A DNA stretch of 64,000 nucleotides from positions 1,580,001 through 1,644,000 of the forward strand of contig NZ_CP045298.1 of assembly GCF_009363115.1 (NCBI RefSeq). The letters run 5' to 3'. Positions 1-64,000 of this stretch are shown one piece after another. The notes under the pieces are model-generated. The model was not told where the DNA came from and did not search any database. It was given only the letters and a program-made list of their open reading frames with translations. Position 1 is the stretch's first letter; every line of letters starts with the position of its first letter. A program made the translations under genes and the position numbers. This stretch comes from Paenibacillus brasilensis. Its GTDB lineage: Bacteria; Bacillota; Bacilli; Paenibacillales; Paenibacillaceae.

Positions 1-1726
1 ATAGCATCTTTTCAATCCCCGCCTGAGTAAATGGATCTGCAAAGAACGCAACAATGCTTTCAGCTACAATCCCGCCCACATCCGGTAGTTCTATCAGTTC
101 TTCCACGGTAGCGGACATGACCTTATGCAAATCACGATAATGTTCTGACAGCATACGTGTTGTCGCTTTACCGGTATTCGGAATACCCAGTGCGTAAAGG
201 AAGGAAGCCAGATCTCTTTCTTTACTTTTCTCAAGTGCTGCTAGAAGGTTATTGGCTTTTTTCTCACCAAACCGCTCCAGCTTTACTAGATCATCATATT
301 GGAGTGTATACAAATCCGCTGGCTCGCGTACTCCCAGTTCGTCATGCAACTGGATCGCTGTTTTATCGCTGAATGTTTCAATATCCATGGCATCACGTGA
401 TGCGAAATGGGAAATGCGGGCCACAATTTGTGGTTTGCACCCTAGCTTATTATCACAGAACAAATGGGCCCCTCGCTGCTGCAATGGAAAACCGCAGGCC
501 GGACAATGATCGGGTACAACAATTTCCTCCCCGTCGTTCTCAGACGTTACCTTTCCCAAAATCTCGGGAATGACATCATTGGAGCGACGGATAAACACAC
601 GTGTCCCCAAAGCGAACTTCAAATTCTTGCGCTCGATATCGCCGGCATTGTTCAATGTGCAATTTTGTACAGTGACTCCCGCCAACTCCACCGGCTCCAC
701 CCTTGCCAGCGGTGTGATTTTACCAGTTCGACCTACATTCCACTCGACCGAGTTGAGCACCGTGGTGGTTTCCTCTGCTTCGAATTTATATGCCACTGCC
801 CAACGCGGAAATTTATCGGTATATCCAAGTGCCTCGCGTGTACGCATATCTGTAATTTTCAATACAGCCCCGTCAATGAGATAATCTAAACGGGCACGAG
901 ATTCTTCAATCTCAGCCAGTTGCTCCATCGCATCATCAAAATTATCAAAGTAAGTTAGATATGGGTTCACCTTAAAGTGATTGTCACGCAGGAAAGCCAT
1001 CATCTCCTGGTGGCTATCAAACTGGATACGGTCTGCAAATCCCACATTGTAGAAAAACGCATTCAGTCGCCGCTCTGCGGTCACTTTGGGATTTAAATTA
1101 CGCAAAGCGCCAGCTGCGGCATTACGTGCGTTTTTGAGAGGGTCCACAGCGGTCTCATTATATTTCGCCAGCACAGACAGATTCATTATGCCTTCTCCCT
1201 GCACTTCAATGGTTCCATCCTGAAAAGGAATCGTAAGCGGCACGGATTTAATGGTTTTTACCTGTGCCAGTATCCCTTCACCCACAACGCCATTGCCACG
1301 GGTAGAAGCCTGCACCAGCTTTCCATCCGTATAAGTCAGATTCAGTGTTAGTCCATCGAATTTAAGCTCTATCGCATAGCTCGGAGAAGGCAGAGGCTGC
1401 TCCGGGTTCTTGGTATTGTAATCATTGACCAGCTTAACGACACGCGCGTTCCATGCACGCAGCTGCTCCATATTCTGTGCTTTATCCAGGCTCCATAACG
1501 GGGCCAGATGACGATGCGGCGTGAATCCCTTAAGCAATTCCCCACCCACGCGCTGTGTTGGCGAATCTGGCAACACCAATCCGCTCGCCTGTTCAAGCGC
1601 TACCAGCTCGTCATAAAGCACATCATATTCTTTGTCGCTGACCATGGGCTCATCCAGTGTGTAATAATGATAGTTATATGTGTTTAGCTCAGCAACAAGC
1701 TGCTCCATCCTGTGCATTGGGTTCAT
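1..1726 (-). CDS. ligA: NAD-dependent DNA ligase LigA (C-terminus beyond left edge)
   Basis: Seals nicks in DNA using NAD+ during replication and repair. About 575 residues are visible, against roughly 670 for the family, so mainly the C-terminal BRCT domain is missing. Seen: the N-terminal Ia domain with paired Tyr/His around residues 17-22 (NYHYY), the adenylation motif ELKFDG with catalytic Lys about residue 122, a four-cysteine zinc finger (CPAC, then C-x5-C) encoded near 430-510, and a helix-hairpin-helix region near the window edge. The ATG at 1726 is chosen because GGAGGG lies 10 bases upstream; an in-frame ATG at 1753 lacks a ribosome site. It lies 87 bases after pcrA on the same strand, the usual pcrB-pcrA-ligA order. 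Confidence 0.96.
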   Translation of the reverse strand, partial: MNPMHRMEQLVAELNTYNYHYYTLDEPMVSDKEYDVLYDELVALEQASGLVLPDSPTQRVGGELLKGFTPHRHLAPLWSLDKAQNMEQLRAWNARVVKLVNDYNTKNPEQPLPSPSYAIELKFDGLTLNLTYTDGKLVQASTRGNGVVGEGILAQVKTIKSVPLTIPFQDGTIEVQGEGIMNLSVLAKYNETAVDPLKNARNAAAGALRNLNPKVTAERRLNAFFYNVGFADRIQFDSHQEMMAFLRDNHFKVNPYLTYFDNFDDAMEQLAEIEESRARLDYLIDGAVLKITDMRTREALGYTDKFPRWAVAYKFEAEETTTVLNSVEWNVGRTGKITPLARVEPVELAGVTVQNCTLNNAGDIERKNLKFALGTRVFIRRSNDVIPEILGKVTSENDGEEIVVPDHCPACGFPLQQRGAHLFCDNKLGCKPQIVARISHFASRDAMDIETFSDKTAIQLHDELGVREPADLYTLQYDDLVKLERFGEKKANNLLAALEKSKERDLASFLYALGIPNTGKATTRMLSEHYRDLHKVMSATVEELIELPDVGGIVAESIVAFFADPFTQAGIEKML

Positions 1727-1813
1727 GCAGGCGTATCCCTCCGGGAACTTCATCAGGGCAGAAGCCTAGGCCATTCTGCCGCTGTGAGGCTCGAGATTTA
1801 TTGATATTAAGAT

Positions 1814-4138
1814 CTATTCTACTTTTGTGATAGGTGCAAAGCCAGCCAGCAGTCGTTTAACCCCAACCGGAGCCGGGAAGGCGATCTGAAGCTCCATATC
1901 ATTGCCCGTTCCTTTGACAGCCACAATGGTTCCCACTCCCCACTTGCCATGCTGTACCTTGTCTCCAGCAGCAAAAATAGAAGGCCCCCCTGTCGAAGCT
2001 GCCGGGGAAGGCTTGGGCGATGAAGATGTCGTTACGGTAACACGCGACGACGCGGAGGCAGTCGAGCCACTACGACTCATCGAATCAAAGGAACGCTCTC
2101 CTCCAAAGTTACTACCACTACTTTTACCCAGTCCACGCCCGCCATAAGAGCCACCTATATTGCCTGAACGACGGTAGCGATCCTGTTTGATGATTGTATC
2201 CTCTTTTAACTCGTCCGGAATTTCTTCCAGAAAGCGCGACGGCGGATTAGCAGTGGTACGACCAAACAGAGTACGCATTTGTGCGCATGTAAGGAACAGT
2301 TGCTCCTCTGCACGGGTAATGCCGACATACGCCAATCTGCGTTCTTCCTCAAGCTCTTCATTATCCAAGAAAGCCCTGCTGTGAGGAAATACTCCCTCCT
2401 CCATGCCGACAATAAATACAATTGGAAACTCCAAACCTTTTGCACTGTGCATGGTCATCAATACAACGGCATCACTTTGCTCGTCTTCATCGTCATTCAT
2501 GGAATCGATATCTGCGATAAGAGCAAGGTCGGTCAGGAAGGAGACCAGCGATTTGTCCTCCGCACCTTTCTCAAACTCCATTGTTACCGACAGAAACTCA
2601 TCAATATTTTCCAGACGCGAGCGTGATTCGAGAGTATTCTCGTTTTGCAGCTCCAGCCGGTACTGGGTGGTTTCCAGCATTTTTTCAGTTAACTCCGTGA
2701 CCGACAGATAGTCCACCATCCGACTTAAACCTTCGATCATATCGTAAAACTCGACCAGCGCATTGCGGGTACGTCCAGCAAAGCCCAAATCATCTACCAC
2801 TTGCAGCACGCGGAAGATCGAAACTCCACGCTCGGCTGCGGCTGCCTGCAATTTACCAACTGTCGTGTCTCCGATGCTTCGTTTTGGCACGTTAATGATA
2901 CGCATCAAGCTGATATCGTCGTCAGGATTGGAAAGCAGACGCAGATAGGCCAGCAAGTCCTTGATCTCTTTACGATCATAGAACTTGATCCCGCCCACGA
3001 TCTGGTACGGTATGTCCGATTTGATCAAAATTTCCTCGACGACCCGAGACTGGGCATTCGTACGGTACAAAATGGCATGATGGCTATAGGTTTTTCCCGC
3101 TTTAATATTCTTATGAATTTCCGAGGCGATAAAGTAGCCCTCATCATGCTCCGAGTCAGCACGGTAAACTTTAATCTTGGCTCCGCCTTCTTTGTCGGTC
3201 CATAGCTTTTTCGGCTTGCGGCCTGTATTTTGCGCAATCACCTCGTTCGCTGCGTTCAGTATGTTCGAGGTTGACCGATAGTTCTGCTCTAGCAAAATAG
3301 TACGCGCTTCCGGATAGTCCTCTTCAAAGTTCAAAATATTGCTGATATCCGCGCCCCGCCATCGGTAGATGGATTGGTCGCTGTCACCTACTACGCAAAT
3401 ACGATGATGCTTATCAGCCAGCATTTTGCACAGCATGTACTGCGCACGGTTTGTATCCTGATATTCATCGACATGAATGTATTGAAATTTCTTTTGATAG
3501 AAATCCAGCACTTCAGGTACTTCTTTAAAGAGCTGAATCGTTGCCATGATCAAATCATCAAAATCAAGAGAGTTGTTACTTTTGAGCCGTTGTTGGTACT
3601 TGGTATATACCTTCGCCACAATTCCCTCAAAATAATCGCCAATCTTGCGCTCATACATTTCAGGAGTGACCAGTTCATTTTTAGCCGTACTCATCATGGA
3701 TTGAACTGCTTTGGGTTCAAACTTTTTGGTATCTATGTTCAGATCCTTCATGCAGCTGCGAATGACCGACAATTGATCTGTCGAATCCAAAATGCTGAAA
3801 TTGGAGGTGAATCCGATCCGCTCGATATCGCGGCGTAAAATACGCACACACATCGAGTGGAAAGTGGATACCCACACATCTCTTCCCTGCGGGCCAATCA
3901 GCTTGGATACGCGATCCTGCATCTCACGCGCTGCTTTGTTCGTAAAGGTAATCGCCAAAATCCCCCATGGAGCCGTCTTGCGGGTCGCAATGAGGTAGGC
4001 TATTCGGTGCGTGAGTACCCGTGTCTTGCCACTGCCTGCGCCAGCCATAATCAGCAGCGGACCATCTACCATTTCTACGGCCTGACGCTGAGGAGGGTTT
4101 AGGCGGGCTACAGCCTCGTGTATATCTATTGATTGCAT
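1814..4138 (-). CDS. pcrA: ATP-dependent DNA helicase PcrA (UvrD/Rep family)
   Basis: Superfamily 1 3'-5' helicase needed for repair, plasmid replication and removal of RecA or stalled RNA polymerase. The 774-residue protein has Walker A GAGSGKT (residues about 33-39), the DEYQDTN box, [15 protein letters not shown] and the YVGITRAEE motif. A Gly/Ser-rich linker then leads to a C-terminal Tudor-like RNA-polymerase-binding segment ([10 protein letters not shown]). The frame is open ten codons further upstream (4168), but the ATG at 4138 has AAAGGAG nine bases ahead and gives the usual family start. It follows pcrB by 42 bases and precedes ligA. Confidence 0.97.
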
Positions 4139-4180
4139 GCGTGCATGCTCCTTTCTCCGAGCTTCCATAAAATAAACATT

Positions 4181-4873
4181 CTATACTTTCAATTTCACAG
4201 CTACCGTCTCCAGCGCTTTCGCCAAGTCACGGTAAATGATGTTCCCTACTACAATGGTGTCACAAACGGCAGCCGCTTGTAACGCGGTAGATTTATCCAC
4301 GATGCCTCCTCCGTATAGGACACGAGAGCGTTCTGTGCTGCGGTGTATTTTTTGTACCAACTCCATATCTCCAAAGGTACCGCTATATTCCACATATACA
4401 ATCGGCAGATGCATGAGCTTATCAGCAATCTGCGCATAGGAGACAGCCGATGAAGCACTCAGCGAAGCATCGGCTCCGGTAAGCTTAGCGACCGTAGAAT
4501 CACCGTTCAAAACAATATATCCTTCTGTCACAAGCGAATCCCACGGAATCATATAACCAAACTGCTCAATTGCGCGCTGATGCTGCCCTAAGATCCAATC
4601 ACGATCCTTGGTATTCAGTACCATAGGAATCATATATAGATCAAATCCTGGCACGACAGCCTCCAGATCGGACACCTCAAGTACACATGGCACCTCATAA
4701 CGCCGAACCCGCGACAGTAAGTCCACCGTATTTTCATAGGTAATGCCTGATGAACCTCCTACCATAATGGCGTCCGTACCAGACATACACACGGCATCCA
4801 GCGCCTTATCGTCCAGCTCCTTGTCAGGATCAAGCTTAAAAACATGTCTCCATGATTGAATTGAATCCGCCAA
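4181..4873 (-). CDS. pcrB: heptaprenylglyceryl phosphate synthase PcrB
   Basis: Transfers a heptaprenyl group to sn-glycerol-1-phosphate, giving an archaeal-type ether lipid precursor in Bacillales. A TIM-barrel protein of about 230 residues. Family hallmarks are seen along its length: WRHVFKLDP near the start, SGTDAIMVGGSSG, VPCVLEVSDLEAVVPGFDLY, YVEYSGTFGD and the phosphate-binding YGGGI. Start: the longest frame begins with ATG at 4891, whose purine-rich stretch abuts the start. GGAGG lies 8 bases before an in-frame TTG at 4873, which also gives the family-length N-terminus, so that codon is preferred; GTG at 4876 is a further option. First gene of the pcrB-pcrA-ligA operon. Confidence 0.93.
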   Translation of the reverse strand: MADSIQSWRHVFKLDPDKELDDKALDAVCMSGTDAIMVGGSSGITYENTVDLLSRVRRYEVPCVLEVSDLEAVVPGFDLYMIPMVLNTKDRDWILGQHQRAIEQFGYMIPWDSLVTEGYIVLNGDSTVAKLTGADASLSASSAVSYAQIADKLMHLPIVYVEYSGTFGDMELVQKIHRSTERSRVLYGGGIVDKSTALQAAAVCDTIVVGNIIYRDLAKALETVAVKLKV

Positions 4874-4951
4874 CACACATTCCTCCAGCATCCTTTGCTT
4901 TTGTTATGATCCAGATGAACCGAATTCGATATCCAAAAGCGTTCTATGCTA

Positions 4952-4980
4952 AGTCTATGACAGTGCTCAAAAGGTGTCAA
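4952..4980 (-). promoter_or_regulatory. sigma-A promoter for pcrB-pcrA-ligA
   Basis: Reading the minus strand, a perfect -35 TTGACA (4975-4980) is followed after 17 bases by TAGACT (4952-4957). Transcription would start near 4945, about 70 bases upstream of the preferred pcrB start. Confidence 0.6.
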
Positions 4981-5016
4981 TGTTCGTATTAGATGGGAAC
5001 ACTCCGTTCATGCATT

Positions 5017-5889
5017 TCAGGGCTGTAACACGTACAACCAACTGCGTTTACTTAGTTCTTTCTCCGTTAAAAAATCAGTATAGAATCCACGTACACCCAT
5101 CTGTTCGTACTCCGCGGCTGCCTTCAATTCATTAATGGTATTCACGTAGCATACTGCCCCCGCCTGACGCAAGCTTTCCACTAGAGGACCACTCACCCGA
5201 TTTTCTGGTAAAGTCACTGCTGTTATATCGTGTTTTTGCACAAATCGAATGATCTGGTCATCCGTATCTTCCGTGGCATAAAGCGTATAAATAATGGATG
5301 TATAGGGATAAATACTTCGTAGTGTTCGCAGCATTTCTTCATTGTAAATTTGAGGGACAATTCGAGATAGTAGGTTAGGATTTTTCTCCTGTGCCTGCCG
5401 GGTCAGCTGTACGAATAGCTGTTTTATTTGAGCAGGGTCCTGCTCCTTCGTATCCGTCACGACATAGGTATCTGGATATAATTCCAATAAGTCCAATACG
5501 TCCTTCCAGTCCACCGGGGTATAGGAGCCGTGTATGGGGGTGTCCTTGAACTGCTCGTAGCTCCAAGGCTTTCCCCCTTGCTCTGTAGCAACTGCGTGAT
5601 CCTGCTGCAATTGCTCTGTAAAAGATTCTGTCCATTCATGGCGCGCCACCAAATGCCCATCCGAAGTAAGCATCAGGTCGATCTCAAATACGCGGCTGCC
5701 TTTTTTATAATTTTCCACAAATGCTTCACGCGCATTGGTATAAGCCAAACCATCGACGGCTCCCATGGCATGAGAAATCACATGGTGAGTGGTAAAGCCG
5801 GCATGTTCCTCTGTAGATTTTCCTTTGTAAGCCAATAAAAACGTGCCGATCAACATTAAAAGAATGACCGCAGCAATCAGTCGTTTCAT
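5017..5889 (-). CDS. exported GDPD/PI-PLC-like phosphodiesterase
   Basis: Protein of 290 residues with one N-terminal hydrophobic segment (residues about 4-20) acting as signal or anchor, so the enzyme probably works outside the membrane. The body resembles the glycerophosphodiester phosphodiesterase / PI-PLC TIM barrel: HHVISHAMG, then FEIDLMLTSDGHLVARHEW supplying the Glu, Asp and His metal/catalytic residues, and late-strand segments TDFLTE. The canonical HRG is replaced by HAMG, so the exact substrate is uncertain. AAAGGA lies upstream of the ATG, next to a small inverted repeat (AGGATG/CATCCT). Monocistronic between pcrB and the glycan locus. Confidence 0.75.
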   Translation of the reverse strand: MKRLIAAVILLMLIGTFLLAYKGKSTEEHAGFTTHHVISHAMGAVDGLAYTNAREAFVENYKKGSRVFEIDLMLTSDGHLVARHEWTESFTEQLQQDHAVATEQGGKPWSYEQFKDTPIHGSYTPVDWKDVLDLLELYPDTYVVTDTKEQDPAQIKQLFVQLTRQAQEKNPNLLSRIVPQIYNEEMLRTLRSIYPYTSIIYTLYATEDTDDQIIRFVQKHDITAVTLPENRVSGPLVESLRQAGAVCYVNTINELKAAAEYEQMGVRGFYTDFLTEKELSKRSWLYVLQP

Positions 5890-5956
5890 AGGATGTCACA
5901 TCCTTTTCGTACAGGTCAATACCCTGCATACACCTACTCAAAACAATTTCCAGACA

Positions 5957-5992
5957 CAAAAACACCCTCCGGCTGAACCGAAGGGTGACTCT
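5957..5992 (-). terminator. rho-independent terminator after the sugar transferase
   Basis: A GC-rich stem (CACCCTTCGG paired with CCGGAGGGTG on the minus strand) is followed by TTTTTG. It lies directly after the stop codon of the sugar transferase and ends the two-gene glycosyltransferase unit. Confidence 0.8.
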
Positions 5993-5995
5993 GGA

Positions 5996-7396
5996 TTAAT
6001 ACGCGTTTTTGAAGCCGTTGCGAATCGTGCGGAAAATAATTTTAATATCGAATAAGAGCGACCAATTCTCAATGTAGAAAATGTCATGCTTGATCCGTTC
6101 CTCAATGGACGTATCCCCACGCAACCCATTGCTCTGTGCCCAGCCTGTAATTCCAGGACGAACATGATGCTTTACCATATATTTTGGAATTTCCTCACGG
6201 AACTGATCCACATAATATGGTCGTTCTGGACGGGGACCAACGACACTCATATCTCCCAGCAGCACGTTAAAAAACTGTGGCAGCTCGTCAATGCTCGTTT
6301 TTCGAATGAAGGAACCAAAACGCGTGCGCCGTGGATCATTAGCAGTCGTCCACCCTGTATCTTCAGTCCCAGGCGGCAGCACCTTCATGGAGCGGAATTT
6401 GTACATTCGGAAGGTACGACGATTCAAACCTACGCGCTCCTGCTTAAAAATGATGGGACCTCTTGATGTGACCTTCACACCAATCGCCACTGCCAGCATA
6501 ATCGGAGAGGTCAGAACAATAGCGAATAAAGAGAATAAAATATCGAACAGACGCTTAAATAATCGGTTCCCCGCCACATCCAGCGGAATATCCCGTACAT
6601 TGATCATTGGCATGCCTGCAAAGTTATCAAAATAAGGCCGAGCAGGCAAATAGTCGAAAAAGTCGGGAATAATCAGTGTGCGTACTCCGGCCTTTTCACA
6701 CATGTTGATAATTTTAGGGTACTTGTCATGGGCATCCAGCGGTAGAGCCAGAATAACCTCGTCAATCATCAGGCGCGACAGCGTTGCCTCCAATTGATCT
6801 AATCCTCCAAGAATCGGGCGGAAATGAGCTTCTTCCTCTTCACTCCAGTGACGTTTATCATCCAGAAATCCCACCACTTCATATCCCAAATCAGGATACT
6901 GTCCAAGATTATGATAAAACCGTTGGCCCAGAGAGCCTGCTCCGAGAATGAGCATGAATTGCTTATTGTACCCTTTTTGCCGGAGCACTTTAAGAATCTG
7001 CTTCAAAAAATATCGGTAAAACAAAATCAGCAGCACATTTCCAACCATATAGATCGCTAGATAGGAACGCGAAATATCGATTTGCTTTACGAAAAACATG
7101 ACACTCAGTAATACAAACAGACCAACAATATGGATCTGGGTGACGCGAAATACGTCGTCTGCAAATCGCTTTTTGCGTTTGGGCGAATAGAGCGAGAACA
7201 ACATACCCAGCACCACGGCAATCAGACCGTAGATTAAACTCCAGCCTCCATAGACTTGAATAGGAAGCGGCTCTTGATAGGTAATCCATTCACTTTCAAA
7301 CTTAAAAAACCAAGCAATCAAGAAAGATAACTGAATGACAGCGAAATCCGCCACAATATACAATTGGGTTAAAAAACGTTGATTTCTGCGTATCAT
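5996..7396 (-). CDS. undecaprenyl-phosphate sugar phosphotransferase (initiating transferase)
   Basis: Polyprenyl-phosphate hexose-1-phosphate transferase of the WcaJ/WbaP type; it would put the first sugar phosphate on undecaprenyl phosphate. At 466 residues it has full family length: four hydrophobic segments in the first 140 residues, a central nucleotide-binding-like CoA/Rossmann part (LILGAGSLGQRF), a fifth membrane segment about residue 280, then the catalytic C-terminal domain with FKQERVGLNRRTF, YKFRSMK, TSIDELPQF and VGPRPERPYY. The sugar (Glc or Gal) cannot be told from sequence. Its start overlaps the stop of the upstream glycosyltransferase by four bases (ATGA), so the two are cotranscribed. 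Confidence 0.9.
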   Translation of the reverse strand: MIRRNQRFLTQLYIVADFAVIQLSFLIAWFFKFESEWITYQEPLPIQVYGGWSLIYGLIAVVLGMLFSLYSPKRKKRFADDVFRVTQIHIVGLFVLLSVMFFVKQIDISRSYLAIYMVGNVLLILFYRYFLKQILKVLRQKGYNKQFMLILGAGSLGQRFYHNLGQYPDLGYEVVGFLDDKRHWSEEEEAHFRPILGGLDQLEATLSRLMIDEVILALPLDAHDKYPKIINMCEKAGVRTLIIPDFFDYLPARPYFDNFAGMPMINVRDIPLDVAGNRLFKRLFDILFSLFAIVLTSPIMLAVAIGVKVTSRGPIIFKQERVGLNRRTFRMYKFRSMKVLPPGTEDTGWTTANDPRRTRFGSFIRKTSIDELPQFFNVLLGDMSVVGPRPERPYYVDQFREEIPKYMVKHHVRPGITGWAQSNGLRGDTSIEERIKHDIFYIENWSLLFDIKIIFRTIRNGFKNAY

Positions 7397-8301
7397 GCTT
7401 TCACCTCAGTACGAGATTGTTCTCCGCTGTCCGGTTTGGCCGGTGCAGACAGTTTATTTTTCAAAAAGGCTATTCCAAATTTCACCGTAATCCCCGCGTA
7501 GACAGCCATGTTGGTGATCCAGCTGTACTGCTGTTTGTAATGCTTGCGGTGAAATACCCACATAGCTCTATGAAACTCATAAATAATTTTCAAAGGACGA
7601 CGGCGAGCACTTCCCCCTTTGATATGAACAATATATGTGCGCGGGTAGTAGTAAATGCCCCATCCTGCTTGCTTAATCCGGTAACACCAATCAATGTCCT
7701 CACCATACATAAAAAAGGTTTCGTCCAGGCCGCCGACCTGCTCAATGGTCTCGCGACGCACCAGCATAAAGGCTCCAACCAGTACATCTACAGGGTACTC
7801 ATCATCCGGGCTTAGATGCCCAAGCTGATATTGATTGTACTTTGGATTATCCGGGTAACGCTTCGACCAGCCGAAAGCGTAGTAAAAAGACGCAGACGGT
7901 GTTGGAAACCCACGTTTACATGCCTTGTCTAGTGAACCGTCCGGCAAGATGACCTTGCAACCTGCTGCTCCCATGTCCGGGTGCGTATCCATAAATTGAA
8001 TCATCGTATCCAGTGTGTCAGGCTGCACCAGCGTATCGGAATTCAAAAGCAATACATAGCGCCCGCTAGCCACTTCCATTCCCTGATTGTTTGCCTTGGC
8101 AAAACCTGTATTATCCTCATTAGCTATCAGCATGATCTCCGGGTATGCAGCACGAATAGCCTCAACAGACCCGTCACTGGAATGATTGTCGATGACAATC
8201 ACTTCATATCGATATTGCGTCTTTGATGCATACACCGACTGCAAACAATCCAGCGTCAATCGACACGTGTTATAGTTGACGACCAGTATGCTTACATCCA
8301 T
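7393..8301 (-). CDS. family 2 glycosyltransferase (rhamnosyltransferase-like)
   Basis: Cytosolic GT-A enzyme of 302 residues. The nucleotide-sugar part starts at once (SILVVNYNT), the DxD-like motif is LLLNSDTLV, the acceptor motif region is FFMYGEDIDWCYRI, and a C-terminal amphipathic or membrane-proximal stretch follows. The overall pattern is that of rhamnosyltransferases, which fits the dTDP-rhamnose genes nearby, but donor identity is inference. AGGAGC lies nine bases before the ATG. Translationally coupled to the initiating transferase by ATGA, so it may add the second sugar. Confidence 0.85.
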   Translation of the reverse strand: MDVSILVVNYNTCRLTLDCLQSVYASKTQYRYEVIVIDNHSSDGSVEAIRAAYPEIMLIANEDNTGFAKANNQGMEVASGRYVLLLNSDTLVQPDTLDTMIQFMDTHPDMGAAGCKVILPDGSLDKACKRGFPTPSASFYYAFGWSKRYPDNPKYNQYQLGHLSPDDEYPVDVLVGAFMLVRRETIEQVGGLDETFFMYGEDIDWCYRIKQAGWGIYYYPRTYIVHIKGGSARRRPLKIIYEFHRAMWVFHRKHYKQQYSWITNMAVYAGITVKFGIAFLKNKLSAPAKPDSGEQSRTEVKA

Positions 8302-8348
8302 ATTTAAAACGCTCCTGACAAATTCAGTAATCTATTCTACTATCGACT

Positions 8349-8359
8349 ATTATAGCATA
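8349..8359 (-). promoter_or_regulatory. -10 region upstream of the glycosyltransferase/sugar transferase pair
   Basis: On the minus strand the sequence TATGCTATAAT lies about 50 bases before the ATG at 8301 and contains a perfect TATAAT. No good -35 at 17 bases was found, so the promoter is only partly supported. Confidence 0.4.
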
Positions 8360-8410
8360 CCCCGCAGACCATAGGGTGCAAAAAAGCACATAACTTGTAA
8401 CCTTACACAG

Positions 8411-8439
8411 TTGAGGTCTAAAAATCATCGTGGTAAGAT
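8411..8439 (+). promoter_or_regulatory. sigma-A promoter for the antitoxin RNA
   Basis: Plus-strand TTGAGG (8411-8416), a 17-base spacer and TAAGAT (8434-8439). It points towards the 3' end of the small toxin gene on the other strand, with no open reading frame of its own downstream. Confidence 0.55.
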
Positions 8440-8445
8440 ATACAT

Positions 8446-8562
8446 GGAAAAAGGGCTGATGCCAGCCAGCCCCTGCGCAACCGACGCTCCAAGAGCGGGC
8501 GGTTTTGGAACAATCAGGCCGAAAATAGACCCTTCCTTGCGGGGGCGGTCTATTTTCGTTTG
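8446..8562 (+). ncRNA. putative antisense antitoxin RNA of a type I system
   Basis: Predicted transcript of about 115 bases running from the plus-strand promoter to a strong hairpin (arms 8521-8531 and 8547-8557, eleven paired bases) followed by a T-rich end. It is complementary to the 3' untranslated part of the toxin mRNA and to the toxin stop codon. This is the convergent geometry of txpA/RatA and bsrG/SR4 in Bacillus. Boundaries are inferred from promoter and hairpin only. Confidence 0.5.
8447..8473 (-). terminator. terminator of the toxin mRNA
   Basis: Minus-strand stem GGGCTG / CAGCCC (8467-8472 and 8453-8458) followed by a run of five T. It lies about 80 bases past the toxin stop, so the toxin mRNA would read through the region covered by the antisense RNA. 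Confidence 0.6.
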
Positions 8563-8642
8563 TTAAACTCTAACAGTGTGACGATTAACGCCCCGAACGT
8601 CAGCATTAAACTGAGCGCCTCAAACACTGTCACAGGCTTCAC
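8550..8642 (-). CDS. small hydrophobic toxin, holin-like type I family (30 aa)
   Basis: A 30-residue frame starting GTG at 8642 behind an excellent GAGGAGGGG ribosome site. Translation begins MKPVTVFEALSLML, runs through a hydrophobic helix ending LLEF and stops after basic NKRK. This arrangement (short polar start, one membrane helix, positively charged end) and the wording VFEALSLMLTFGALIV match the putative holin-like toxin family of Firmicutes (TxpA/BsrG-like). Expected to insert in the membrane. A -10 box lies 60 bases upstream and an opposing RNA covers its 3' end. Too short for usual gene callers. Confidence 0.75.
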   Translation of the reverse strand: MKPVTVFEALSLMLTFGALIVTLLEFNKRK

Positions 8643-8701
8643 CCCCCTCCTCGGGAGAGTTAGCCGACCGCCCTTGCCAGCTCTATCGGTTGCACGTTTC
8701 A

Positions 8702-8707
8702 ATTATA
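8702..8707 (-). promoter_or_regulatory. -10 box of the toxin promoter
   Basis: Perfect TATAAT on the minus strand, giving a start near 8695 and a leader of about 55 bases before the toxin GTG. The -35 region is poor. Confidence 0.4.
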
Positions 8708-8763
8708 CTATATTTTTCCATAAAGGAACATTTATTCGATAATGTTTTGTTGAATTCAATATT

Positions 8764-9726
8764 TTATTGAGCTTTTGGTTTATTTTGATGGTGACGAAGG
8801 GCAATCTTCTTTCTAAGTTGCCTCCTTTTTCCTCTAAGCTCGGGCAGTTCTTTGAAAAAAGTCTTCCAAGCTACAAGCACTTTTGGCTCTCTGAAAAGAA
8901 AATACAGATTACTAGCTACCTCATACGATAGGAAAGAAATAATATTTCTCATCCAGTAAGAGAAAGTATCATTTTTATACATCATCTTATAACGATTAAT
9001 ATATGAAAGCCTTCGTAGAAACAAAGGTTGGGATGTGCGGCCCGTTTCCTTCCAACCTCGTTCATGGTAAGCTATGGCCGCAGCATCATAATATGCCTCC
9101 CAGCCGAGCAAGGCTGCTCGCCATGCCACATCCACATCTTCTTTGTATGCAAAAAAGCTCCCATCATAAAACTCTCCATTTAGAGTGATATCGTTAATCA
9201 TCCGCCTTGAATACATCGCGGCTGCGCCAGAAACACCAAATACCTTTCCTGACTCTGACCACTGAACTGAAGGCTCACCTGCTCCTCGATCAAAGGCTCT
9301 TCTAACTGAATTCATAACAATACCCGTACTATCGATCGTCTCCCGGTTCGTCTTACGTAGTAATTGACCTGTAGCGCTGCCTATGCACTGACTATGCTCC
9401 ATCACTGCAACCAGGCGCTCAATGTAATCAGGTTCTATAGTAACATCTGGGTTGAGTACTAGCACATAGTCTGTATCGTTCAACGCTATAGCTTGATTAT
9501 GACCAGGAGCAAAACCGACATTTTGGGCATTAGAGACGAACTTGAGTTTTGTACCAAACAAATGAGCTATTTCTTTAACTTGTTCTCCCGTCTGATCCTT
9601 AGATTGATTATCTATGATAACTACTTCTTGTGGAGGAAAGCTTTGCTTGCTGACAGCCTTTAAGCACTCTCTGATATCTTTTTCACTGTTATACGTTACA
9701 ATATGAACACTTACAGATTTAATCAT
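8764..9726 (-). CDS. family 2 glycosyltransferase (rhamnosyltransferase-like)
   Basis: Protein of 320 residues with the GT-A start VHIVTYNS, VIIDNQSKDQT, the DxD-type motif VLNPDVTIEP and the FFAYKEDVDVAWR acceptor-side motif typical of WbbL/RfbF-like rhamnosyltransferases. The C-terminus is strongly basic (KRRQLRKK, HHQNKPKAQ), probably membrane-associating. It has its own promoter 60 bases upstream and lies between the rfb terminator and the toxin locus, so it is transcribed alone. Donor assignment is inference from family and context. Confidence 0.85.
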   Translation of the reverse strand: MIKSVSVHIVTYNSEKDIRECLKAVSKQSFPPQEVVIIDNQSKDQTGEQVKEIAHLFGTKLKFVSNAQNVGFAPGHNQAIALNDTDYVLVLNPDVTIEPDYIERLVAVMEHSQCIGSATGQLLRKTNRETIDSTGIVMNSVRRAFDRGAGEPSVQWSESGKVFGVSGAAAMYSRRMINDITLNGEFYDGSFFAYKEDVDVAWRAALLGWEAYYDAAAIAYHERGWKETGRTSQPLFLRRLSYINRYKMMYKNDTFSYWMRNIISFLSYEVASNLYFLFREPKVLVAWKTFFKELPELRGKRRQLRKKIALRHHQNKPKAQ

Positions 9727-9785
9727 AGATTACAAGTTCCTCGTTTATGAATTTTGACCTACTTACCCTAATTGTTCTTATACCT

Positions 9786-9813
9786 ATCATAGTGCAAAAC
9801 TGTATAGTTTCAA
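9786..9813 (-). promoter_or_regulatory. sigma-A promoter for the 8764-9726 glycosyltransferase
   Basis: Minus-strand TTGAAA (9808-9813), 16-base spacer, TATGAT (9786-9791). Start predicted near 9779, about 50 bases before the ATG. Confidence 0.55.
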
Positions 9814-9883
9814 ATGATATTTGCAGTCTATAGATTATTATGTACACTAATAGACGCAGCAAGATGGGAAATGTTTCAATAAA

Positions 9884-9915
9884 ATAAAAAAGCCGAGTAT
9901 AAACCCGACTTTTTC
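9884..9915 (-). terminator. terminator of the gtrB-gtrA-rfbACBD operon
   Basis: In minus-strand RNA an eight-pair stem (AGUCGGGU with ACUCGGCU, two G-U pairs) with a four-base loop is followed by six U. The G-U pairs make it work on the minus strand only. Confidence 0.75.
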
Positions 9916-9988
9916 AGAAAATTATTGATACAAAATATATTTGAAATCAAGCCCATTTGAGCTTTTATAGGCACAGTAAAATAATACT

Positions 9989-10858
9989 TTATGATTGACC
10001 GCTATATTCCTGCAAAAAATCCTGTAGTCCTTCACGCCAATCGCGCAAATCATTCAGCCCATTGGTTCGAATCGCAATATGCTCCATAACGGAATTACGA
10101 GGGCGTGCTGCAGGTCTGGGAAATTGTTCCGTACTACATGGCTCCAAGGTGGCTGTGATTTTAGCACCTAAAAGTTCTACCGCATCCTGAAAAATTGCTT
10201 GCGTAAACTCATACCAGGTGCACGAACCGCCATTGGACGCATGATATACGCCATACATATCAGTTTGGACCAATTCCGCCAAAAAACTAGCCAAATCCAC
10301 CGTATAAGTAGGTGAGCCCTTCTGATCATTCACGACCTGAAGGTGCGGCTTTTCCTGTCCAAGCTTCAGCATCGTTTTAACAAAATTGTTTCCGTGCAAT
10401 CCATACACCCAAGAAGTGCGAACAATAAAATACCTGGAGGAAAGTGTTTGGGCCAATATCTCTCCGGCCCGCTTGGACTTCCCGTAAATACTCTGCGGAT
10501 TCGTATTGTCATACTCATGATATGGTTGCTCCGCAGTTCCATCGAACACGTAATCCGTGCTGATATACACCAGCTTGGCTCCTGCTTTTTCCGCAGCCAG
10601 CGCCATATTGCGTGTTCCTGTCGCATTGACCTGATAGGCCCTATCAATATCGGACTCCGCTGCATCCACTGCTGTATACGCTGCACAATGGATGACAGTG
10701 TCAGGTTGATACTCCCCCACGATCTTTACGGCCTGCTCCAAATCCGTTATATCCAGCTGTTCCCGATTGTATCCAAGGACGTCATGCCCTTGAGCCTGAA
10801 AAACATTCACTACATCTTTGCCAAGTTGACCGGATGCTCCAGTAACCAGCACCTTCAT
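9989..10858 (-). CDS. rfbD: dTDP-4-dehydrorhamnose reductase
   Basis: Last step of dTDP-L-rhamnose synthesis: NAD(P)H-dependent reduction of dTDP-4-keto-L-rhamnose. A short-chain-dehydrogenase-type Rossmann protein of 289 residues with the nucleotide-binding start VTGASGQLGKDV, STDYVFDG and the active-site pattern Y-x3-K (YGKSKRAGE). The frame stays open into rfbB, but the ATG at 10858, one base after the rfbB stop and preceded by GGGGGA, gives the family start. Ends the operon, 70 bases before the terminator. Confidence 0.95.
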   Translation of the reverse strand: MKVLVTGASGQLGKDVVNVFQAQGHDVLGYNREQLDITDLEQAVKIVGEYQPDTVIHCAAYTAVDAAESDIDRAYQVNATGTRNMALAAEKAGAKLVYISTDYVFDGTAEQPYHEYDNTNPQSIYGKSKRAGEILAQTLSSRYFIVRTSWVYGLHGNNFVKTMLKLGQEKPHLQVVNDQKGSPTYTVDLASFLAELVQTDMYGVYHASNGGSCTWYEFTQAIFQDAVELLGAKITATLEPCSTEQFPRPAARPRNSVMEHIAIRTNGLNDLRDWREGLQDFLQEYSGQS

Positions 10859-10859
10859 C

Positions 10860-11879
10860 TTACGCATCCCCCAAACGGGAACTGTACTGCTTAGCATAAT
10901 ATTGCTGGTATTCTCCGGATTGAATACGAGTCCACCATTCTTTGTTGTCCAAGTACCAACGGATCGTTTCTTTAATGCCTGTTTCAAAAGAGTGCTTTGG
11001 CTTCCAGCCCAATTCAATCATGGTCTTGGTTGGATCAATACCGTAACGGCGGTCATGACCTGGACGATCCTGTACATAGGAAATTAAGGATTCTGGTTTG
11101 CCCAGCTCCTCCAATACCGTTTTGACAATATGCACATTCGTCCGCTCATTATTCCCACCGATATTGTATACCTCACCAAGCTTCCCTTGATGAATGACCA
11201 GATCAATTGCACTACAATGATCCTCGACGTACAACCAATCACGGATGTTCAAGCCATCCCCGTATACTGGCAGCTGCTGATCGCTCAACGCACGCGAGAT
11301 CATCAGTGGAATCAGCTTTTCCGGGAACTGGTACGGACCATAGTTGTTGGAACAACGCGTGATATTCACAGGTAGACCAAAGGTTTCATGGTATGCACGC
11401 ACCAGCAGATCGCCGCCTGCCTTGGATGCAGAGTAAGGGCTATTCGGCTGCAGCGGAGTTTCCTCCGTAAACAAGCCTGTTTCACCCAGAGATCCGTACA
11501 CCTCATCTGTCGATACCTGTACAAACTTGGTCACATTATACTTCTTAGCTGCGTCCAACAGCACCTGTGTACCGAGGACGTTCGTTTTCACAAACACTTC
11601 AGGCTCTAAAATACTCCGATCGACATGCGACTCTGCCGCAAAATTCACCACCACATCAATTCCCTGCTGCATCAATTGGTCTATCGCTTGAGCGTCAGTA
11701 ATATCTGCTCTGACAAAGGTATGTTTAGGGTGATTTTCAATGGATTTTAAATTTTCCAGGTTACCTGCATACGTAAGCGCATCTACATTCACAATTTCGT
11801 AATCTGGATGCTGTTTTAACATATACAATACAAAGTTACTGCCAATAAATCCGGCACCGCCGGTGACAAGAAGTTTCAT
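10860..11879 (-). CDS. rfbB: dTDP-glucose 4,6-dehydratase
   Basis: Second step of dTDP-L-rhamnose synthesis. Extended short-chain dehydrogenase of 339 residues with the NAD+ motif GGAGFIGSNF (residues 7-16), STDEVYG, and catalytic YSASKAGGD (Tyr-x3-Lys); NNYGPYQFPEKLIPL is the usual substrate loop. AGGAGG precedes the ATG. It is placed after rfbC with a 106-base gap in which no other feature was seen, and before rfbD. Confidence 0.96.
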   Translation of the reverse strand: MKLLVTGGAGFIGSNFVLYMLKQHPDYEIVNVDALTYAGNLENLKSIENHPKHTFVRADITDAQAIDQLMQQGIDVVVNFAAESHVDRSILEPEVFVKTNVLGTQVLLDAAKKYNVTKFVQVSTDEVYGSLGETGLFTEETPLQPNSPYSASKAGGDLLVRAYHETFGLPVNITRCSNNYGPYQFPEKLIPLMISRALSDQQLPVYGDGLNIRDWLYVEDHCSAIDLVIHQGKLGEVYNIGGNNERTNVHIVKTVLEELGKPESLISYVQDRPGHDRRYGIDPTKTMIELGWKPKHSFETGIKETIRWYLDNKEWWTRIQSGEYQQYYAKQYSSRLGDA

Positions 11880-11985
11880 ACAGACCTCCTAAAAACGCGC
11901 TTTAACACATATATCTATACTTTCGAAAACAGAGTGAAATTAACTTGTAACTTATTATTTTTTGAGCCAAATGCTGATTATCCCT

Positions 11986-12534
11986 CTAATTAAAGTTAAT
12001 ATCTGCATCGGCCAGTGTCGGATGCTTCTGATCCTTCGCTGAGAGAATAACATGAGAGGTCGGCCAATCAATACCGAGTTCAGGATCATTCCACAGGATG
12101 CCACGATCATTTTCAGGTGAATAATACTCGTCTACCTTATATAGCACCTGTGTATTAGGAACAAGAGTACAAAAACCATGGGCAAAACCCTTAGGCACCA
12201 GCAACTGTCGTCTGTTATGTTCACTTAAGATCATCCCAACCCACTGACCGAATGTCGGGGAGCTTTTTCGAATATCCAAAATAACATCGTAGATAGCTCC
12301 AGAAATCACACGAACGAGTTTGGTCTGTGCTTTAGGATTAAGCTGGTAATGCAATCCACGTATAACCCCCGCCTCTGCCGAAAGGGATTGATTATCCTGA
12401 ATAAAAGCATAGTTGATTCCGTGCTGCTTCATGATTTGTTCATTATAACTTTCCATAAAAAAACCACGGTGATCACCATGAACAATTGGTTCTATTATAC
12501 TGGCGCCTGTTAATCTTAGAGGTATTACCTGCAT
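11986..12534 (-). CDS. rfbC: dTDP-4-dehydrorhamnose 3,5-epimerase
   Basis: Third enzyme of dTDP-L-rhamnose synthesis, a cupin-fold epimerase of 182 residues. Seen: the FFMESYNEQ segment, FIQDNQS, RGLHYQ with the catalytic His, and VPKGFAHGF. The start is set at ATG 12534 with AAAGGA eight bases upstream; the longer frame to 12555 has no ribosome site. Lies 25 bases after rfbA. Confidence 0.95.
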   Translation of the reverse strand: MQVIPLRLTGASIIEPIVHGDHRGFFMESYNEQIMKQHGINYAFIQDNQSLSAEAGVIRGLHYQLNPKAQTKLVRVISGAIYDVILDIRKSSPTFGQWVGMILSEHNRRQLLVPKGFAHGFCTLVPNTQVLYKVDEYYSPENDRGILWNDPELGIDWPTSHVILSAKDQKHPTLADADINFN

Positions 12535-12559
12535 GCTATACGTCCTTTCCCTCAATACT

Positions 12560-13303
12560 TTACAACCTTATCTCACCAAATTCTTCGCCGAATTTAATGC
12601 TTTTCGCCAGTTCATTTGCTCTTGCAAGTGAAGCATGTGTTCCTGCATCCGTCCACCAACCCTGAAGAATATCATAAGTCAATGTGCCACTAGCAATATA
12701 TGCATTATTTACATCCGTGATTTCTAATTCTCCACGTGTCGAGGGTTTTAGGGTTTTAATGATATCAAACACATAGTGGTCAAACATGTAAATACCAGTA
12801 ACTGCATAATCGCTTTTAGGTACCTGAGGTTTTTCTTCTATAGACATAATACGTTGATTCTGAATTTCTGCTACACCAAATCGCTGTGGATCATGAACCT
12901 GTTGTAATAATAATTTAGCGCCAGTATTTTGTTTACGAAAATTTTGCACAAACGGAGTAATGTCATCTTCAAACACATTGTCCCCCAAAATGACAACCAT
13001 CCGATCCGTACCAACAAAATGTTCCGCCAAATTTAGCGCCTGGGCGATACCTCCCGCTTCGTCTTGCACCTTATATGTAAAGGTTACTCCCATATCATGG
13101 CCGCTTCCGAGCAGATTCACAACATCACCCATGTGCTCTTTCCCTGTTACAATAAGAATATCCATAATCTCAGCTTTTTTTAGTTTGTGAATGGCATGAA
13201 AAATCATAGGATACTTTCCGACAGGAAGCAAATGCTTATTGGTTACCTTGGTTAAAGGAAAAAGACGAGAACCAGTCCCGCCTGCAAGAATTATACCTTT
13301 CAT
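12560..13303 (-). CDS. rfbA: glucose-1-phosphate thymidylyltransferase (short RfbA form)
   Basis: First enzyme of the dTDP-rhamnose pathway: glucose-1-phosphate plus dTTP to dTDP-glucose. Seen: the pyrophosphorylase signature GGTGSRLFPLT at residues 8-18, the LLPVGKYPMIF segment, VILGDNVFED and ISIEEKP-type IEEKP. At 247 residues it lacks the C-terminal extension of the longer (about 290 residue) RmlA enzymes and resembles the short forms common in Firmicute and archaeal clusters. Follows gtrA by 12 bases, so likely in one operon with gtrBA. Confidence 0.92.
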   Translation of the reverse strand: MKGIILAGGTGSRLFPLTKVTNKHLLPVGKYPMIFHAIHKLKKAEIMDILIVTGKEHMGDVVNLLGSGHDMGVTFTYKVQDEAGGIAQALNLAEHFVGTDRMVVILGDNVFEDDITPFVQNFRKQNTGAKLLLQQVHDPQRFGVAEIQNQRIMSIEEKPQVPKSDYAVTGIYMFDHYVFDIIKTLKPSTRGELEITDVNNAYIASGTLTYDILQGWWTDAGTHASLARANELAKSIKFGEEFGEIRL

Positions 13304-13315
13304 GTTAACACCTCT

Positions 13316-13717
13316 CTACTTAAATGAAATTCTTTTGTTCCCTACATACCCCAAAATAGTATATAAACCTGAGGAGAGCAGTATAGATAAATTATTGTAT
13401 ACTGTTCTATTTAGAGTAAAATTAGCACCTTCAAATATTAAAATTAGCAAGTAACCTAAGTAATAAGCAATACAATAAGATATTACACTCACAGCTATGA
13501 ATTTTATAGAACTCTTTAGAATAGATACATCTGATTTAAATGTAAATCTCCTGTTCAATATAAAACTGCTTATCATGCCTATAGCATTACCAATACTAGT
13601 TGAAATCCAATAATTCAATGAAAATACATTATATAACAAATAAATTGCCGATAACCCAATAAGAGTATTAATAACCCCCACTAAAAGATACCTTGTAAAG
13701 CTATTGTTAAATATCAT
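13316..13717 (-). CDS. GtrA-like membrane protein
   Basis: Small protein of 133 residues with four predicted membrane helices (about residues 12-30, 38-55, 72-92, 105-125) and the GtrA family pattern FILNRRFTF after helix two. GtrA proteins are thought to help flip bactoprenol-linked glucose. The ATG at 13717 overlaps the stop of gtrB by 11 bases, indicating coupling; an upstream in-frame start at 13777 would overlap by 71 bases and is less likely. No clear ribosome site at ideal spacing, so the exact start is uncertain. Confidence 0.82.
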   Translation of the reverse strand: MIFNNSFTRYLLVGVINTLIGLSAIYLLYNVFSLNYWISTSIGNAIGMISSFILNRRFTFKSDVSILKSSIKFIAVSVISYCIAYYLGYLLILIFEGANFTLNRTVYNNLSILLSSGLYTILGYVGNKRISFK

Positions 13718-14708
13718 CTTTTGTAGATGCAACCCCTCTATCAGAATAAATTGACTCTGTACAAAAAAGATTATCATTGAAATTAATTTCTTCTTTAACT
13801 ATATAGAGAGGTCTTCTTTTAGTTTCGTTATAAATACGACCTACATATTCCCCAATAATGCCAAGAGTTATTAACTGGACGCCTCCAAAAAACAAAATTG
13901 CTACCATCAAAGAAGGATACCCAGGCACTGTCTCAATACCTAAAAGCGTTCTAATAATTAGAAAACCCGCATACAAAAGTGATAAGATTGATATAGTAAA
14001 GCCTAAATACATTGCGACTTGGAGAGGAGCAAAGCTAAAAGAGGTGATTCCCTCAATAGCGAAGTTCCAAAGCTTCCAATAATTAAAACTGGTTTTACCA
14101 GCATATCTAGGTTCTCTATTATATTCAATACTCGTCTGTCTAAAGCCTACCCAACTAAATAATCCTTTCATAAAACGATGGTGTTCTGGTAAGAGATTTA
14201 TCGCATCGACAACTTGTCGTGACATTAGGCGAAAGTCTCCTGTGTCAGCCGGTATGTCCACTCGGGTAATTTTTTTCATAAACCTGTAGAACAGGTGAGC
14301 CGTTGTTTTTTTTAAGAATGTTTCACCATCCCTTTTCAGTCTAGTAGCATATACTACATCATACCCTTCACTCCATTTTTTGACCATTTCAGGAATAACT
14401 TCAGGAGGATCTTGAAGATCTGCATCTATTGGGACTACTACATCACCTTTAGAATATTTTAGCCCCGCGGACATTGCAATTTCTTTACCAAAATTCCTAG
14501 ACAATTCGATAACTTTAACATGATGATCATTTTTTGCGAGCAACTTCAATTTTTCTAAAGTTCTATCTTTACTACCATCGTTAATACAAACTATTTCGTA
14601 GTTATAGTTATTCAAGTTCATAACTTGAGAAATCTTATTATAAAATAAATCGATATTATCTTCTTCATTATACATTGGAACTATTAATGAAATTGTTAGT
14701 TGATTCAT
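13707..14708 (-). CDS. GtrB-like bactoprenol glucosyltransferase
   Basis: GT2 enzyme of 333 residues like dolichol-phosphate mannose synthase and phage GtrB. Expected to transfer glucose from UDP-glucose to undecaprenyl phosphate. Motifs: VPMYNEEDNI, CINDGSKD, PIDADLQDPPEVI (DxD) and DTGDFRLMSR. Two C-terminal membrane helices lie at about 235-255 and 268-290, followed by EYVGRIYNE. AAGGAG precedes the ATG. First of a gtrB-gtrA-rfbACBD run. With the glucosyltransferase at 15084 it forms a three-part side-chain glucosylation set. Confidence 0.9.
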   Translation of the reverse strand: MNQLTISLIVPMYNEEDNIDLFYNKISQVMNLNNYNYEIVCINDGSKDRTLEKLKLLAKNDHHVKVIELSRNFGKEIAMSAGLKYSKGDVVVPIDADLQDPPEVIPEMVKKWSEGYDVVYATRLKRDGETFLKKTTAHLFYRFMKKITRVDIPADTGDFRLMSRQVVDAINLLPEHHRFMKGLFSWVGFRQTSIEYNREPRYAGKTSFNYWKLWNFAIEGITSFSFAPLQVAMYLGFTISILSLLYAGFLIIRTLLGIETVPGYPSLMVAILFFGGVQLITLGIIGEYVGRIYNETKRRPLYIVKEEINFNDNLFCTESIYSDRGVASTKDDI

Positions 14709-14780
14709 AGTAATCTCCTTAAAATCAATCTATTAATCATCTGTACACTATAACAAGTAATCTCCGTTACATAATAGACT

Positions 14781-14847
14781 AAAAACAAAAATCCTCCAAT
14801 GGGGATTCCAGACATCCACCTGTCTAAATCCATTGGAAGGATTTTTA
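14781..14847 (-). terminator. long hairpin terminator between the glycan operon and gtrB
   Basis: The 375-base gap 14709-15083 holds no convincing gene. It contains an almost perfect inverted repeat of about 60 bases (AAAAATCCT..CCAAT..AGACA with TGTCT..ATTGG..AGGATTTTT) followed on the minus strand by TTTTTGTTTTT. It would stop transcripts coming from the 15084 gene. It is longer than an ordinary terminator, so it could also be a processing site or small mobile repeat. Confidence 0.55.
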
Positions 14848-15083
14848 TATGAATAAATAATGTATAAAATAGCTTATAAGAAGATCCCGTGATAATGACC
14901 TTCCTCCTCAAGGGTACCTCTAGTCCACAGGACTGCAGTTACCTCCATTTTAAACATAAAACATATATACGCCTTTTTTACCACACTTCATACAAGCAGC
15001 GTTTAAAAATAATTTGTTTACCTAATAGTTTCATAAAAAATATTTATATATTCTACAGGCTCCATGTAACAAAATATAAGCTC

Positions 15084-16562
15084 CTAATATAAAGCTATAT
15101 AGGCTGTATCGCCTTTAATAACAACTTGATTATCCTCATAACTGTTCCAGTCATGTTCTAGAAAATACTGATTATATATCTTTTTATCCATCTCAACCAT
15201 TTCAAATTCTCTTCCAGTTACTGCTGATAAAAGCGGCAATGCGGCCCAGTCAATACTTAACGCTCTTGAATGAACATCATAACTATTAGATGTGACATAG
15301 GACCAGGTTGGATTAGTATCGTTAACTAATGCAATCTTAGTAACCCTTTTATTTGATAGAGTTTCATAACGTTCAATCTTATTATACATTTGTTGGGCTA
15401 TCGCCTTATCAAGAGCATTGGTAATATTGTTATTAACCCCTATATTTTGTATGCCTAGAAAACTAAGACAAATAAAAATAACGATATAAGCTATACATAA
15501 ATATGATCTCTTTGAGTTTGAGTTGTAATTAAGAAAAACAAAAAACATGCCTAATATTGATGGAAACGCCATGAATACAACTATCCCTCTTGGCGTTAAA
15601 AATCCATCATTAGCAATAGCAAAAGGAGCAACAATTAAAAGAAAAGTTAAAAAAATCAAACTTACTAGAAACAAGAAAATGCCTTTAGTTTTATATTTCT
15701 TTAAATCCTTAAAAATAATAAATGACAAGGAAACTAATAATAATATAAAAATAATAATAAATATAAATTGTGGAAGTAATTTATCACTATCAACCCAAAG
15801 CAATTTTTGAGCTTTAATAATACTCCAAATATTTGAGAATACTTTATCCAGGGAAAAATCGGTTCTATGTCTAGTACTCAGTCTTTCTAACAAGCTATTC
15901 GCTAAAATAGCCACAGTATAGATAAAAATAATCATAATACTTCGCGAAAAAACATTTGTCATAGATTCCTTCCAATTTTTCAAAAAGAAAAGTAAAATAG
16001 CTAGCATGACATAATATGGACCTATACCTTGATAGAAACATAAAGTTGCGAATATCAAGATGAAAGAAATCATTATTTTCTTCATGCCTAAATCGCCTGA
16101 TACAATTGTGTTTACAGCAATCACACACAAAAGTGTTCCAATGGAATAACATAATATAACTTCTGGAAAAATAAAAAGAGTAGCCATAAAAACATTATTA
16201 AATAAAGTAACTGAAGCAAGGAATAAGGTCAGAATCGATATATTAGTCCAATCTGACTTTATAGTTAACAAAGTTCTCAGAAAAAAATAATGTGATATAG
16301 AAAAAAACACAATTGATAAGAAAGTAAATATTGACTGGTTGTTAGCCATACTAACATTAAAATAACCCAGAATATTCAAAAAAGAAAATGTTAGTACCCT
16401 TCCTGCTCTAAATATGTCTTGCTCTATGACTGGCTTGGTATAAACATAAGTGTCAACTGCATAATGTGGGATTATGAAAATACCATAGAAAAGAAGGCAA
16501 GTAAAAAAACAACCTATAAAAAGTAAAACATTATGCTTTTGATTTTGAACAACATTGATCAT
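15084..16562 (-). CDS. glucosyltransferase II-type polytopic membrane protein (GtrII-like)
   Basis: Protein of 492 residues with about ten to eleven hydrophobic helices spread over residues 15-385, and a hydrophilic C-terminus of about 110 residues. The arrangement and the early segment DTYVYTKPVIEQDIFRAGR, with acidic residues in the first outer loop, resemble the Glucos_trans_II (GtrII) family, which moves glucose from a lipid carrier to a growing surface glycan outside the membrane. Its partners would be the GtrA/GtrB proteins encoded next. GGAGG lies 13 bases upstream of the ATG, slightly far. Very AT-rich coding sequence. Confidence 0.7.
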   Translation of the reverse strand: MINVVQNQKHNVLLFIGCFFTCLLFYGIFIIPHYAVDTYVYTKPVIEQDIFRAGRVLTFSFLNILGYFNVSMANNQSIFTFLSIVFFSISHYFFLRTLLTIKSDWTNISILTLFLASVTLFNNVFMATLFIFPEVILCYSIGTLLCVIAVNTIVSGDLGMKKIMISFILIFATLCFYQGIGPYYVMLAILLFFLKNWKESMTNVFSRSIMIIFIYTVAILANSLLERLSTRHRTDFSLDKVFSNIWSIIKAQKLLWVDSDKLLPQFIFIIIFILLLVSLSFIIFKDLKKYKTKGIFLFLVSLIFLTFLLIVAPFAIANDGFLTPRGIVVFMAFPSILGMFFVFLNYNSNSKRSYLCIAYIVIFICLSFLGIQNIGVNNNITNALDKAIAQQMYNKIERYETLSNKRVTKIALVNDTNPTWSYVTSNSYDVHSRALSIDWAALPLLSAVTGREFEMVEMDKKIYNQYFLEHDWNSYEDNQVVIKGDTAYIALY

Positions 16563-16603
16563 TATGTCTATTAATCCTCCATATTTTTACATAAGATCCA
16601 CAA

Positions 16604-18955
16604 CTATTTGCCAAATAAAATATTCCTTATTTTACTAAATAATATTCCAGTTCTAGACTTATCCATAAACCTTTGATATTTGCTAATAATTTTCCAAGTT
16701 CTCATACTATAAATTCTCTGCAATTCCAAAGAGGCCGCTCCTTCTATAAGATTACTCTTTTCATTTTCTTGTACGCTAGTTGATATATTGAATTTTGAAT
16801 TGAAATTAACTCTTTCATTCCAAATCCATTCCAAATCTGCCTCGCGTTGTAAAAATTCACAATATAAAGTAATATAATCATCAATTAAATTTGGAATTTT
16901 TTCAATGGCCTTAACTAAATCATTATCAAGCGTTCCCTTATCTGAGATAAGCTTTAACAGTTCCTCCTCTAGTTTTTGTATTAATAATTTTTTATCAAAT
17001 TTTTCAGCAATTTTCCTCCGACAATTCTCACTTTTTTTCTGATAAGCTTCTGAATCATTCAATAAGTCCACGATTGCAATCACATACTGATCGATTTCAT
17101 TTTGACTATATTCTTTACTAACCTCTATATCAATAAATTGTGTCCTTTCCTGTAAAAAAGGAAGGATTCTCCCAACTTCATCGTCAATAAGTTCTTTTTG
17201 TCCGCCTACATCTGAACTAATAACAGGCACTCCCATAGCCAATGACTCATATGCGGTTAATGCAAGTCCTTCCCTAATTGAACATATCAAAGTCAGATCG
17301 CTGTCCCTATAAAAGGGCTTCATATCGTTTTGCCTTCCTAAAAGATAAACATGATCTCCAAGCTTTTCATTTTCGATTTTATGCTTAATTTCCTCTAATT
17401 GAGGACCATCACCAACAACAAAGAATGCGATATTAGGAATTCTCTTTATAACTTCTTTCGCTATAGCAATCATTAAAAATGGTCTTTTTTGCTCAGCTAT
17501 TCTACACGGAAATAACACAACAGGACGTTCAGATCTAATTCCTAGCTTTTCTTTAACTGAGAATTTGCGATATTTCTCAGGGTTATACTCATCCATGTCT
17601 ACACCAATATACAAAGTTTCTACATCGCTTTGTTTCCTGTTAAATGTTTTTATCATCAGTTCCCTTAGATGATCATTACATACATAAGTCTTATCAATTA
17701 TATCACTAACTACAGCAGAGGTTCTTGCATAACCACCAGCTCTCCATCCCATTTCTTCCATGTGTACATAATCTATAATTTTAAGCTGCGGAAACTCTTT
17801 TTTTAACCATGGAATTAAATAGTAACCATAGTAGCTATTTGAAACCATTGCAATATCTATTTTTCTAGTTTTTATAAAATAATGGATAAACGCACTCCAA
17901 TCCTTAACATCAAGAAATGTAGTTAAGTCAAAAATATCATTTGTATGTTCTTCAAATCTTTGTCTCCAAGTTGAATCACCGGGATTTGTTGTAATTACCG
18001 ACACTTCAAACTTATCTTTATTCAAACGAGATACAACATCTAGATTAAAAAGGTCAGCTCCCCCCATAACCATATGAGGCAAAATCATCAGCATTTTCGT
18101 TTTATTATTCAAATCAAGATCATTTCTAGACCATTCCCATTTTTGAGGCTTTTCAAAATTGACTCCCCTGAATCTTGGAAACTCAATAGCCTGAACATCG
18201 CTATCCACATTTTTCCCTAATTTTTTTATAATCCTCATGGCATTTTCATGCTTCTCTACATTTCTGCTAGTATTCGCTAAACCGCCTGTGTCAGTTTTTC
18301 GGTACCAGAAACCATACCAACCCATGTGTACTGGATATTTACCTTTTGAAAGTAATTTAAGCCAAAAAGCCCAGTCCTCGTAGTGCAGACTTTCTGTAAC
18401 GTCATATCCTCCAACTTCGAGGAAATCTTTTTTTCTGATTCCTGCTGTACATGTAAGCAAATTCTCAGTTTTCATTTGCTGAGCATTAAAATTTTTCTTC
18501 CAAAGATATTCTTGGTTGCCAAATCCTAAGCTGTCACTATATGTCCAACTAGCTTGAGGATTACAATAAAGAGACCAATATACACACTCAATGTAAGTAG
18601 GATCGAGTAGGTCATCAGCATCAAGAGGTATAATTATTTCAGTAGAGGACAATTCGACAGCTTTATTGCGCGCAGCAGATGGCCCACCATTATCCTGATG
18701 ATGTAATATAATTCTACTATCGCTGTCAGCAAGTACACCAAGCTTCTCAACATCCATTTTGTTGTTACTTCCATCATTCACAATAATCCATTCGAAATAG
18801 GGGAAGGTTTGATTAAATAAACTATTTGCTGTCTGCTCTATATATTGGGCGCTATTATAAAATGGTGTAATAACGCTGACTAGAGGAGCATCAGTGTAAT
18901 CAAATTTCTTTTTACTCATTTTTATTCCAGGCTGCTGTTCATAGTTATAATTCAA
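16604..18955 (-). CDS. bifunctional GT2-GT4 glycosyltransferase
   Basis: Protein of 783 residues with two catalytic parts. Residues about 24-250 form a GT2 domain (VSVITPFYNS, VNDGS, PLDADDLLDP). Residues about 290-680 form a GT4 domain with LPHMVMGGADLF, a nucleotide-sugar site GLALTAYESLAMGVPVISSD and the GRILPF tail; the end is helical. Such proteins can add two sugars in sequence. It is a close full-length paralogue of the protein at 24155-26467. Starts at TTG 18955 with AGGAG 11 bases upstream, a start supported by alignment to the paralogue. Confidence 0.85.
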   Translation of the reverse strand: MNYNYEQQPGIKMSKKKFDYTDAPLVSVITPFYNSAQYIEQTANSLFNQTFPYFEWIIVNDGSNNKMDVEKLGVLADSDSRIILHHQDNGGPSAARNKAVELSSTEIIIPLDADDLLDPTYIECVYWSLYCNPQASWTYSDSLGFGNQEYLWKKNFNAQQMKTENLLTCTAGIRKKDFLEVGGYDVTESLHYEDWAFWLKLLSKGKYPVHMGWYGFWYRKTDTGGLANTSRNVEKHENAMRIIKKLGKNVDSDVQAIEFPRFRGVNFEKPQKWEWSRNDLDLNNKTKMLMILPHMVMGGADLFNLDVVSRLNKDKFEVSVITTNPGDSTWRQRFEEHTNDIFDLTTFLDVKDWSAFIHYFIKTRKIDIAMVSNSYYGYYLIPWLKKEFPQLKIIDYVHMEEMGWRAGGYARTSAVVSDIIDKTYVCNDHLRELMIKTFNRKQSDVETLYIGVDMDEYNPEKYRKFSVKEKLGIRSERPVVLFPCRIAEQKRPFLMIAIAKEVIKRIPNIAFFVVGDGPQLEEIKHKIENEKLGDHVYLLGRQNDMKPFYRDSDLTLICSIREGLALTAYESLAMGVPVISSDVGGQKELIDDEVGRILPFLQERTQFIDIEVSKEYSQNEIDQYVIAIVDLLNDSEAYQKKSENCRRKIAEKFDKKLLIQKLEEELLKLISDKGTLDNDLVKAIEKIPNLIDDYITLYCEFLQREADLEWIWNERVNFNSKFNISTSVQENEKSNLIEGAASLELQRIYSMRTWKIISKYQRFMDKSRTGILFSKIRNILFGK

Positions 18956-18973
18956 TTTCCAAAATCTCCTTTA

Positions 18974-20365
18974 TTACTTATCACTAAGTTCTTTTTCTAG
19001 ATATTCTTTCGCCTCTATAAGCTGCTGATTCCACATTTTCAAATCGTCTATAATAATATTTTGGTTTTCTACTTCCTTTTTATAGTTTTCCAGTTGGTTT
19101 TCAATCCAGCTTTTCCCTTCCTCGAGATCGCTAATCCATTTTTTCATATCTTCTATAACATTAATTTGCATTGAGAAATTTTCTTTATAATCACTAAGTT
19201 GCCCTTCCAACCATTTATTCCCTTCTATTAACTCATTATTATATTGTTTTAAACCGATAATGATATTTTCTTTTGAGTTAAGGTCGGACTCAAGTCTTTC
19301 AAGCTGATTTTCCAGCCACTTTTTACCTTCCTCTTGTTTTACTGCCCATTCCTCATATTCTAAAACTAAAGGATAAATATGGTTATATAAATCTAAAGCT
19401 TCATTATATTTTTTTTCAAAAATTAAAGCATACATCTTCTCATTTAACTTATCCTTGGGCTTAATTTCTTTTTCAAAGCATTGTTCAAAAAACCAGTACA
19501 TATAATTAATAATATCTTTTTTTTGCGAATTAGAAATTAACTGACTGAAAAAAATATTTTTAATATTAAAATCCAAATATTTAGCTAAAATAATGCTAAA
19601 AAGATATTCTTTATTAAATCTTTTGAAAAGTTCATATGCTAGTAACTGGCTTTTGTTAATTCCATAAAAATATTTTTCATCCAAAACATAACTAATTGAT
19701 TTACTTTCTTTATTTCTAATTCTATAGTTATACACAATATCATTAAAGAAATATATTCCATTAGCACTTAGCATAGCATGAATATTGAATACAAAATCTT
19801 GAGAAACAATTTTCTCAGGAAATTCAATATTATTTTTTTCTATAAATGATTTTTTGTAAATTTTCGTCCATATCGAAGGGGATAATTCTAATAATTGTTG
19901 ATTCTCTTCTATAGATTTTGAATCAATTTCATCAGGAAATCCCTTAGGTAGCACATTATTCTCTAAAACGATACTTCCGTCTTCGGATATAGTTCTATAT
20001 GAAGCAAAAGCAAAATCAATATTTTTTTCAGATATTTTCTGATATAGTAAATCACAAGCATTATCAGTATAGTAGTCATCTGGGTCTAAAAACATTATAT
20101 ATTCTGCACTCGCATTCTTAATACCTACATTTCGTGGTTTTCCAGCGGCTCCACTACTGCTACTCAAATGTATAGAGATGACGTTAGAATTCTCACTTGC
20201 AAATTGATCGGCGATATTCTTACTTTCATCAGTAGAATTATCATCAACCAAGATTACCTCTATGTTATTAAATCCAATCGTCTGCCTTTTAAGAGAATCC
20301 ATTGCTTCAGGGAGATATTTTTCGACATTATATATTGGTACAATTACACTGATCTTGTAATCCAT
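18974..20365 (-). CDS. GT2 glycosyltransferase with C-terminal 35-residue coiled-coil repeats
   Basis: Protein of 463 residues. Residues 1-215 form a GT2 domain (VIVPIYNVEKYLPEA, VDDNSTDES, MFLDPDDYYTD). A helical middle part follows, and then from about residue 346 three full and one partial copies of a 35-residue repeat starting EGKKWLENQL. The repeat length equals five heptads, so a long parallel coiled coil is expected. GGAGG lies 11 bases before ATG 20365; the frame extends to a TTG at 20383 without a ribosome site. Sits between ugd and the GT2-GT4 gene in the exporter operon. Function of the rod is discussed in findings. Confidence 0.85.
   Translation of the reverse strand: MDYKISVIVPIYNVEKYLPEAMDSLKRQTIGFNNIEVILVDDNSTDESKNIADQFASENSNVISIHLSSSSGAAGKPRNVGIKNASAEYIMFLDPDDYYTDNACDLLYQKISEKNIDFAFASYRTISEDGSIVLENNVLPKGFPDEIDSKSIEENQQLLELSPSIWTKIYKKSFIEKNNIEFPEKIVSQDFVFNIHAMLSANGIYFFNDIVYNYRIRNKESKSISYVLDEKYFYGINKSQLLAYELFKRFNKEYLFSIILAKYLDFNIKNIFFSQLISNSQKKDIINYMYWFFEQCFEKEIKPKDKLNEKMYALIFEKKYNEALDLYNHIYPLVLEYEEWAVKQEEGKKWLENQLERLESDLNSKENIIIGLKQYNNELIEGNKWLEGQLSDYKENFSMQINVIEDMKKWISDLEEGKSWIENQLENYKKEVENQNIIIDDLKMWNQQLIEAKEYLEKELSDK
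18977..19330 (-). repeat. three and a third tandem 105-bp units encoding 35-aa heptad repeats
   Basis: The units begin EGKKWLENQL, EGNKWLEGQL, EGKSWIENQL and EAKEYLEKEL at an exact 35-residue spacing. The DNA copies have diverged, so the repeats are conserved more at the protein than the base level. Confidence 0.8.
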
Positions 20366-20389
20366 ATAACCAAACACCTCCAAAAATTT

Positions 20390-21676
20390 TCAGGATCTTC
20401 CTATTGAATTATAATTAACTCCTGAATCAATCATATCAGATATTCTATAACAATTTCGTCCATCATAAACATTTGGTGTTTTCATAATTCTTTTATATTG
20501 ACTAGGTGCAATTTGTTTTATTTGGTCCCATTCTGTAAAAATAAAGCAAATTTCCGAATCCTTCAATGCAATATCAGGTGTTTGGGCATATGTAATTTTA
20601 TTAGAATATATTTTTTTTACATTATCCATTCCCACCGGATCATAAACAGTAACAATTGCCCCATCGTTCAGTAAAATATCAATATTATTTATAGATGGTG
20701 CCTCACGTAAATCGTCAGTGCCTGGTTTGAATGTTAGCCCTAGTACAGTAACCCTAATTCCATTAAAAGAAGAAAATTGTTTTTTAGCTTTCTGAATCAA
20801 TCTTATTTTTTGTAATTCATTTACTTCTATAGCTGCTCTGACGGTCTTTAATTCGTAGCCCCGGTCTTTTGATAACCAATGTAATGACTTCGTATCCTTC
20901 GGGAAGCATGATCCACCGTATCCTACTCCTGCATTCAAAAATTTTGACCCTATTCTATCATCAAAACTCATACCATGGGTAACTTCTTCAATATCTGCAC
21001 CTACGAGCTCACATAAGTTAGCTATATCATTGATGAAAGATATTTTCAGAGCTAAGAAGTCATTAGAAGCGTATTTAATCATTTCTGCACTAGTTCGACT
21101 TGTTATTACAATAGGTCTATTAAAAGACTCATAAACCTGCTTAAGGAGGTTAGCTGATTCTTGCGAATTAGCACCAATAATAATACGACTAGCTTCCATT
21201 GTATCTCGGATTGCTGTTCCTTGAGATAAAAATTCTGGATTGGACACTATTTCAATATGAATATTATTGTGTATATTTTTTTTCATATACTCTTCAATTT
21301 CATCACTTGTTCCTACAGGAACTGTTGATTTAATAACTATCGTACAATCATGTTGAAGGTTTTCAATTATTTCTTTTGATACTTCATAAACATAAGTCAA
21401 ATTTGCAGAACCATCAACATTTTCTGGTGTCTCTACCGCTATAAAGATAATTTCCGCCTCTTTATAAGCAGTCTTAAAATCAGAAGAGAATTGTATATTA
21501 TGGTTTTTCTTTAGCATGTCCTCCAATCCAATTTCATAAAAGGGAGCTCCCCCATCCCTTAACAAATCTATCTTCCGTTGATTTTTATCAACACAAACTA
21601 CCTTATGTCCTATTTCAGCCAAACATATCCCCGTAACCAATCCAACATATCCTGTCCCTGCAATTGCTATTTTCAT
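20390..21676 (-). CDS. UDP-glucose 6-dehydrogenase
   Basis: Oxidises UDP-glucose to UDP-glucuronate with two NAD+. Protein of 428 residues of the UDP-glucose/GDP-mannose dehydrogenase family (TuaD/Ugd). Seen: the N-terminal Rossmann motif GTGYVGLVTG, VETPENVDGSAN, STVPVGT, the conserved Lys/Asn segment EMIKYASNDFLALKISF, and the catalytic cysteine motif GYGGSCFPKDT near residue 260. A third domain (LGLTFKPGTDDLREAP) follows. GAGGGGG precedes the ATG by eight bases. It provides an acidic sugar donor for the glycan made by the surrounding operon; galU at 31.8 kb would provide its substrate. Confidence 0.95.
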   Translation of the reverse strand: MKIAIAGTGYVGLVTGICLAEIGHKVVCVDKNQRKIDLLRDGGAPFYEIGLEDMLKKNHNIQFSSDFKTAYKEAEIIFIAVETPENVDGSANLTYVYEVSKEIIENLQHDCTIVIKSTVPVGTSDEIEEYMKKNIHNNIHIEIVSNPEFLSQGTAIRDTMEASRIIIGANSQESANLLKQVYESFNRPIVITSRTSAEMIKYASNDFLALKISFINDIANLCELVGADIEEVTHGMSFDDRIGSKFLNAGVGYGGSCFPKDTKSLHWLSKDRGYELKTVRAAIEVNELQKIRLIQKAKKQFSSFNGIRVTVLGLTFKPGTDDLREAPSINNIDILLNDGAIVTVYDPVGMDNVKKIYSNKITYAQTPDIALKDSEICFIFTEWDQIKQIAPSQYKRIMKTPNVYDGRNCYRISDMIDSGVNYNSIGRS

Positions 21677-21736
21677 GTAATTTTCCCCCTCTAACTTCGA
21701 TGAGCGTCAAATACTCTCCTTGAAGTATTTCGTTTT

Positions 21737-22576
21737 TTACTTACGATAAATGACACTCTTAGTCAATTTAATAAACGAATTTATATAGCCAAAAAGATAA
21801 ACTAAAAGGCAAAAAAGGAAGGGGCCCTTCGATAATCCTTGCTTGAGATATTTTCTTCTAATTATTCGATCATATATAAGATGTCTAGTTAATGAGGTAT
21901 TTGAATAAAAACCCTTGCCTCTATTCACAACATCTATCCTTTTATGATAGTTAGCCAAAGGTTTTGGTATAACACCAATTTTATACTTCAGATAGAAACG
22001 CATGTTAAATTCCCAGTCACCGAGCAAAGGTATATCTTTACGATATCCTCCTATCTTGTCATAGGCCTCTCTTTTGTAGACAAATGAATTAGTTGTAAAC
22101 AGGTTACATCTGGCTATTTTCCAACCATAAATTCTTCGTAGCCTGTTATTGAAAACATAACTTTTTATAAAACGAGTTTTGTTTCCTTCTAATGTTTCCT
22201 CAATGATAGTGGTCTGAGTTACAGCACCATCTACTCCCTCGTTTTCATCTAATAACAAAATGCATTCTTCTAAAAAGGAAGGAGCCCATGTATCATCATC
22301 GTCTAAAAGTGTGACATAATATCCACTACTCTTTGAAACTCCAAGGTTAATTAATTCATCTATGTGAAGATTAGTATTTATATGAAGAAGTATAATATCA
22401 TTCGAGCTTTTAGATTTGAAATCATGCATGATTGACTCAATTAAATCTTTATCTTCTCCTGAATTTACAAGCACTATTTCCCAGTCTGTATAAGTTTGCG
22501 ACAGGATACTATCAATTGCCCTTTTAAGGAGAAGAGGTCTGTCTTTTGTTCGGACCACAACAGAAACTTTACCCAC
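21737..22576 (-). CDS. family 2 glycosyltransferase
   Basis: GT-A enzyme of about 279 residues: VSVVVRTKDRP at the start, the DxD motif as TLLDDDDTWAP, and the later GDWEFNMRFYLK segment; the C-terminus ends in a hydrophobic helix and basic residues. Starts with GTG. The frame begins at 22585 immediately after the Wzt stop, but AGGTGA lies five bases before a second GTG at 22576, which is preferred. Donor and linkage unknown. Cotranscribed with the ABC exporter. Confidence 0.8.
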   Translation of the reverse strand: MGKVSVVVRTKDRPLLLKRAIDSILSQTYTDWEIVLVNSGEDKDLIESIMHDFKSKSSNDIILLHINTNLHIDELINLGVSKSSGYYVTLLDDDDTWAPSFLEECILLLDENEGVDGAVTQTTIIEETLEGNKTRFIKSYVFNNRLRRIYGWKIARCNLFTTNSFVYKREAYDKIGGYRKDIPLLGDWEFNMRFYLKYKIGVIPKPLANYHKRIDVVNRGKGFYSNTSLTRHLIYDRIIRRKYLKQGLSKGPFLFCLLVYLFGYINSFIKLTKSVIYRK

Positions 22577-22585
22577 TATAATCAC

Positions 22586-23323
22586 CTAGGATATATTTTT
22601 GTATGTCTCTACAACCTTGGATATTTCGTCAACAAGAACAAGCTCTCCTTTATTTAATAACAGAGCTCTTTGACACAACTTCTCGACTTGTTTCATAGAG
22701 TGAGAGACGAATAAAACAGTAGTGCCTTTATTTATTAGTGAAGAAATATATGCTTCACATTTCTCTTGAAACCTAAAATCACCAACAGACAAAACTTCAT
22801 CCACTATTAATATATCTGGATCCACAATTGTTGCTATTGAGAATGCAAGTCTGGCTAGCATTCCTGATGAATAATTTTTTAAAGGTACATCTATAAAATC
22901 ATGAAGCTCTGAGAAATCAACAATTCTATCAAAGCATTCGCTCATAAACTTGTTAGAATGACCAAATACCGCGCCATTTAAAAATATGTTTTCTCTACCC
23001 GTCAAATCGAGGTTAAATCCTGCACTTAATTCTATTAAAGGAGCTATGGTTCCGTTAACGGCGACCGTCCCAGAAGTAGGCTTTAAAACTCCAGCAATGA
23101 TCTTGAGTAATGTGCTCTTGCCCGCACCATTCAATCCTACCAAACCAAAAACTTCGCCTTTTTTTATATTGAAAGAAATATTTTTCAGGGCATTAAACTC
23201 CTGATAAAAAAGCTGACCTTTAATTAGCTTTAAAATGTGTTCCTTTAAGTTATCTATTCTTTCCTCACTCATATTAAAAGTCATAGATACATCTTTGACC
23301 TCAATTGCTAATTCGCTAACCAT
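22586..23323 (-). CDS. polysaccharide ABC exporter, ATPase subunit (Wzt/TagH-like)
   Basis: ATPase of 245 residues that powers export of a lipid-linked glycan. Walker A GLNGAGKST (about residues 63-71), Q-loop region ending APLIELSAGFN, signature YSSGMLARLAFS, Walker B ILIVDEVLSVGD and switch His in FVSHS. The characteristic N-terminal DNLKEHILKLIKG segment of polysaccharide/teichoic acid exporters is present. It lacks the C-terminal carbohydrate-binding domain that many Wzt proteins carry, so export may not depend on a terminal sugar cap. Placed 16 bases after the permease gene. Confidence 0.93.
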   Translation of the reverse strand: MVSELAIEVKDVSMTFNMSEERIDNLKEHILKLIKGQLFYQEFNALKNISFNIKKGEVFGLVGLNGAGKSTLLKIIAGVLKPTSGTVAVNGTIAPLIELSAGFNLDLTGRENIFLNGAVFGHSNKFMSECFDRIVDFSELHDFIDVPLKNYSSGMLARLAFSIATIVDPDILIVDEVLSVGDFRFQEKCEAYISSLINKGTTVLFVSHSMKQVEKLCQRALLLNKGELVLVDEISKVVETYKNIS

Positions 23324-23339
23324 GTATTTTCACATCCAT

Positions 23340-24119
23340 TTATATATATAGTATAAAATCATCTTGCTTTCTTCGGAAAACTAAAAGTCCGATAATTAAT
23401 GTTACAACTCCTATTGATGCGCAAATCAAATGTTGTTGTAGAGTAGGTGTAACGCCGTACATAACTACATCCCTAAACATCTGTAGAGTGTAATAGAGCG
23501 GATTTAACTCAAAAACTATTTTTAAATTATCAGGTATAATACTCATTGGGAAAAATTGAGGCGTAAAATACATCCATGCGGTAAGGAGAACCTCGTACAA
23601 GTATTTCAAGTCTCTAAAGAAAACAGTGTATGCTGATAGAATAAAACTCAATCCAACACCAAATAAAAATGTATAAAACAAAGGAATTGGAATTAGAAAA
23701 AGGTTAGGAGTAAATTTTACTCCTCCATTAACTATTGCAACTATAACTAATGCTACCAAAGCAAATACAGTGTTTACTAATGACGAGAAGCATTTAGAAA
23801 GCGGGAAAATATATTTTGGAATATAAACTTTTTTAATTAATGAAGCATTGCCGACTACCGAATCCATCGCCATAATAGTTCCGCTTGAAAATAGATCCCA
23901 AATAATTCTTCCTGTTAAGACATATACCGCAAAATGTGGTATATTACTTTTGAATAAAGAAGCAAATACTATAGTTAAAACGATCATCATCATCAAAGGT
24001 TGAAGGACACTCCAAATCACCCCTAATATTGAACGGCGATACTTTATTTTAATATCGTTGATAACAAGTTGTTTCAATAAATAACGATATTTACTAAAGT
24101 TCATAAAATATTTCTGCAT
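23340..24119 (-). CDS. polysaccharide ABC exporter, permease subunit (Wzm/TagG-like)
   Basis: ABC-2 type membrane protein of 259 residues with six hydrophobic segments. Typical early motif NDIKIKYRRSILGVIWSVLQP, and the conserved FFRDLKYLYEVLLTAWMYFTP in the second half. Forms a dimeric channel with the ATPase encoded next. Together they indicate ABC-dependent rather than Wzx/Wzy-dependent export of the glycan. GGGGG lies about 13 bases before the ATG. Confidence 0.92.
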   Translation of the reverse strand: MQKYFMNFSKYRYLLKQLVINDIKIKYRRSILGVIWSVLQPLMMMIVLTIVFASLFKSNIPHFAVYVLTGRIIWDLFSSGTIMAMDSVVGNASLIKKVYIPKYIFPLSKCFSSLVNTVFALVALVIVAIVNGGVKFTPNLFLIPIPLFYTFLFGVGLSFILSAYTVFFRDLKYLYEVLLTAWMYFTPQFFPMSIIPDNLKIVFELNPLYYTLQMFRDVVMYGVTPTLQQHLICASIGVVTLIIGLLVFRRKQDDFILYI

Positions 24120-24154
24120 AATTCGTATATTACCCCCAAGTAGGTATTACCATA

Positions 24155-26467
24155 TTACCTATTAATTTTGATTAATTTAGTAAAAAACCGGAATAATGGA
24201 TTAGACTTTAAACGATATAGATAACGTTTAAAGTAATACTTGTTCTTGCTAAAATAGATGATATCCTTTATCAAAGATATAGGGTTCTTCTTTAGCATTA
24301 AGACTCCTTTGACGTAACTCAAAAATTGAAAAACTCTATTACTTGATATTGCGATAGTTTCATATTCCATATACAAAGATAAATAATCATCAATTAGTCT
24401 GGGAAAAGCTTTAAGGTACTCAGACATCCTCCTGTTGTTTTCTTTACTACGTTGATATTTCCATGCTGTAAATTCTTTCTCAAAGTAACGGATCATATTC
24501 GTTTTCGTGAAGCCTTGTTCAATTCTTTCACGACATTGTTTGCTCAATTTTTCTTTATCTGCTTTTACTATACTAAGTATATCGAAAAGAGCAGCTACAT
24601 ATTGATCTACTTCTTCCTTCATAAAATGTCGATTATCTAAGTCAGCCTCTTCATTTTGAAAAAGTGGTATCACCCTCCCCACCTCATTATTAATTAGCTC
24701 CTTTTGTCCCCCAACATCTGAAGAAACTACAGGTACTCCCATAGCTAATGATTCATAAGCTGTTAAGCTTAGTCCTTCTTTAAGTGAGCAAACTAATGTG
24801 ACCTGACTATCACGGTAATAAGGTCTCATATCGTCCTTCCGACCAACGCAATATATTGTTTGCTGTAGTTTTTCTTTCTTTATTATGCCCAGTAGTTCAT
24901 CCCATTGTGGACCATCTCCTACAACGACTACAATGACATCAGGCAACAGTACTTTTAGCTTTTTTGCAATTTCGACCATTAAAAATGGTCTCTTCTGCGG
25001 ATGAAGTCTACATGGAAACAAAATTAAAGGCTGATCCTGGTTGATATTAAGAGATGCTCTTATTTGGCCTTCCTTCACATAACTTGGATTAAATTCTTCT
25101 TCATCAACACCTATATAAACCGTTTCTACTTCATGATCTTTTTTATCAAAAAATTCAATCATGACTTGCCTTAGATGATCATTACATACGTAAGTTTTTT
25201 CTATAAAGTCACTGAGAGCCCCAGAAGTCCTTGCATAGCCTCCTGCACGCCAATACCATTCTTCCATATGGACATAATCAATGATGGATATATCAGGAAA
25301 CTCTTTTCTCAACCAAGGGATTAAATAGTACCCATAATAGCTGTTTGAAACAAACAAGATATCTATTTCTCTAGAGGTTATATAATAATGAATGAACGAA
25401 CCCCAATATTCTATATCCAAAAAAGTTGTAAGATCGAATATACCAGTAACATGTTTCTCAAATCGTTGTCTCCATGTTGAATCTCCCGGGTTGGTTGTAA
25501 TTATAGACATTTCAAACCTTTGCTTATTAATCTTGGATACTATATCCAAATTAAACAAATCCGCCCCCCCCATTACCATATGCGGAAGAAGCATTAGCAC
25601 TTTTATTTTATCGCTTGTATTCACCGGTGATCTATCCCAGTTCCATTTTTGAGGTTTAGGAAATCCTTTTTTTAGATTGTATCTAGGAAATTCAATTGCT
25701 TTAATATCAGTAATATCTCTACCAATTTGATTTATTAAATAAGAAGATTTTTTTTGATCATTTTTATTAGATTTCAAATGTCCTAAAACACCATCATTAG
25801 TTCGCCGATACCAAAACCCATACCATCCCATATGAACAGGAATTTTCTTCGCATTCAACAGCTTAAGCCATAAATGCCAATCTTCATTAAAGTAAATTTC
25901 ACTTGTTGTATATAAACCGACTTCATATAAATCTTTTTTCCGTATGCCAGCAGTACAGGTTAGCAGATTTTCAACCTTCATCAATTTCGAATTAAAAGGC
26001 TTTCTCCAGAGATACTCTTCATTCTGAAAACCTATACTATCTGTATAACTCCAGCTAGCTTCTGGATTAGTATACAATGACCAATAAACACATTCTAAAT
26101 AAGTAGGTTCAATCAAATCATCTGCATCAAGCGGTACAATGATTTCTGCTTGCGACTGATTAATCGCATAGTTTCTTGCAGCAGACGGACCAACATTTTC
26201 GATATGAAAGATTCGAATACGCTTCTCAGCTTCCGCTAGCCCTTCCAATAACGAGATAGCTTCTTTGTCAATACTTCCATCATCTACAATAATCCACTCA
26301 AAATAGGGGAAAGTTTGATTTACTACGCTATTAAAAGTTTGAGAAAAATACTCCTTTGAATTATAAAAAGGGGTAATTATGCTAATCAAAGGATTCTCAT
26401 GGTTATTTGTATAATTAGCTAGTTTGACTCTACCAGGTGTTTGCTTATAATCAAAATTAGAATCCAA
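24155..26467 (-). CDS. bifunctional GT2-GT4 glycosyltransferase (paralogue of 16604-18955)
   Basis: Protein of 770 residues with the same two-domain plan as the 16604 protein. GT2: ISIITPFYNS, VDDGSIDKE, PLDADDLIEP. GT4: LLPHMVMGGADLFNLD, GLSLTAYESLAMGVPVVSSD, GRVIPLF. Long stretches are nearly identical between the paralogues (for example SNSYYGYYLIPWL), while the C-terminal 90 residues differ and are basic here. TTG start at 26467 with AGGAGG eight bases upstream. Probably the first gene of the operon running down to 15084. Confidence 0.86.
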   Translation of the reverse strand: MDSNFDYKQTPGRVKLANYTNNHENPLISIITPFYNSKEYFSQTFNSVVNQTFPYFEWIIVDDGSIDKEAISLLEGLAEAEKRIRIFHIENVGPSAARNYAINQSQAEIIVPLDADDLIEPTYLECVYWSLYTNPEASWSYTDSIGFQNEEYLWRKPFNSKLMKVENLLTCTAGIRKKDLYEVGLYTTSEIYFNEDWHLWLKLLNAKKIPVHMGWYGFWYRRTNDGVLGHLKSNKNDQKKSSYLINQIGRDITDIKAIEFPRYNLKKGFPKPQKWNWDRSPVNTSDKIKVLMLLPHMVMGGADLFNLDIVSKINKQRFEMSIITTNPGDSTWRQRFEKHVTGIFDLTTFLDIEYWGSFIHYYITSREIDILFVSNSYYGYYLIPWLRKEFPDISIIDYVHMEEWYWRAGGYARTSGALSDFIEKTYVCNDHLRQVMIEFFDKKDHEVETVYIGVDEEEFNPSYVKEGQIRASLNINQDQPLILFPCRLHPQKRPFLMVEIAKKLKVLLPDVIVVVVGDGPQWDELLGIIKKEKLQQTIYCVGRKDDMRPYYRDSQVTLVCSLKEGLSLTAYESLAMGVPVVSSDVGGQKELINNEVGRVIPLFQNEEADLDNRHFMKEEVDQYVAALFDILSIVKADKEKLSKQCRERIEQGFTKTNMIRYFEKEFTAWKYQRSKENNRRMSEYLKAFPRLIDDYLSLYMEYETIAISSNRVFQFLSYVKGVLMLKKNPISLIKDIIYFSKNKYYFKRYLYRLKSNPLFRFFTKLIKINR

Positions 26468-26603
26468 AATGTTTACCTCCTGCCGTTGGCAGTTGCTTAT
26501 TAGGCTAATTTGCTCGAAAATAAAAGATCATACAGATAATTAAAGGTATAATCTTATGTAATCCAATCCTAATTTTGTCCACTTTCAAGTATCAAAAAGA
26601 AGA

Positions 26604-26714
26604 CTGTCGAATTCAGTATACGGTAAACAGACAAAAACGTCGACCCGTGACAGTGAGCGGGCATCTGTTTTTCGAATGTTGGTATCACTTTGTTTTTGGC
26701 TTAACGTCCTTTGA
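26604..26714 (+). pseudogene. duplicated 5' fragment of the ligase-like gene
   Basis: The gap 26468-27104 contains a 37-codon stretch matching the first codons of the gene at 29200: SNSVYGKQTKTSTRD here against SNPVYGKQAKTSTRD there. Similarity fades after about 35 codons and a TGA follows. The start triplet is CTG and the ribosome site is lost. A partial duplication or the stump of a replaced ligase gene. Confidence 0.75.
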
Positions 26715-26910
26715 TTGCTTTTTTACCGATGAACCGAGAGGCGCTGTTACTACATTATCGGGCATACATCAAATGATCAACTTGTTAGGGGTTTAAATCT
26801 GCAAAAATGCCTGGAATCAGAGTGCAATGTAATCTTGACTCATGAAAGTAAAATATATCATAGGTATATTTCCTCTAATTACTTCGTTATTTCAAAAGAT
26901 CTAACAACAC

Positions 26911-26952
26911 AAAAAACAAGGTCAGGACTATATCTCCCTTGCCTTGTTTTTA
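26911..26952 (-). terminator. bidirectional hairpin terminator after the acyltransferase
   Basis: Arms AAAAACAAGG and CCTTGTTTTT enclose about 20 bases. On the minus strand the stem runs into TTTTTTG, ending the acyltransferase transcript. The remaining bases of this gap (26715-26910 and 26953-27104) show nothing recognisable. Confidence 0.65.
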
Positions 26953-27104
26953 TTAAAACATGAAACGAGTATTTCAAATCTATTTCTCAGATCACATTTC
27001 TTCTTAACAAATCCTCTATTTAAGTGTCCATACCTGTTCAAAATATAAGAACCGCTCTTCTGTAAAAATGATTAGTAAAGAACATTTCTAATGTGTTTAA
27101 TGTA

Positions 27105-28112
27105 TTAATTTCTCAAGACGCGCCTCTTCAACCAATTTGTAATTAAAAACTCATACAGATAGGTCATTAGCATTGCGCTAGATATAATAAACAAGAAACG
27201 TGTTATAAAGTATTTTGAAACCAGTGGAAGATGCTCCCCATAAAAATTCAGTATATAAATTGAAAATATATGAAAAAAATAAAGGTTTAACGATAATTTT
27301 GAATAGAAATATAAAAAGCGATTAAAAAATAATTTTTGCACCCATGGCTTGTTAAAAATCAAATACAAAATGAAACTCACAAACAATCCATAACTGATGT
27401 AATATATGGTTGGAGGGTATTTGAAGTCTTGTGTAGACTTAAATTTGTACAATAACATAAAGATAAGAAAGGTTGATAAAAATCCTCCGACCATTATCAA
27501 TATCTCTTTTTTATTTAAGCTTTTAAATCTAATTCCTACAGCAGCGATTAAACAATATCCTAATGGCGTAAAAATATAATTTTGCAGGTTTTCCCCTAAT
27601 ATAGTGGGTAGTAATCCATTCAAACTAACCAAAAAATGATAAATTATATATAGAAAAATTAACGATAGAAAATATTTATTATTATTCTCGATTTTCTCAC
27701 CTAATTGAAGAATGAGTGGACTGAACAGGGAGACTACAAAGAAAACATACATAATCCAAACGTATCCAATACCGCCATTAAAAGCAAAAGATAGTACAAT
27801 TGTTTTGATATCAAAAAACAAAGTTCCATTCGAAAAGAGAGAAATCACAAAAAATAGTGCAAAAAAAACTATCAAAAAGATCCATGTGCTAATAATTAAT
27901 CTTTTAAACCTTTTTAATATATATGAATTATAGTTTACTGAATTTTCTTTCTGACTAATAGTAAAAGAAATCCCCATTAGTAGTACCATAAGTACTACAT
28001 CAAAATTTCTAATTCGAAATAATAATTCATTGGGTGAGGCATGGGCTACCACAATACTTACGATAGCTATGAATCTAAGAATATCTACAGTTCGATTCCT
28101 TTCATTACTCAA
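27105..28112 (-). CDS. acyltransferase 3 family membrane protein
   Basis: Integral membrane protein of about 335 residues with ten predicted helices; the start RTVDILRFIAIVSIVVAHA carries the Arg and His expected of the acyltransferase 3 (OafA/NodX-like) family, which O-acetylates or otherwise acylates sugars. Likely decorates the glycan of this locus. The frame starts at ATG 28118, but GGGAG is only two bases ahead of it, while TTG at 28112 has eight-base spacing and is preferred. Monocistronic, very AT-rich, lying within a region bracketed by the ligase duplication. Confidence 0.78.
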   Translation of the reverse strand: MSNERNRTVDILRFIAIVSIVVAHASPNELLFRIRNFDVVLMVLLMGISFTISQKENSVNYNSYILKRFKRLIISTWIFLIVFFALFFVISLFSNGTLFFDIKTIVLSFAFNGGIGYVWIMYVFFVVSLFSPLILQLGEKIENNNKYFLSLIFLYIIYHFLVSLNGLLPTILGENLQNYIFTPLGYCLIAAVGIRFKSLNKKEILIMVGGFLSTFLIFMLLYKFKSTQDFKYPPTIYYISYGLFVSFILYLIFNKPWVQKLFFNRFLYFYSKLSLNLYFFHIFSIYILNFYGEHLPLVSKYFITRFLFIISSAMLMTYLYEFLITNWLKRRVLRN

Positions 28113-28414
28113 AAGCATAACTCCCTTTCACGATCAAAAAATAAACTATGCTTGATTTGCCAAATAGATTAAGAAGACACTTAGATGTATACATTTCATG
28201 CAATCATATCACGTCGTCAATTATCTTTCTTCAATTTTATAGTTCTTCTTAACAAGGAAACTGCGTTAATGTTAAGGTAGATTGGAGTTCAACTGTAAAT
28301 ATCATTCACTTAGTCATGTAAACATAATGAAATTAATTAAAGATTTAGCATTTGTATTTAAGAATATAAGACCTTAGCTAGCTATCAATAAATAGATCTA
28401 GAAAACAAACTGTC

Positions 28415-28464
28415 ACATACAAAAGAGACTGCTAGAAATCTTCACTAACAGCCTCTTTGTATGT
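28415..28464 (-). terminator. hairpin terminator downstream of a decayed minus-strand gene
   Basis: Inverted arms CATACAAAGAGG and CTCTTTTGTATG-type with about 17 bases between them. It directly follows the coding remnant at 28472-28582. Bases 28113-28414 upstream of the acyltransferase show only AT-rich sequence. Confidence 0.45.
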
Positions 28465-28471
28465 TTAATTA

Positions 28472-28582
28472 TCAGGTTGCTGGAACAGTTTGTTCCAGAG
28501 CTAATACATCCATTTCTTTTAAGGCTTCCTTTTTCCCGTAAATATTGATTTTTATGCCTTCAGCAATAACAAAATATTTTTT
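28472..28582 (-). pseudogene. short coding remnant, unidentified
   Basis: A 36-codon open stretch ends in TGA and reads KINIYGKKEALKEMDVLAL, which looks like real protein. In another frame just upstream, TNIGIGKSFVLKKIF resembles a P-loop. No start or ribosome site is present. Probably the broken tail of a gene lost by rearrangement; family not recognised. Confidence 0.25.
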
Positions 28583-28709
28583 TCAAAACAAAAGATTTAC
28601 CTATACCTATATTTGTAAAAAAGGCTTAGCAAGTTCCCAACTACTCTTTGATCAAGAGGGTTCAAATGTATTGAATTGTATCGGCAACAATAACTATTTC
28701 CGCTTGTAA

Positions 28710-29081
28710 AAATCCCATTATGAATCCGGACAGGTGCATCATCGTGAAGAAGAAAAGGCTGATGTGGACGCCTTTATTCGCTTCCTCGAGGATCTTCTGT
28801 CGGCGTACCGGAACGGAAAAATAGCTATGATTTTAGATAACAGTCGGATTCATCATGCCGCCGGGTTGCAGCCCTTTCTGAAGAAACATCCGCGCCTGCA
28901 CTTGGTCTTTCTGCCACCGTATAGTCCAAACCTAAATCCAATCGAAGGACTTTGGCTGTGGCTCAAATCCGATGTAGTCAATAACGTCTTTTTTGAGAAG
29001 TTCTGTAAGATTAAGCTTCATGTTGGCCAGTTTATGAAGCGAATCAATAAGCATCCTATGGAACTATTGATCGCTTATTAA
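28710..29081 (+). pseudogene. IS630-family transposase, C-terminal fragment
   Basis: About 123 codons of the DDE transposase of IS630-type elements: YESGQVHHREEEKADVDAF, then MILDNSRIHHA and FLPPYSPNLNPIEGLWLWLK with the late catalytic Asp and Glu. The N-terminal half and the first catalytic Asp are absent, a stop lies just upstream (28707), and no terminal repeats were found. A dead relic marking past rearrangement upstream of the ligase gene. Confidence 0.82.
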
Positions 29082-29199
29082 TTGGGTTTTAATCTTAATT
29101 GCGCTTTATATAGCTTACTCTTTTTGAGAGTGAACTGGTTCCTTTTAAAAGGGTATGCTAAAATATTGACGTATCTACAAGAAAAGGAGATTGTAAACC

Positions 29200-31659
29200 T
29201 TGTCGAATCCAGTATACGGGAAACAGGCCAAAACGTCGACCCGTGACGATAAAAGGCCGGCTATGTTTTGGGTGTTAATTGTTGGCATGATTTTGTTTTT
29301 AGCTTGGGCCCCCTTCCAGGCTGCACTTTTTAATGGGCAAATGCTTGATTTTGAGACGCCTTTGTATTGGGCTTTGATCATCAGCATGATTCTATTGATT
29401 TTAGGAATCGTAACCTATTATAAGAAATTCAAATTGGAAGATCAAAGAGACTGGCTGGCGGTGCTTGTTATGTTACTCCCACTAACCTACGTGCTCTCTT
29501 TGGTATCCGCTGCTTCTCATTATCTCGCAATGAACATGGTAGTAGTGCAGTGTATCTACGCCGCTCTGTTTATCATCTCAATCTATCTACTCCAGGATCG
29601 GTTAGGCAATAAGATTATTCACAATCTGATTATGACCATTGCTTATGTCATTGTAGGCTTTGGCTTCATCAACTGGTTCGGACAGTGGGTGCTTGCCGGC
29701 AAGCTGGTAGGCTGGCTTAGCCAATATGTTTATCAAAACCGTTACACCAATGCAGTCATGACAGATACAAATGGGCTCCGGCTGACATCAGTGTTTCAAT
29801 ATGCGAATACATATGCCGCCTTTCTAATGGCTTTCCTGTTCGCTGCCGTTTTCTGTCTGATGAAATCAAAACTATGGTATGGCAAAGCTATTCACGGCTT
29901 CATGTTGGTGCCTATTCTGGTCTCGCTATTCCTGACTTTGTCACGGGGCGGTCTGGTTATGTTGCCTGTCGTATTCGTGCTGCTTTTGCTTTTCCTTAAA
30001 CCTGCACGCCAAATTATATGGATTTTACATTGCGCCATTGCTGGTGTAGCGTCAATATCTATCTTGGCGCCAATTACAAATATGGGTTTACAGCTCAACA
30101 AGACCTACAATGGCGGAGAGGCGGCCAAGGCTTGGGGGTTGCTTATTGGTGTCTCCCTGGCTGTAGCTGTCGTACTGTGGCTTGTTGAACGTTATCTGGC
30201 ACCAAAGCTGGAAAATGCCCTCAAAGGGTGGAACTCACGGAAGTTATCCAACCTGTGGTTGCCTGTCGGATCCGTTGTTGTGATTGGCTTGCTGTCTTTT
30301 CTATTAATTGGAACCGGTCTACACAGCGTACTACCGGAAAACGTTCAAGTGCGGTTAGAAAACATCAATTTCCGCCAGCATAGTGTGCTGGAGCGGCTGG
30401 TATTCTATCAGGATGCTGCGAAATCGATTAAAGATCACCCTATTATTGGAAGCGGTGGCGGCGGATGGGCTGCTTTGTACGAAAAGTATCAGGATTATCC
30501 TTATACTAGCCGTCAAGCCCATAACTTTTTCATGCAGTATTTAGTTGAGGTAGGCATTCTCGGCTTCGTAATTTTCATGTCATTTATCTTATATATTTTC
30601 TATAAATACATCCGTAACTATATTAGACAAAATGATGAAGAACGGGATTCTCACTTCCTGTATCTCATTTTGGCACTCTCGATCTTACTTCATAGCTTGC
30701 TGGACTTTAATCTGAGTTACGTGTTCATGGGCATATTGGTATTTGTGAGTCTCGGTGGTATGGCCGCTGCTATGGACAGCAAGCCGCTTAAACGTCTGTC
30801 TATGAGTGCTTCCGGATTCCGGATCCTGTATAGTGCAGTCATTGGCATTCTAAGCATCGTGGTGCTTTTTGCAGGTCTCCGCTTCGTGCAATCGGCCAAT
30901 GCTGCCACATATGCCAAACAGATTATGGCGGTAAGCACATCATTTGAGGAAATTCAAAGTGCTATTAATAAAGATCTGGAGCTTCGCCCTACACATCCGG
31001 ATTCAGTAATAAGATTGGCTGCACTGTACAAGAATGTGTATGATCAAACGAAAAAAGAGGAATTTTATAACGCTGCAATAGAGGTGCTAAATACGGGCCT
31101 GAAGGCAGAACCGTATAATAAAACCATGTTAAACTCCAAAGTTAACCTTTTACAAGCAAAAGGTGAGAATGAGCAAGCCTTCAGTATTTTGGAAAATAGC
31201 ATTTCCAACTTTAACTGGGACAATGACTGGTACAATATGTTGATTACCCAAGCTTACACTATTGGTAATAAGGCACGTGAGCAAAAAGATACCGCCAAAG
31301 AACAGAAGTTTTTCCAAGCAGGTCTTGCTGCTTATCAGAAGGTTCTGGATGGGGTAGCTCATCTTAAGACGGTTCCACCTGAAATTGAGTTGACACGTAC
31401 TTTTGAAGTAACTTCAGGTATTGCGCTCAGTACTGGCAAGATTGAGTTTATGTCAGGTAAGCCTGCTGAGGCTGCAAGCATCCTCAAAAACGACTTGAAG
31501 GACGATCTGAGTGATGCTACGAATCGTGAGGTCGCTCGCTATTACGTTGCTGCTCTACAAAAACAGGGCCAAAACGACGAAGCTTTATATAACAAACTGA
31601 TTCAGGCTGATCCGAAGGAGAAGGAGCAAATTGAGCAGTTAAAGTCCTTAAAGCTCTAG
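29200..31659 (+). CDS. O-antigen ligase-like membrane protein with C-terminal TPR region
   Basis: Protein of 819 residues: about twelve hydrophobic helices up to residue 575, with a large outer loop about 370-455 containing the Wzy_C/WaaL-type motif SVLERLVFYQDAAKSI and IIGSGGGGWAALY, followed by QAHNFFMQYLVEVG with the conserved His. The last 220 residues are helical and TPR-like. It could ligate the exported glycan to protein or another acceptor, as WsfB/WsaB are thought to do in S-layer glycosylation. TTG start with AAGGAG ten bases upstream. The only glycan gene on the plus strand here, with a terminator 50 bases downstream. Confidence 0.82.
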   Translation: MSNPVYGKQAKTSTRDDKRPAMFWVLIVGMILFLAWAPFQAALFNGQMLDFETPLYWALIISMILLILGIVTYYKKFKLEDQRDWLAVLVMLLPLTYVLSLVSAASHYLAMNMVVVQCIYAALFIISIYLLQDRLGNKIIHNLIMTIAYVIVGFGFINWFGQWVLAGKLVGWLSQYVYQNRYTNAVMTDTNGLRLTSVFQYANTYAAFLMAFLFAAVFCLMKSKLWYGKAIHGFMLVPILVSLFLTLSRGGLVMLPVVFVLLLLFLKPARQIIWILHCAIAGVASISILAPITNMGLQLNKTYNGGEAAKAWGLLIGVSLAVAVVLWLVERYLAPKLENALKGWNSRKLSNLWLPVGSVVVIGLLSFLLIGTGLHSVLPENVQVRLENINFRQHSVLERLVFYQDAAKSIKDHPIIGSGGGGWAALYEKYQDYPYTSRQAHNFFMQYLVEVGILGFVIFMSFILYIFYKYIRNYIRQNDEERDSHFLYLILALSILLHSLLDFNLSYVFMGILVFVSLGGMAAAMDSKPLKRLSMSASGFRILYSAVIGILSIVVLFAGLRFVQSANAATYAKQIMAVSTSFEEIQSAINKDLELRPTHPDSVIRLAALYKNVYDQTKKEEFYNAAIEVLNTGLKAEPYNKTMLNSKVNLLQAKGENEQAFSILENSISNFNWDNDWYNMLITQAYTIGNKAREQKDTAKEQKFFQAGLAAYQKVLDGVAHLKTVPPEIELTRTFEVTSGIALSTGKIEFMSGKPAEAASILKNDLKDDLSDATNREVARYYVAALQKQGQNDEALYNKLIQADPKEKEQIEQLKSLKL

Positions 31660-31709
31660 GAATACGATTAAAGCATTGAATGCAATTACAGCGATTATGC
31701 ACCAACAGA

Positions 31710-31750
31710 AAAGGAACGCAGAAGCTATCACGCTTCTTGCGTTCCTTTCC
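31710..31750. terminator. bidirectional terminator between ligase-like gene and galU
   Basis: Arms AAAGGAACGCAGAAGC and GCTTCTTGCGTTCCTTT around a six-base loop. It lies between two converging genes and can serve both. Confidence 0.8.
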
Positions 31751-31797
31751 TTATATCCTAAGCTTAACTTCCTCCCACTATGTGATATCGCATACCT

Positions 31798-32688
31798 TTA
31801 AAACTTTGCTCCATTTTCATCTATCTCTTCTATAACCTGTCTCATATAAGCCAGTACTTCATCTTTAATTTCGTTATGCTGCAGGGCATAATGAATGGTT
31901 GTTTCAATGAAGCCCAGCTTCTCGCCAACGTCATGGCGATTGCCGTCAAATTCGTAGGCCAGAATCGGACTCTTTTCTCCAAGTTTGGACAATGCATCCG
32001 TCAGTTGAATTTCCCCGCCAACGCCAACAGATTGCTGGCCAAGAATATCAAAAATATCAGGTGTCAAGATATAACGTCCCATGATCGCCAAGTTGGAGGT
32101 TGCTTCTTCCTTCTTCGGTTTTTCTACCAGACGTTCCGCTTCCGAGATTTTACTGGTGAGTGCATGACCTTCAACAATCCCGTAACGATGTACCTCGTTC
32201 CAATCTACTTGCTTTACACCTACAACCGAACGCTGATACTCATCAAAAACATCAATCATCTGTTTGAGACATGGATTATCGGATTCGACGATATCATCAC
32301 CCAAAAGCACGGCAAAAGGCTCATCACCAATAAACTTACGTGCACACCAGATAGCATGCCCCAAACCTTTAGGCTCCTTTTGACGAATATAGTGAATATC
32401 TGCCATTTCTGATGGTTTGCGCACTTCATTAAGCAGATTCCATTTTTCTTTCGAAGTAAGATTATATTCTAGCTCAAATGAGTAGTCAAAATGATCCTCA
32501 ATTGCTCTTTTGCCTTTACCAGTAACGATAATGATATCCTCAATACCAGATGCTACAGCCTCTTCAATAATATATTGAATCGTTGGTTTGTCTACAATCG
32601 GAAGCATTTCCTTAGGCATCGCTTTGGTGGCGGGTAGAAAACGGGTTCCTAATCCCGCAGCAGGAATAATCGCTTTACGGATCTTCAT
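31798..32688 (-). CDS. galU: UTP-glucose-1-phosphate uridylyltransferase
   Basis: Makes UDP-glucose from UTP and glucose-1-phosphate. Protein of 296 residues with the uridylyltransferase start [54 protein letters not shown] and [15 protein letters not shown] lies eight bases before the ATG. On the minus strand a TATAAT at 32737-32742 may be its -10 box. It closes the glycan locus and supplies substrate for ugd, the Gtr set and other UDP-glucose-dependent wall polymers. Confidence 0.96.
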
Positions 32689-32769
32689 AGGTAAATCTCC
32701 TTTGTCTTCAATATAACGAATAGGATACTATCTTTGATTATAACAGGAAGATAGATTCATTTGATAGGT

Positions 32770-32812
32770 TAAAGAAGAAGACATCTTCCCTTGAGGAGAA
32801 CATGTCTTCCAA
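32770..32812 (-). terminator. terminator after the U32 peptidase gene
   Basis: Eight-base perfect arms GAAGACAT / ATGTCTTC followed on the minus strand by TTCTTCTTT. Placed 70 bases downstream of the U32 gene stop. Confidence 0.55.
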
Positions 32813-32882
32813 TCTCTAGCTTGCTATATGATTATATTATGCTTCTATGATCTTCTTTGCTCCAGCATAAATATACAGTTAT

Positions 32883-35393
32883 TTACTTCACCAGCTGCCC
32901 ACGTGTAACACCCAGCTGATTCGTCGCTTTGAGAGTCTTCCAAACCTGCGTACCGCTGATTTCTCCGCGCAGGGCACGGTTATACAGACCAATAACCTCA
33001 TGCACTTGCTCCGGTGTCTCTTCCAAAAATTCTACACGGTAACGAGACACACCCAGCTCCATAAAGTTGGACAGGTACTCGGCCCCGGATTGCTCAATAG
33101 CATTGTATACCGTATTGCGGCAGCCTTCGTCCACGCGGACTGGATGAGACATACCAATACGATCACGCAGGGAGGCACGATGATCCTCACAAGGGCGACC
33201 ACAGTTGGTGTAATCTGTGCCTTCACTCATGAAGGTACAGTATACGCAGTGTTCGGTATGGAACATCGGCATATGCTGCTGGATTACGATTTCCAGCTTG
33301 TCGGTACGTGTACGTCTAAGCATATCGACCATCTGTTGGATGTTCAGATCATACGACGGCGTAACGAGGTCGCAGCCGGAATCAAGGAACAGATCGGCCG
33401 CCTTATGGTTGGCAACGTTAAGCGAGAAGTCGCCAATCAGCTGCGGATGATGTGCGTCCGGGTTCTCCAAGCGATGACGCATGTAGAAATACAGCGCACC
33501 CGGATTGCGTACCAACACAGCATCCGGCTTCAAGCGCAGGATGTTGTTGTGATAGCCGTTTTCACCCGGCATGTGAATACGCGGGGTCACCAGCGCAATT
33601 CGGCGTCCTGCGCCGTGTACGGCCTCAACAGCGGCCGGAAATTGCTTGATGAACTCGAAGTCGGCGTAGATGAACTCCACGCCGGCCTCCAGCGCAGCCT
33701 CAACCTGCGGGAGGCTACGGCACAACGCGGTCAGCTCCGCCTGACCGCGCACCACAGGCGATGCCGGAACGGATGCATCGCCATACACCTCCACCGCCCG
33801 CTTCGTGTACACGGGCGGTTTGGGGCGCTCGCCCGCGAGCAGCTCTACCGCCTGGCGGCGAATGCTGTTCAGCTCGCGCATCGGCACGATGACGTCCCCA
33901 TGCAGATGGACGTCCAGCTCTTCCAGCTGGAACACCGTTCCGCCCAGTCGACCGAACTGCTCTTCGAGCAGCTCGTGCGTCATCGGACGCTTCTGGGCGA
34001 TTTCAAGTTCCAGCTCGGAGTCCACGCGGACCGTTGTGCCCTTCTGCACGTCGGTCCACCAGGTCGACAGCGGCTGCCCTGGAGAGCCGCTGACACGCAC
34101 ATGTATCGGGAAGACGCGGTACGGCTTATCCGTTTCGTACGACTGGCGCAGACGCTTGTCCAGCGCCGGGTCGTTGGTCTTCCAAATGCGGTCGCCCACA
34201 TGTACACGGCGCAGGTCCACATCGTTGCGTCCCGCTATGATGTCGATGATCCAGCCTTCTCCGGCTTCGCCTTCAATTTTCACGCCCTTGCGGCGGATAT
34301 CGTATACGCGTCCGCCCTCTTCTTTTTGCGTAGGATCGCCCGCATCGAATACAATACCGTCGCCACGCTTCAACGGTGCATCAATACGGCAGACTACACC
34401 ATCACGAAGAATTTGTTCCACCCGGCCCAGATACACGCCCCGGCTTTTCGGGAACGTACCGTCAACCAGTTTTTTGTTATTCGTTCCTTCCAGAAAACCG
34501 TGCGTAAAGCCACGTGAAAAGCTCTGCTGCAGCTCACGGATATCTTCTTTGCTCGTCTTGGACGTATCGCCATCAAAATACTTATCAATGGCCTTGCGAT
34601 ATTTGCTGACCACATTTGCTACATATTCAGGCGTTTTCAATCGCCCTTCGATTTTAAAGGAAACCACACCTGCGTCGATCAGCTCAGGCATCAAATCAAT
34701 GGCCGCCAAATCCTTAGGGGACAACAGGTATGTCACATCGGCCATCGGCTTTTGCTCCCCATCCACCATCAGATCGTAAGGCAAACGACATGCCTGTGCA
34801 CACTCACCACGGTTAGCAGAGCGTCCGCCCCACATTTCTGAAGTTAGACATTGGCCTGAATAAGATACGCATAACGCTCCATGTACAAACACTTCCATCG
34901 GAAGTCTCGCCTGATCGCCAATTTTTTGAATCTGTTTCAGATTATTTTCGCGACCAAGCACGACCCGTTCCATGTTGTACGGCTTCGTGAACTCTACGGC
35001 CTCCGGCGAAGTAATCGTCATTTGGGTAGAGCCATGGATCGGAAAATCCGGTGATATATCACGGATCATTTTCACCAAGCCCATATCCTGAACAATCAGG
35101 GCATCGACTCCGGCATCAATGCAGGCATCAACCAGCTCCTTAGCGTCCTCCAGCTCATTTTCAAATACCAATATATTGAATGTCAAAAAACCCTTAACCC
35201 CGTAGCTATGCAAAAACGCCATAATTTCAGGCAGTTCCTCCATGCGGAAATTGTTCGCCCGTGCCCGTGCATTGAACTTTTCGACTCCGAAAAAGATTGC
35301 ATCGGCTCCATTCGCTACCGCCGCACGCATACAATCCCAGTCACCTGCTGGTGCCAGAAGCTCGACATCTTCTCTTCGTACTGCTGATTTCAT
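32883..35393 (-). CDS. U32 family peptidase-like protein (RlhA/YhbU relative)
   Basis: Protein of 836 residues. The first 330 residues carry the U32 family pattern: ELLAPAGDWDCMRAAVANGADAIFFG, FLTFNILVFENEL, VQDMGLVKMIRD, the signature GQCLTSEMWGGRSANRGECAQACR with conserved Cys, and SPKDLAAIDLMPELI. The middle and C-terminal parts (with another Cys set near residue 735, HCVYCTFMSEG) match the long DUF3656-containing form. Relatives act in rRNA or tRNA hydroxylation (RlhA in E. coli) rather than true proteolysis, so the peptidase name is historical. ATG 35393 with GGGAGG is chosen over the upstream frame start. Notably GC-rich in the middle. Confidence 0.88.
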   Translation of the reverse strand: MKSAVRREDVELLAPAGDWDCMRAAVANGADAIFFGVEKFNARARANNFRMEELPEIMAFLHSYGVKGFLTFNILVFENELEDAKELVDACIDAGVDALIVQDMGLVKMIRDISPDFPIHGSTQMTITSPEAVEFTKPYNMERVVLGRENNLKQIQKIGDQARLPMEVFVHGALCVSYSGQCLTSEMWGGRSANRGECAQACRLPYDLMVDGEQKPMADVTYLLSPKDLAAIDLMPELIDAGVVSFKIEGRLKTPEYVANVVSKYRKAIDKYFDGDTSKTSKEDIRELQQSFSRGFTHGFLEGTNNKKLVDGTFPKSRGVYLGRVEQILRDGVVCRIDAPLKRGDGIVFDAGDPTQKEEGGRVYDIRRKGVKIEGEAGEGWIIDIIAGRNDVDLRRVHVGDRIWKTNDPALDKRLRQSYETDKPYRVFPIHVRVSGSPGQPLSTWWTDVQKGTTVRVDSELELEIAQKRPMTHELLEEQFGRLGGTVFQLEELDVHLHGDVIVPMRELNSIRRQAVELLAGERPKPPVYTKRAVEVYGDASVPASPVVRGQAELTALCRSLPQVEAALEAGVEFIYADFEFIKQFPAAVEAVHGAGRRIALVTPRIHMPGENGYHNNILRLKPDAVLVRNPGALYFYMRHRLENPDAHHPQLIGDFSLNVANHKAADLFLDSGCDLVTPSYDLNIQQMVDMLRRTRTDKLEIVIQQHMPMFHTEHCVYCTFMSEGTDYTNCGRPCEDHRASLRDRIGMSHPVRVDEGCRNTVYNAIEQSGAEYLSNFMELGVSRYRVEFLEETPEQVHEVIGLYNRALRGEISGTQVWKTLKATNQLGVTRGQLVK

Positions 35394-35831
35394 TATTGTC
35401 CTCCCTATATGCTGAAAACGAATGATCACCCATTGGCTCATCGTTCTTCAGGGCAGCTATGCTGCTTGTTTGCATCCTATCTGTTTCTATCATCCTGTCC
35501 GATCATTCACCTTCTGAACCATCGGTTCCTCGCATGAATTGCATCCAACTCAAAAAATCCGCATCACAAACATCTGCGGCATAATCATTCTTATCTTGTA
35601 ACTAATCTAGTGTACCAGACTACGCCCCAAGCTTCTACACTTTCCATGCGATTCCTTCAAAAATATCATATCTATATAAGTTGAACTTAAAAGTTACTTA
35701 CTATGCCACTACGCAATCGGATGGTGCTTCCCATCGCCACCGCCCCCGAATTTCCTGAATAAAGCCTATGTTCAGGAGAGAAATCCGGGGACAAAAGCGA
35801 CCGCTCCGCTTGTACAGCACCATTCCGCCTA
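35394..35831. other. intergenic region, no gene recognised
   Basis: Upstream of the U32 gene. A 94-codon frame on the minus strand overlaps it (35701-35985) but runs through a terminator and has no ribosome site. The segment 35700-35830 is GC-richer and resembles a dispersed intergenic repeat; see findings. Confidence 0.4.
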
Positions 35832-35878
35832 CACAAAAAACACTTACAATCCCGTCAAACGGTACATTGTAAGTGTTG
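35832..35878 (-). terminator. terminator downstream of the stalk-domain gene
   Basis: Perfect 12-base arms (35839-35850 and 35866-35877) with a 15-base loop, followed on the minus strand by TTTTTTG. Lies about 190 bases past the stop at 36067; the bases between show nothing else. Confidence 0.7.
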
Positions 35879-36066
35879 ATTATACAAAGAAAGACAGAAT
35901 TCACATGTTCAAATACCACAAACAGCAGCCTTTGACTTCCTGTCTCTATCCCAACGGGATTCTTACCTTTCAATCCCTTATACAATCAAAGAATCCCGGG
36001 TCAACAGCGATCGAAGGATCAAATGGCACGCGCAGCACTTCCCCCACAAACTGCCTAATCTTTTCT

Positions 36067-37980
36067 CTACTTCACAAACATAAATGAATTCAGCGTTGAA
36101 TCCAGTGCGTTAGACTGGACAGCCGTGTTGTTCGCGTCATTCAACGTTGTTGTCACGGTGTATGTTTTTCCATTATGCTCCAGAACAATTTGGTGGCCCG
36201 TATAACCGATCCCTTCTTCCACACGGTGGAATGCAAAGGACACTGCCGGAACACCAGCGAATGTCACGTCCTTAACCTCCTCAACCTTGAGGTTTTTATA
36301 GTTTTTACCTTGTTTATCATAAAAGTCCTTGAGCTGGGACACTGTTAACTCAAATGATTGGTCATTGTCGATTTTGATGGAAAAACGACCGCCAGTAAAC
36401 TTGTATTCCACATCGCCTAATTCAAATTGGTCGCTAACCGCAGTCCAGTACCGTGGAATATTGACCGTATATTCATAGGCTTTGGATGTTTTTTTGATCG
36501 TTTTCGTTTTATCCGCCAGATAGTCATCTTCTTCCAACTGTCCGAAGTTGCTCGCTACGGTTTGGAAATCAATTTGAAGCGAGGAAATAAGTGCGTTGAA
36601 CTGGTCATTCCCTTTGCTTACTTTTTCCGGTACCGCATATTCTGCCAAGTAGCGGTATCCACTTTGCTGAATCAGCACATTATATTCCTTAACCCATCCA
36701 TCGCCAAAATTATAACGGTACTCCTGAACCAGCCCTTGAACACCTGCGACCTTCATTGGATATGTCTTCTGTGCCTCGTAGGCTGTAGACACAAATGAAT
36801 CACTCAGCCATTTTTGCAGCTGTTGACTCCAATTCTCCAACGTCCCATCCGCTGGGGCAGAGGTTACTTTTATGTGGAAGCTTGAGCCATCATTGCTCTC
36901 GTATTGCATTCGCTGATCATCCATATTCCAGCCCGCGGGTATGCTAAGTGACACACCGTAATCTGGATTTCCGGCCTCGCGTGTGCCTCCAACGACGGTG
37001 GACAGGTCTTTGATGCTCTTATCCTGCGTATTAAAGGAGGTTTTGAAGGAATTTAACAATCCCGCATATTGGGCCAGATCTTTATAGTTCGTGGCTTTGG
37101 CATCGGAAAAATAAATAACATACAGTCGTCCGTTATCATAATATTGACGATTTTCCCACAATACGCCATCCGCATCCTTCGTAATGACGCGAGCATAAGG
37201 CACCTTCGCTTTCGGGAAGGATTTCCGATCTATGACAGTCTCTCCCGTTTCCTTGGCATTCTGCACCAATTGTTGTAGCAGATCATCCGCATTCAGTGGA
37301 ACCGGCTGGGATGCTGTATGGACTTCCATATAATACGCGCTATTTTCGTCCATAAAAGTGGAAATGCTCTCATCTCCACCTCCCTGACCAATGACGAGTC
37401 CTGTAGGATAGTTCATAGACCATTCGTAGTAACTGTTCCCGATCTGCGTCTTGCCCTCATCATTATCAATGTTCGGCGTCTCTTCGGCTACCGTACCTGC
37501 TTCTTCTTGTGCTTCCATCCGAACTATGATACCTGCACCACTCTTTTCCAGCTTGCCGCCAAGCCCTTCCGCTATTTGACGCAAGGGCACCATAAGGATG
37601 CCTGAAGACATTTCTGGCGGAGCTGGAAGAGTCACCTTGTGACCTCTCACCCAGGCGGTGCGGCTGCCAATGGTCAGCGATACAATGCGAGACCCGTTGC
37701 TGATTTTGACTACATTATCTTCAGCCAGCCGAATTTTGCTGTTAAATGCCTTTTTAAACACACCGGCTGGAACCATTAGTGCCCCACTCTTTGAGTATGG
37801 CTTTGTAATATTCGCATTCTGACCGTTCACGATGGCTGTATTGCTGCCGCTTTGCAGGCGCAGCTCCAATATGGCTTTATTACTATCTGCCGCAGCCGCC
37901 GGCAAAGCGGAAAGCAGAAGGGACAATGCGACAGCACCGACCCCCAGCTTACGCATCATTTTTCTTTGCATATGCTTCAC
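36067..37980 (-). CDS. secreted stalk-domain (copper amine oxidase N-like) protein
   Basis: Protein of 637 residues with a clear signal peptide (basic start, hydrophobic core about residues 12-28, ALPAAAA cleavage region). Residues about 35-155 form the stalk domain common in Paenibacillus exported proteins (GALMVPAGVFKKAF, GILMVPLRQIAEGLGGKLE). Three PsbP-like or unknown beta-rich segments of about 150 residues follow, each with SIPAGWNMD / NIPRYWTAV-like openings. No catalytic motif seen. GTG start at 37980 with AGGGAG six bases ahead. Follows the HtrA-like gene by 48 bases and likely shares its transcript. Confidence 0.75.
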   Translation of the reverse strand: MKHMQRKMMRKLGVGAVALSLLLSALPAAAADSNKAILELRLQSGSNTAIVNGQNANITKPYSKSGALMVPAGVFKKAFNSKIRLAEDNVVKISNGSRIVSLTIGSRTAWVRGHKVTLPAPPEMSSGILMVPLRQIAEGLGGKLEKSGAGIIVRMEAQEEAGTVAEETPNIDNDEGKTQIGNSYYEWSMNYPTGLVIGQGGGDESISTFMDENSAYYMEVHTASQPVPLNADDLLQQLVQNAKETGETVIDRKSFPKAKVPYARVITKDADGVLWENRQYYDNGRLYVIYFSDAKATNYKDLAQYAGLLNSFKTSFNTQDKSIKDLSTVVGGTREAGNPDYGVSLSIPAGWNMDDQRMQYESNDGSSFHIKVTSAPADGTLENWSQQLQKWLSDSFVSTAYEAQKTYPMKVAGVQGLVQEYRYNFGDGWVKEYNVLIQQSGYRYLAEYAVPEKVSKGNDQFNALISSLQIDFQTVASNFGQLEEDDYLADKTKTIKKTSKAYEYTVNIPRYWTAVSDQFELGDVEYKFTGGRFSIKIDNDQSFELTVSQLKDFYDKQGKNYKNLKVEEVKDVTFAGVPAVSFAFHRVEEGIGYTGHQIVLEHNGKTYTVTTTLNDANNTAVQSNALDSTLNSFMFVK

Positions 37981-38028
37981 AGTAATCTCCCTTTAGCTAT
38001 ATTTGATAGATTCAAGATCCGTTTTTAT

Positions 38029-39276
38029 TCATTTTCCAGCAACAGCAGCCTCTTGAGCCGACTCTGATGCTTCCTTGGAAGGCGCTATGCTGCCATCTTC
38101 GACAGAATCCGATTCATTCGAACCCTCAAGATCCTCTCCCGACTGAATGGAATCATAGATTTCACCATTATCCTGTGTCAATACCAGCTTACGCTTCACA
38201 ATATCACCGTCCGATTGCATGAGTACACTCACCGTTTGACCCGGCTGATAGCTTTTAAGCAACTCATTGACGTCGATTGCGGAAGCTACACGCTTGCCGT
38301 TAATACTGTACAGCTCATCGCCTTCCTTGATTTTGGCTTGAACGGCGTTCGCCGAAGTAATTTTCGTGACTTTCAAAGGGTCCTCGGTAGGCAATCCGAC
38401 GATAGCTGACCAGCTCTCTTCCAGGCCCAAGCCAAGACTGGCACGCCGAACCTCGCCGTATTTGAAAAATTGGCCGATGACGTACTTTACCGTATCCGAT
38501 GGAATTGAAAAGCCCATATTTTCAATGCCAACCGCCGAGAATTTCATCGTATTGATCCCGATAACCTCGCCCTTAAGATTGACCAGCGGACCGCCACTGT
38601 TACCGGGATTGATCGCTGTATCACTTTGGATCAGACGATAAGCAGCGTTGACACCACGGTTCAGTCCACTAACAACACCCGAGGTTGCCGAATTACGAAG
38701 TGAGAACGAAATAGGCGTACCGATAGCGACCACCTGCTCACCCACCTGCAGACTGTTCGTGGAGGCTGCCAAAGTAGCGGGCTTGAGTCCGCTTGCCTTG
38801 ATTTTGACTAATGCCAAATCACTGACCGGATCGCTGTAGCTGTCGGTAATTCCATACGATTTTCCGTCCGAAGTTACAACCACAGCATCACCTAATCCTT
38901 CGATAACATGTGCATTCGTGACGATCCACCCATCTGTCCGAATAATGACGCCCGTGCCGTGAGCCAGATTGTACCGATCTCCACCTGCTACTGTTTCTCC
39001 TGTGGCAGAACGGCCGATGATACCGACCACAGAAGGAGATACATTTTTAATGACCTGCGGCACACGATCGGCTGATAACGTATATGTACCATTCGCGCTG
39101 TTATATGCGCCGCTGGTTCCCAATGCTTTATTCATATCGCTTACGTTGACATAGACCCCGCCATTAATGACTTTGGCCTTCAAAGCAGCTCCACTGCCGG
39201 CTGCACCTGCTGTTCCAGAAACACACAAAGCGCTGCCCAAAGCCAGCACAGCCGCTCTTTTCCCCATCTTACGCAT
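38029..39276 (-). CDS. exported HtrA/DegP-like serine protease with stalk-like N-domain
   Basis: Protein of 415 residues. Signal peptide at residues about 5-26, then a short beta domain resembling the stalk domain (VYVNVSDMNKALG), then trypsin-like protease with catalytic triad His123 (TNAHV), Asp153 (SDLALV) and Ser227 (GNSGGP). A PDZ domain follows at about 295-370, with an acidic Ser/Glu-rich tail. It differs from Bacillus HtrA by using a cleavable signal rather than a membrane anchor. The ATG at 39276 fits the signal peptide; 26 extra upstream codons in frame look non-coding. Probable cell-envelope quality control. Confidence 0.85.
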   Translation of the reverse strand: MRKMGKRAAVLALGSALCVSGTAGAAGSGAALKAKVINGGVYVNVSDMNKALGTSGAYNSANGTYTLSADRVPQVIKNVSPSVVGIIGRSATGETVAGGDRYNLAHGTGVIIRTDGWIVTNAHVIEGLGDAVVVTSDGKSYGITDSYSDPVSDLALVKIKASGLKPATLAASTNSLQVGEQVVAIGTPISFSLRNSATSGVVSGLNRGVNAAYRLIQSDTAINPGNSGGPLVNLKGEVIGINTMKFSAVGIENMGFSIPSDTVKYVIGQFFKYGEVRRASLGLGLEESWSAIVGLPTEDPLKVTKITSANAVQAKIKEGDELYSINGKRVASAIDVNELLKSYQPGQTVSVLMQSDGDIVKRKLVLTQDNGEIYDSIQSGEDLEGSNESDSVEDGSIAPSKEASESAQEAAVAGK

Positions 39277-39391
39277 ACACTCACCATTTCCTCTCTTACA
39301 TGACCCTCTTCTATCAGATAGTCCAAATCTACCATAGAGGGGACATGCATACAATCGCTTTAAGCCCTATCTTTTTCTAAAATAGTACCGT

Positions 39392-39419
39392 TTGCCACTT
39401 ATCTGTCCTCTCATACTAT
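39392..39419 (+). promoter_or_regulatory. sigma-A promoter for the nitrite/sulfite reductase gene
   Basis: Plus-strand TTGCCA (39392-39397), 16-base spacer, TACTAT (39414-39419). Gives a leader of about 160 bases before the ATG. Confidence 0.5.
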
Positions 39420-39465
39420 TTATATTATAAATTTACCAAATCCTTATATCAAAAAAATAAGCAAA

Positions 39466-39482
39466 AACGATAAATAATCGTT
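39466..39482. promoter_or_regulatory. inverted repeat in the reductase leader, possible operator
   Basis: AACGAT and ATCGTT separated by five bases, about 45 bases after the predicted start point. Position suits a repressor site, but no known consensus was matched. Confidence 0.3.
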
Positions 39483-39586
39483 ATACCGTTTGGACCATTC
39501 CTTCGTTTACGGGCACAACCAATTATGATACCATCACATTATATCTTAGTTTTATCGTCGGAAATAAAATGAAGGAGGTTAACAGG

Positions 39587-41212
39587 ATGGCCTACGAACC
39601 AATCTGGACTGCTCATCCAGATAAGCTAAACAAATTTGAGCTGGTCAAGCTGGAAAAAGACGGGCTCGACGTTATACGCACCATTATCGAAAGCTATGCA
39701 AACGAAGGCTATGACTCAATTTCCGCAGACGACATGGACCGTTTCAAATGGGCTGGTGTCTATCAGCAAAAGCCCAAGGACGGTCATTTCATGATGCGTG
39801 TCCGCATCAACACAGGTATCATGACCTCAGCACAGGCACATGCATTGGCCGACATATCCACGCTGTACGGACGCGGTCTTGTGGATGTCACCACTCGTCA
39901 GGCGATTCAATTTCACTGGCTGACGGTTGAGAACTTGCCCGATATTTTCAAGCGACTGGAAGAAGTCGATTTATATTCCTTTGAAGCCTGCGGAGACTGC
40001 CCGCGTACGATTGTCGGGAACCCGCTGGCTGGCATTGACCCCAACGAATTGGTGGATACCAGAGAGATTGTCGACGAGGTAAACCGTTTTTTCTTATTGA
40101 ATCGAGACTTCTCCAATCTGCCGCGCAAGTACAAAATGTCCATCTCCGGCAATACGTACAACAACGCACAGGCTGAAATTAACGACTTGTCCTTCACGCC
40201 AGCCACCAAGACCATTGACGGAAAAGAAGTGGTCGGCTTCCACGTGATGGTCGGTGGAGGTTTATCCGCCAAGCCACACTTGGCACAGTCACTGGATCTG
40301 TTTGTTCGTCCCGAGGAAGTACTGAAGGTTGCTATTGCAGTCACAACCATTTTCCGTGACTACGGCTATCGGGAAAAACGGCACCATGCCCGCCTGAAAT
40401 TTCTCGTCGCCGATTGGGGCCCGGAAAAGTTTTTGGCCAAACTCACTGAGTATATTGGCGAAATGCCAGGACGAGGCGAGGACAAAACAATTGGCTGGCA
40501 GGCCGCCTATTTTGACGGTGTGCATCCTCAAGCCCAGGAGGGCCTGAATTACGTCGGTCTGAACGTGCCTGTCGGTCGTCTGAGCGCCGACGAGCTGCAT
40601 GAACTGGCTGAACTGGCTGATCGCTATGGTGATGGACAGATTCGTACCACCATGTCGCAAAATATATTGCTGAGTGGCGTGCCGGACGACCAAGTGGAAG
40701 AATTACTGAAAGCTCCTGTATTGCAGCGCCTGACACCACAGCCCAAGCATTTTATGAGCCGTACGGTATCGTGCACAGGGAATGAATTCTGCAATCTGGC
40801 GATTGTGGAAACCAAAAAGCGGGCGGTTGACGTAGCCGAGTATCTGGATCAACACGTAGATTTGGATGAAAAAGTACGTATCCATTTTATCGGCTGTCCA
40901 AATTCCTGCGGCCAAAAGCATATTGCCGACATCGGCTTGCAGGGCTCGCTTGTTAAAACCCCCGAGGGCATGGTTGACGCGTTCGACATCGCTGTCGGCG
41001 GAGCACTCGGATCAGGTGCCCAGTTCAACAAAGCACTTAAGGGTCGCGTGCGTGGGGATCAGGTTGGGCCTGTCCTGGCAGAACTCATTCTGTACTACAA
41101 AGAAAACCGGAACCCTGGTGAAAGTTTTTACGCGTATGTACAACGTGTAGGTATTCCGGCTTTCCAGGAAAAGCTGTCTGACATTTTACAGTCCAGCATC
41201 GTTGCATCCTAG
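39587..41212 (+). CDS. siroheme-dependent nitrite/sulfite reductase
   Basis: Cytosolic enzyme of 541 residues reducing nitrite to ammonia or sulfite to sulfide with siroheme and a [4Fe-4S] cluster. It has two ferredoxin-like half-domains (TTRQAIQFHWLTVENLP and the later TTMSQNILLSGVP), and cluster ligands C-x5-C (CTGNEFC) and C-x3-C (CPNSC), which together bind the cluster and siroheme. Substrate choice cannot be settled from these motifs. The ATG at 39587 follows AAGGAGG by eight bases. Monocistronic, ended by a strong terminator. Confidence 0.9.
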   Translation: MAYEPIWTAHPDKLNKFELVKLEKDGLDVIRTIIESYANEGYDSISADDMDRFKWAGVYQQKPKDGHFMMRVRINTGIMTSAQAHALADISTLYGRGLVDVTTRQAIQFHWLTVENLPDIFKRLEEVDLYSFEACGDCPRTIVGNPLAGIDPNELVDTREIVDEVNRFFLLNRDFSNLPRKYKMSISGNTYNNAQAEINDLSFTPATKTIDGKEVVGFHVMVGGGLSAKPHLAQSLDLFVRPEEVLKVAIAVTTIFRDYGYREKRHHARLKFLVADWGPEKFLAKLTEYIGEMPGRGEDKTIGWQAAYFDGVHPQAQEGLNYVGLNVPVGRLSADELHELAELADRYGDGQIRTTMSQNILLSGVPDDQVEELLKAPVLQRLTPQPKHFMSRTVSCTGNEFCNLAIVETKKRAVDVAEYLDQHVDLDEKVRIHFIGCPNSCGQKHIADIGLQGSLVKTPEGMVDAFDIAVGGALGSGAQFNKALKGRVRGDQVGPVLAELILYYKENRNPGESFYAYVQRVGIPAFQEKLSDILQSSIVAS

Positions 41213-41229
41213 ATACCGCATCCAATACC

Positions 41230-41268
41230 AGCCTGTTTGTATTTCATATACAAGCAGGCTGTTTTTTT
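41230..41268 (+). terminator. terminator of the reductase gene
   Basis: Arms AGCCTGTTTGTAT and ATACAAGCAGGCT (one bulge) followed by seven T, starting 18 bases after the stop codon. Confidence 0.9.
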
Positions 41269-41307
41269 ATGATCACACAGCTATACAAGATCATCCTCAG
41301 CGTTTCA

Positions 41308-41333
41308 CAAAAAAGACACCGGATTACTCCGGT
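41308..41333 (-). terminator. terminator overlapping the stop codon of the secreted-protein gene
   Basis: Minus-strand ACCGGA, four-base loop containing the TAA stop, TCCGGT, then TCTTTTTTG. The stop codon sits inside the hairpin loop. Confidence 0.75.
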
Positions 41334-42535
41334 ATCAATATTTTCGCAAAATCGAGCACTGTTGGTTTCTGGACACCAGTTGTAGATGTTACCACCGCGT
41401 AGCCTGATGGTATTTTATATATCAAACCTGTATCATATCGGATACCAAAGGAATTGTCTTCCTTATAATGAGTCGTAGTTTCCCATTCCTTCGTTCCGTT
41501 TCCTTCCAAGCCTGTGATGGTGATTCCATGCATCTTCGTGGTTTTTCCCAGTGGGTCATATTGATCGCTAAACTGAACGTACAGTTGTTCTTCAGGCAGG
41601 TACACCCGGTCAGACGGATAGTCCTCTGTATTGCCAAACAATTGCAGATCATTACTTAAAACCTGTGTGCGCTTGCTGTTTCCATTAAATCCAGTTACAG
41701 CAATATGACCATTAGACAGCTCACGTACTTCAGCAATGTCCTTGCCCGGGCCCAAATCCAACTGGATATTGCGAATATCGCGACCATATACATCTACTTG
41801 CACCCCTACCGGGCCATCTGAGCTGTTCATAAGCGCATAAAATCCATCGTGGCTGCCGACCAGCCAACCCGAATTCACCCCGTTCGTCGTTCGATTCCAT
41901 TGAATATCGCCAGCTTCTGTATACTTGAATACAGTGAAAGTCTGCTCCGCACCGTTAAGAGAGGAAACCAGGAACCCTCCATCCGCAAGCGGTTCCAAAC
42001 CTATCCGAGTATTTGGTCCATGGGATATCAAGCCATCCGTTTGTAACGTTTTGGACCACACGGCATTGCCGTCGTTATCCAAACGTATCGCCTGCAAATC
42101 TTGTACGCCGTTCGGTTTTGTATAGTCAGTCAGAAACAGCATGCCACCATCTGACGTTTCCCGCTGCACTCCCCTGCTGCTCGATCCCGGTTGCATGTTC
42201 AAATCCTGCTGGTGCTTCCATACGCTCTCCAGAGAGCTGTCCAGCTTGCCATATGTAACATGCACGACACTTGCCTCAGTATCGTCCTCTATATTCAGGA
42301 TTAAAAACCCACCATTCATCGCGGGCTGGATATAATCGTGGGCGTTTTCTACATCCTTAATGCTTCCAATCGCCGCACTGGTTTCAATCTCGGCTTGCTT
42401 GGTCACAAGTGCCTGAGACACCTCTGATGCATAGGATGGTGGAGCACTATAGCCCATCGCACATGCCGCCAAAACAATTCCCGCTGCCCATGAATATACT
42501 CGTGTACGTAGAACCCTGTTTGGTACCATCTTCAA
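41324..42535 (-). CDS. secreted protein of unknown function, beta-propeller-like
   Basis: Protein of 403 residues with a signal peptide (hydrophobic residues about 14-30, cleavage after SYAS). The rest consists of repeated beta-strand segments with Gly-Gly-Phe/Met motifs spaced about 45-50 residues apart (MNGGFLIL, SDGGMLFL, ADGGFLVS, NGHIAVTG), suggesting a propeller fold. No catalytic residues recognised. TTG start at 42535 with GGGAG ten bases upstream; ATG two codons later is possible. Divergent from nothing close by and converging with the reductase gene. Confidence 0.6.
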   Translation of the reverse strand: MKMVPNRVLRTRVYSWAAGIVLAACAMGYSAPPSYASEVSQALVTKQAEIETSAAIGSIKDVENAHDYIQPAMNGGFLILNIEDDTEASVVHVTYGKLDSSLESVWKHQQDLNMQPGSSSRGVQRETSDGGMLFLTDYTKPNGVQDLQAIRLDNDGNAVWSKTLQTDGLISHGPNTRIGLEPLADGGFLVSSLNGAEQTFTVFKYTEAGDIQWNRTTNGVNSGWLVGSHDGFYALMNSSDGPVGVQVDVYGRDIRNIQLDLGPGKDIAEVRELSNGHIAVTGFNGNSKRTQVLSNDLQLFGNTEDYPSDRVYLPEEQLYVQFSDQYDPLGKTTKMHGITITGLEGNGTKEWETTTHYKEDNSFGIRYDTGLIYKIPSGYAVVTSTTGVQKPTVLDFAKILIPE

Positions 42536-42849
42536 AACGTTACAGCTCCCTTCATGACTTTACCTCAGAGATGTTATATAAACCCTTGATGTGATCAAAC
42601 TACAGACGCTTCAACTTGGAATGGTTGTCACGTGGGCACGGAGCTTCGTATGATGCCAATTACTTATGAGTTATATATTTATCTCTTCAAGTCCGAGCCT
42701 CAACATCCGCAACTCTACAATAGAGAGACTACTCAGAACTTTCTGACGATGAATACAGCTATAGATTTATTATTTCAGTTCTTGGAAAACTATGTGTCAC
42801 ATGCTTTAACGCAAGAATTTGATAAAAGTTTTCTTTTTTTCAAAAATAA
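42536..42849. other. intergenic region, no gene recognised
   Basis: Between the secreted-protein gene and the uvrA terminator. A 104-codon plus-strand frame (42632-42946) continues through the terminator and lacks a ribosome site, so it is not called. TTGATC and TAACAT on the minus strand near 42580-42600 may drive the secreted-protein gene. Confidence 0.4.
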
Positions 42850-42920
42850 TAAAGCCCTGCCAAGAAAAAGGCATAGATACGTAAATTCGTATTCCGCCTT
42901 CCTACCTGTGCAGGGCTTCC
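42850..42920 (-). terminator. terminator of uvrA
   Basis: Outer arms AAGCCCTGC / GCAGGGCTT enclose an inner stem (GAATACG / CGTAT-like); the minus strand then reads TTATTATTTTTG. Begins 44 bases after the uvrA stop. Confidence 0.75.
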
Positions 42921-42961
42921 AAAACGTACAAAGAGGCTATCTTTAAGTCAATAAACGCTAT

Positions 42962-45823
42962 CTATAGATCAACCGCCTGAAGCGCTTGGCTGCGCTGTGT
43001 ATCCCGTTCAAGGATTGGTTTTAAATATCGGCCTGTGTACGATTCTTCAACTTTCACGAGCTGTTCCGGTGTTCCTGTAGCCAGGATCGTTCCACCGCCG
43101 CTTCCACCTTCTGGTCCCAGATCAATCAAATAATCGGCTGTTTTAATTACATCCAGATTATGCTCAATAACCAAAACCGTCTCTCCTGAATCAACCAAAC
43201 GATGCAGTACCATTAGTAATCGGTCAATATCGTGAACGTGCAGGCCGGTGGTCGGCTCGTCCAGAATATAAATTGTTTTGCCTGTGCTGCGACGATACAG
43301 TTCAGAAGCCAGCTTCACACGCTGAGCTTCACCCCCGGATAAGGTAGTCGCAGGCTGACCCAGCTTGACATACCCCAAACCTACGTCCATCAGTGTCTGA
43401 ATCTTGCGATGGATCTTGGGGATATTTTCAAAAAACTCTGTCGCATCCTCTACCGTCATCTCCAGTACATCAGCAATACTTTTGCCTTTGTACTTAACCT
43501 CAAGGGTCTCCCGATTATAGCGTTTGCCCTTGCATACTTCACATGGGACATATACATCTGGCAGAAAATGCATCTCAATCTTGATGATGCCGTCGCCTTT
43601 ACAAGCTTCACAGCGACCACCCTTGATGTTAAAGCTAAAACGACCTTTTTGGTAGCCTCGGACCTTTGCCTCATTTGTTTTGGAAAATAGATCACGAATA
43701 TCATCAAATACTCCGGTGTAGGTCGCAGGATTTGAACGAGGCGTACGGCCGATTGGAGACTGATCAATCTCTACGACTTTATCAATATTTTCAAGCCCGC
43801 GAATCTCCTTATGCTGGCCCGGACGAACTCTCGCCCGGTTCAAATCACGCGCCAGCGTTTTGTATAGGATTTCGTTGACCAGCGTTGACTTCCCAGAACC
43901 GGATACGCCAGTAACAGCCGTGAACACACCTAACGGGATTTTAACATTCAAATTTTTGAGATTATTCTCCTTGGCCCCGCGAACCTCCAGCCACTTATCC
44001 GTAGGCTTGCGTCGTTCGGTATTGACCGGAATGAACTTGCGGCCACTCAAATATTGTCCTGTCAAAGAGTTTAGGTCCTCCATAACTTCCTGTGGGGTCC
44101 CCTGTGACATGATCATCCCACCATGGATTCCTGCTCCCGGCCCAATATCAATAATATAATCTGCTGCCATCATGGTATCTTCGTCATGCTCCACCACAAT
44201 CAACGTATTTCCGAGATTCCGCATATGCTCCAAAGCACTAATCAGGCGGTCATTATCTCGCTGGTGCAATCCGATACTAGGCTCGTCCAAAATATAGAGT
44301 ACACCCATTAGACTGGACCCGATCTGTGTCGCCAGCCGAATACGCTGTGCCTCACCACCGGACAACGTCCCTGCTGCACGGCTTAATGTCAAGTATTCCA
44401 GACCGACATTGACCAGAAAGCCCAAGCGGCTATTAATTTCTTTTAAAATGAGATTGGCAATCGACTTCTCCTTCTCACTCAGCTCCAGCGTTTGGAAAAA
44501 GTGAGCCGCTTCAGTGATGGACAAATCAGTCACATAGGCGATATTGTGCTGCTGAATGGTTACCGCGAGGCTCTCTTTCTTCAGACGGTGTCCCTTACAG
44601 GTGTTACATGGTTTGGCGCTCATAAAGCCTTCAATAAATTCACGGATACCATCAGAAGCTGTGTCACGATAACGACGCTCCAGATTCGGAATGATTCCCT
44701 CAAAGGTCACATAGGCTTCCTTGCGTTGACCAAAATCATTTTCGTAACGGAACCGAATCTTCTCGTCAGCCGTCCCGTGTAAAATGATGTTCATTTGCTC
44801 CGTGGTCAATTGGCTAACAGGAACATCTTGTGGAATACCGTAATGCTCGCATACCGACTGTAAAAATTGCGGATAATAAGTGGAAGTTCCACCACTCCAT
44901 GCCTGAAATGCTCCATCCTCCACACTTTTTTGAGAGTCGGGAATAAGCAAATCTGGGTCCACTACCATTTTAGCACCCAGTCCGTCACAATCCGGACAAG
45001 CACCAAACGGATTATTAAAGGAGAACATCCGCGGGGTCAGCTCATCTATACTGAAACCGCAAATCGGGCACGCAAAATTAGAGCTAAACCGCAGCTCTTC
45101 TTGCCCCATATTGTCCACGAGCAACTGGCCGCCTGACAGTTTTAGAGCCGTCTCAATCGAGTCGGATAGACGCGTACGCACATCTTCCTTGACTACGATC
45201 CGGTCTACGACCACTTCAATCGAATGCTTCTTATTCTTCTCCAGCTCAATCTTTTCCGACAGCTCGCGCAATTCTCCATTGACACGTACCCGTACAAAGC
45301 CCTGCTTGGCTATATCCGCAAATAGTGTTTTATGCTCGCCCTTGCGTCCCGATACCAATGGAGCCAAAATTTGCAGCCGTGTCTTTTCAGGATACTGCAT
45401 GATGCGATCCACCATCTGCTCAACGGTCTGGGAGGTGATCTCGATGCCATGTTCAGGGCAATGAGGGTGGCCGACTCGGGCAAACAATAACCGCAAATAA
45501 TCATAAATTTCTGTAACCGTACCAACGGTCGAACGCGGATTCCGGTTGGTGGTTTTCTGATCAATAGAGATCGCAGGAGACAGACCGTCAATCGAGTCGA
45601 CATCCGGCTTCTCCATCTGTCCGAGGAACTGACGCGCATACGCAGATAGAGATTCCACATATCGCCGTTGTCCTTCCGCATAAATCGTATCGAAAGCCAG
45701 TGACGACTTACCTGAACCACTAAGCCCCGTCAGAACGACAAATTTGTCACGAGGAATCGTCACGTCGATATTTTTGAGATTATGCGCCCGTGCGCCTTTG
45801 ATGATGATGCTTTCATTCGCCAA
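42962..45823 (-). CDS. uvrA: excinuclease ABC subunit A
   Basis: DNA damage sensor of nucleotide excision repair, works as a dimer that loads UvrB. Protein of 953 residues with two ABC ATPase modules: Walker [11 protein letters not shown] near residue 33 and [10 protein letters not shown] near 640, and signatures LSGGEAQR in both halves. Zinc fingers CPIC...CPDC and CEAC...CEVC are present. The frame opens at ATG 45832, but the AAGGAG abuts that ATG and lies nine bases before TTG 45823, which also gives the family N-terminus ([15 protein letters not shown]). Separated from uvrB by 173 bases with no other feature. Confidence 0.97.
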
Positions 45824-45996
45824 ATGTTTCATCTCCTTAGCTGTAGTTCAAGTCATGCTGTATTCCATTGGATTATTGATGCAGGTAATATATCGCAAAG
45901 AGAACGACCACATAGGCCGCCCTCACTATTGTTAAAACGTGCAAACATTTCATTTTCAATGTGCATTCGCTTCCAGCTTATTCTTATACTACATGC

Positions 45997-47988
45997 TTAA
46001 TCAGCCCGCAGCTCCAGCAAAGCATCACGCAACTCGGCGGCCCGCTCGAACTGTAGATTCTTGGCCGCATCCTTCATTTCTGCTTCCAGACGCTGAATAA
46101 GCGATTGACGCTCCTTCTTGGAAAGTTTACCCGTCTCACTAGGAAGGTAATCATTCTTTGCCTCTGTTGCCTTGGTTGCTTCAATGACATCCCGAATCTT
46201 TTTACGGATCGTTTGAGGGGTAATCCCATGCTCTTCATTATACTGAATTTGAATGGCACGGCGACGTTCGGTTTCTTTGATCGCTTTATCCATAGATTCG
46301 GTAATCTTATCACCGTACATAATAACACGACCATCGCTATTCCGTGCTGCCCGTCCAATCGTCTGGATCAGAGACCGTTCAGAACGCAGGAAGCCTTCTT
46401 TGTCCGCATCCAAAATCGCGACCAGAGATACTTCCGGTAAATCCAGGCCTTCCCGCAGCAGATTGATCCCGATCAGCACATCAAAAGTGCCCAGACGCAG
46501 ATCCCGCAAAATAGCCATCCGCTCCAGTGTCTTAATCTCAGAGTGCATATATCGGACCTTGATGCCCACTTCTTTCAGATAGTCTGTCAAATCCTCAGAC
46601 ATTTTCTTCGTGAGTGTGGTGACCAGCACCCGTTCTTCACGCTCTATGCGAAGCCGTATCTCATTAATGAGGTCGTCAATCTGTCCCTTGCTCGGACGCA
46701 CCTCAATAATTGGATCAAGAAGCCCGGTAGGACGAATAATCTGCTGTACCATCGTTTCGCATTTTTCCATCTCATAGGGACCCGGAGTAGCCGATACGTA
46801 GATGATCTGATTCACCTTGTCTTCGAACTCTTCAAATTTCAACGGACGGTTATCCAGCGCGGACGGCAGACGGAAACCATGCTCCACCAGCACATTCTTG
46901 CGCGCCTGGTCACCATTATACATAGCCCGAATTTGCGGCAGCGTAACATGGGATTCGTCAATGACGATCAGCATATCATCCGGAAAATAATCCATCAACG
47001 TATACGGTGTCGCTCCCCGCTCGCGGAATGTCAGTGGACCCGAGTAGTTCTCAATCCCGGAACAAAAACCGACCTCTTTCATCATCTCGATATCATACCG
47101 AGTACGTTGTTCCAACCGCTGTGCCTCCAGCAGCTTTCCTTGTTCCTTCAGCACCGCCAGCCGTTCTTCAAGCTCACGCTCGATGTTGACCAGCGCTACC
47201 CTCATCGTATCCTCATGCGTGACGAAGTGAGATGCCGGGAAAATAGCTACATGGTCACGCTCACCGATCAATTCACCCGTTAGCACATCAATTTCGGTAA
47301 TCCGTTCAATCTCATCCCCAAAAAGTTCTACCCGTATGGCATGTTCCCCTTGAGAAGCCGGGAATATTTCAACCACATCCCCCCGTACACGGAAAGTACC
47401 CCGCACGAAGTTGATATCGTTCCGCTGATATTGAATATCGACCAAGCGGGACAAAATCTGATTGCGGGGTTTCTCCATACCGACTCTAAGCGAGAGGAGC
47501 AGGCTTGAATATTCTTTCGGCGACCCCAGACCATAGATGCAGGAGACACTCGCTACGATAATAACATCACGACGCTCGAATAGAGAGCTTGTGGCCGAGT
47601 GGCGAAGTTTATCAATCTCCTCATTAATGCTGGAATCCTTCTCAATATACGTATCGGAAGACGGAATGTACGCTTCCGGTTGGTAGTAATCATAGTAGCT
47701 GACAAAATAATCAACGGAGTTGTTTGGAAAAAACTCTTTAAATTCGCTTGCCAGTTGGGCAGCCAACGTCTTATTGTGCGCAATAATCAGCGTAGGCCGA
47801 TTCAGCTTGGCGATGGTTTGCGCGATGGTAAATGTCTTACCCGTTCCCGTAGCACCCAACAACGTTTGATGCTTCTTTCCTTCTGCGATCCCTTCTACCA
47901 GTTCAAAGATGGCCTGAGGCTGATCGCCTTGAGGTTGGAATTCCGACTCAATTTCAAAAGTCTTGTTGCTAACAACGATATCACTCAT
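45997..47988 (-). CDS. uvrB: excinuclease ABC subunit B
   Basis: Helicase-like damage verifier of nucleotide excision repair. Protein of 663 residues: Walker A GATGTGKT (residues 45-52), beta-hairpin [10 protein letters not shown] that inserts between strands, DESHVTLPQ, helicase motifs ending QTIGRAARN, and a C-terminal UvrC-binding UVR domain ([22 protein letters not shown]). First gene of the uvrBA pair, divergent from motA. Confidence 0.97.
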
Positions 47989-48077
47989 TGCCCTGCATCA
48001 CCCTTATCGTCTAAAATGGAAACATCATGTTACTACACCAGTCGAGCTGGAACGTCTTTACCTGTAACTCTATGTCG

Positions 48078-48109
48078 ATATTTCCCGAGCAATGATACTT
48101 GGGAAATAT
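48078..48109. promoter_or_regulatory. inverted repeat between uvrB and motA
   Basis: Perfect nine-base arms ATATTTCCC and GGGAAATAT with a 14-base loop in the divergent uvrB-motA region. No T tract follows on either strand, so an operator or RNA leader hairpin is as likely as a terminator. Confidence 0.4.
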
Positions 48110-48118
48110 GGTTAGATA

Positions 48119-48132
48119 AGAATGTTTGTTCC
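48119..48132. promoter_or_regulatory. possible LexA (DinR) box
   Basis: AGAATGTTTGTTCC fits the Bacillus consensus CGAACRNRYGTTYC with three mismatches, 130 bases upstream of uvrB. Weak evidence; uvrBA is SOS-regulated in relatives. Confidence 0.25.
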
Positions 48133-48196
48133 CGTATTATACCTCTTTCTTACTGTGGATGCAAACGATAAGTCTTGGATAGGAGTGAATTATATT

Positions 48197-49027
48197 TTGG
48201 ATATCACCATCGTATTGGGCATCATCGCAGGAATCATATCATTAATCGGTGGCTTCTTATGGGAGGGCGGCCAATTTTCAGGACTGCTCCAGGGTACATC
48301 GGCTCTGATTGTATTTGGTGGAACCTTCGCCGCAGTCGTTATTAGCTACCCCGCCTCCAAGCTAAAGACCATCCCCACTGCACTTCGGATGGCGTTTAAC
48401 CGTGAGGAAAACCCTACCGAGCAATATATAGAAGATTTGGTTTCTATGGCTTCCACCTCCCGCCGATCCGGTGTACTTGCGCTAGAGCGTATTTCCTCGG
48501 AGCATCCGAATGCTTTTTTGCGTGAAGGTCTTCAACTGGTCATCGACGGCACCGAGCAGGAGCAGATCAAACAGATTCTAGAGCTTGAGTTAGATACCAT
48601 TGAACAAAAGCATGAAGGATATGCCAAAATATTCGAATCCGCAGGCGGCTATGCCCCTACGATGGGAATTATCGGTACGGTAATGGGTCTGATCCATGTA
48701 CTGGGCAGTCTGACCGAGCCTACTGCGCTCGGACCGTCCATTGCTGTGGCGTTTATCGCAACACTATACGGCGTAGCCAGCGCCAATCTGATCTTCTTGC
48801 CCATCGCTTCTAAAATAAGGGCATGCAGTGAATCAGAGGTCGCTATAATGGACTTGCTGCTGCAAGGTATTCTGGCTATCCAGAACGGTGAGAATCCGAA
48901 GCTAGTACGCAAAAAGCTGGATTTCTTTATCCGCTCAGAACAAAATCAGGACCGCAAACCACCACGGCGCTCACGCGTAGAGATCACCGCTCCAAAGGAG
49001 GACTCCTTCCATGAGAACGCGCGCTAA
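48197..49027 (+). CDS. motA: flagellar motor stator protein MotA
   Basis: Membrane protein of 276 residues forming, with MotB, the proton-conducting stator of the flagellar motor. Four hydrophobic helices (about residues 2-20, 32-50, 158-178, 190-212). Conserved ALERIS-type cytoplasmic loop and the Pro-containing YAPTMGIIGTVMGLI segment. The frame opens 25 codons earlier (48122), but TTG 48197 with AGGAG 11 bases upstream gives the family start MDITIVLGII. Overlaps motB by 17 bases. Confidence 0.93.
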   Translation: MDITIVLGIIAGIISLIGGFLWEGGQFSGLLQGTSALIVFGGTFAAVVISYPASKLKTIPTALRMAFNREENPTEQYIEDLVSMASTSRRSGVLALERISSEHPNAFLREGLQLVIDGTEQEQIKQILELELDTIEQKHEGYAKIFESAGGYAPTMGIIGTVMGLIHVLGSLTEPTALGPSIAVAFIATLYGVASANLIFLPIASKIRACSESEVAIMDLLLQGILAIQNGENPKLVRKKLDFFIRSEQNQDRKPPRRSRVEITAPKEDSFHENAR

Positions 49028-49823
49028 GCGCCGTGGGCGTAAGGAGGGCGGAGACCATCGTGACCGCTGGATGATTACCTATGCTGATCTAATCACCCTG
49101 CTGCTCATTTTTTTCGTTGTAATGTACGCCATGAGCAGCCTGGATGCCAAAAAATACGATATCGTTGTTCAATCCCTCCAGGATACATTCCACAAGGGTG
49201 ATTCTATTCTGGAGCAAGGCTCGGGCATCACGGGTTCGGCGGATCGCTACACCAGTAAGAATCCGCCTGCGACCAAGCAACCGACTTCCGATAAAAAAGA
49301 AGCGGGATCGACTAAGCTAACCGAACGTGAACAGGCCTTTCGCAAACAGGAAAAAGAACTGCAAAATCTAATGGGTGTCATTCAAGAATATATTTCGGAC
49401 AACAAGCTGGAAAACCAGATTTTCGTGTCAGATCAACCGCGCGGTATTGTCATTACGCTGAATGACCGCTTTTTATTTGATCAAGGAAGAGCTGCACTCA
49501 AGCAGGGCTCTGCCAATACGCTATCCAAGTTGGCCAGTCTGTTCAGGGACTTAAAAACACCTATCAGTATTGAGGGACATACGGACAACATTCCTTTCAC
49601 TGGCACCTCAAGCTCATCGATCTATAAGGATAACTGGGAGCTTTCCGGCGCACGCGCGTTATCTGTACTCCGATTCTTTCTAGACAGAGAACATCTGTCA
49701 CCCCATGGATTTCAGTATGCGGGTTATGCGGATACCCGACCGGTTGGTGACAATAAGACCGAGGCTGGACGGCAAAAAAACCGCCGTGTCGAAATCACTG
49801 TACTGCGCCAGCTTCAACAGTAA
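49011..49823 (+). CDS. motB: flagellar motor stator protein MotB
   Basis: Protein of 270 residues: basic cytoplasmic start, one membrane helix about residues 23-43 carrying the proton-accepting Asp (YADLITLLLIFF), a periplasmic-side linker, and an OmpA/MotB peptidoglycan-binding domain about 145-268 (SIEGHTDNIPF, ELSGARALSVLRF, NRRVEI). GGAGG lies nine bases before the ATG, inside the end of motA. Confidence 0.94.
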   Translation: MRTRAKRRGRKEGGDHRDRWMITYADLITLLLIFFVVMYAMSSLDAKKYDIVVQSLQDTFHKGDSILEQGSGITGSADRYTSKNPPATKQPTSDKKEAGSTKLTEREQAFRKQEKELQNLMGVIQEYISDNKLENQIFVSDQPRGIVITLNDRFLFDQGRAALKQGSANTLSKLASLFRDLKTPISIEGHTDNIPFTGTSSSSIYKDNWELSGARALSVLRFFLDREHLSPHGFQYAGYADTRPVGDNKTEAGRQKNRRVEITVLRQLQQ

Positions 49824-49828
49824 ATGCC

Positions 49829-49876
49829 AAAAACCTCCTGAGTCACGCAGCAACGTGAATCGGGAGGTTTTTTTTG
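49829..49876 (+). terminator. terminator of motAB
   Basis: Arms AAACCTCC..CACG and CGTG..GGAGGTTT around a short loop, followed by a run of T, starting a few bases after the motB stop. Confidence 0.9.
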
Positions 49877-50060
49877 GATACATATCATCATATGGCTTCC
49901 GCTCTGATGTGACGCAGAACAATAAACCGTACGAACAACGTGTAAAAATGCGGCGTACGAGATTCAATCGAGATTATTTTGTTTAGTCTATATCCCCACT
50001 ATGTATTAGAAGCCAAGGTGAAGTTAGAAGTTAGGTATATCTTGTCATGTTGCTTAAAAA

Positions 50061-50285
50061 TCAATAAGATAGGACAAGCTCATGTTGCTCCTCTTGCATC
50101 TGTGAACTATTAGTTATGGTATGTCTACGATAGCTGCATTTCCAATCGCTGTACTTATTAAGGAGTCGATCCAATTCCATGGACTTGAGTAATACCCGTC
50201 GATCCTTCAATCCCACCTCATTCGCCAAATCGTTTAATTCCTTCCGCTTTTCTTCGATGCAGTCCTCCAATTCTTGCCATTTCAC
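50061..50285 (-). CDS. Spo0E-like aspartyl-phosphate phosphatase
   Basis: Small helical protein of 74 residues. The pattern ELEDCIEEKRKELNDLANEVG followed by helix two with SMELDRLLNKY carries the SxxxD motif of Spo0E/YnzD/YisI phosphatases, which remove phosphate from Spo0A~P and so delay sporulation. The frame continues upstream to 50348, but GTG 50285 has AGGAGG nine bases ahead and gives the family size. Lies next to a peptide-receptor module, which in other bacilli also feeds into the sporulation phosphorelay. Confidence 0.85.
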   Translation of the reverse strand: MKWQELEDCIEEKRKELNDLANEVGLKDRRVLLKSMELDRLLNKYSDWKCSYRRHTITNSSQMQEEQHELVLSY

Positions 50286-50395
50286 ATCAATAAACCTCCT
50301 GTTCGGTGTGGTATTTACATTTATTTTACAGGCTGATACCTTCCCCACAGGTTAAAAATATAATAAATCCCATTTCATCCCTTTAACGGAATGAA

Positions 50396-50431
50396 TCAAA
50401 AAAAACAGCCTGAGTGGGGCTGCTTTTTTGA
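50396..50431 (-). terminator. terminator of the receptor-peptide operon
   Basis: Minus-strand AGCAGCC, short loop, GGCTGT followed by a run of T. It lies about 45 bases past the propeptide stop. Confidence 0.85.
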
Positions 50432-50476
50432 TTTATGCTGGAAACTCACCTAAAAGTAATCGAAAAAATTGCGATT

Positions 50477-50611
50477 TCACCCACCTCTACCATGACTAGA
50501 AACTGTAATCTGAGAACCATTACTAGTTACGATATTATGGAAAGAAGACAGAATCCCGATATTACTGACTACTATTAGAGAAAGCAAAAGTGAAAGAAAA
50601 ACCCTCTTCAT
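50477..50611 (-). CDS. secreted signalling propeptide (AloP-like)
   Basis: A 44-residue peptide: basic MKR, hydrophobic export core about residues 4-21, a short polar linker and the C-terminus ITVSSHGRGG. The ATG has an ideal AAGGAGG site and overlaps the end of the receptor gene by 50 bases. This matches the layout of RRNPP systems, where the propeptide is exported, trimmed and re-imported to bind the receptor. The AloR-AloP families described in P. polymyxa have this arrangement, and I recall a member ending in the same residues, but could not check. The mature peptide is expected to be the last 6-10 residues. Confidence 0.8.
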   Translation of the reverse strand: MKRVFLSLLLSLIVVSNIGILSSFHNIVTSNGSQITVSSHGRGG

Positions 50612-51965
50612 CTTTGCACACCTCCTTAATAATAGATTTATAAATCTCAATTTGCCCTTCGTCACATAAAATTCTATTATTCTCAAAAAAAACCATACTT
50701 TGAGCAAAACTCTCTACATTTTTAAGAAAAAATGCTATCTGTATACATTGCAAAATAGCATTTATTGCATCTTTGTATCTCTTATTTCGTCTATAATAAA
50801 TGGCTAATTGAAAATTAAAATTGTAATAATCATCCATGAATATTACATCTTGAGTTTTTCTGAAAATATCAATATATTCAATAAATCGTTCTAAAATACT
50901 GTCAACTGAGAACAAGTTCCTATTAGCGGATTCTAAAATATTCACAAGACCTGGTAATATCTCATCGTTGTTGTTCTCTAATAAGTCCACATATTGAGGA
51001 AGCACAGATGTATCTCCTAATAGTAAATCAAGTGTATAAGAGTTCCCTCTAGACCATAACTTAAACTTTTCGACTTCTCTTTTCCCAACGGTGTCTAAAC
51101 CATCAAACCAACTTAGATCACCATACTCAGCAACAATTTTTTTCGCATTCTCATAGTCTCCAATTTTTTGTAGGGCATACGCTTTCATAAGTAATCCTTG
51201 TCCATAATATACTACTAAATGTCGTTCGGTTTTTATTGGTGCACAACTCCTGTTTTTTCGAGCCCTTCTTTTATTTTCTTCATCATATATTATTTTAGCT
51301 TGTTCCCAAAGCTCATCGCTGTGTGTAATTGTTTCTTGCCATTTATGTAGTGAAGAATATATATTTGTTAGATGCAATAATCCGTCTAATTGATGACACT
51401 CTGGCAACCGAAAACGAAAAGGTTCAAATTGAATAGCTGCTTTTAGATTTATTTCAGTATTCTCACCAATTTTTGCACGAAATAATTTGTAATGACTAAT
51501 AGCCAATCTCTCAGAATGTTGGTATTTTTCATTTTCAATTACACATTCATAAAAAGGAATTGCCTCTTGTAGCTTCCCCCCTTCGTATAACTCCTCTGCC
51601 AAAGCAAAGATTGTAGGAATGTGGTTAAGATCTTCCATTAAGCGCGAAAGTACTTTTTCCACACACCTCAGATTTCCCACTTCAACACAACGAATAAGGA
51701 ACGGTTTAACTCTTTTCCAATGAGGCCTTCCATCATAAAAACATTCATCAACATATAGGTCATACAACCAGTCCTCTGGATAATTAAGCGCTTTGGTAAT
51801 CAAGTCCATTTGTCTCACAGAGATTGGTTTGGGCGGATTGCCATTAAGCATAGCACTAAATACGCCCCGATTAAGTCCCGTAGCTTGTCCAAAACTATTA
51901 AACGTGTAGCCACCAAGCTTTAATTCTTTCTCAATTTCCGAACGAATCGTGGTTGCATTCTCCAA
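50562..51965 (-). CDS. RRNPP-type HTH-TPR peptide receptor (AloR-like), copy 1
   Basis: Regulator of 467 residues. Residues about 8-65 form an Xre-like helix-turn-helix (TFNSFGQATGLNRGVFSAML and PISVRQMDLITKALNYPEDWL); the rest is helical TPR-type repeats with FYECVIENEKYQHSERLAISHYKLF and TERHLVVYYGQG. Expected to bind DNA or a partner protein in response to the peptide encoded at its 3' end. The TTG at 51965 (GGGAGG eight bases ahead) is chosen because it matches the N-termini of the two paralogues in this window; GTG 51974 is too near the ribosome site. A strong promoter lies 75 bases upstream. Confidence 0.88.
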   Translation of the reverse strand: MENATTIRSEIEKELKLGGYTFNSFGQATGLNRGVFSAMLNGNPPKPISVRQMDLITKALNYPEDWLYDLYVDECFYDGRPHWKRVKPFLIRCVEVGNLRCVEKVLSRLMEDLNHIPTIFALAEELYEGGKLQEAIPFYECVIENEKYQHSERLAISHYKLFRAKIGENTEINLKAAIQFEPFRFRLPECHQLDGLLHLTNIYSSLHKWQETITHSDELWEQAKIIYDEENKRRARKNRSCAPIKTERHLVVYYGQGLLMKAYALQKIGDYENAKKIVAEYGDLSWFDGLDTVGKREVEKFKLWSRGNSYTLDLLLGDTSVLPQYVDLLENNNDEILPGLVNILESANRNLFSVDSILERFIEYIDIFRKTQDVIFMDDYYNFNFQLAIYYRRNKRYKDAINAILQCIQIAFFLKNVESFAQSMVFFENNRILCDEGQIEIYKSIIKEVCKDEEGFSFTFAFSNSSQ

Positions 51966-52040
51966 TAAAGACACCTCCCGGCGTATTCAGATGATTTTAA
52001 AAAATCACCCTCCTCGACAATCAATTACAATATACTAGAA

Positions 52041-52069
52041 ATTATATGAATATATTGGATGATGGTCAA
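52041..52069 (-). promoter_or_regulatory. sigma-A promoter for the receptor-peptide operon
   Basis: Minus-strand TTGACC (52064-52069), 17-base spacer, perfect TATAAT (52041-52046). Start near 52034. The rest of the 250-base gap to the divergent Xre gene contains a small hairpin with AAGT/ACTT ends near 52130. Confidence 0.75.
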
Positions 52070-52215
52070 CCCCTTTTTCTACACTGTTTCAATATATTAT
52101 GGAATTTAATGTTATAAAAAAGTTCCCACAGGGACTTAATGTTCAATTATTTAGGCAATTCAATTACCTCCACGCCTGATCTACCTTTGTCTACACTCAT
52201 ACTATAGGAGTGTGG

Positions 52216-52593
52216 ATGTCGATGGAAACAACGAAACTCATAGGAGCGAAAATCCGCCAATTTCGAAAATTGCTTGGTATAACACAAGAACAGCTTGCAG
52301 AAGCATCTGATTCAACAGGTTCCTATATCGGAAAGTTAGAGCGGGGCGAGGTCAATGTACAAATAAAAACATTGGAGAAAATAGCCGAAGCGTTGGACAC
52401 AAACGTGTTTGCATTTTTTGACTTCAATCCACATGAAGAGTTCAAAAGTCAGCCCTGGATATGGGGATGTATTCATATTCTTTCCCAGCAGAGTGAAGCA
52501 GAGCAAAATAAAGCTTATCGGATAATAAAGGAACTGTTTACCTCTTCAGAGAGCGAGCTTTCTGAAAATAACTCCGATGATTCAGGCAACTAA
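52216..52593 (+). CDS. small Xre-family transcriptional regulator
   Basis: Protein of 125 residues with an N-terminal helix-turn-helix (IRQFRKLLGITQEQLAEAS, SYIGKLERGEVN) of SinR/Xre type and a C-terminal helical part of unknown role ending in an acidic tail. Several starts are possible (GTG 52210, ATG 52216, ATG 52222); ATG 52216 follows AGGAG by five bases. Divergent from receptor copy 1, so it may regulate that promoter or itself, but this is only positional inference. Confidence 0.8.
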   Translation: MSMETTKLIGAKIRQFRKLLGITQEQLAEASDSTGSYIGKLERGEVNVQIKTLEKIAEALDTNVFAFFDFNPHEEFKSQPWIWGCIHILSQQSEAEQNKAYRIIKELFTSSESELSENNSDDSGN

Positions 52594-52635
52594 CTAAAAA
52601 ATCAACTTTTTCCTGATTAGTCATGCACGTAAAAT

Positions 52636-52690
52636 GTCAAAAAGGCTATGTTTCTCTACTTAGAGTAGTAGATTACATAGCCCTTTTGTA
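52636..52690. terminator. bidirectional terminator between Xre gene and receptor copy 2
   Basis: Eight-base perfect arms GGCTATGT / ACATAGCC with an inner CTACT/AGTAG stem, A-rich on one side and T-rich on the other. It leaves no room for a propeptide gene after receptor copy 2. Confidence 0.85.
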
Positions 52691-52692
52691 TT

Positions 52693-54090
52693 TTAAAAAG
52701 TCATTTCCTTGATGTTGTTTTCCACTGCTTTAATCACTTTTTCATATTCTGTCCGTTGTTCATGTGTCGAATGATCCTTATATTTCTCAAACAACAACGT
52801 GATGGACTTGATATAGTAAGCTTTATCGTTCAACTGTGAGGATGCTTTGAGACTGTTCAACATACTGTCTATTGCCTCAGAATAGTTCCCTTTATTAAAA
52901 TAGTAGCGACTAAGCTCAAGAAAAAAACGAGAATAGCTCACCAGATTATAATTCGTACCATAGTAAGAAATATTTGTACGTAAGTCCCTAAATTCATTAA
53001 TATTTTTAGCAAAAAGGGTCAGAATATCGTCTATTATGTGATTGTAAATATTAGCTGATTCTATAATGGTTAACAGCCCCTGAAGTATCTCTTCAGGATT
53101 ACTTTTAATAAGCTCAACATAGGCAGGCAAACTAGTCATATTTCCCATTAGAATTTCTAAATTTAAACGGTTTGCTTCTGCCCACATTTCAAATTTCCTC
53201 GCCTCTAAAAACCCCATTTCATCCAATCCTTCAAAACCAGTCAAATCAGCATAGTAAGGTATGAATTCCATTGCTTCTTCATATAGCCCTTGCTTTTCGC
53301 GGGCATTCCCCTGCATTAAATAAGCTTGACCAAAATAGACGATTAGATGTCTTTCTGTATTTAGAGGTTTAACTTCACGGTTTTTTAATCTATTTTGAAT
53401 CTGCTGCTGATAAACATTTGTGGCAATTACCTCAAGTTCTTTCGCATATTGTATAGTTGTCTCACAGTCATAAACTTGAAAGTATACGTTTACCAGCTTT
53501 AATAGAGCGTCCAGTTGATGATTTTCAGGCAAATTTTTGCGATAAGGAGCAAATTTTATAGCCAGTTGGCGATTATTCTCCAGATCTTTGTTTAAAGAGT
53601 AAGAAAATAGCCTATATTGGCTGATTGCGAGCCGTTCTGAGTGGTAATATCTTTCGTTCTCTACCACACACTCGTAAAAGGGGACAGACTCCTTTTCCTT
53701 GCCTCCTTTATGTAGCTCTTCTGCAAGTTCAAATATCGTCGACACATAGGACAAGTCCTCTGTTAATCTCGACAGTACCCTTTGAATATAGTCTTTCCTC
53801 CCTAACTCTACACAACGCAATAAAAAAGGCTTGATCCGTTTCCAGTGCCCTTTTCCCTCGTAAAAACATTCATCTATGTACATCTCATAGAGCCAGCCCT
53901 CGGGATATCCCAATGCCTTGGTTATCAGGTCCATCTGCCGAACGGAGATTGGCTTGGGTGGGTTGCTGTTCAGCATTGCACTGAAGGTACCGCGGTTAAT
54001 ACCGGATATCTTACTGAAACTGCTAAAGCTATAGCCTCTTTGCTTCAATTCTGTCTCTATTTTCGAGCGGATCGTAGGTGTGTGCTCCAT
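52693..54090 (-). CDS. RRNPP-type HTH-TPR receptor (AloR-like), copy 2, no propeptide
   Basis: Protein of 465 residues, clear paralogue of the 50562 receptor: the HTH part SFSSFSKISGINRGTFSAML and NPPKPISVRQMDLITKALGYPEGWL is almost the same, and the TPR body keeps FYECVVENERYYHSERLAISQY and NTERHLIVYFGQA while the C-terminal half has diverged. ATG 54090 with GAGGAGG six bases ahead. The gene ends directly at a terminator without the 3' propeptide frame that copy 1 has, so it may be an orphan receptor that listens to another peptide. Divergent from the sigma gene at 54387. Confidence 0.86.
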   Translation of the reverse strand: MEHTPTIRSKIETELKQRGYSFSSFSKISGINRGTFSAMLNSNPPKPISVRQMDLITKALGYPEGWLYEMYIDECFYEGKGHWKRIKPFLLRCVELGRKDYIQRVLSRLTEDLSYVSTIFELAEELHKGGKEKESVPFYECVVENERYYHSERLAISQYRLFSYSLNKDLENNRQLAIKFAPYRKNLPENHQLDALLKLVNVYFQVYDCETTIQYAKELEVIATNVYQQQIQNRLKNREVKPLNTERHLIVYFGQAYLMQGNAREKQGLYEEAMEFIPYYADLTGFEGLDEMGFLEARKFEMWAEANRLNLEILMGNMTSLPAYVELIKSNPEEILQGLLTIIESANIYNHIIDDILTLFAKNINEFRDLRTNISYYGTNYNLVSYSRFFLELSRYYFNKGNYSEAIDSMLNSLKASSQLNDKAYYIKSITLLFEKYKDHSTHEQRTEYEKVIKAVENNIKEMTF

Positions 54091-54386
54091 GCCAATCCTC
54101 CTCAATAAGTTTTAGACATATCATCAGTAGTACTTTATATGTAAAACTCCATTCTATAGGAAATTCATTTCAATACAAAATCACGAAAATAGTGAAATAT
54201 ATGGTCAATATCTCTACTTTAATTTATGATGCCTTTAAAAGAAGTCTTTTTTTAATGAATCCCGTGATAATTGAAAAGTTGAATGAAGTACATAAAGAGA
54301 GCATAAAAGCAAGCTTCAAGTTTTTTTATTTGAATGTCACAAACGCATACCTTTTTCAGTTATATAGGCAGAAAGGAGGGATGTTA

Positions 54387-54962
54387 ATGGAAATACTACA
54401 TGCAAATAATCAAGACACAGATATCAATCTTGTCATAGAACAGGTCCAAGCGGGCGACAAACAAGCATACACACATATCATACGACGTTATCAACAACAG
54501 ATCTTTTTATATTGCTACTATTTACTTAAAAATCAGGAAGAAGCAGAAGATGCCGCTCAAGAAATATTCATCAAAGGGCTTGAGCACATCCATCAGTTCG
54601 TACCTACAGTCTCTTTTTCAGCTTGGCTTTACAAAATCGCTCAAAATTACTGTAATGACTTATTAAAAAGAAACGCTAGAAAATTCAAATCCTTCATTCA
54701 GTACAAATTGAACCTAAAGCAACAGCCAATACACGAATATACAAATTTAATTCACGAGTTACTGGACCAGCTAACATTAAAAGATCGTCAAATTTTATTA
54801 TTACGTTCACTTGAGGACTACAACTACGAAGAGATTGCTACAATAATGGGACTGAAATCATCCACGATCCGAAAAAGATATGAGCGACTCCGTAAAAGGC
54901 TAATTAACTACAATGAAAAGGGAGGAAAACAAATTGAGCACTCATTTAAACCCGGAAGATAA
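54387..54962 (+). CDS. ECF-like sigma-70 family RNA polymerase sigma factor
   Basis: Protein of 191 residues. Region 2: YTHIIRRYQQQIFLYCYYLLKNQEEAEDAAQEIFIKGL-type sequence at about residues 27-65 with the AEDAAQEIF core. Region 4: LLDQLTLKDRQILLLRSLEDY and YEEIATIMGLKSSTIRKRYERLRKRL at about 120-175. ATG 54387 follows GGAGG by seven bases; a much longer upstream frame is not supported. The gene for its probable anti-sigma factor overlaps its end by 29 bases. The 295-base gap to receptor copy 2 holds the divergent promoters and a possible ECF -35 (TGTCAC, 54335-54340). Confidence 0.9.
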   Translation: MEILHANNQDTDINLVIEQVQAGDKQAYTHIIRRYQQQIFLYCYYLLKNQEEAEDAAQEIFIKGLEHIHQFVPTVSFSAWLYKIAQNYCNDLLKRNARKFKSFIQYKLNLKQQPIHEYTNLIHELLDQLTLKDRQILLLRSLEDYNYEEIATIMGLKSSTIRKRYERLRKRLINYNEKGGKQIEHSFKPGR

Positions 54963-56079
54963 AGAAATCGAGCACTTACAAAAGCTTATTCGGAATACTC
55001 CATTACAAGTAGATTTAATTGATAGAACTATGGAACGCTTTGAGAAAGTGGGCACAAGACGCTATAAGCGATCTAACATTCGACCAAAAAGGACACGTAA
55101 TACAATTGTTGTGACTTCTGCTACGCTTGCAATGACGTTTATGCTTGTGGTTGGTACTGGCTTTATTTCACCAACTATGGCTGCATCTATTAGACAAATT
55201 CCAGGTATGAATTCTATATTCCAGCTAGCTGGTGATCTTGGTTTACAAACAGCGGACGAAAAAGGGCTGTTATCAAAACCAAATCTTAGTGACACTCACG
55301 ATGGCCTGACTCTCAGCGTACCGGAAGTCATGTTTGATGGAACACGTGTATCAATTGCCTTAGAACGACAAACCACTGACAAAAGATTTTTAAACACCGA
55401 ATTACCCTTGTTACTTGATGATTTAATATTTTCCATTAATGGCGAAGAAATTAATTCTTCTTATGCACCTAAAAACACCAGCAACTCCATTGACTCATAT
55501 ACGATACCTGGAAAAAATTCGAATTCAACCATTATACAATTTTCAGATTTACGTAATCAAGGAGGAAAATCTTTTCCAGATAAGTTTGATTTAACAATTT
55601 CCATGTCTGTCTCCGGCATTAAGCAGCCATTTAAAATAGAAATTCCTGTGGAAAAGAATACTAAGAATAACTTAGTTTTTACACCATCCCTTAAGCGAGA
55701 GTATAAAAACATTGACTATACTCTAGAAAAAGTTGAGCTCACACCGATTACAACTAGCATCACAACTCGCATAAAGCTACCTGCTAATTCAAAAATTTCT
55801 TCGTCACTTGCTTTGTGGTTGAGTTATGAAATTTACGATGATAAAGGAAAGCAACTAAATTTAATTAGCAACAATGGTTGGAGTGCTACTGATGGCAACG
55901 TTCTGATAAATGATTCACGATTTGAACCTTTCATCTCTCTCCCCAAAGAAATTACTATAAAGGTTTATAAAGATATCTTAAAAAAGGATGATAAGAGCAA
56001 ATTCGAACTAGGGAAAGATGGAAATCCAAAAAAAGAGTATTTCCCTGATTTAGAAATTACTTACCCAATTAATCCATAA
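54934..56079 (+). CDS. DUF4179-type membrane anti-sigma factor
   Basis: Protein of 381 residues: cytoplasmic N-terminus (about 50 residues) that would bind the sigma factor, one membrane helix about 48-72, then an outer DUF4179-like beta domain (GLTLSVPEVMFDGTRVSIALE, FDLTISMSVSGIKQPFKIEIPV, ending EYFPDLEITYPI). TTG 54934 is chosen: AAGGGAGG lies eight bases ahead, while the ATG at 54913 has none. Paralogous in plan to the 58727 protein. Signal sensed is unknown. Confidence 0.83.
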   Translation: MSTHLNPEDKEIEHLQKLIRNTPLQVDLIDRTMERFEKVGTRRYKRSNIRPKRTRNTIVVTSATLAMTFMLVVGTGFISPTMAASIRQIPGMNSIFQLAGDLGLQTADEKGLLSKPNLSDTHDGLTLSVPEVMFDGTRVSIALERQTTDKRFLNTELPLLLDDLIFSINGEEINSSYAPKNTSNSIDSYTIPGKNSNSTIIQFSDLRNQGGKSFPDKFDLTISMSVSGIKQPFKIEIPVEKNTKNNLVFTPSLKREYKNIDYTLEKVELTPITTSITTRIKLPANSKISSSLALWLSYEIYDDKGKQLNLISNNGWSATDGNVLINDSRFEPFISLPKEITIKVYKDILKKDDKSKFELGKDGNPKKEYFPDLEITYPINP

Positions 56080-56089
56080 AAATAAATAA

Positions 56090-56123
56090 GTGAAGGAAGT
56101 CAAGCGTACTTCACCTCCTTCAC
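56090..56123. terminator. bidirectional terminator between anti-sigma gene and a secreted-protein gene
   Basis: Arms GTGAAGGA(A)GT and AC(C)TCCTTCAC with an inner AAG/CTT pairing. Serves converging genes. Confidence 0.65.
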
Positions 56124-56135
56124 TGCATACAAATA

Positions 56136-56497
56136 CTATCTTCTAACCTTAAAAGTATAAACTCCAAGTTTGTCTCCATTAGATTTAAAAGCTTCAACCT
56201 GAGCTGTACCGTAGCCAATCATCTTAGCTTTATAATCATGAAGTTCGACAACATCACTTCCGTACAAAATCATCCAGTTAGAACCTTCCATTTCATATGT
56301 GCTACCTATGCCTAAACGAAGTGTGGGACTATCCTGCTTTGTAATGGGTGCTTTTTCTCCGTTGGCAGGTTCAAAAGTTACTGTAACTGTCGCTGGGGTC
56401 ACAACTGATGCCGTTGAACTTACTGGTGAAGCGGAAGCTACTCCCCCAAAGATAACGCTAGCGCAGAAATTGATAATGCTAAGATGGCTTTTTTCAT
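56136..56497 (-). pseudogene. small secreted protein, frameshifted in a G tract
   Basis: Read from ATG 56497, which has GAGGAG nine bases upstream, translation gives MKKAILALSISALALSLG, a textbook signal peptide, then a stop four bases later. Adding one G to the run of five (56443-56447) continues into GVASASPVSSTAS and the 105-residue mature region ending YTFKVRR. The alternative open frame from ATG 56504 has only two bases to its ribosome site and no signal peptide. So the gene is either a phase-off copy, a recent pseudogene or carries a sequencing error. Mature domain resembles short secreted beta proteins; function unknown. Confidence 0.65.
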
Positions 56498-56767
56498 TTG
56501 TCATTTCTCCTCTTTAATAGTTTTCTTTAAAAGTTCCTGAGCTACTAAATGCCTTGCTTTATGTCTGTGACTACGTTTCTGTTATTCTCAAGCTATTAGT
56601 ACTTTACTAATCAAACATTGAACTTCCAAGCAATTATAGACATCATTAGGGTATCAACCTTTTCATTTCTTCATCCCCTTTCTTCCAGTTAATTACATTA
56701 TAATTCTTGATGTGTTACAAAAAGGATAAAAATAAACATATCGTTTCTTTTTTTACAAAATAATCAA

Positions 56768-56798
56768 TAAAAAAGGCCGACCTCGAAGATTGGCCTAA
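56768..56798 (-). terminator. terminator of receptor copy 3
   Basis: Minus-strand AGGCCA, loop, GGCCT followed by TTTTT, overlapping the stop codon of the pseudogene. The 297 bases from here to 56497 upstream of the secreted-protein gene show AT-rich sequence without a gene. Confidence 0.65.
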
Positions 56799-58094
56799 TC
56801 TGACTGCTGCATATGCTCTTGAAGAACCTCAATTGAAATGGGTGGCTTAAACCAATTCCTCTGCTGGGATAATGAAAGATAATTGAGAGTATCCTTTTGC
56901 CCTGCTAGTATTCTCCCACGTCTGTAATGGTAAACGGCAAGCTGATACATGTAACAATAATAATAGGTCATTTGTTTAATATCCTCAGATTCCTTTAATC
57001 TCTTTATTTGCTCAGAATATTTATCAACAATAGAGTCTACGTCAAAATTATACCTATTAGCAGTTTCTAGTATAGTTATAAGACCGGAACCTATTTCTTT
57101 AGGGTGATTTTCGAGAAAAGTTATATACGCCGGAAGGATATCTCTCTTGCCTAAGAGTAAATCTAAAGTATAAGAATTGGTTTAGCCCACACACGGGATT
57201 GCTCCACATCTGCTTCACCTTCTGAATCAAGCCCTTTAAACCAGCTTAAATCTGCGTAGCCCTCAAGCTCTGCCCTTGCCTCTTTAATGTAACCTTTCTT
57301 TTGCAATGCCGTAGAGACCGAAAGAAACCCATAACCATAGTAAAATACCAAGTGCCGTTCTGCATGCAACCATGTAGCTGCTCTTATTTTCTCCTTCTTT
57401 TTTGCTGATTCATATAGATTACATAAGCTAGGTTCTTTAATTCATGACCGTACTTCTCTACCTCATCCCATTTGTGTAAGTAAAAATATATATTTATGAT
57501 CTTATGAATTCCCTCCAACTGATAATGCTCAGGAAGTAAATTACGATAAGGTATAAATTTCAATACTAACTCAAGGCTCTTTTCCAAGTCAGACATTGTA
57601 CAAGCCTTAAACCTTTTATATTGGCTTATAGCCAACCGTTCCGAATAACGATATTTTTCGTTTTCGATTACACATTCATAAAAGGGGATAGCATCTCCCC
57701 CTTTTCCGTTAGCATCTAGCTCTTCTGCAAGCGCATATATAACTGGTAAATAAGACAAGTCCTCTGTTAATCTCGACAGTACTTTTTGAATATAGTCTTT
57801 CCTACCCAACTCCCCACAACGCAATAAAAAAGGCTTGATCCGTTTCCAGTGCCCTTTTCCCTCATAAAAGCATTCATCTATGTACAACTCATACAGCCAG
57901 CCTTCAGGATATCCCAATGCCTTGGTTATCAGGTCCATCTGCCGAACGGAGATCGGCTTGGGCGGGTTGCTGTTCAACATGGTACTGAATGTACCTCGGT
58001 TAATACCGGATATTTTACTGAAGCTGCTAAAGCTATAGCCCCTTTGCTTCAATTCTGTCTCTATCTTCGAGCGGATCGTAGGTGTATGTTCCAT
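56795..58094 (-). pseudogene. RRNPP-type HTH-TPR receptor (AloR-like), copy 3, two frameshifts
   Basis: The first 236 codons (58094-57384) are intact and nearly match copy 2 through the HTH and first TPR helices. Then the frame breaks near 57384-57410 at an AAAA run. The next frame resumes with AERHLVFYYGYG and breaks again near 57184, after which NSYTLDLLLG and ILETANRYNFDVDSI continue to a stop at 56795. Together the pieces rebuild a full-length receptor of about 430 residues. No propeptide follows. Either decayed or affected by sequencing errors in homopolymers. Confidence 0.82.
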
Positions 58095-58139
58095 AACAAC
58101 ACCCCCTTAATGAATAACAGGTCATGATTTGAGTAGGGT

Positions 58140-58523
58140 CTATCGCACCTTGTCCTTCTGAATCAGCTCATAATAGATACGTGCAGGTTCTGATTCTCCA
58201 GTGGATAAAATGTATTCTGCCAAAGGGGCACATAGCTTTTGGAGGTAAAAGGAATATAGCAGCTCGGCTGTGTCAAAATGAATGTTCAGCACCTGCTTCA
58301 TCAGTCCTTCAAATTTGGAGTAATCCAGTTCCTCTGGGGTAATGTCAAACGGGTACTCAGGGAAGGTTTTCCTCTGAATCTCAACAAATTGTTCTCTAAG
58401 TTTCGGATGATTGCCTGATCGGGCAGCCGAGAAATTCATCATAAAAAAAGATATAAAATCTGTCTCACGGTCACTTAACCCGTAATACTCACACCAACGC
58501 ATGAACATCAGCGGTTTTACCAT
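58140..58523 (-). CDS. unknown helical protein upstream of receptor copy 3
   Basis: Protein of 127 residues, mostly helical, without signal peptide or membrane segments: begins VKPLMFMRWCEYYGLSDRET and contains ITPEELDYSKFEGLMKQVLN. No family recognised. AAGGGG lies near the start. It is 45 bases ahead of receptor copy 3 on the same strand, suggesting cotranscription. The opening CEYYGLSDRETDF has a distant look of a regulatory helix pair, but no function is claimed. The 203-base gap to 58727 holds a terminator. Confidence 0.65.
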   Translation of the reverse strand: MVKPLMFMRWCEYYGLSDRETDFISFFMMNFSAARSGNHPKLREQFVEIQRKTFPEYPFDITPEELDYSKFEGLMKQVLNIHFDTAELLYSFYLQKLCAPLAEYILSTGESEPARIYYELIQKDKVR

Positions 58524-58664
58524 ACCTAAATCCCCTTTAACAAAAACTATTATGAATCACACAAAAACTAACAGGTTCCAGCATATGTAATATATAGGTT
58601 AAGCCCCATTTTAAAATATGATTCCTTAAATGAATTTTGCTGTTTAACATATCCCCTCATTTTC

Positions 58665-58703
58665 ACAAGAAAACTCTCCAGATCTATTTCATCCGAAGAG
58701 TTC
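58665..58703 (-). terminator. terminator of the second sigma/anti-sigma operon
   Basis: Minus-strand AACTCT, a loop containing ATC-rich inner pairing, AGAGTT then TTCTTG. Starts about 25 bases after the anti-sigma stop. Confidence 0.55.
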
Positions 58704-58726
58704 ACTTATTTTCTCAATATCTGACC

Positions 58727-59932
58727 TTATTTGGGCTTATTTTCTCCGATAGGGATTTTCATTTCCAGTTCAGGCAGGTATGTTCTTTTCCAATTCCCAC
58801 TTTCATCATATACAGGTTTGCCTTCTGGTCCAGTTACATTGAAATAGGGTTTAATGGTAATAAATTTCGGTGTCTTTTTAAAGGGAGCTACGAATATCTT
58901 GTAAACTCCAGGCCTTATTTTAGTACCAGGATGTCCTGATCCTCCAGTAATCCATTGCTGTTCATGTCCCTCATCATCCAAGATAGCGTAGTCCACTTTA
59001 TTCATAGCGAGCCCATACCCGTATGTCTCACGCCCAAGCGTTGTCGGCCCCGGGCTTATGTAATGCGTCTTGGTTACAATCATGGTCGACATGGGTGTCA
59101 TCTCTATTTTTTCCACAACCAAACGGGTAAAATCATTTGATTTTTCAACCCGGGGAGTGAGCACCCTGTTCTTTGAGGGAATTTTTTGCACAGGTAATTC
59201 AAACTTAAAAGATTCTTTTATTCCTTGGATTTGTATGTCTGCCTTTAGTTTAAATTGGTCAGGAAGCTCCTTTCCTGAAGAGTACATTTTCTCTAAATCA
59301 CTATAATGAATGATGACAGAACCAGGTGTGCCTCCAGAATTAGTAATCAGCGAAGGACTATCAAATTGAAAAGGTTTGCCATTGTACCATAATGTGATAT
59401 CCTCAATTCGGTCTTGCAGCGCTGTGCCCAAGGCCTCCCCGTTACTTTCCAGTGTTAGAGCCAGACGAACACCGTCATAAGCAACCTGGGATATACGGAG
59501 TCGGGTTCCGTTATGAGTGCTGCTGGCCGTTGTCTTTGTCACCAGACCTGCTTTCTCGACCTCCTGAAGCCCTGGGTCACCTGCTCGCATAAATGCATTA
59601 CCACCTGCTGTTGAGAACCCTTGATTAGCTGCTAACTGCAAAACATTGTTGACCATGGGTACTTGCCACAACATTTTCGCCATGTTAGGAGAAACGAATG
59701 CCGAGGCTACGATTCCACTGCTCAACACCATAGTTGTTGTGAGCAAAGTTCCTATAAATCTACGATGGCGTGAGGTTGAGTCTGCTTGGCCCATATTTTG
59801 ATAGATAAAACCTGTCTCAATCTGGCTATATACAGCCTCCAGCCGTTGCCGCACATATGGTGTAATGACATGCTCATTGCGAACTTTTGCTTTAGCTGTT
59901 ACCCACTCATTATCAAGTTCAATATCTCCCAT
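58727..59932 (-). CDS. DUF4179-type membrane anti-sigma factor, second copy
   Basis: Protein of 401 residues with the same plan as the 54934 protein: cytoplasmic part about 1-58, one membrane helix about 60-82 (GTLLTTTMVLSSGIVASAF), the shared juxtamembrane pattern MVNNVLQLAANQGF, and an outer domain (LRISQVAYDGVRLALTLES, FKLKADIQIQGIKESFKFELPV, YLPELEMKIPI). ATG 59932 lies within the end of the sigma gene (14-base overlap). Probably holds the sigma factor at the membrane until an unknown envelope signal. Confidence 0.83.
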   Translation of the reverse strand: MGDIELDNEWVTAKAKVRNEHVITPYVRQRLEAVYSQIETGFIYQNMGQADSTSRHRRFIGTLLTTTMVLSSGIVASAFVSPNMAKMLWQVPMVNNVLQLAANQGFSTAGGNAFMRAGDPGLQEVEKAGLVTKTTASSTHNGTRLRISQVAYDGVRLALTLESNGEALGTALQDRIEDITLWYNGKPFQFDSPSLITNSGGTPGSVIIHYSDLEKMYSSGKELPDQFKLKADIQIQGIKESFKFELPVQKIPSKNRVLTPRVEKSNDFTRLVVEKIEMTPMSTMIVTKTHYISPGPTTLGRETYGYGLAMNKVDYAILDDEGHEQQWITGGSGHPGTKIRPGVYKIFVAPFKKTPKFITIKPYFNVTGPEGKPVYDESGNWKRTYLPELEMKIPIGENKPK

Positions 59933-60455
59933 GGATCGGTGTTCCCCTTTCTCCCGAGTTTGATAGCATGCGAAGCAGAGATTTCCGTGCGCGATACAAC
60001 CGTGTTTTGACCAGACTCTCTGAAATGCCCAGCGTTTTCGAAATCTCCTTAATATTCAGATCATAAAAATATCTTAAAATGATAACAAGCCGCATCGGCT
60101 CTTCCAATTGATCCACTGCTTCATGCAGTTCAATATTTTCATACTCGCCAGAAATACCTACTTGGTATGAAAACTCAGATACAGCAACGGAGCGGGAACG
60201 CTTTTTAGCAATTTTTTTGGATTCATTAATGATGATCCGATACATCCAGGTTTTAAAGAGACTCTCGTCCCGCAGTGTACCCAAAGACTTATATGCCTTG
60301 AGTATGGCTTCTTGTAGCGCATCTGCACTATCTTGTTCATTTCTCAGGATAGAGTACGCCATTCCGTATAAATCGTTTTCAACTTCTCTAATGATGTTCA
60401 CAAAAGCCCGTCTATCTCCATGTTGTGCCTTCTTGACTTCATTCTCGATATCCAA
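59919..60455 (-). CDS. ECF-like sigma-70 family RNA polymerase sigma factor, second copy
   Basis: Protein of 178 residues resembling SigV/SigW-type factors. Region 2: AYSILRNEQDSADALQEAIL and FKTWMYRIIINESKK. Region 4: LEEPMRLVIILRYFYDL and IKEISKTLGISESLVKTRLY. TTG start at 60455 behind AGGAGG (six bases). It is more typical in sequence than the 54387 factor. A TGTAAC element 54 bases upstream (60509-60514) is a candidate self-recognised -35. Confidence 0.9.
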   Translation of the reverse strand: MDIENEVKKAQHGDRRAFVNIIREVENDLYGMAYSILRNEQDSADALQEAILKAYKSLGTLRDESLFKTWMYRIIINESKKIAKKRSRSVAVSEFSYQVGISGEYENIELHEAVDQLEEPMRLVIILRYFYDLNIKEISKTLGISESLVKTRLYRARKSLLRMLSNSGERGTPIHGRY

Positions 60456-60534
60456 AGGAGACCTCCTTTCAAGTTGCCTATCTATTAGATCAACTGGCAG
60501 GGCGATCCGTTACAATTTACTTCCAAATTACACA

Positions 60535-60580
60535 ACAAAAAAGACCTGCTCAACATCTTAATGACGCTAACCGGGTCTTC
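60535..60580 (-). terminator. terminator of the methyltransferase gene
   Basis: Minus-strand AAGACC...GGTCTT arms with a long loop and a following run of six T, 50 bases after the stop. Confidence 0.6.
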
Positions 60581-60629
60581 CCAAAAATCCTATATTCGTT
60601 TTTATTCTATCCTCTACATAGTTGACAGA

Positions 60630-61187
60630 TCACAGGCTGCAAGTGAATACATAAGCGGGCGGGACGTTGTAGTGTACCTTTTTAATCTGGATGTCAGAAA
60701 AAAAGGTGCGAAAAAAGTTGTGCTTGACCTTGCTGTACTGGAACGTAATGAATTTGCCCTCCTGACCCAAAACCTCGGCTGTTTGTCCCAAAATAAGGCT
60801 GGATAAGGCGGCTGGCAGGCTGGTAAAAGGAAGTCCTGACACGACATAATCCACCTTAGGAACTTCATACTGGCGCATATACTGCGCTACATGCTCAGCC
60901 GATCCGTGAATAACGTGCACCCGTTCCAAGTGTCCATATTTGCTTTGTAGTGTTTTGTAAAACGATTCATTGGTTTCGATCACTAGAAGTAGTGTTTCCG
61001 GACGCTTGTTTGAGATCAACTCTTGCGTAAACACACCGGTACCTGCGCCATATTCAATAATACACGATGCTTCGTCAAAGGAAATCGGTGTGGTTATTTG
61101 CTTGGCCAACTGTCTTGAACTGGGTATGACAGCGCCTACGCTGCGTGGATGCCTAATATACTCTCGAATAAAGTGAATTGCATTCAT
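60630..61187 (-). CDS. class I SAM-dependent methyltransferase (phospholipid N-methyltransferase-like)
   Basis: Protein of 185 residues. N-terminal FIREYIRHPRSVGAVIPSSRQLAKQI is the hallmark of the small PmtA-like group. SAM motif IIEYGAGTGVFTQELI (motif I), VIETNESF, VIHGSAEHV, and VSGLPFTSLP in the catalytic position. Members methylate phosphatidylethanolamine or are annotated as rRNA adenine methyltransferase-like; here the lipid role is more likely but unproven. ATG 61187 with AGAGG five bases ahead. Confidence 0.78.
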   Translation of the reverse strand: MNAIHFIREYIRHPRSVGAVIPSSRQLAKQITTPISFDEASCIIEYGAGTGVFTQELISNKRPETLLLVIETNESFYKTLQSKYGHLERVHVIHGSAEHVAQYMRQYEVPKVDYVVSGLPFTSLPAALSSLILGQTAEVLGQEGKFITFQYSKVKHNFFRTFFSDIQIKKVHYNVPPAYVFTCSL

Positions 61188-61304
61188 CTTTTCCTCTCCC
61201 TGCTTCACACACTTGATAGGCATACGACTCATCAACATATCGTATTACATATTCATTGTATATTGATCAGAATAGTGATTTCAAGCAGGCGACTACCTGA
61301 ATAT

Positions 61305-61356
61305 AAAAAAGAGCGCAGAGTCTTATTCGATTCTAATCAAATAAAGACTGCCCTCT
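61305..61356 (-). terminator. terminator of the minJ-like gene
   Basis: Minus-strand arms around AGTCTT/AAGACT with outer GAG/CTC pairing, followed by TTTTTT. Begins about 10 bases after the stop. Confidence 0.75.
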
Positions 61357-61366
61357 TATGATACAT

Positions 61367-62683
61367 CTATTTTTTCACGGTGTCCAAACTTGCCCCATCT
61401 GCCTTCGATGCCTGTCCAGCTTTACGTCGCCGCGCACCTATGTGCATGGCAATAATCCGGTAGATTGAGGCCGGCTGTATGGACACAGCCCAGCTCGCGT
61501 CCTCATCTGGTGCAAGCACGACCCCTAGCTGGTGATGATCGCCATCGTACATGCCACGCTGCACAAACTTGATTTCACCCTGAAGGTTGCGTACCTCCAG
61601 CTTGCAAAAGGCAGAATTAATCCGTAAGGCCTGGTGCAGCTCGGCGCGGCTATTCACAATCACGCCGTTCACACGGTAAATGGCTTCGCCCGGCAAAATG
61701 CCCATGGCCGTCGCCGGGCTGTCCGGCAGCACAGCAAGAACGCGCATTCCCTGCTCCGGATGAACAAACATCGGACTGAGACGACTTTCCTCCATATTGC
61801 CATACCAGATCAGCGCTTCGTGGGCGAGGAAGGAGAATAACGCTGCAGGCAGCATCAGCGGACTCCACCAGGCCGCCAGCAGGCTCAGCAGAAGCAAAGC
61901 CACGCTGTACAGGAGCAGGCGGTTCGACGTGAGCACCGCCTTTTGACGTGGTAGGTGGCCCAGCGTCACGCTGCTGAAGCCCATCAGGACTGGCAAGGCT
62001 GCCAGCATATATCCCGCTCCGGCATCGCCGCCGAATAAAGGTGTCCATGGAAGCGTGAAGCCTCCCTGAACGGGAACCAGCAACAGCAATGGAATCGGCC
62101 AGAGATCTTCCATACGGTAGCCTCCAACCAGTCTTCCACGTTTGCCCTCCACAAATAGCGGAGTGGCTGCCTTTCCTCCTTGCCAGCGAACTAGCAGCGC
62201 CTCAGCCACGTGCAGCGCAGCGACCAGCACCAGCAATGCCGGTATATCCAATCCGCGGATGGCTGCTACCGATGTTCCGAGCGCCCCCTGAGGCTGCCAG
62301 CCATCCGCGACGTTCAAAGCAAATTGAGCCACACCTAGCAGACCTACCGAATAGGCCAGGCACAGGTAACGGACACGTACCAGCATGAGCAGCAATGTGG
62401 TCACCCACAGACACACGATGGAAGCTGTGTTCAGATGCACGCTGACGAACATTCCCAGAGCGGAAAGCACTATTCCAGCAATCAAACCACTCCATACGAC
62501 GCGCCAGGTTTCTCCTGCCCAGCTGTGCACTTTGGTATGAAAGAGTTTGCGCTCCAGTAGCATTTGCCGACGATAGCCAAGCCCGACAATGAGTATTGAG
62601 ATATAGTAAAACGGCTGCAAAAGCAGGTACAAGCAAGCATTCAGAACGCTCCATCCCCATTGTAATGCCCATTCCAAGTTCAT
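61367..62683 (-). CDS. MinJ-like membrane protein with C-terminal PDZ domain
   Basis: Protein of 438 residues: about eight membrane helices between residues 10 and 300, then a cytoplasmic PDZ domain about 305-390 (MRVLAVLPDSPATAMGILPGEAIYRVNGVIV). In Bacillus subtilis MinJ has this build, links DivIVA to MinCD for division-site choice, and its gene sits beside swrA and ctpB, near uvrBA. The same neighbours here (ctpB-like gene upstream, uvrBA nearby) support the call. No swrA gene is seen. GC-rich relative to surroundings. Confidence 0.72.
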   Translation of the reverse strand: MNLEWALQWGWSVLNACLYLLLQPFYYISILIVGLGYRRQMLLERKLFHTKVHSWAGETWRVVWSGLIAGIVLSALGMFVSVHLNTASIVCLWVTTLLLMLVRVRYLCLAYSVGLLGVAQFALNVADGWQPQGALGTSVAAIRGLDIPALLVLVAALHVAEALLVRWQGGKAATPLFVEGKRGRLVGGYRMEDLWPIPLLLLVPVQGGFTLPWTPLFGGDAGAGYMLAALPVLMGFSSVTLGHLPRQKAVLTSNRLLLYSVALLLLSLLAAWWSPLMLPAALFSFLAHEALIWYGNMEESRLSPMFVHPEQGMRVLAVLPDSPATAMGILPGEAIYRVNGVIVNSRAELHQALRINSAFCKLEVRNLQGEIKFVQRGMYDGDHHQLGVVLAPDEDASWAVSIQPASIYRIIAMHIGARRRKAGQASKADGASLDTVKK

Positions 62684-62805
62684 TCACACTCCTTATGCCC
62701 CTGGCCCGCTGTATAGCGGATCACGTACATTTCATATCCATTTATTCTATATGAAATTGCCAACGTAGGGAAGACAAACCGGCAGACTGCAAATAAATCC
62801 CAATA

Positions 62806-62832
62806 TAAAAGGAGGCTGTTTCCAGCCCCCTT
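62806..62832 (-). terminator. terminator of the ctpB-like gene
   Basis: Minus-strand GGGGGCTGG, AAA loop, CAGCCTCC then TTTTA, 15 bases past the stop codon. Confidence 0.9.
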
Positions 62833-62847
62833 GTTGTAGCCTTACTA

Positions 62848-64000
62848 TTATTTCGTTGCGCTCGTCTTCATTTCCTTCCGAATCTCTTCAATCCCCTGCT
62901 TGAGTTGATTATCGTTTTTCGGATCACGAATTTTTTCGATCAGCTTCGCTTCCATTGCCGCAGCTGTCTTCGCGTCAATGATACCGCTAGCCGTCAGCTT
63001 CGCCTGTTTTTGAAAAGCAATCACAGAGCTTTCTGTCGCTTTGTCAAAATAGCCGTCTTCGCGCCCCGGATTGTAACCCAAGCCTTGCAATATGATTTGC
63101 GCATTTTTTACATCGCTGCTATTCATATTGTATTTCAAGGACTTTTCTTTGTTCAGTGGTGCCGCTGTGAAGTATTCAGGCTGCTCCACTGCGATATCCG
63201 GCTTAATCCCTTTTTTATGAATCCACGTTCCATTTGGCGTCAGCCATTTGGCAATCGTGATTTTAAGCAGGCTGCCGTCACCCATTTGCTTGTCATAGCT
63301 GGTTTGTACAGTTCCTTTACCAAAGGAATTTTCCCCGATCAACACTGCACCAGCGGATTGCTGGAGAGCACCTGCCAGGATTTCGGACGCGCTGGCGCTG
63401 CCTTTATTCATCAGCAAAGTCACCGGATAATTTTTGCTTGAACCTTTGGATTTCTCTTCTTCACGCTTCTGGTTCTTGTCTTCCACTTGGACTATCGTTT
63501 TGCCAGAAGGAACAAATTGCTGTGCAATATCAATAACGACAGAAAGCACACCACCGGGATTATTACGCACGTCGATGACGAGCCCTTTAAGCCCTTGTTT
63601 TTCCAGCTTCGCCAGCTCTGCCTTGAAACGTTCTGCTGTATTCAAGGAGAATTGGGTGATCGTAATAACACCTACACCGCCGCTTTCCATATGAGCTGTG
63701 ACGGTTTCCATATCAATGTTATCACGGGTAATCGTATATTCGAGCGGATCAGGAGAGCCGCTGCGCTGAATTTTGACCTTAGCCTGACTGCCTTTGGGTC
63801 CACGAATTTTGGAAACGGCCTTGTTCAGATCTAATCCATCCAGTGATTCACCGTTAACAGACAGAATAATATCCTTAGAGCGAAGCCCCGCCTTTTCAGC
63901 CGGAGAGCCCTTAATTGGCGTTACTACGACTACTTTCCCGTTTTCCGCCGCTACCTCGGCTCCGATCCCGGTAAAAGAGCCTTCAATAGACTGCTCGAAC
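62848..64000 (-). CDS. ctpB: S41 family C-terminal processing protease (CtpB-like), 5' end beyond right edge
   Basis: At least 384 residues visible. Order from the edge: PDZ domain (VVTPIKGSPAEKAGLRSKDIIL), tail-specific protease core with VIDVRNNPGGVLS, catalytic Ser in NKGSASASE and Lys in SFGKGTVQT, then a C-terminal peptidoglycan-binding domain (DVKNAQIILQGLGY, FDKATESSVIAFQKQ) and a charged tail. Signal peptide and start lie outside. CtpB in Bacillus cleaves SpoIVFA in the forespore signalling path; related CtpA proteins process envelope proteins. The internal Met at 63711 is not the start, as the frame is open to 64000. Confidence 0.9.
   Translation of the reverse strand, partial: FEQSIEGSFTGIGAEVAAENGKVVVVTPIKGSPAEKAGLRSKDIILSVNGESLDGLDLNKAVSKIRGPKGSQAKVKIQRSGSPDPLEYTITRDNIDMETVTAHMESGGVGVITITQFSLNTAERFKAELAKLEKQGLKGLVIDVRNNPGGVLSVVIDIAQQFVPSGKTIVQVEDKNQKREEEKSKGSSKNYPVTLLMNKGSASASEILAGALQQSAGAVLIGENSFGKGTVQTSYDKQMGDGSLLKITIAKWLTPNGTWIHKKGIKPDIAVEQPEYFTAAPLNKEKSLKYNMNSSDVKNAQIILQGLGYNPGREDGYFDKATESSVIAFQKQAKLTASGIIDAKTAAAMEAKLIEKIRDPKNDNQLKQGIEEIRKEMKTSATK

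What the first reader, a model, noticed from the sequence alone, without database searches (positions are those of the whole stretch)
50477..52069. Complete peptide quorum-sensing pair: HTH-TPR receptor with overlapping propeptide
Seen: strong promoter, receptor gene, and a 44-residue export-competent peptide with a perfect ribosome site overlapping the receptor end by 50 bases, followed by a terminator. Known: RRNPP families (Rap-Phr, NprR, AloR-AloP of Paenibacillus) have this layout. Inference: the last residues, ending SHGRGG, are the mature signal.
Basis: partly seen in the sequence, partly recalled or inferred. Interest (0 to 1): 0.75.

Follow-up and report, generated by a model that had tools for sequence, protein, structure and literature searches.

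The report
Known Paenibacillus quorum-sensing pair AloR13-AloP13
This is a bacterial signalling pair, a secreted six-residue peptide and the protein that senses it, already worked out experimentally in a close relative; what looks new is that relatives carry different signals at the same place while keeping the same output gene.

Summary
It is not a new system. It is the ortholog of alo13 of Paenibacillus polymyxa ATCC 842 (PMC7425212), where SHGRGG was inferred by mass spectrometry and shown to act: AloR13 activates the spo0E-like gene directly downstream and SHGRGG shuts it off.

Beyond the paper: 15 of 75 genus genomes carry this locus. All 15 keep the spo0E promoter, with a 16-bp near-palindrome at the -35 position (candidate AloR operator; 14 exact, 1 with one mismatch). 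But a ~1.1-kb cassette (aloR from about codon 163 through aloP) occurs in six types with different peptides, 39-61% identical between types, whose distribution contradicts the trees of linked genes. So the locus appears to swap signal specificity while keeping its output: pherotype exchange, a known kind of phenomenon, not found described for Alo in my searches.

The parts
52041..52069 (-). promoter of aloR13, TTGACC-17-TATAAT
   Evidence: 11 of 12 consensus letters; conserved in 4 of 4 SHGRGG-type loci
50562..51965 (-). aloR13, HTH-TPR receptor, 467 aa, TTG start with ribosome site GGGAGGT at 51973-51979
   Evidence: TPR matches; the HTH falls below Pfam reporting in this copy but is found in its neighbour; 93% identical to G024, G026, G045; predicted HTH plus TPR fold
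50477..50611 (-). aloP13, 44-aa propeptide ending SHGRGG; ribosome site AAGGAGGT at 50620-50627; overlaps aloR13 by 50 bp
   Evidence: conservation; published mature peptide
50395..50432 (-). terminator hairpin after aloP13
   Evidence: z -4.67
50377..50392 (-). candidate AloR13 operator ATTCCGTTAAAGGGAT, near-palindrome at the -35 position of the spo0E promoter
   Evidence: 0 mismatches to ATYCCKTTAAMGGRAT in 14 of 15 loci, 1 in G012; only zero-mismatch place in the genome; function inferred
50360..50365 (-). likely -10 element TATTAT of spo0E
   Evidence: by eye from the aligned promoters; inferred
50061..50285 (-). spo0E-like target gene, GTG start, 74 aa
   Evidence: Pfam PF09388 E 7.4e-13; primer Alo13_R, at the end of the published Spo0E promoter fragment, matches 50286-50308 exactly; reported as AloR13 target in P. 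polymyxa
52693..54090 (-). aloR14-like orphan receptor, 465 aa; no propeptide ORF passed the scan downstream
   Evidence: same place in G024, G026 and G045
56882..58094 (-). third aloR-type gene, broken into three matching pieces

Best explanation
The pair is the Alo13 quorum-sensing system. AloP13 is made from an ORF overlapping the receptor gene, exported, trimmed to SHGRGG and taken up again. AloR13 without peptide switches on the spo0E-like gene next door; bound SHGRGG stops this, so at high cell density Spo0E falls and its brake on the sporulation regulator Spo0A is expected to ease. Shown in print for the ortholog in P. polymyxa ATCC 842: secretion of C-terminal fragments, a processing pattern that points to SHGRGG, a sequence-specific response to synthetic SHGRGG, activation of the spo0E promoter by AloR13 and its shut-off by the peptide (in B. 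subtilis). Inferred here: that the same holds in this organism; that AloR13 binds the 16-bp near-palindrome at the -35 position of spo0E; and that the peptide-sensing half of aloR together with aloP forms an exchangeable specificity cassette, of which the window carries the SHGRGG type.
For: Published experiments. Receptor 93% identical to that of G024, whose propeptide contains the published ATCC 842 pro-peptide letter for letter and which matches the four spo0E primers, Alo13_R and AloP13_mut_R with 0 mismatches. Spo0E-like gene directly downstream. Mature sequence invariant with synonymous change only, 6 pairs of genomes. Operator: 15 of 15 loci with 0 or 1 mismatch. Cassette: receptor residues 151-end 82-99% identical within and 39-61% between types, against uvrB at 89-97% to the window in 14 of 14 genomes; the types are clades in the receptor tree (5 changes) but need 9 changes on the uvrB tree and 8 on the 3' flank; AU tests reject 2 of 2 groups tested on uvrB and 5 of 5 on the 3' flank.
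Against: Nothing was measured in this organism. On the 5' flank only 2 of 5 AU tests reject (one at p 0.029), one does not (p 0.256) and two groups are already weakly supported clades, so part of the 5' half may travel with the cassette or lack signal. uvrB lies about 3 kb away and is no independent species tree. The operator motif is weakly enriched in the genome (30 places with up to 2 mismatches against 18 for the reversed control), and the weak match upstream of the aloR14-like gene has 3 mismatches. The whole spo0E promoter block is conserved, not the palindrome alone.
Confidence: 0.9

Rival explanations
1. The short ORF is a chance frame over the receptor's end and the receptor is an orphan.
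For: It overlaps a coding sequence, so its first 16 codons are constrained by the receptor frame; orphan AloRs exist in print, and the neighbour at 52693-54090 looks like one.
Against: The non-overlapping last six codons keep their amino acids through synonymous change; the published ortholog was seen by mass spectrometry and its peptide acts; 15 of 15 loci keep a propeptide ORF there although the sequence differs.
Confidence: 0.01
2. spo0E is controlled by read-through from aloR-aloP past the terminator and not by a promoter of its own bound by AloR13.
For: Genes lie in one direction; in the published construct the locus stood behind an inducible promoter.
Against: A stable terminator lies between; the block after it is conserved in 15 of 15 loci with a -10-like element and a near-palindrome where a -35 should be; the published reporter was shut off nearly completely by the peptide, in a dose-dependent way.
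Confidence: 0.08
3. The six receptor-peptide types are not exchanged cassettes but paralogs of different origin, kept or lost differently after old duplications at this place.
For: Tandem receptors are present (52693-54090, broken copy at 56882-58094, several in G045).
Against: The HTH half, the spo0E promoter, spo0E and motB are common to all types, with edges near codon 163 and at the operator; loss of paralogs would not leave a common 5' half. The window's orphan is at best 46% identical to any cassette. Recombination between old duplicates remains possible as a source.
Confidence: 0.15

Closest known systems
Alo13 (AloR13-AloP13 and spo0E-like gene) of Paenibacillus polymyxa ATCC 842, PMC7425212 (text parts 1-5 of 7 and passages read)
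   Same: Receptor, overlapping propeptide, mature SHGRGG, spo0E-like gene downstream, aloR14 adjacent without an intact peptide
   Different: Pro-region of the peptide and some receptor residues; a decayed third receptor in the window; organism not tested
RRNPP/RRNPPA receptors (Rap, NprR, PlcR, AimR)
   Same: Intracellular TPR receptor with exported, re-imported short peptide; AimR likewise activates the gene downstream until its peptide binds (stated in PMC7425212)
   Different: No PDB chain matches by sequence at E up to 1; AloR is its own subfamily in PMC12700828 (passages)
Pherotype systems such as ComQXPA (abstract in the listing); agr and PlcR-PapR groups are recalled; Even-Tov 2016 on Rap-Phr seen only as a reference title
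   Same: Interchangeable signal-receptor specificity groups inside a conserved locus
   Different: Here one receptor gene is divided: the DNA-binding half and the target promoter stay, the peptide-sensing half plus the propeptide differ; cross-specificity not tested

Membership tests
Alo13 (AloR13-AloP13) | receptor orthologous to AloR13 with an N-terminal HTH and TPRs | tested here: met
   93% to G024, which matches the ATCC 842 primers and pro-peptide at this locus; the AloR13 protein of ATCC 842 itself was not available to align
Alo13 (AloR13-AloP13) | short exported propeptide directly downstream, ending in the mature hexapeptide SHGRGG | tested here: met
   export judged from the hydrophobic N-terminus only
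Alo13 (AloR13-AloP13) | spo0E-like gene directly downstream | tested here: met
   PF09388
Alo13 (AloR13-AloP13) | SHGRGG lowers spo0E expression through AloR13 | not testable with these tools
   published for P. polymyxa and a B. subtilis construct
RRNPP receptors | TPR superhelix related to NprR, Rap, PlcR, AimR | tested here: inconclusive
Pherotype locus | several mutually different receptor-signal alleles at one locus in related genomes, discordant with linked genes | tested here: met
   six types in 15 of 15 loci; AU tests; weaker on the 5' flank
Pherotype locus | each receptor type answers its own peptide and not the others | not testable with these tools
   needs a reporter matrix

The most novel reading that the evidence does not exclude
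The alo13 locus is a signal-specificity exchange site. Between a fixed HTH-coding half and a fixed operator and spo0E promoter, a ~1.1-kb cassette coding for the peptide-sensing part of AloR and its own propeptide is swapped by recombination between Paenibacillus species. Six types are seen, all with peptides built on HGxG, so populations change their signal without changing what the signal controls.
Probability: 0.75. Interest if true: 0.55.

Novelty: already known. Interest (0 to 1): 0.4.

Why it matters
As a pair it adds one more genome to a published system. What matters more is the allelic series around it: six natural receptor-peptide versions on the same promoter and DNA-binding domain, with a working B. 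subtilis reporter already described for one of them. That makes the question of how a signal and its receptor change together without losing function directly testable, and gives a candidate operator for AloR13, none being named in the text parts of PMC7425212 that I read.

Tried and rejected
Operator as a genome-wide regulon motif: ATYCCKTTAAMGGRAT with up to 2 mismatches gave 30 places against 18 for the reversed control. Of the 24 own-genome receptor loci scanned, only the window's has a match with fewer than 3 mismatches. The three 1-mismatch places (L106-L108) were looked at only through ORFs over 80 aa, by eye, so short genes there would have been missed. No regulon is claimed.

Gene conversion from the neighbours as a recent source of cassettes: the window's aloR14-like C-terminal part is at best 46% identical to any cassette and the pieces of the decayed copy at best 61% over 61 residues.

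Naming the organism through the assembly's small contig: one plasmid record with a partial match (24% of the query), Paenibacillus sp. IHB B 3084; not a naming. The nearest named record at the locus is Paenibacillus sp. BJ-4.

Structural search as proof of RRNPP membership: not discriminating. NCBIfam gave no match above a curated cut-off for the six receptors scanned. The HTH-less relatives were aligned but not modelled.

Full report
What is in the sequence. All genes of the finding read on the minus strand. The receptor ORF was listed as 470 aa from a GTG at 51974, but that GTG is part of the ribosome site GGGAGGTG; the conserved start is TTG 51965, giving 467 aa. The propeptide ORF, ATG 50611 to stop 50477, is 44 aa long, has AAGGAGGT 8 nt upstream and overlaps the receptor by 50 bp. 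Upstream of the receptor stands TTGACC-17-TATAAT (11 of 12 consensus letters; 17 promoter-like sites in the region against 15.1 expected, so the number of sites means nothing). A hairpin with a T run follows the propeptide (z -4.67, 0 of 200 shuffles as stable).

It is Alo13. A library search (38 papers with at least 3 of 4 terms, 20 listed) led to PMC7425212; I read parts 1 to 5 of 7 of its text and passages, not its figures or supplements. The paper describes 16 Alo systems in P. polymyxa ATCC 842, takes SHGRGG as mature AloP13 from mass spectrometry, shows by RNA-seq and RT-qPCR that 5 uM SHGRGG lowers the spo0E-like gene directly downstream, and shows in a B. subtilis construct that AloR13 raises and SHGRGG shuts off a reporter put in place of spo0E. 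In the window a Spo0E-like gene (Pfam PF09388, E 7.4e-13) lies directly downstream with a GTG start at 50285. Primer Alo13_R matches the window exactly. Genome G024 matches all four spo0E primers, Alo13_R and AloP13_mut_R exactly (the other two primers carry designed changes and differ by one base), and its propeptide contains the published pro-peptide letter for letter. The window's receptor is 93% identical to those of G024, G026 and G045. The adjacent orphan receptor 54090-52693 corresponds in place to aloR14, which the paper also places next to aloR13 with a degenerate peptide.

Selection. In four genomes (G000, G024, G026, G045; 6 pairs) the last six codons differ by 0-3 synonymous and 0 nonsynonymous changes; the pro-region carries 1-10.5 nonsynonymous changes per pair; the sequence between the stop and the terminator is poorly alignable. 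The 44-aa query found the SHGRGG propeptide in 4 of 75 genus genomes at E up to 0.001.

Same locus, other signals. A scan of named genomes for the receptor gave five loci. Four of them (two P. terrae, P. maysiensis, P. farraposensis) showed a gradient against the window: HTH 95-99%, residues 76-240 71-73%, residues 241-455 39-43%, propeptide 27-42%, Spo0E 73-82%, MotB 90-92%, spo0E promoter 90-92%; the fifth, BJ-4, has the SHGRGG type. A search with the spo0E region found the locus in 15 of 75 genus genomes. All 15 hold an uninterrupted receptor frame (465-473 aa), a propeptide ATG 44-50 nt before the receptor's end, the candidate operator (0 mismatches in 14, 1 in G012) and spo0E. The propeptides fall into six types: SHGRGG (4 genomes), NHGMG (3), GHGTGA or GHGIGG (3), YHGAGG (2), a doubled GHGNG ending GHGNGH (2), AHGVGC (1). 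Where the mature peptide is cut is known only for SHGRGG. All contain HGxG.

Cassette. Receptor residues 151 to the end are 82-99% identical within types and 39-61% between types. In 150-nt windows over 14 chosen pairs, the 6 pairs of the same type stay at 80-98% through the cassette (windows 5-11), whereas the 8 pairs of different type fall to 40-68% in windows 6-11; the extreme is G063 against G062, 98-100% in the 3' flank and 50-56% in the cassette. In 30-nt windows the 5' edge lies near receptor codons 160-170 in three of four pairs examined (in the fourth the decline is gradual) and the 3' edge within about 30 nt of the operator in all four. In the tree of receptor residues 241-end each of the five types with two or more members is one clade (5 changes of type, the minimum), while the types need 9 changes on the uvrB tree, 8 on the 3' flank and 7 on the 5' flank. 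AU tests reject the SHGRGG and GHG[TI]G groups on uvrB (the 2 tested) and all five groups on the 3' flank. On the 5' flank 2 of 5 are rejected (one at p 0.029), one is not (p 0.256), and two are already clades with low support; so part of the 5' half may travel with the cassette, or has too little signal. uvrB lies about 3 kb away and is not an independent species tree.

Candidate operator. Downstream of the terminator the spo0E promoter has a TATTAT without a recognisable -35; in its place stands ATTCCGTTAAAGGGAT, a near-palindrome. Five of 15 loci read ATCCC in place of ATTCC; in four of them (G007, G017, G027, G062) the arms ATCCC/GGGAT are then perfect, in G025 the other arm has changed too. 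It is the only zero-mismatch place in the genome. Since the whole block is conserved and near matches are only weakly enriched (30 against 18), its role is an inference. It fits the published role of AloR13 as an activator and the near-constant HTH.

Structure. The AlphaFold model (37 rows, pLDDT 88.4) is all helical. NprR, Rap, PlcR and AimR are among the matches, but a eukaryotic TPR protein matches at least as well. No PDB chain matches by sequence at E up to 1.

Literature. Papers holding AloR13, AloP13 or SHGRGG: 2 in the library. RRNPP_Detector (PMC10075063, passages), PMC9765709 (passages) and the structural phylogeny PMC12700828 (passages) name AloR; the last treats it as an HTH plus nine-TPR subfamily. 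A search for pherotype, Paenibacillus, RRNPP and specificity (20 papers, 12 listed, listing only) and a term search in PMC7425212 (pherotype 0, mosaic 0) showed no description of specificity exchange in Alo. Most subscription papers are not in this library.

Verdict. The pair is already known, down to its signal and its target. The part that I did not find in print is the exchange of specificity cassettes at this place: a known kind of phenomenon in another family, with a clean split between sensing and output.

Noticed in passing
Loci L029, L030, L031, L032 (own genome) and L045-L074 (genus): Relatives of the AloR C-terminal half, about 270-320 aa stop to stop, without an HTH. In the own genome 3 of 4 have an overlapping propeptide ORF (ending FYHGANH, NHGANY with a second copy NHGANS, NHGMNH). 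Of 30 genus loci examined 16 have such an ORF. PMC7425212 says that all Alo receptors contain an HTH; I could not see its Fig. 1B. They may act through protein contacts as Rap does (inference).
   Followed up: partly
L031; L065-L074: An HTH-less AloR-like gene without a propeptide ORF passing the scan; in L031 the next gene on the same strand looks like rlmH (recognised by eye, recalled). L065-L074 are like L031 at the N-terminus.
   Followed up: no
L120 (Brevibacillus phage SecTim467, record 67399-69130): A phage gene 37.9% identical to the window's AloR13 over 96% of it, next to a gene annotated as putative Spo0E and with an overlapping 45-aa ORF that lacks an obvious hydrophobic N-terminus.
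   Followed up: partly
L024 (G000 contig C2, 34,849 bases) and L121 (plasmid pHD05): An AloR-type receptor with a propeptide ending GIIGGA and a Spo0E-like gene on the small contig; a related receptor and Spo0E pair sits beside AbrB-type genes on a Paenibacillus plasmid.
   Followed up: no
window 54078-56079 (+) and 58727-60455 (-): Two ECF sigma factor genes, each followed by a DUF4179/DUF5643 gene, flank the aloR cluster on opposite strands.
   Followed up: no
L032, both flanks: Translations on both sides of an HTH-less receptor show the repeat FNHNMRCIEI, which looks like CRISPR repeats; not tested.
   Followed up: no
window 51993-52006 (-): Inverted repeat GATTTTTTAAAATC in the aloR13 leader, kept with small length changes in the four SHGRGG-type loci; might be a regulatory site.
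   Followed up: no
own genome, L009-L028: Twenty rows match AloR13 through its HTH half, besides the HTH-less ones and fragments (29 matches in all), one of them on the small contig.
   Followed up: partly
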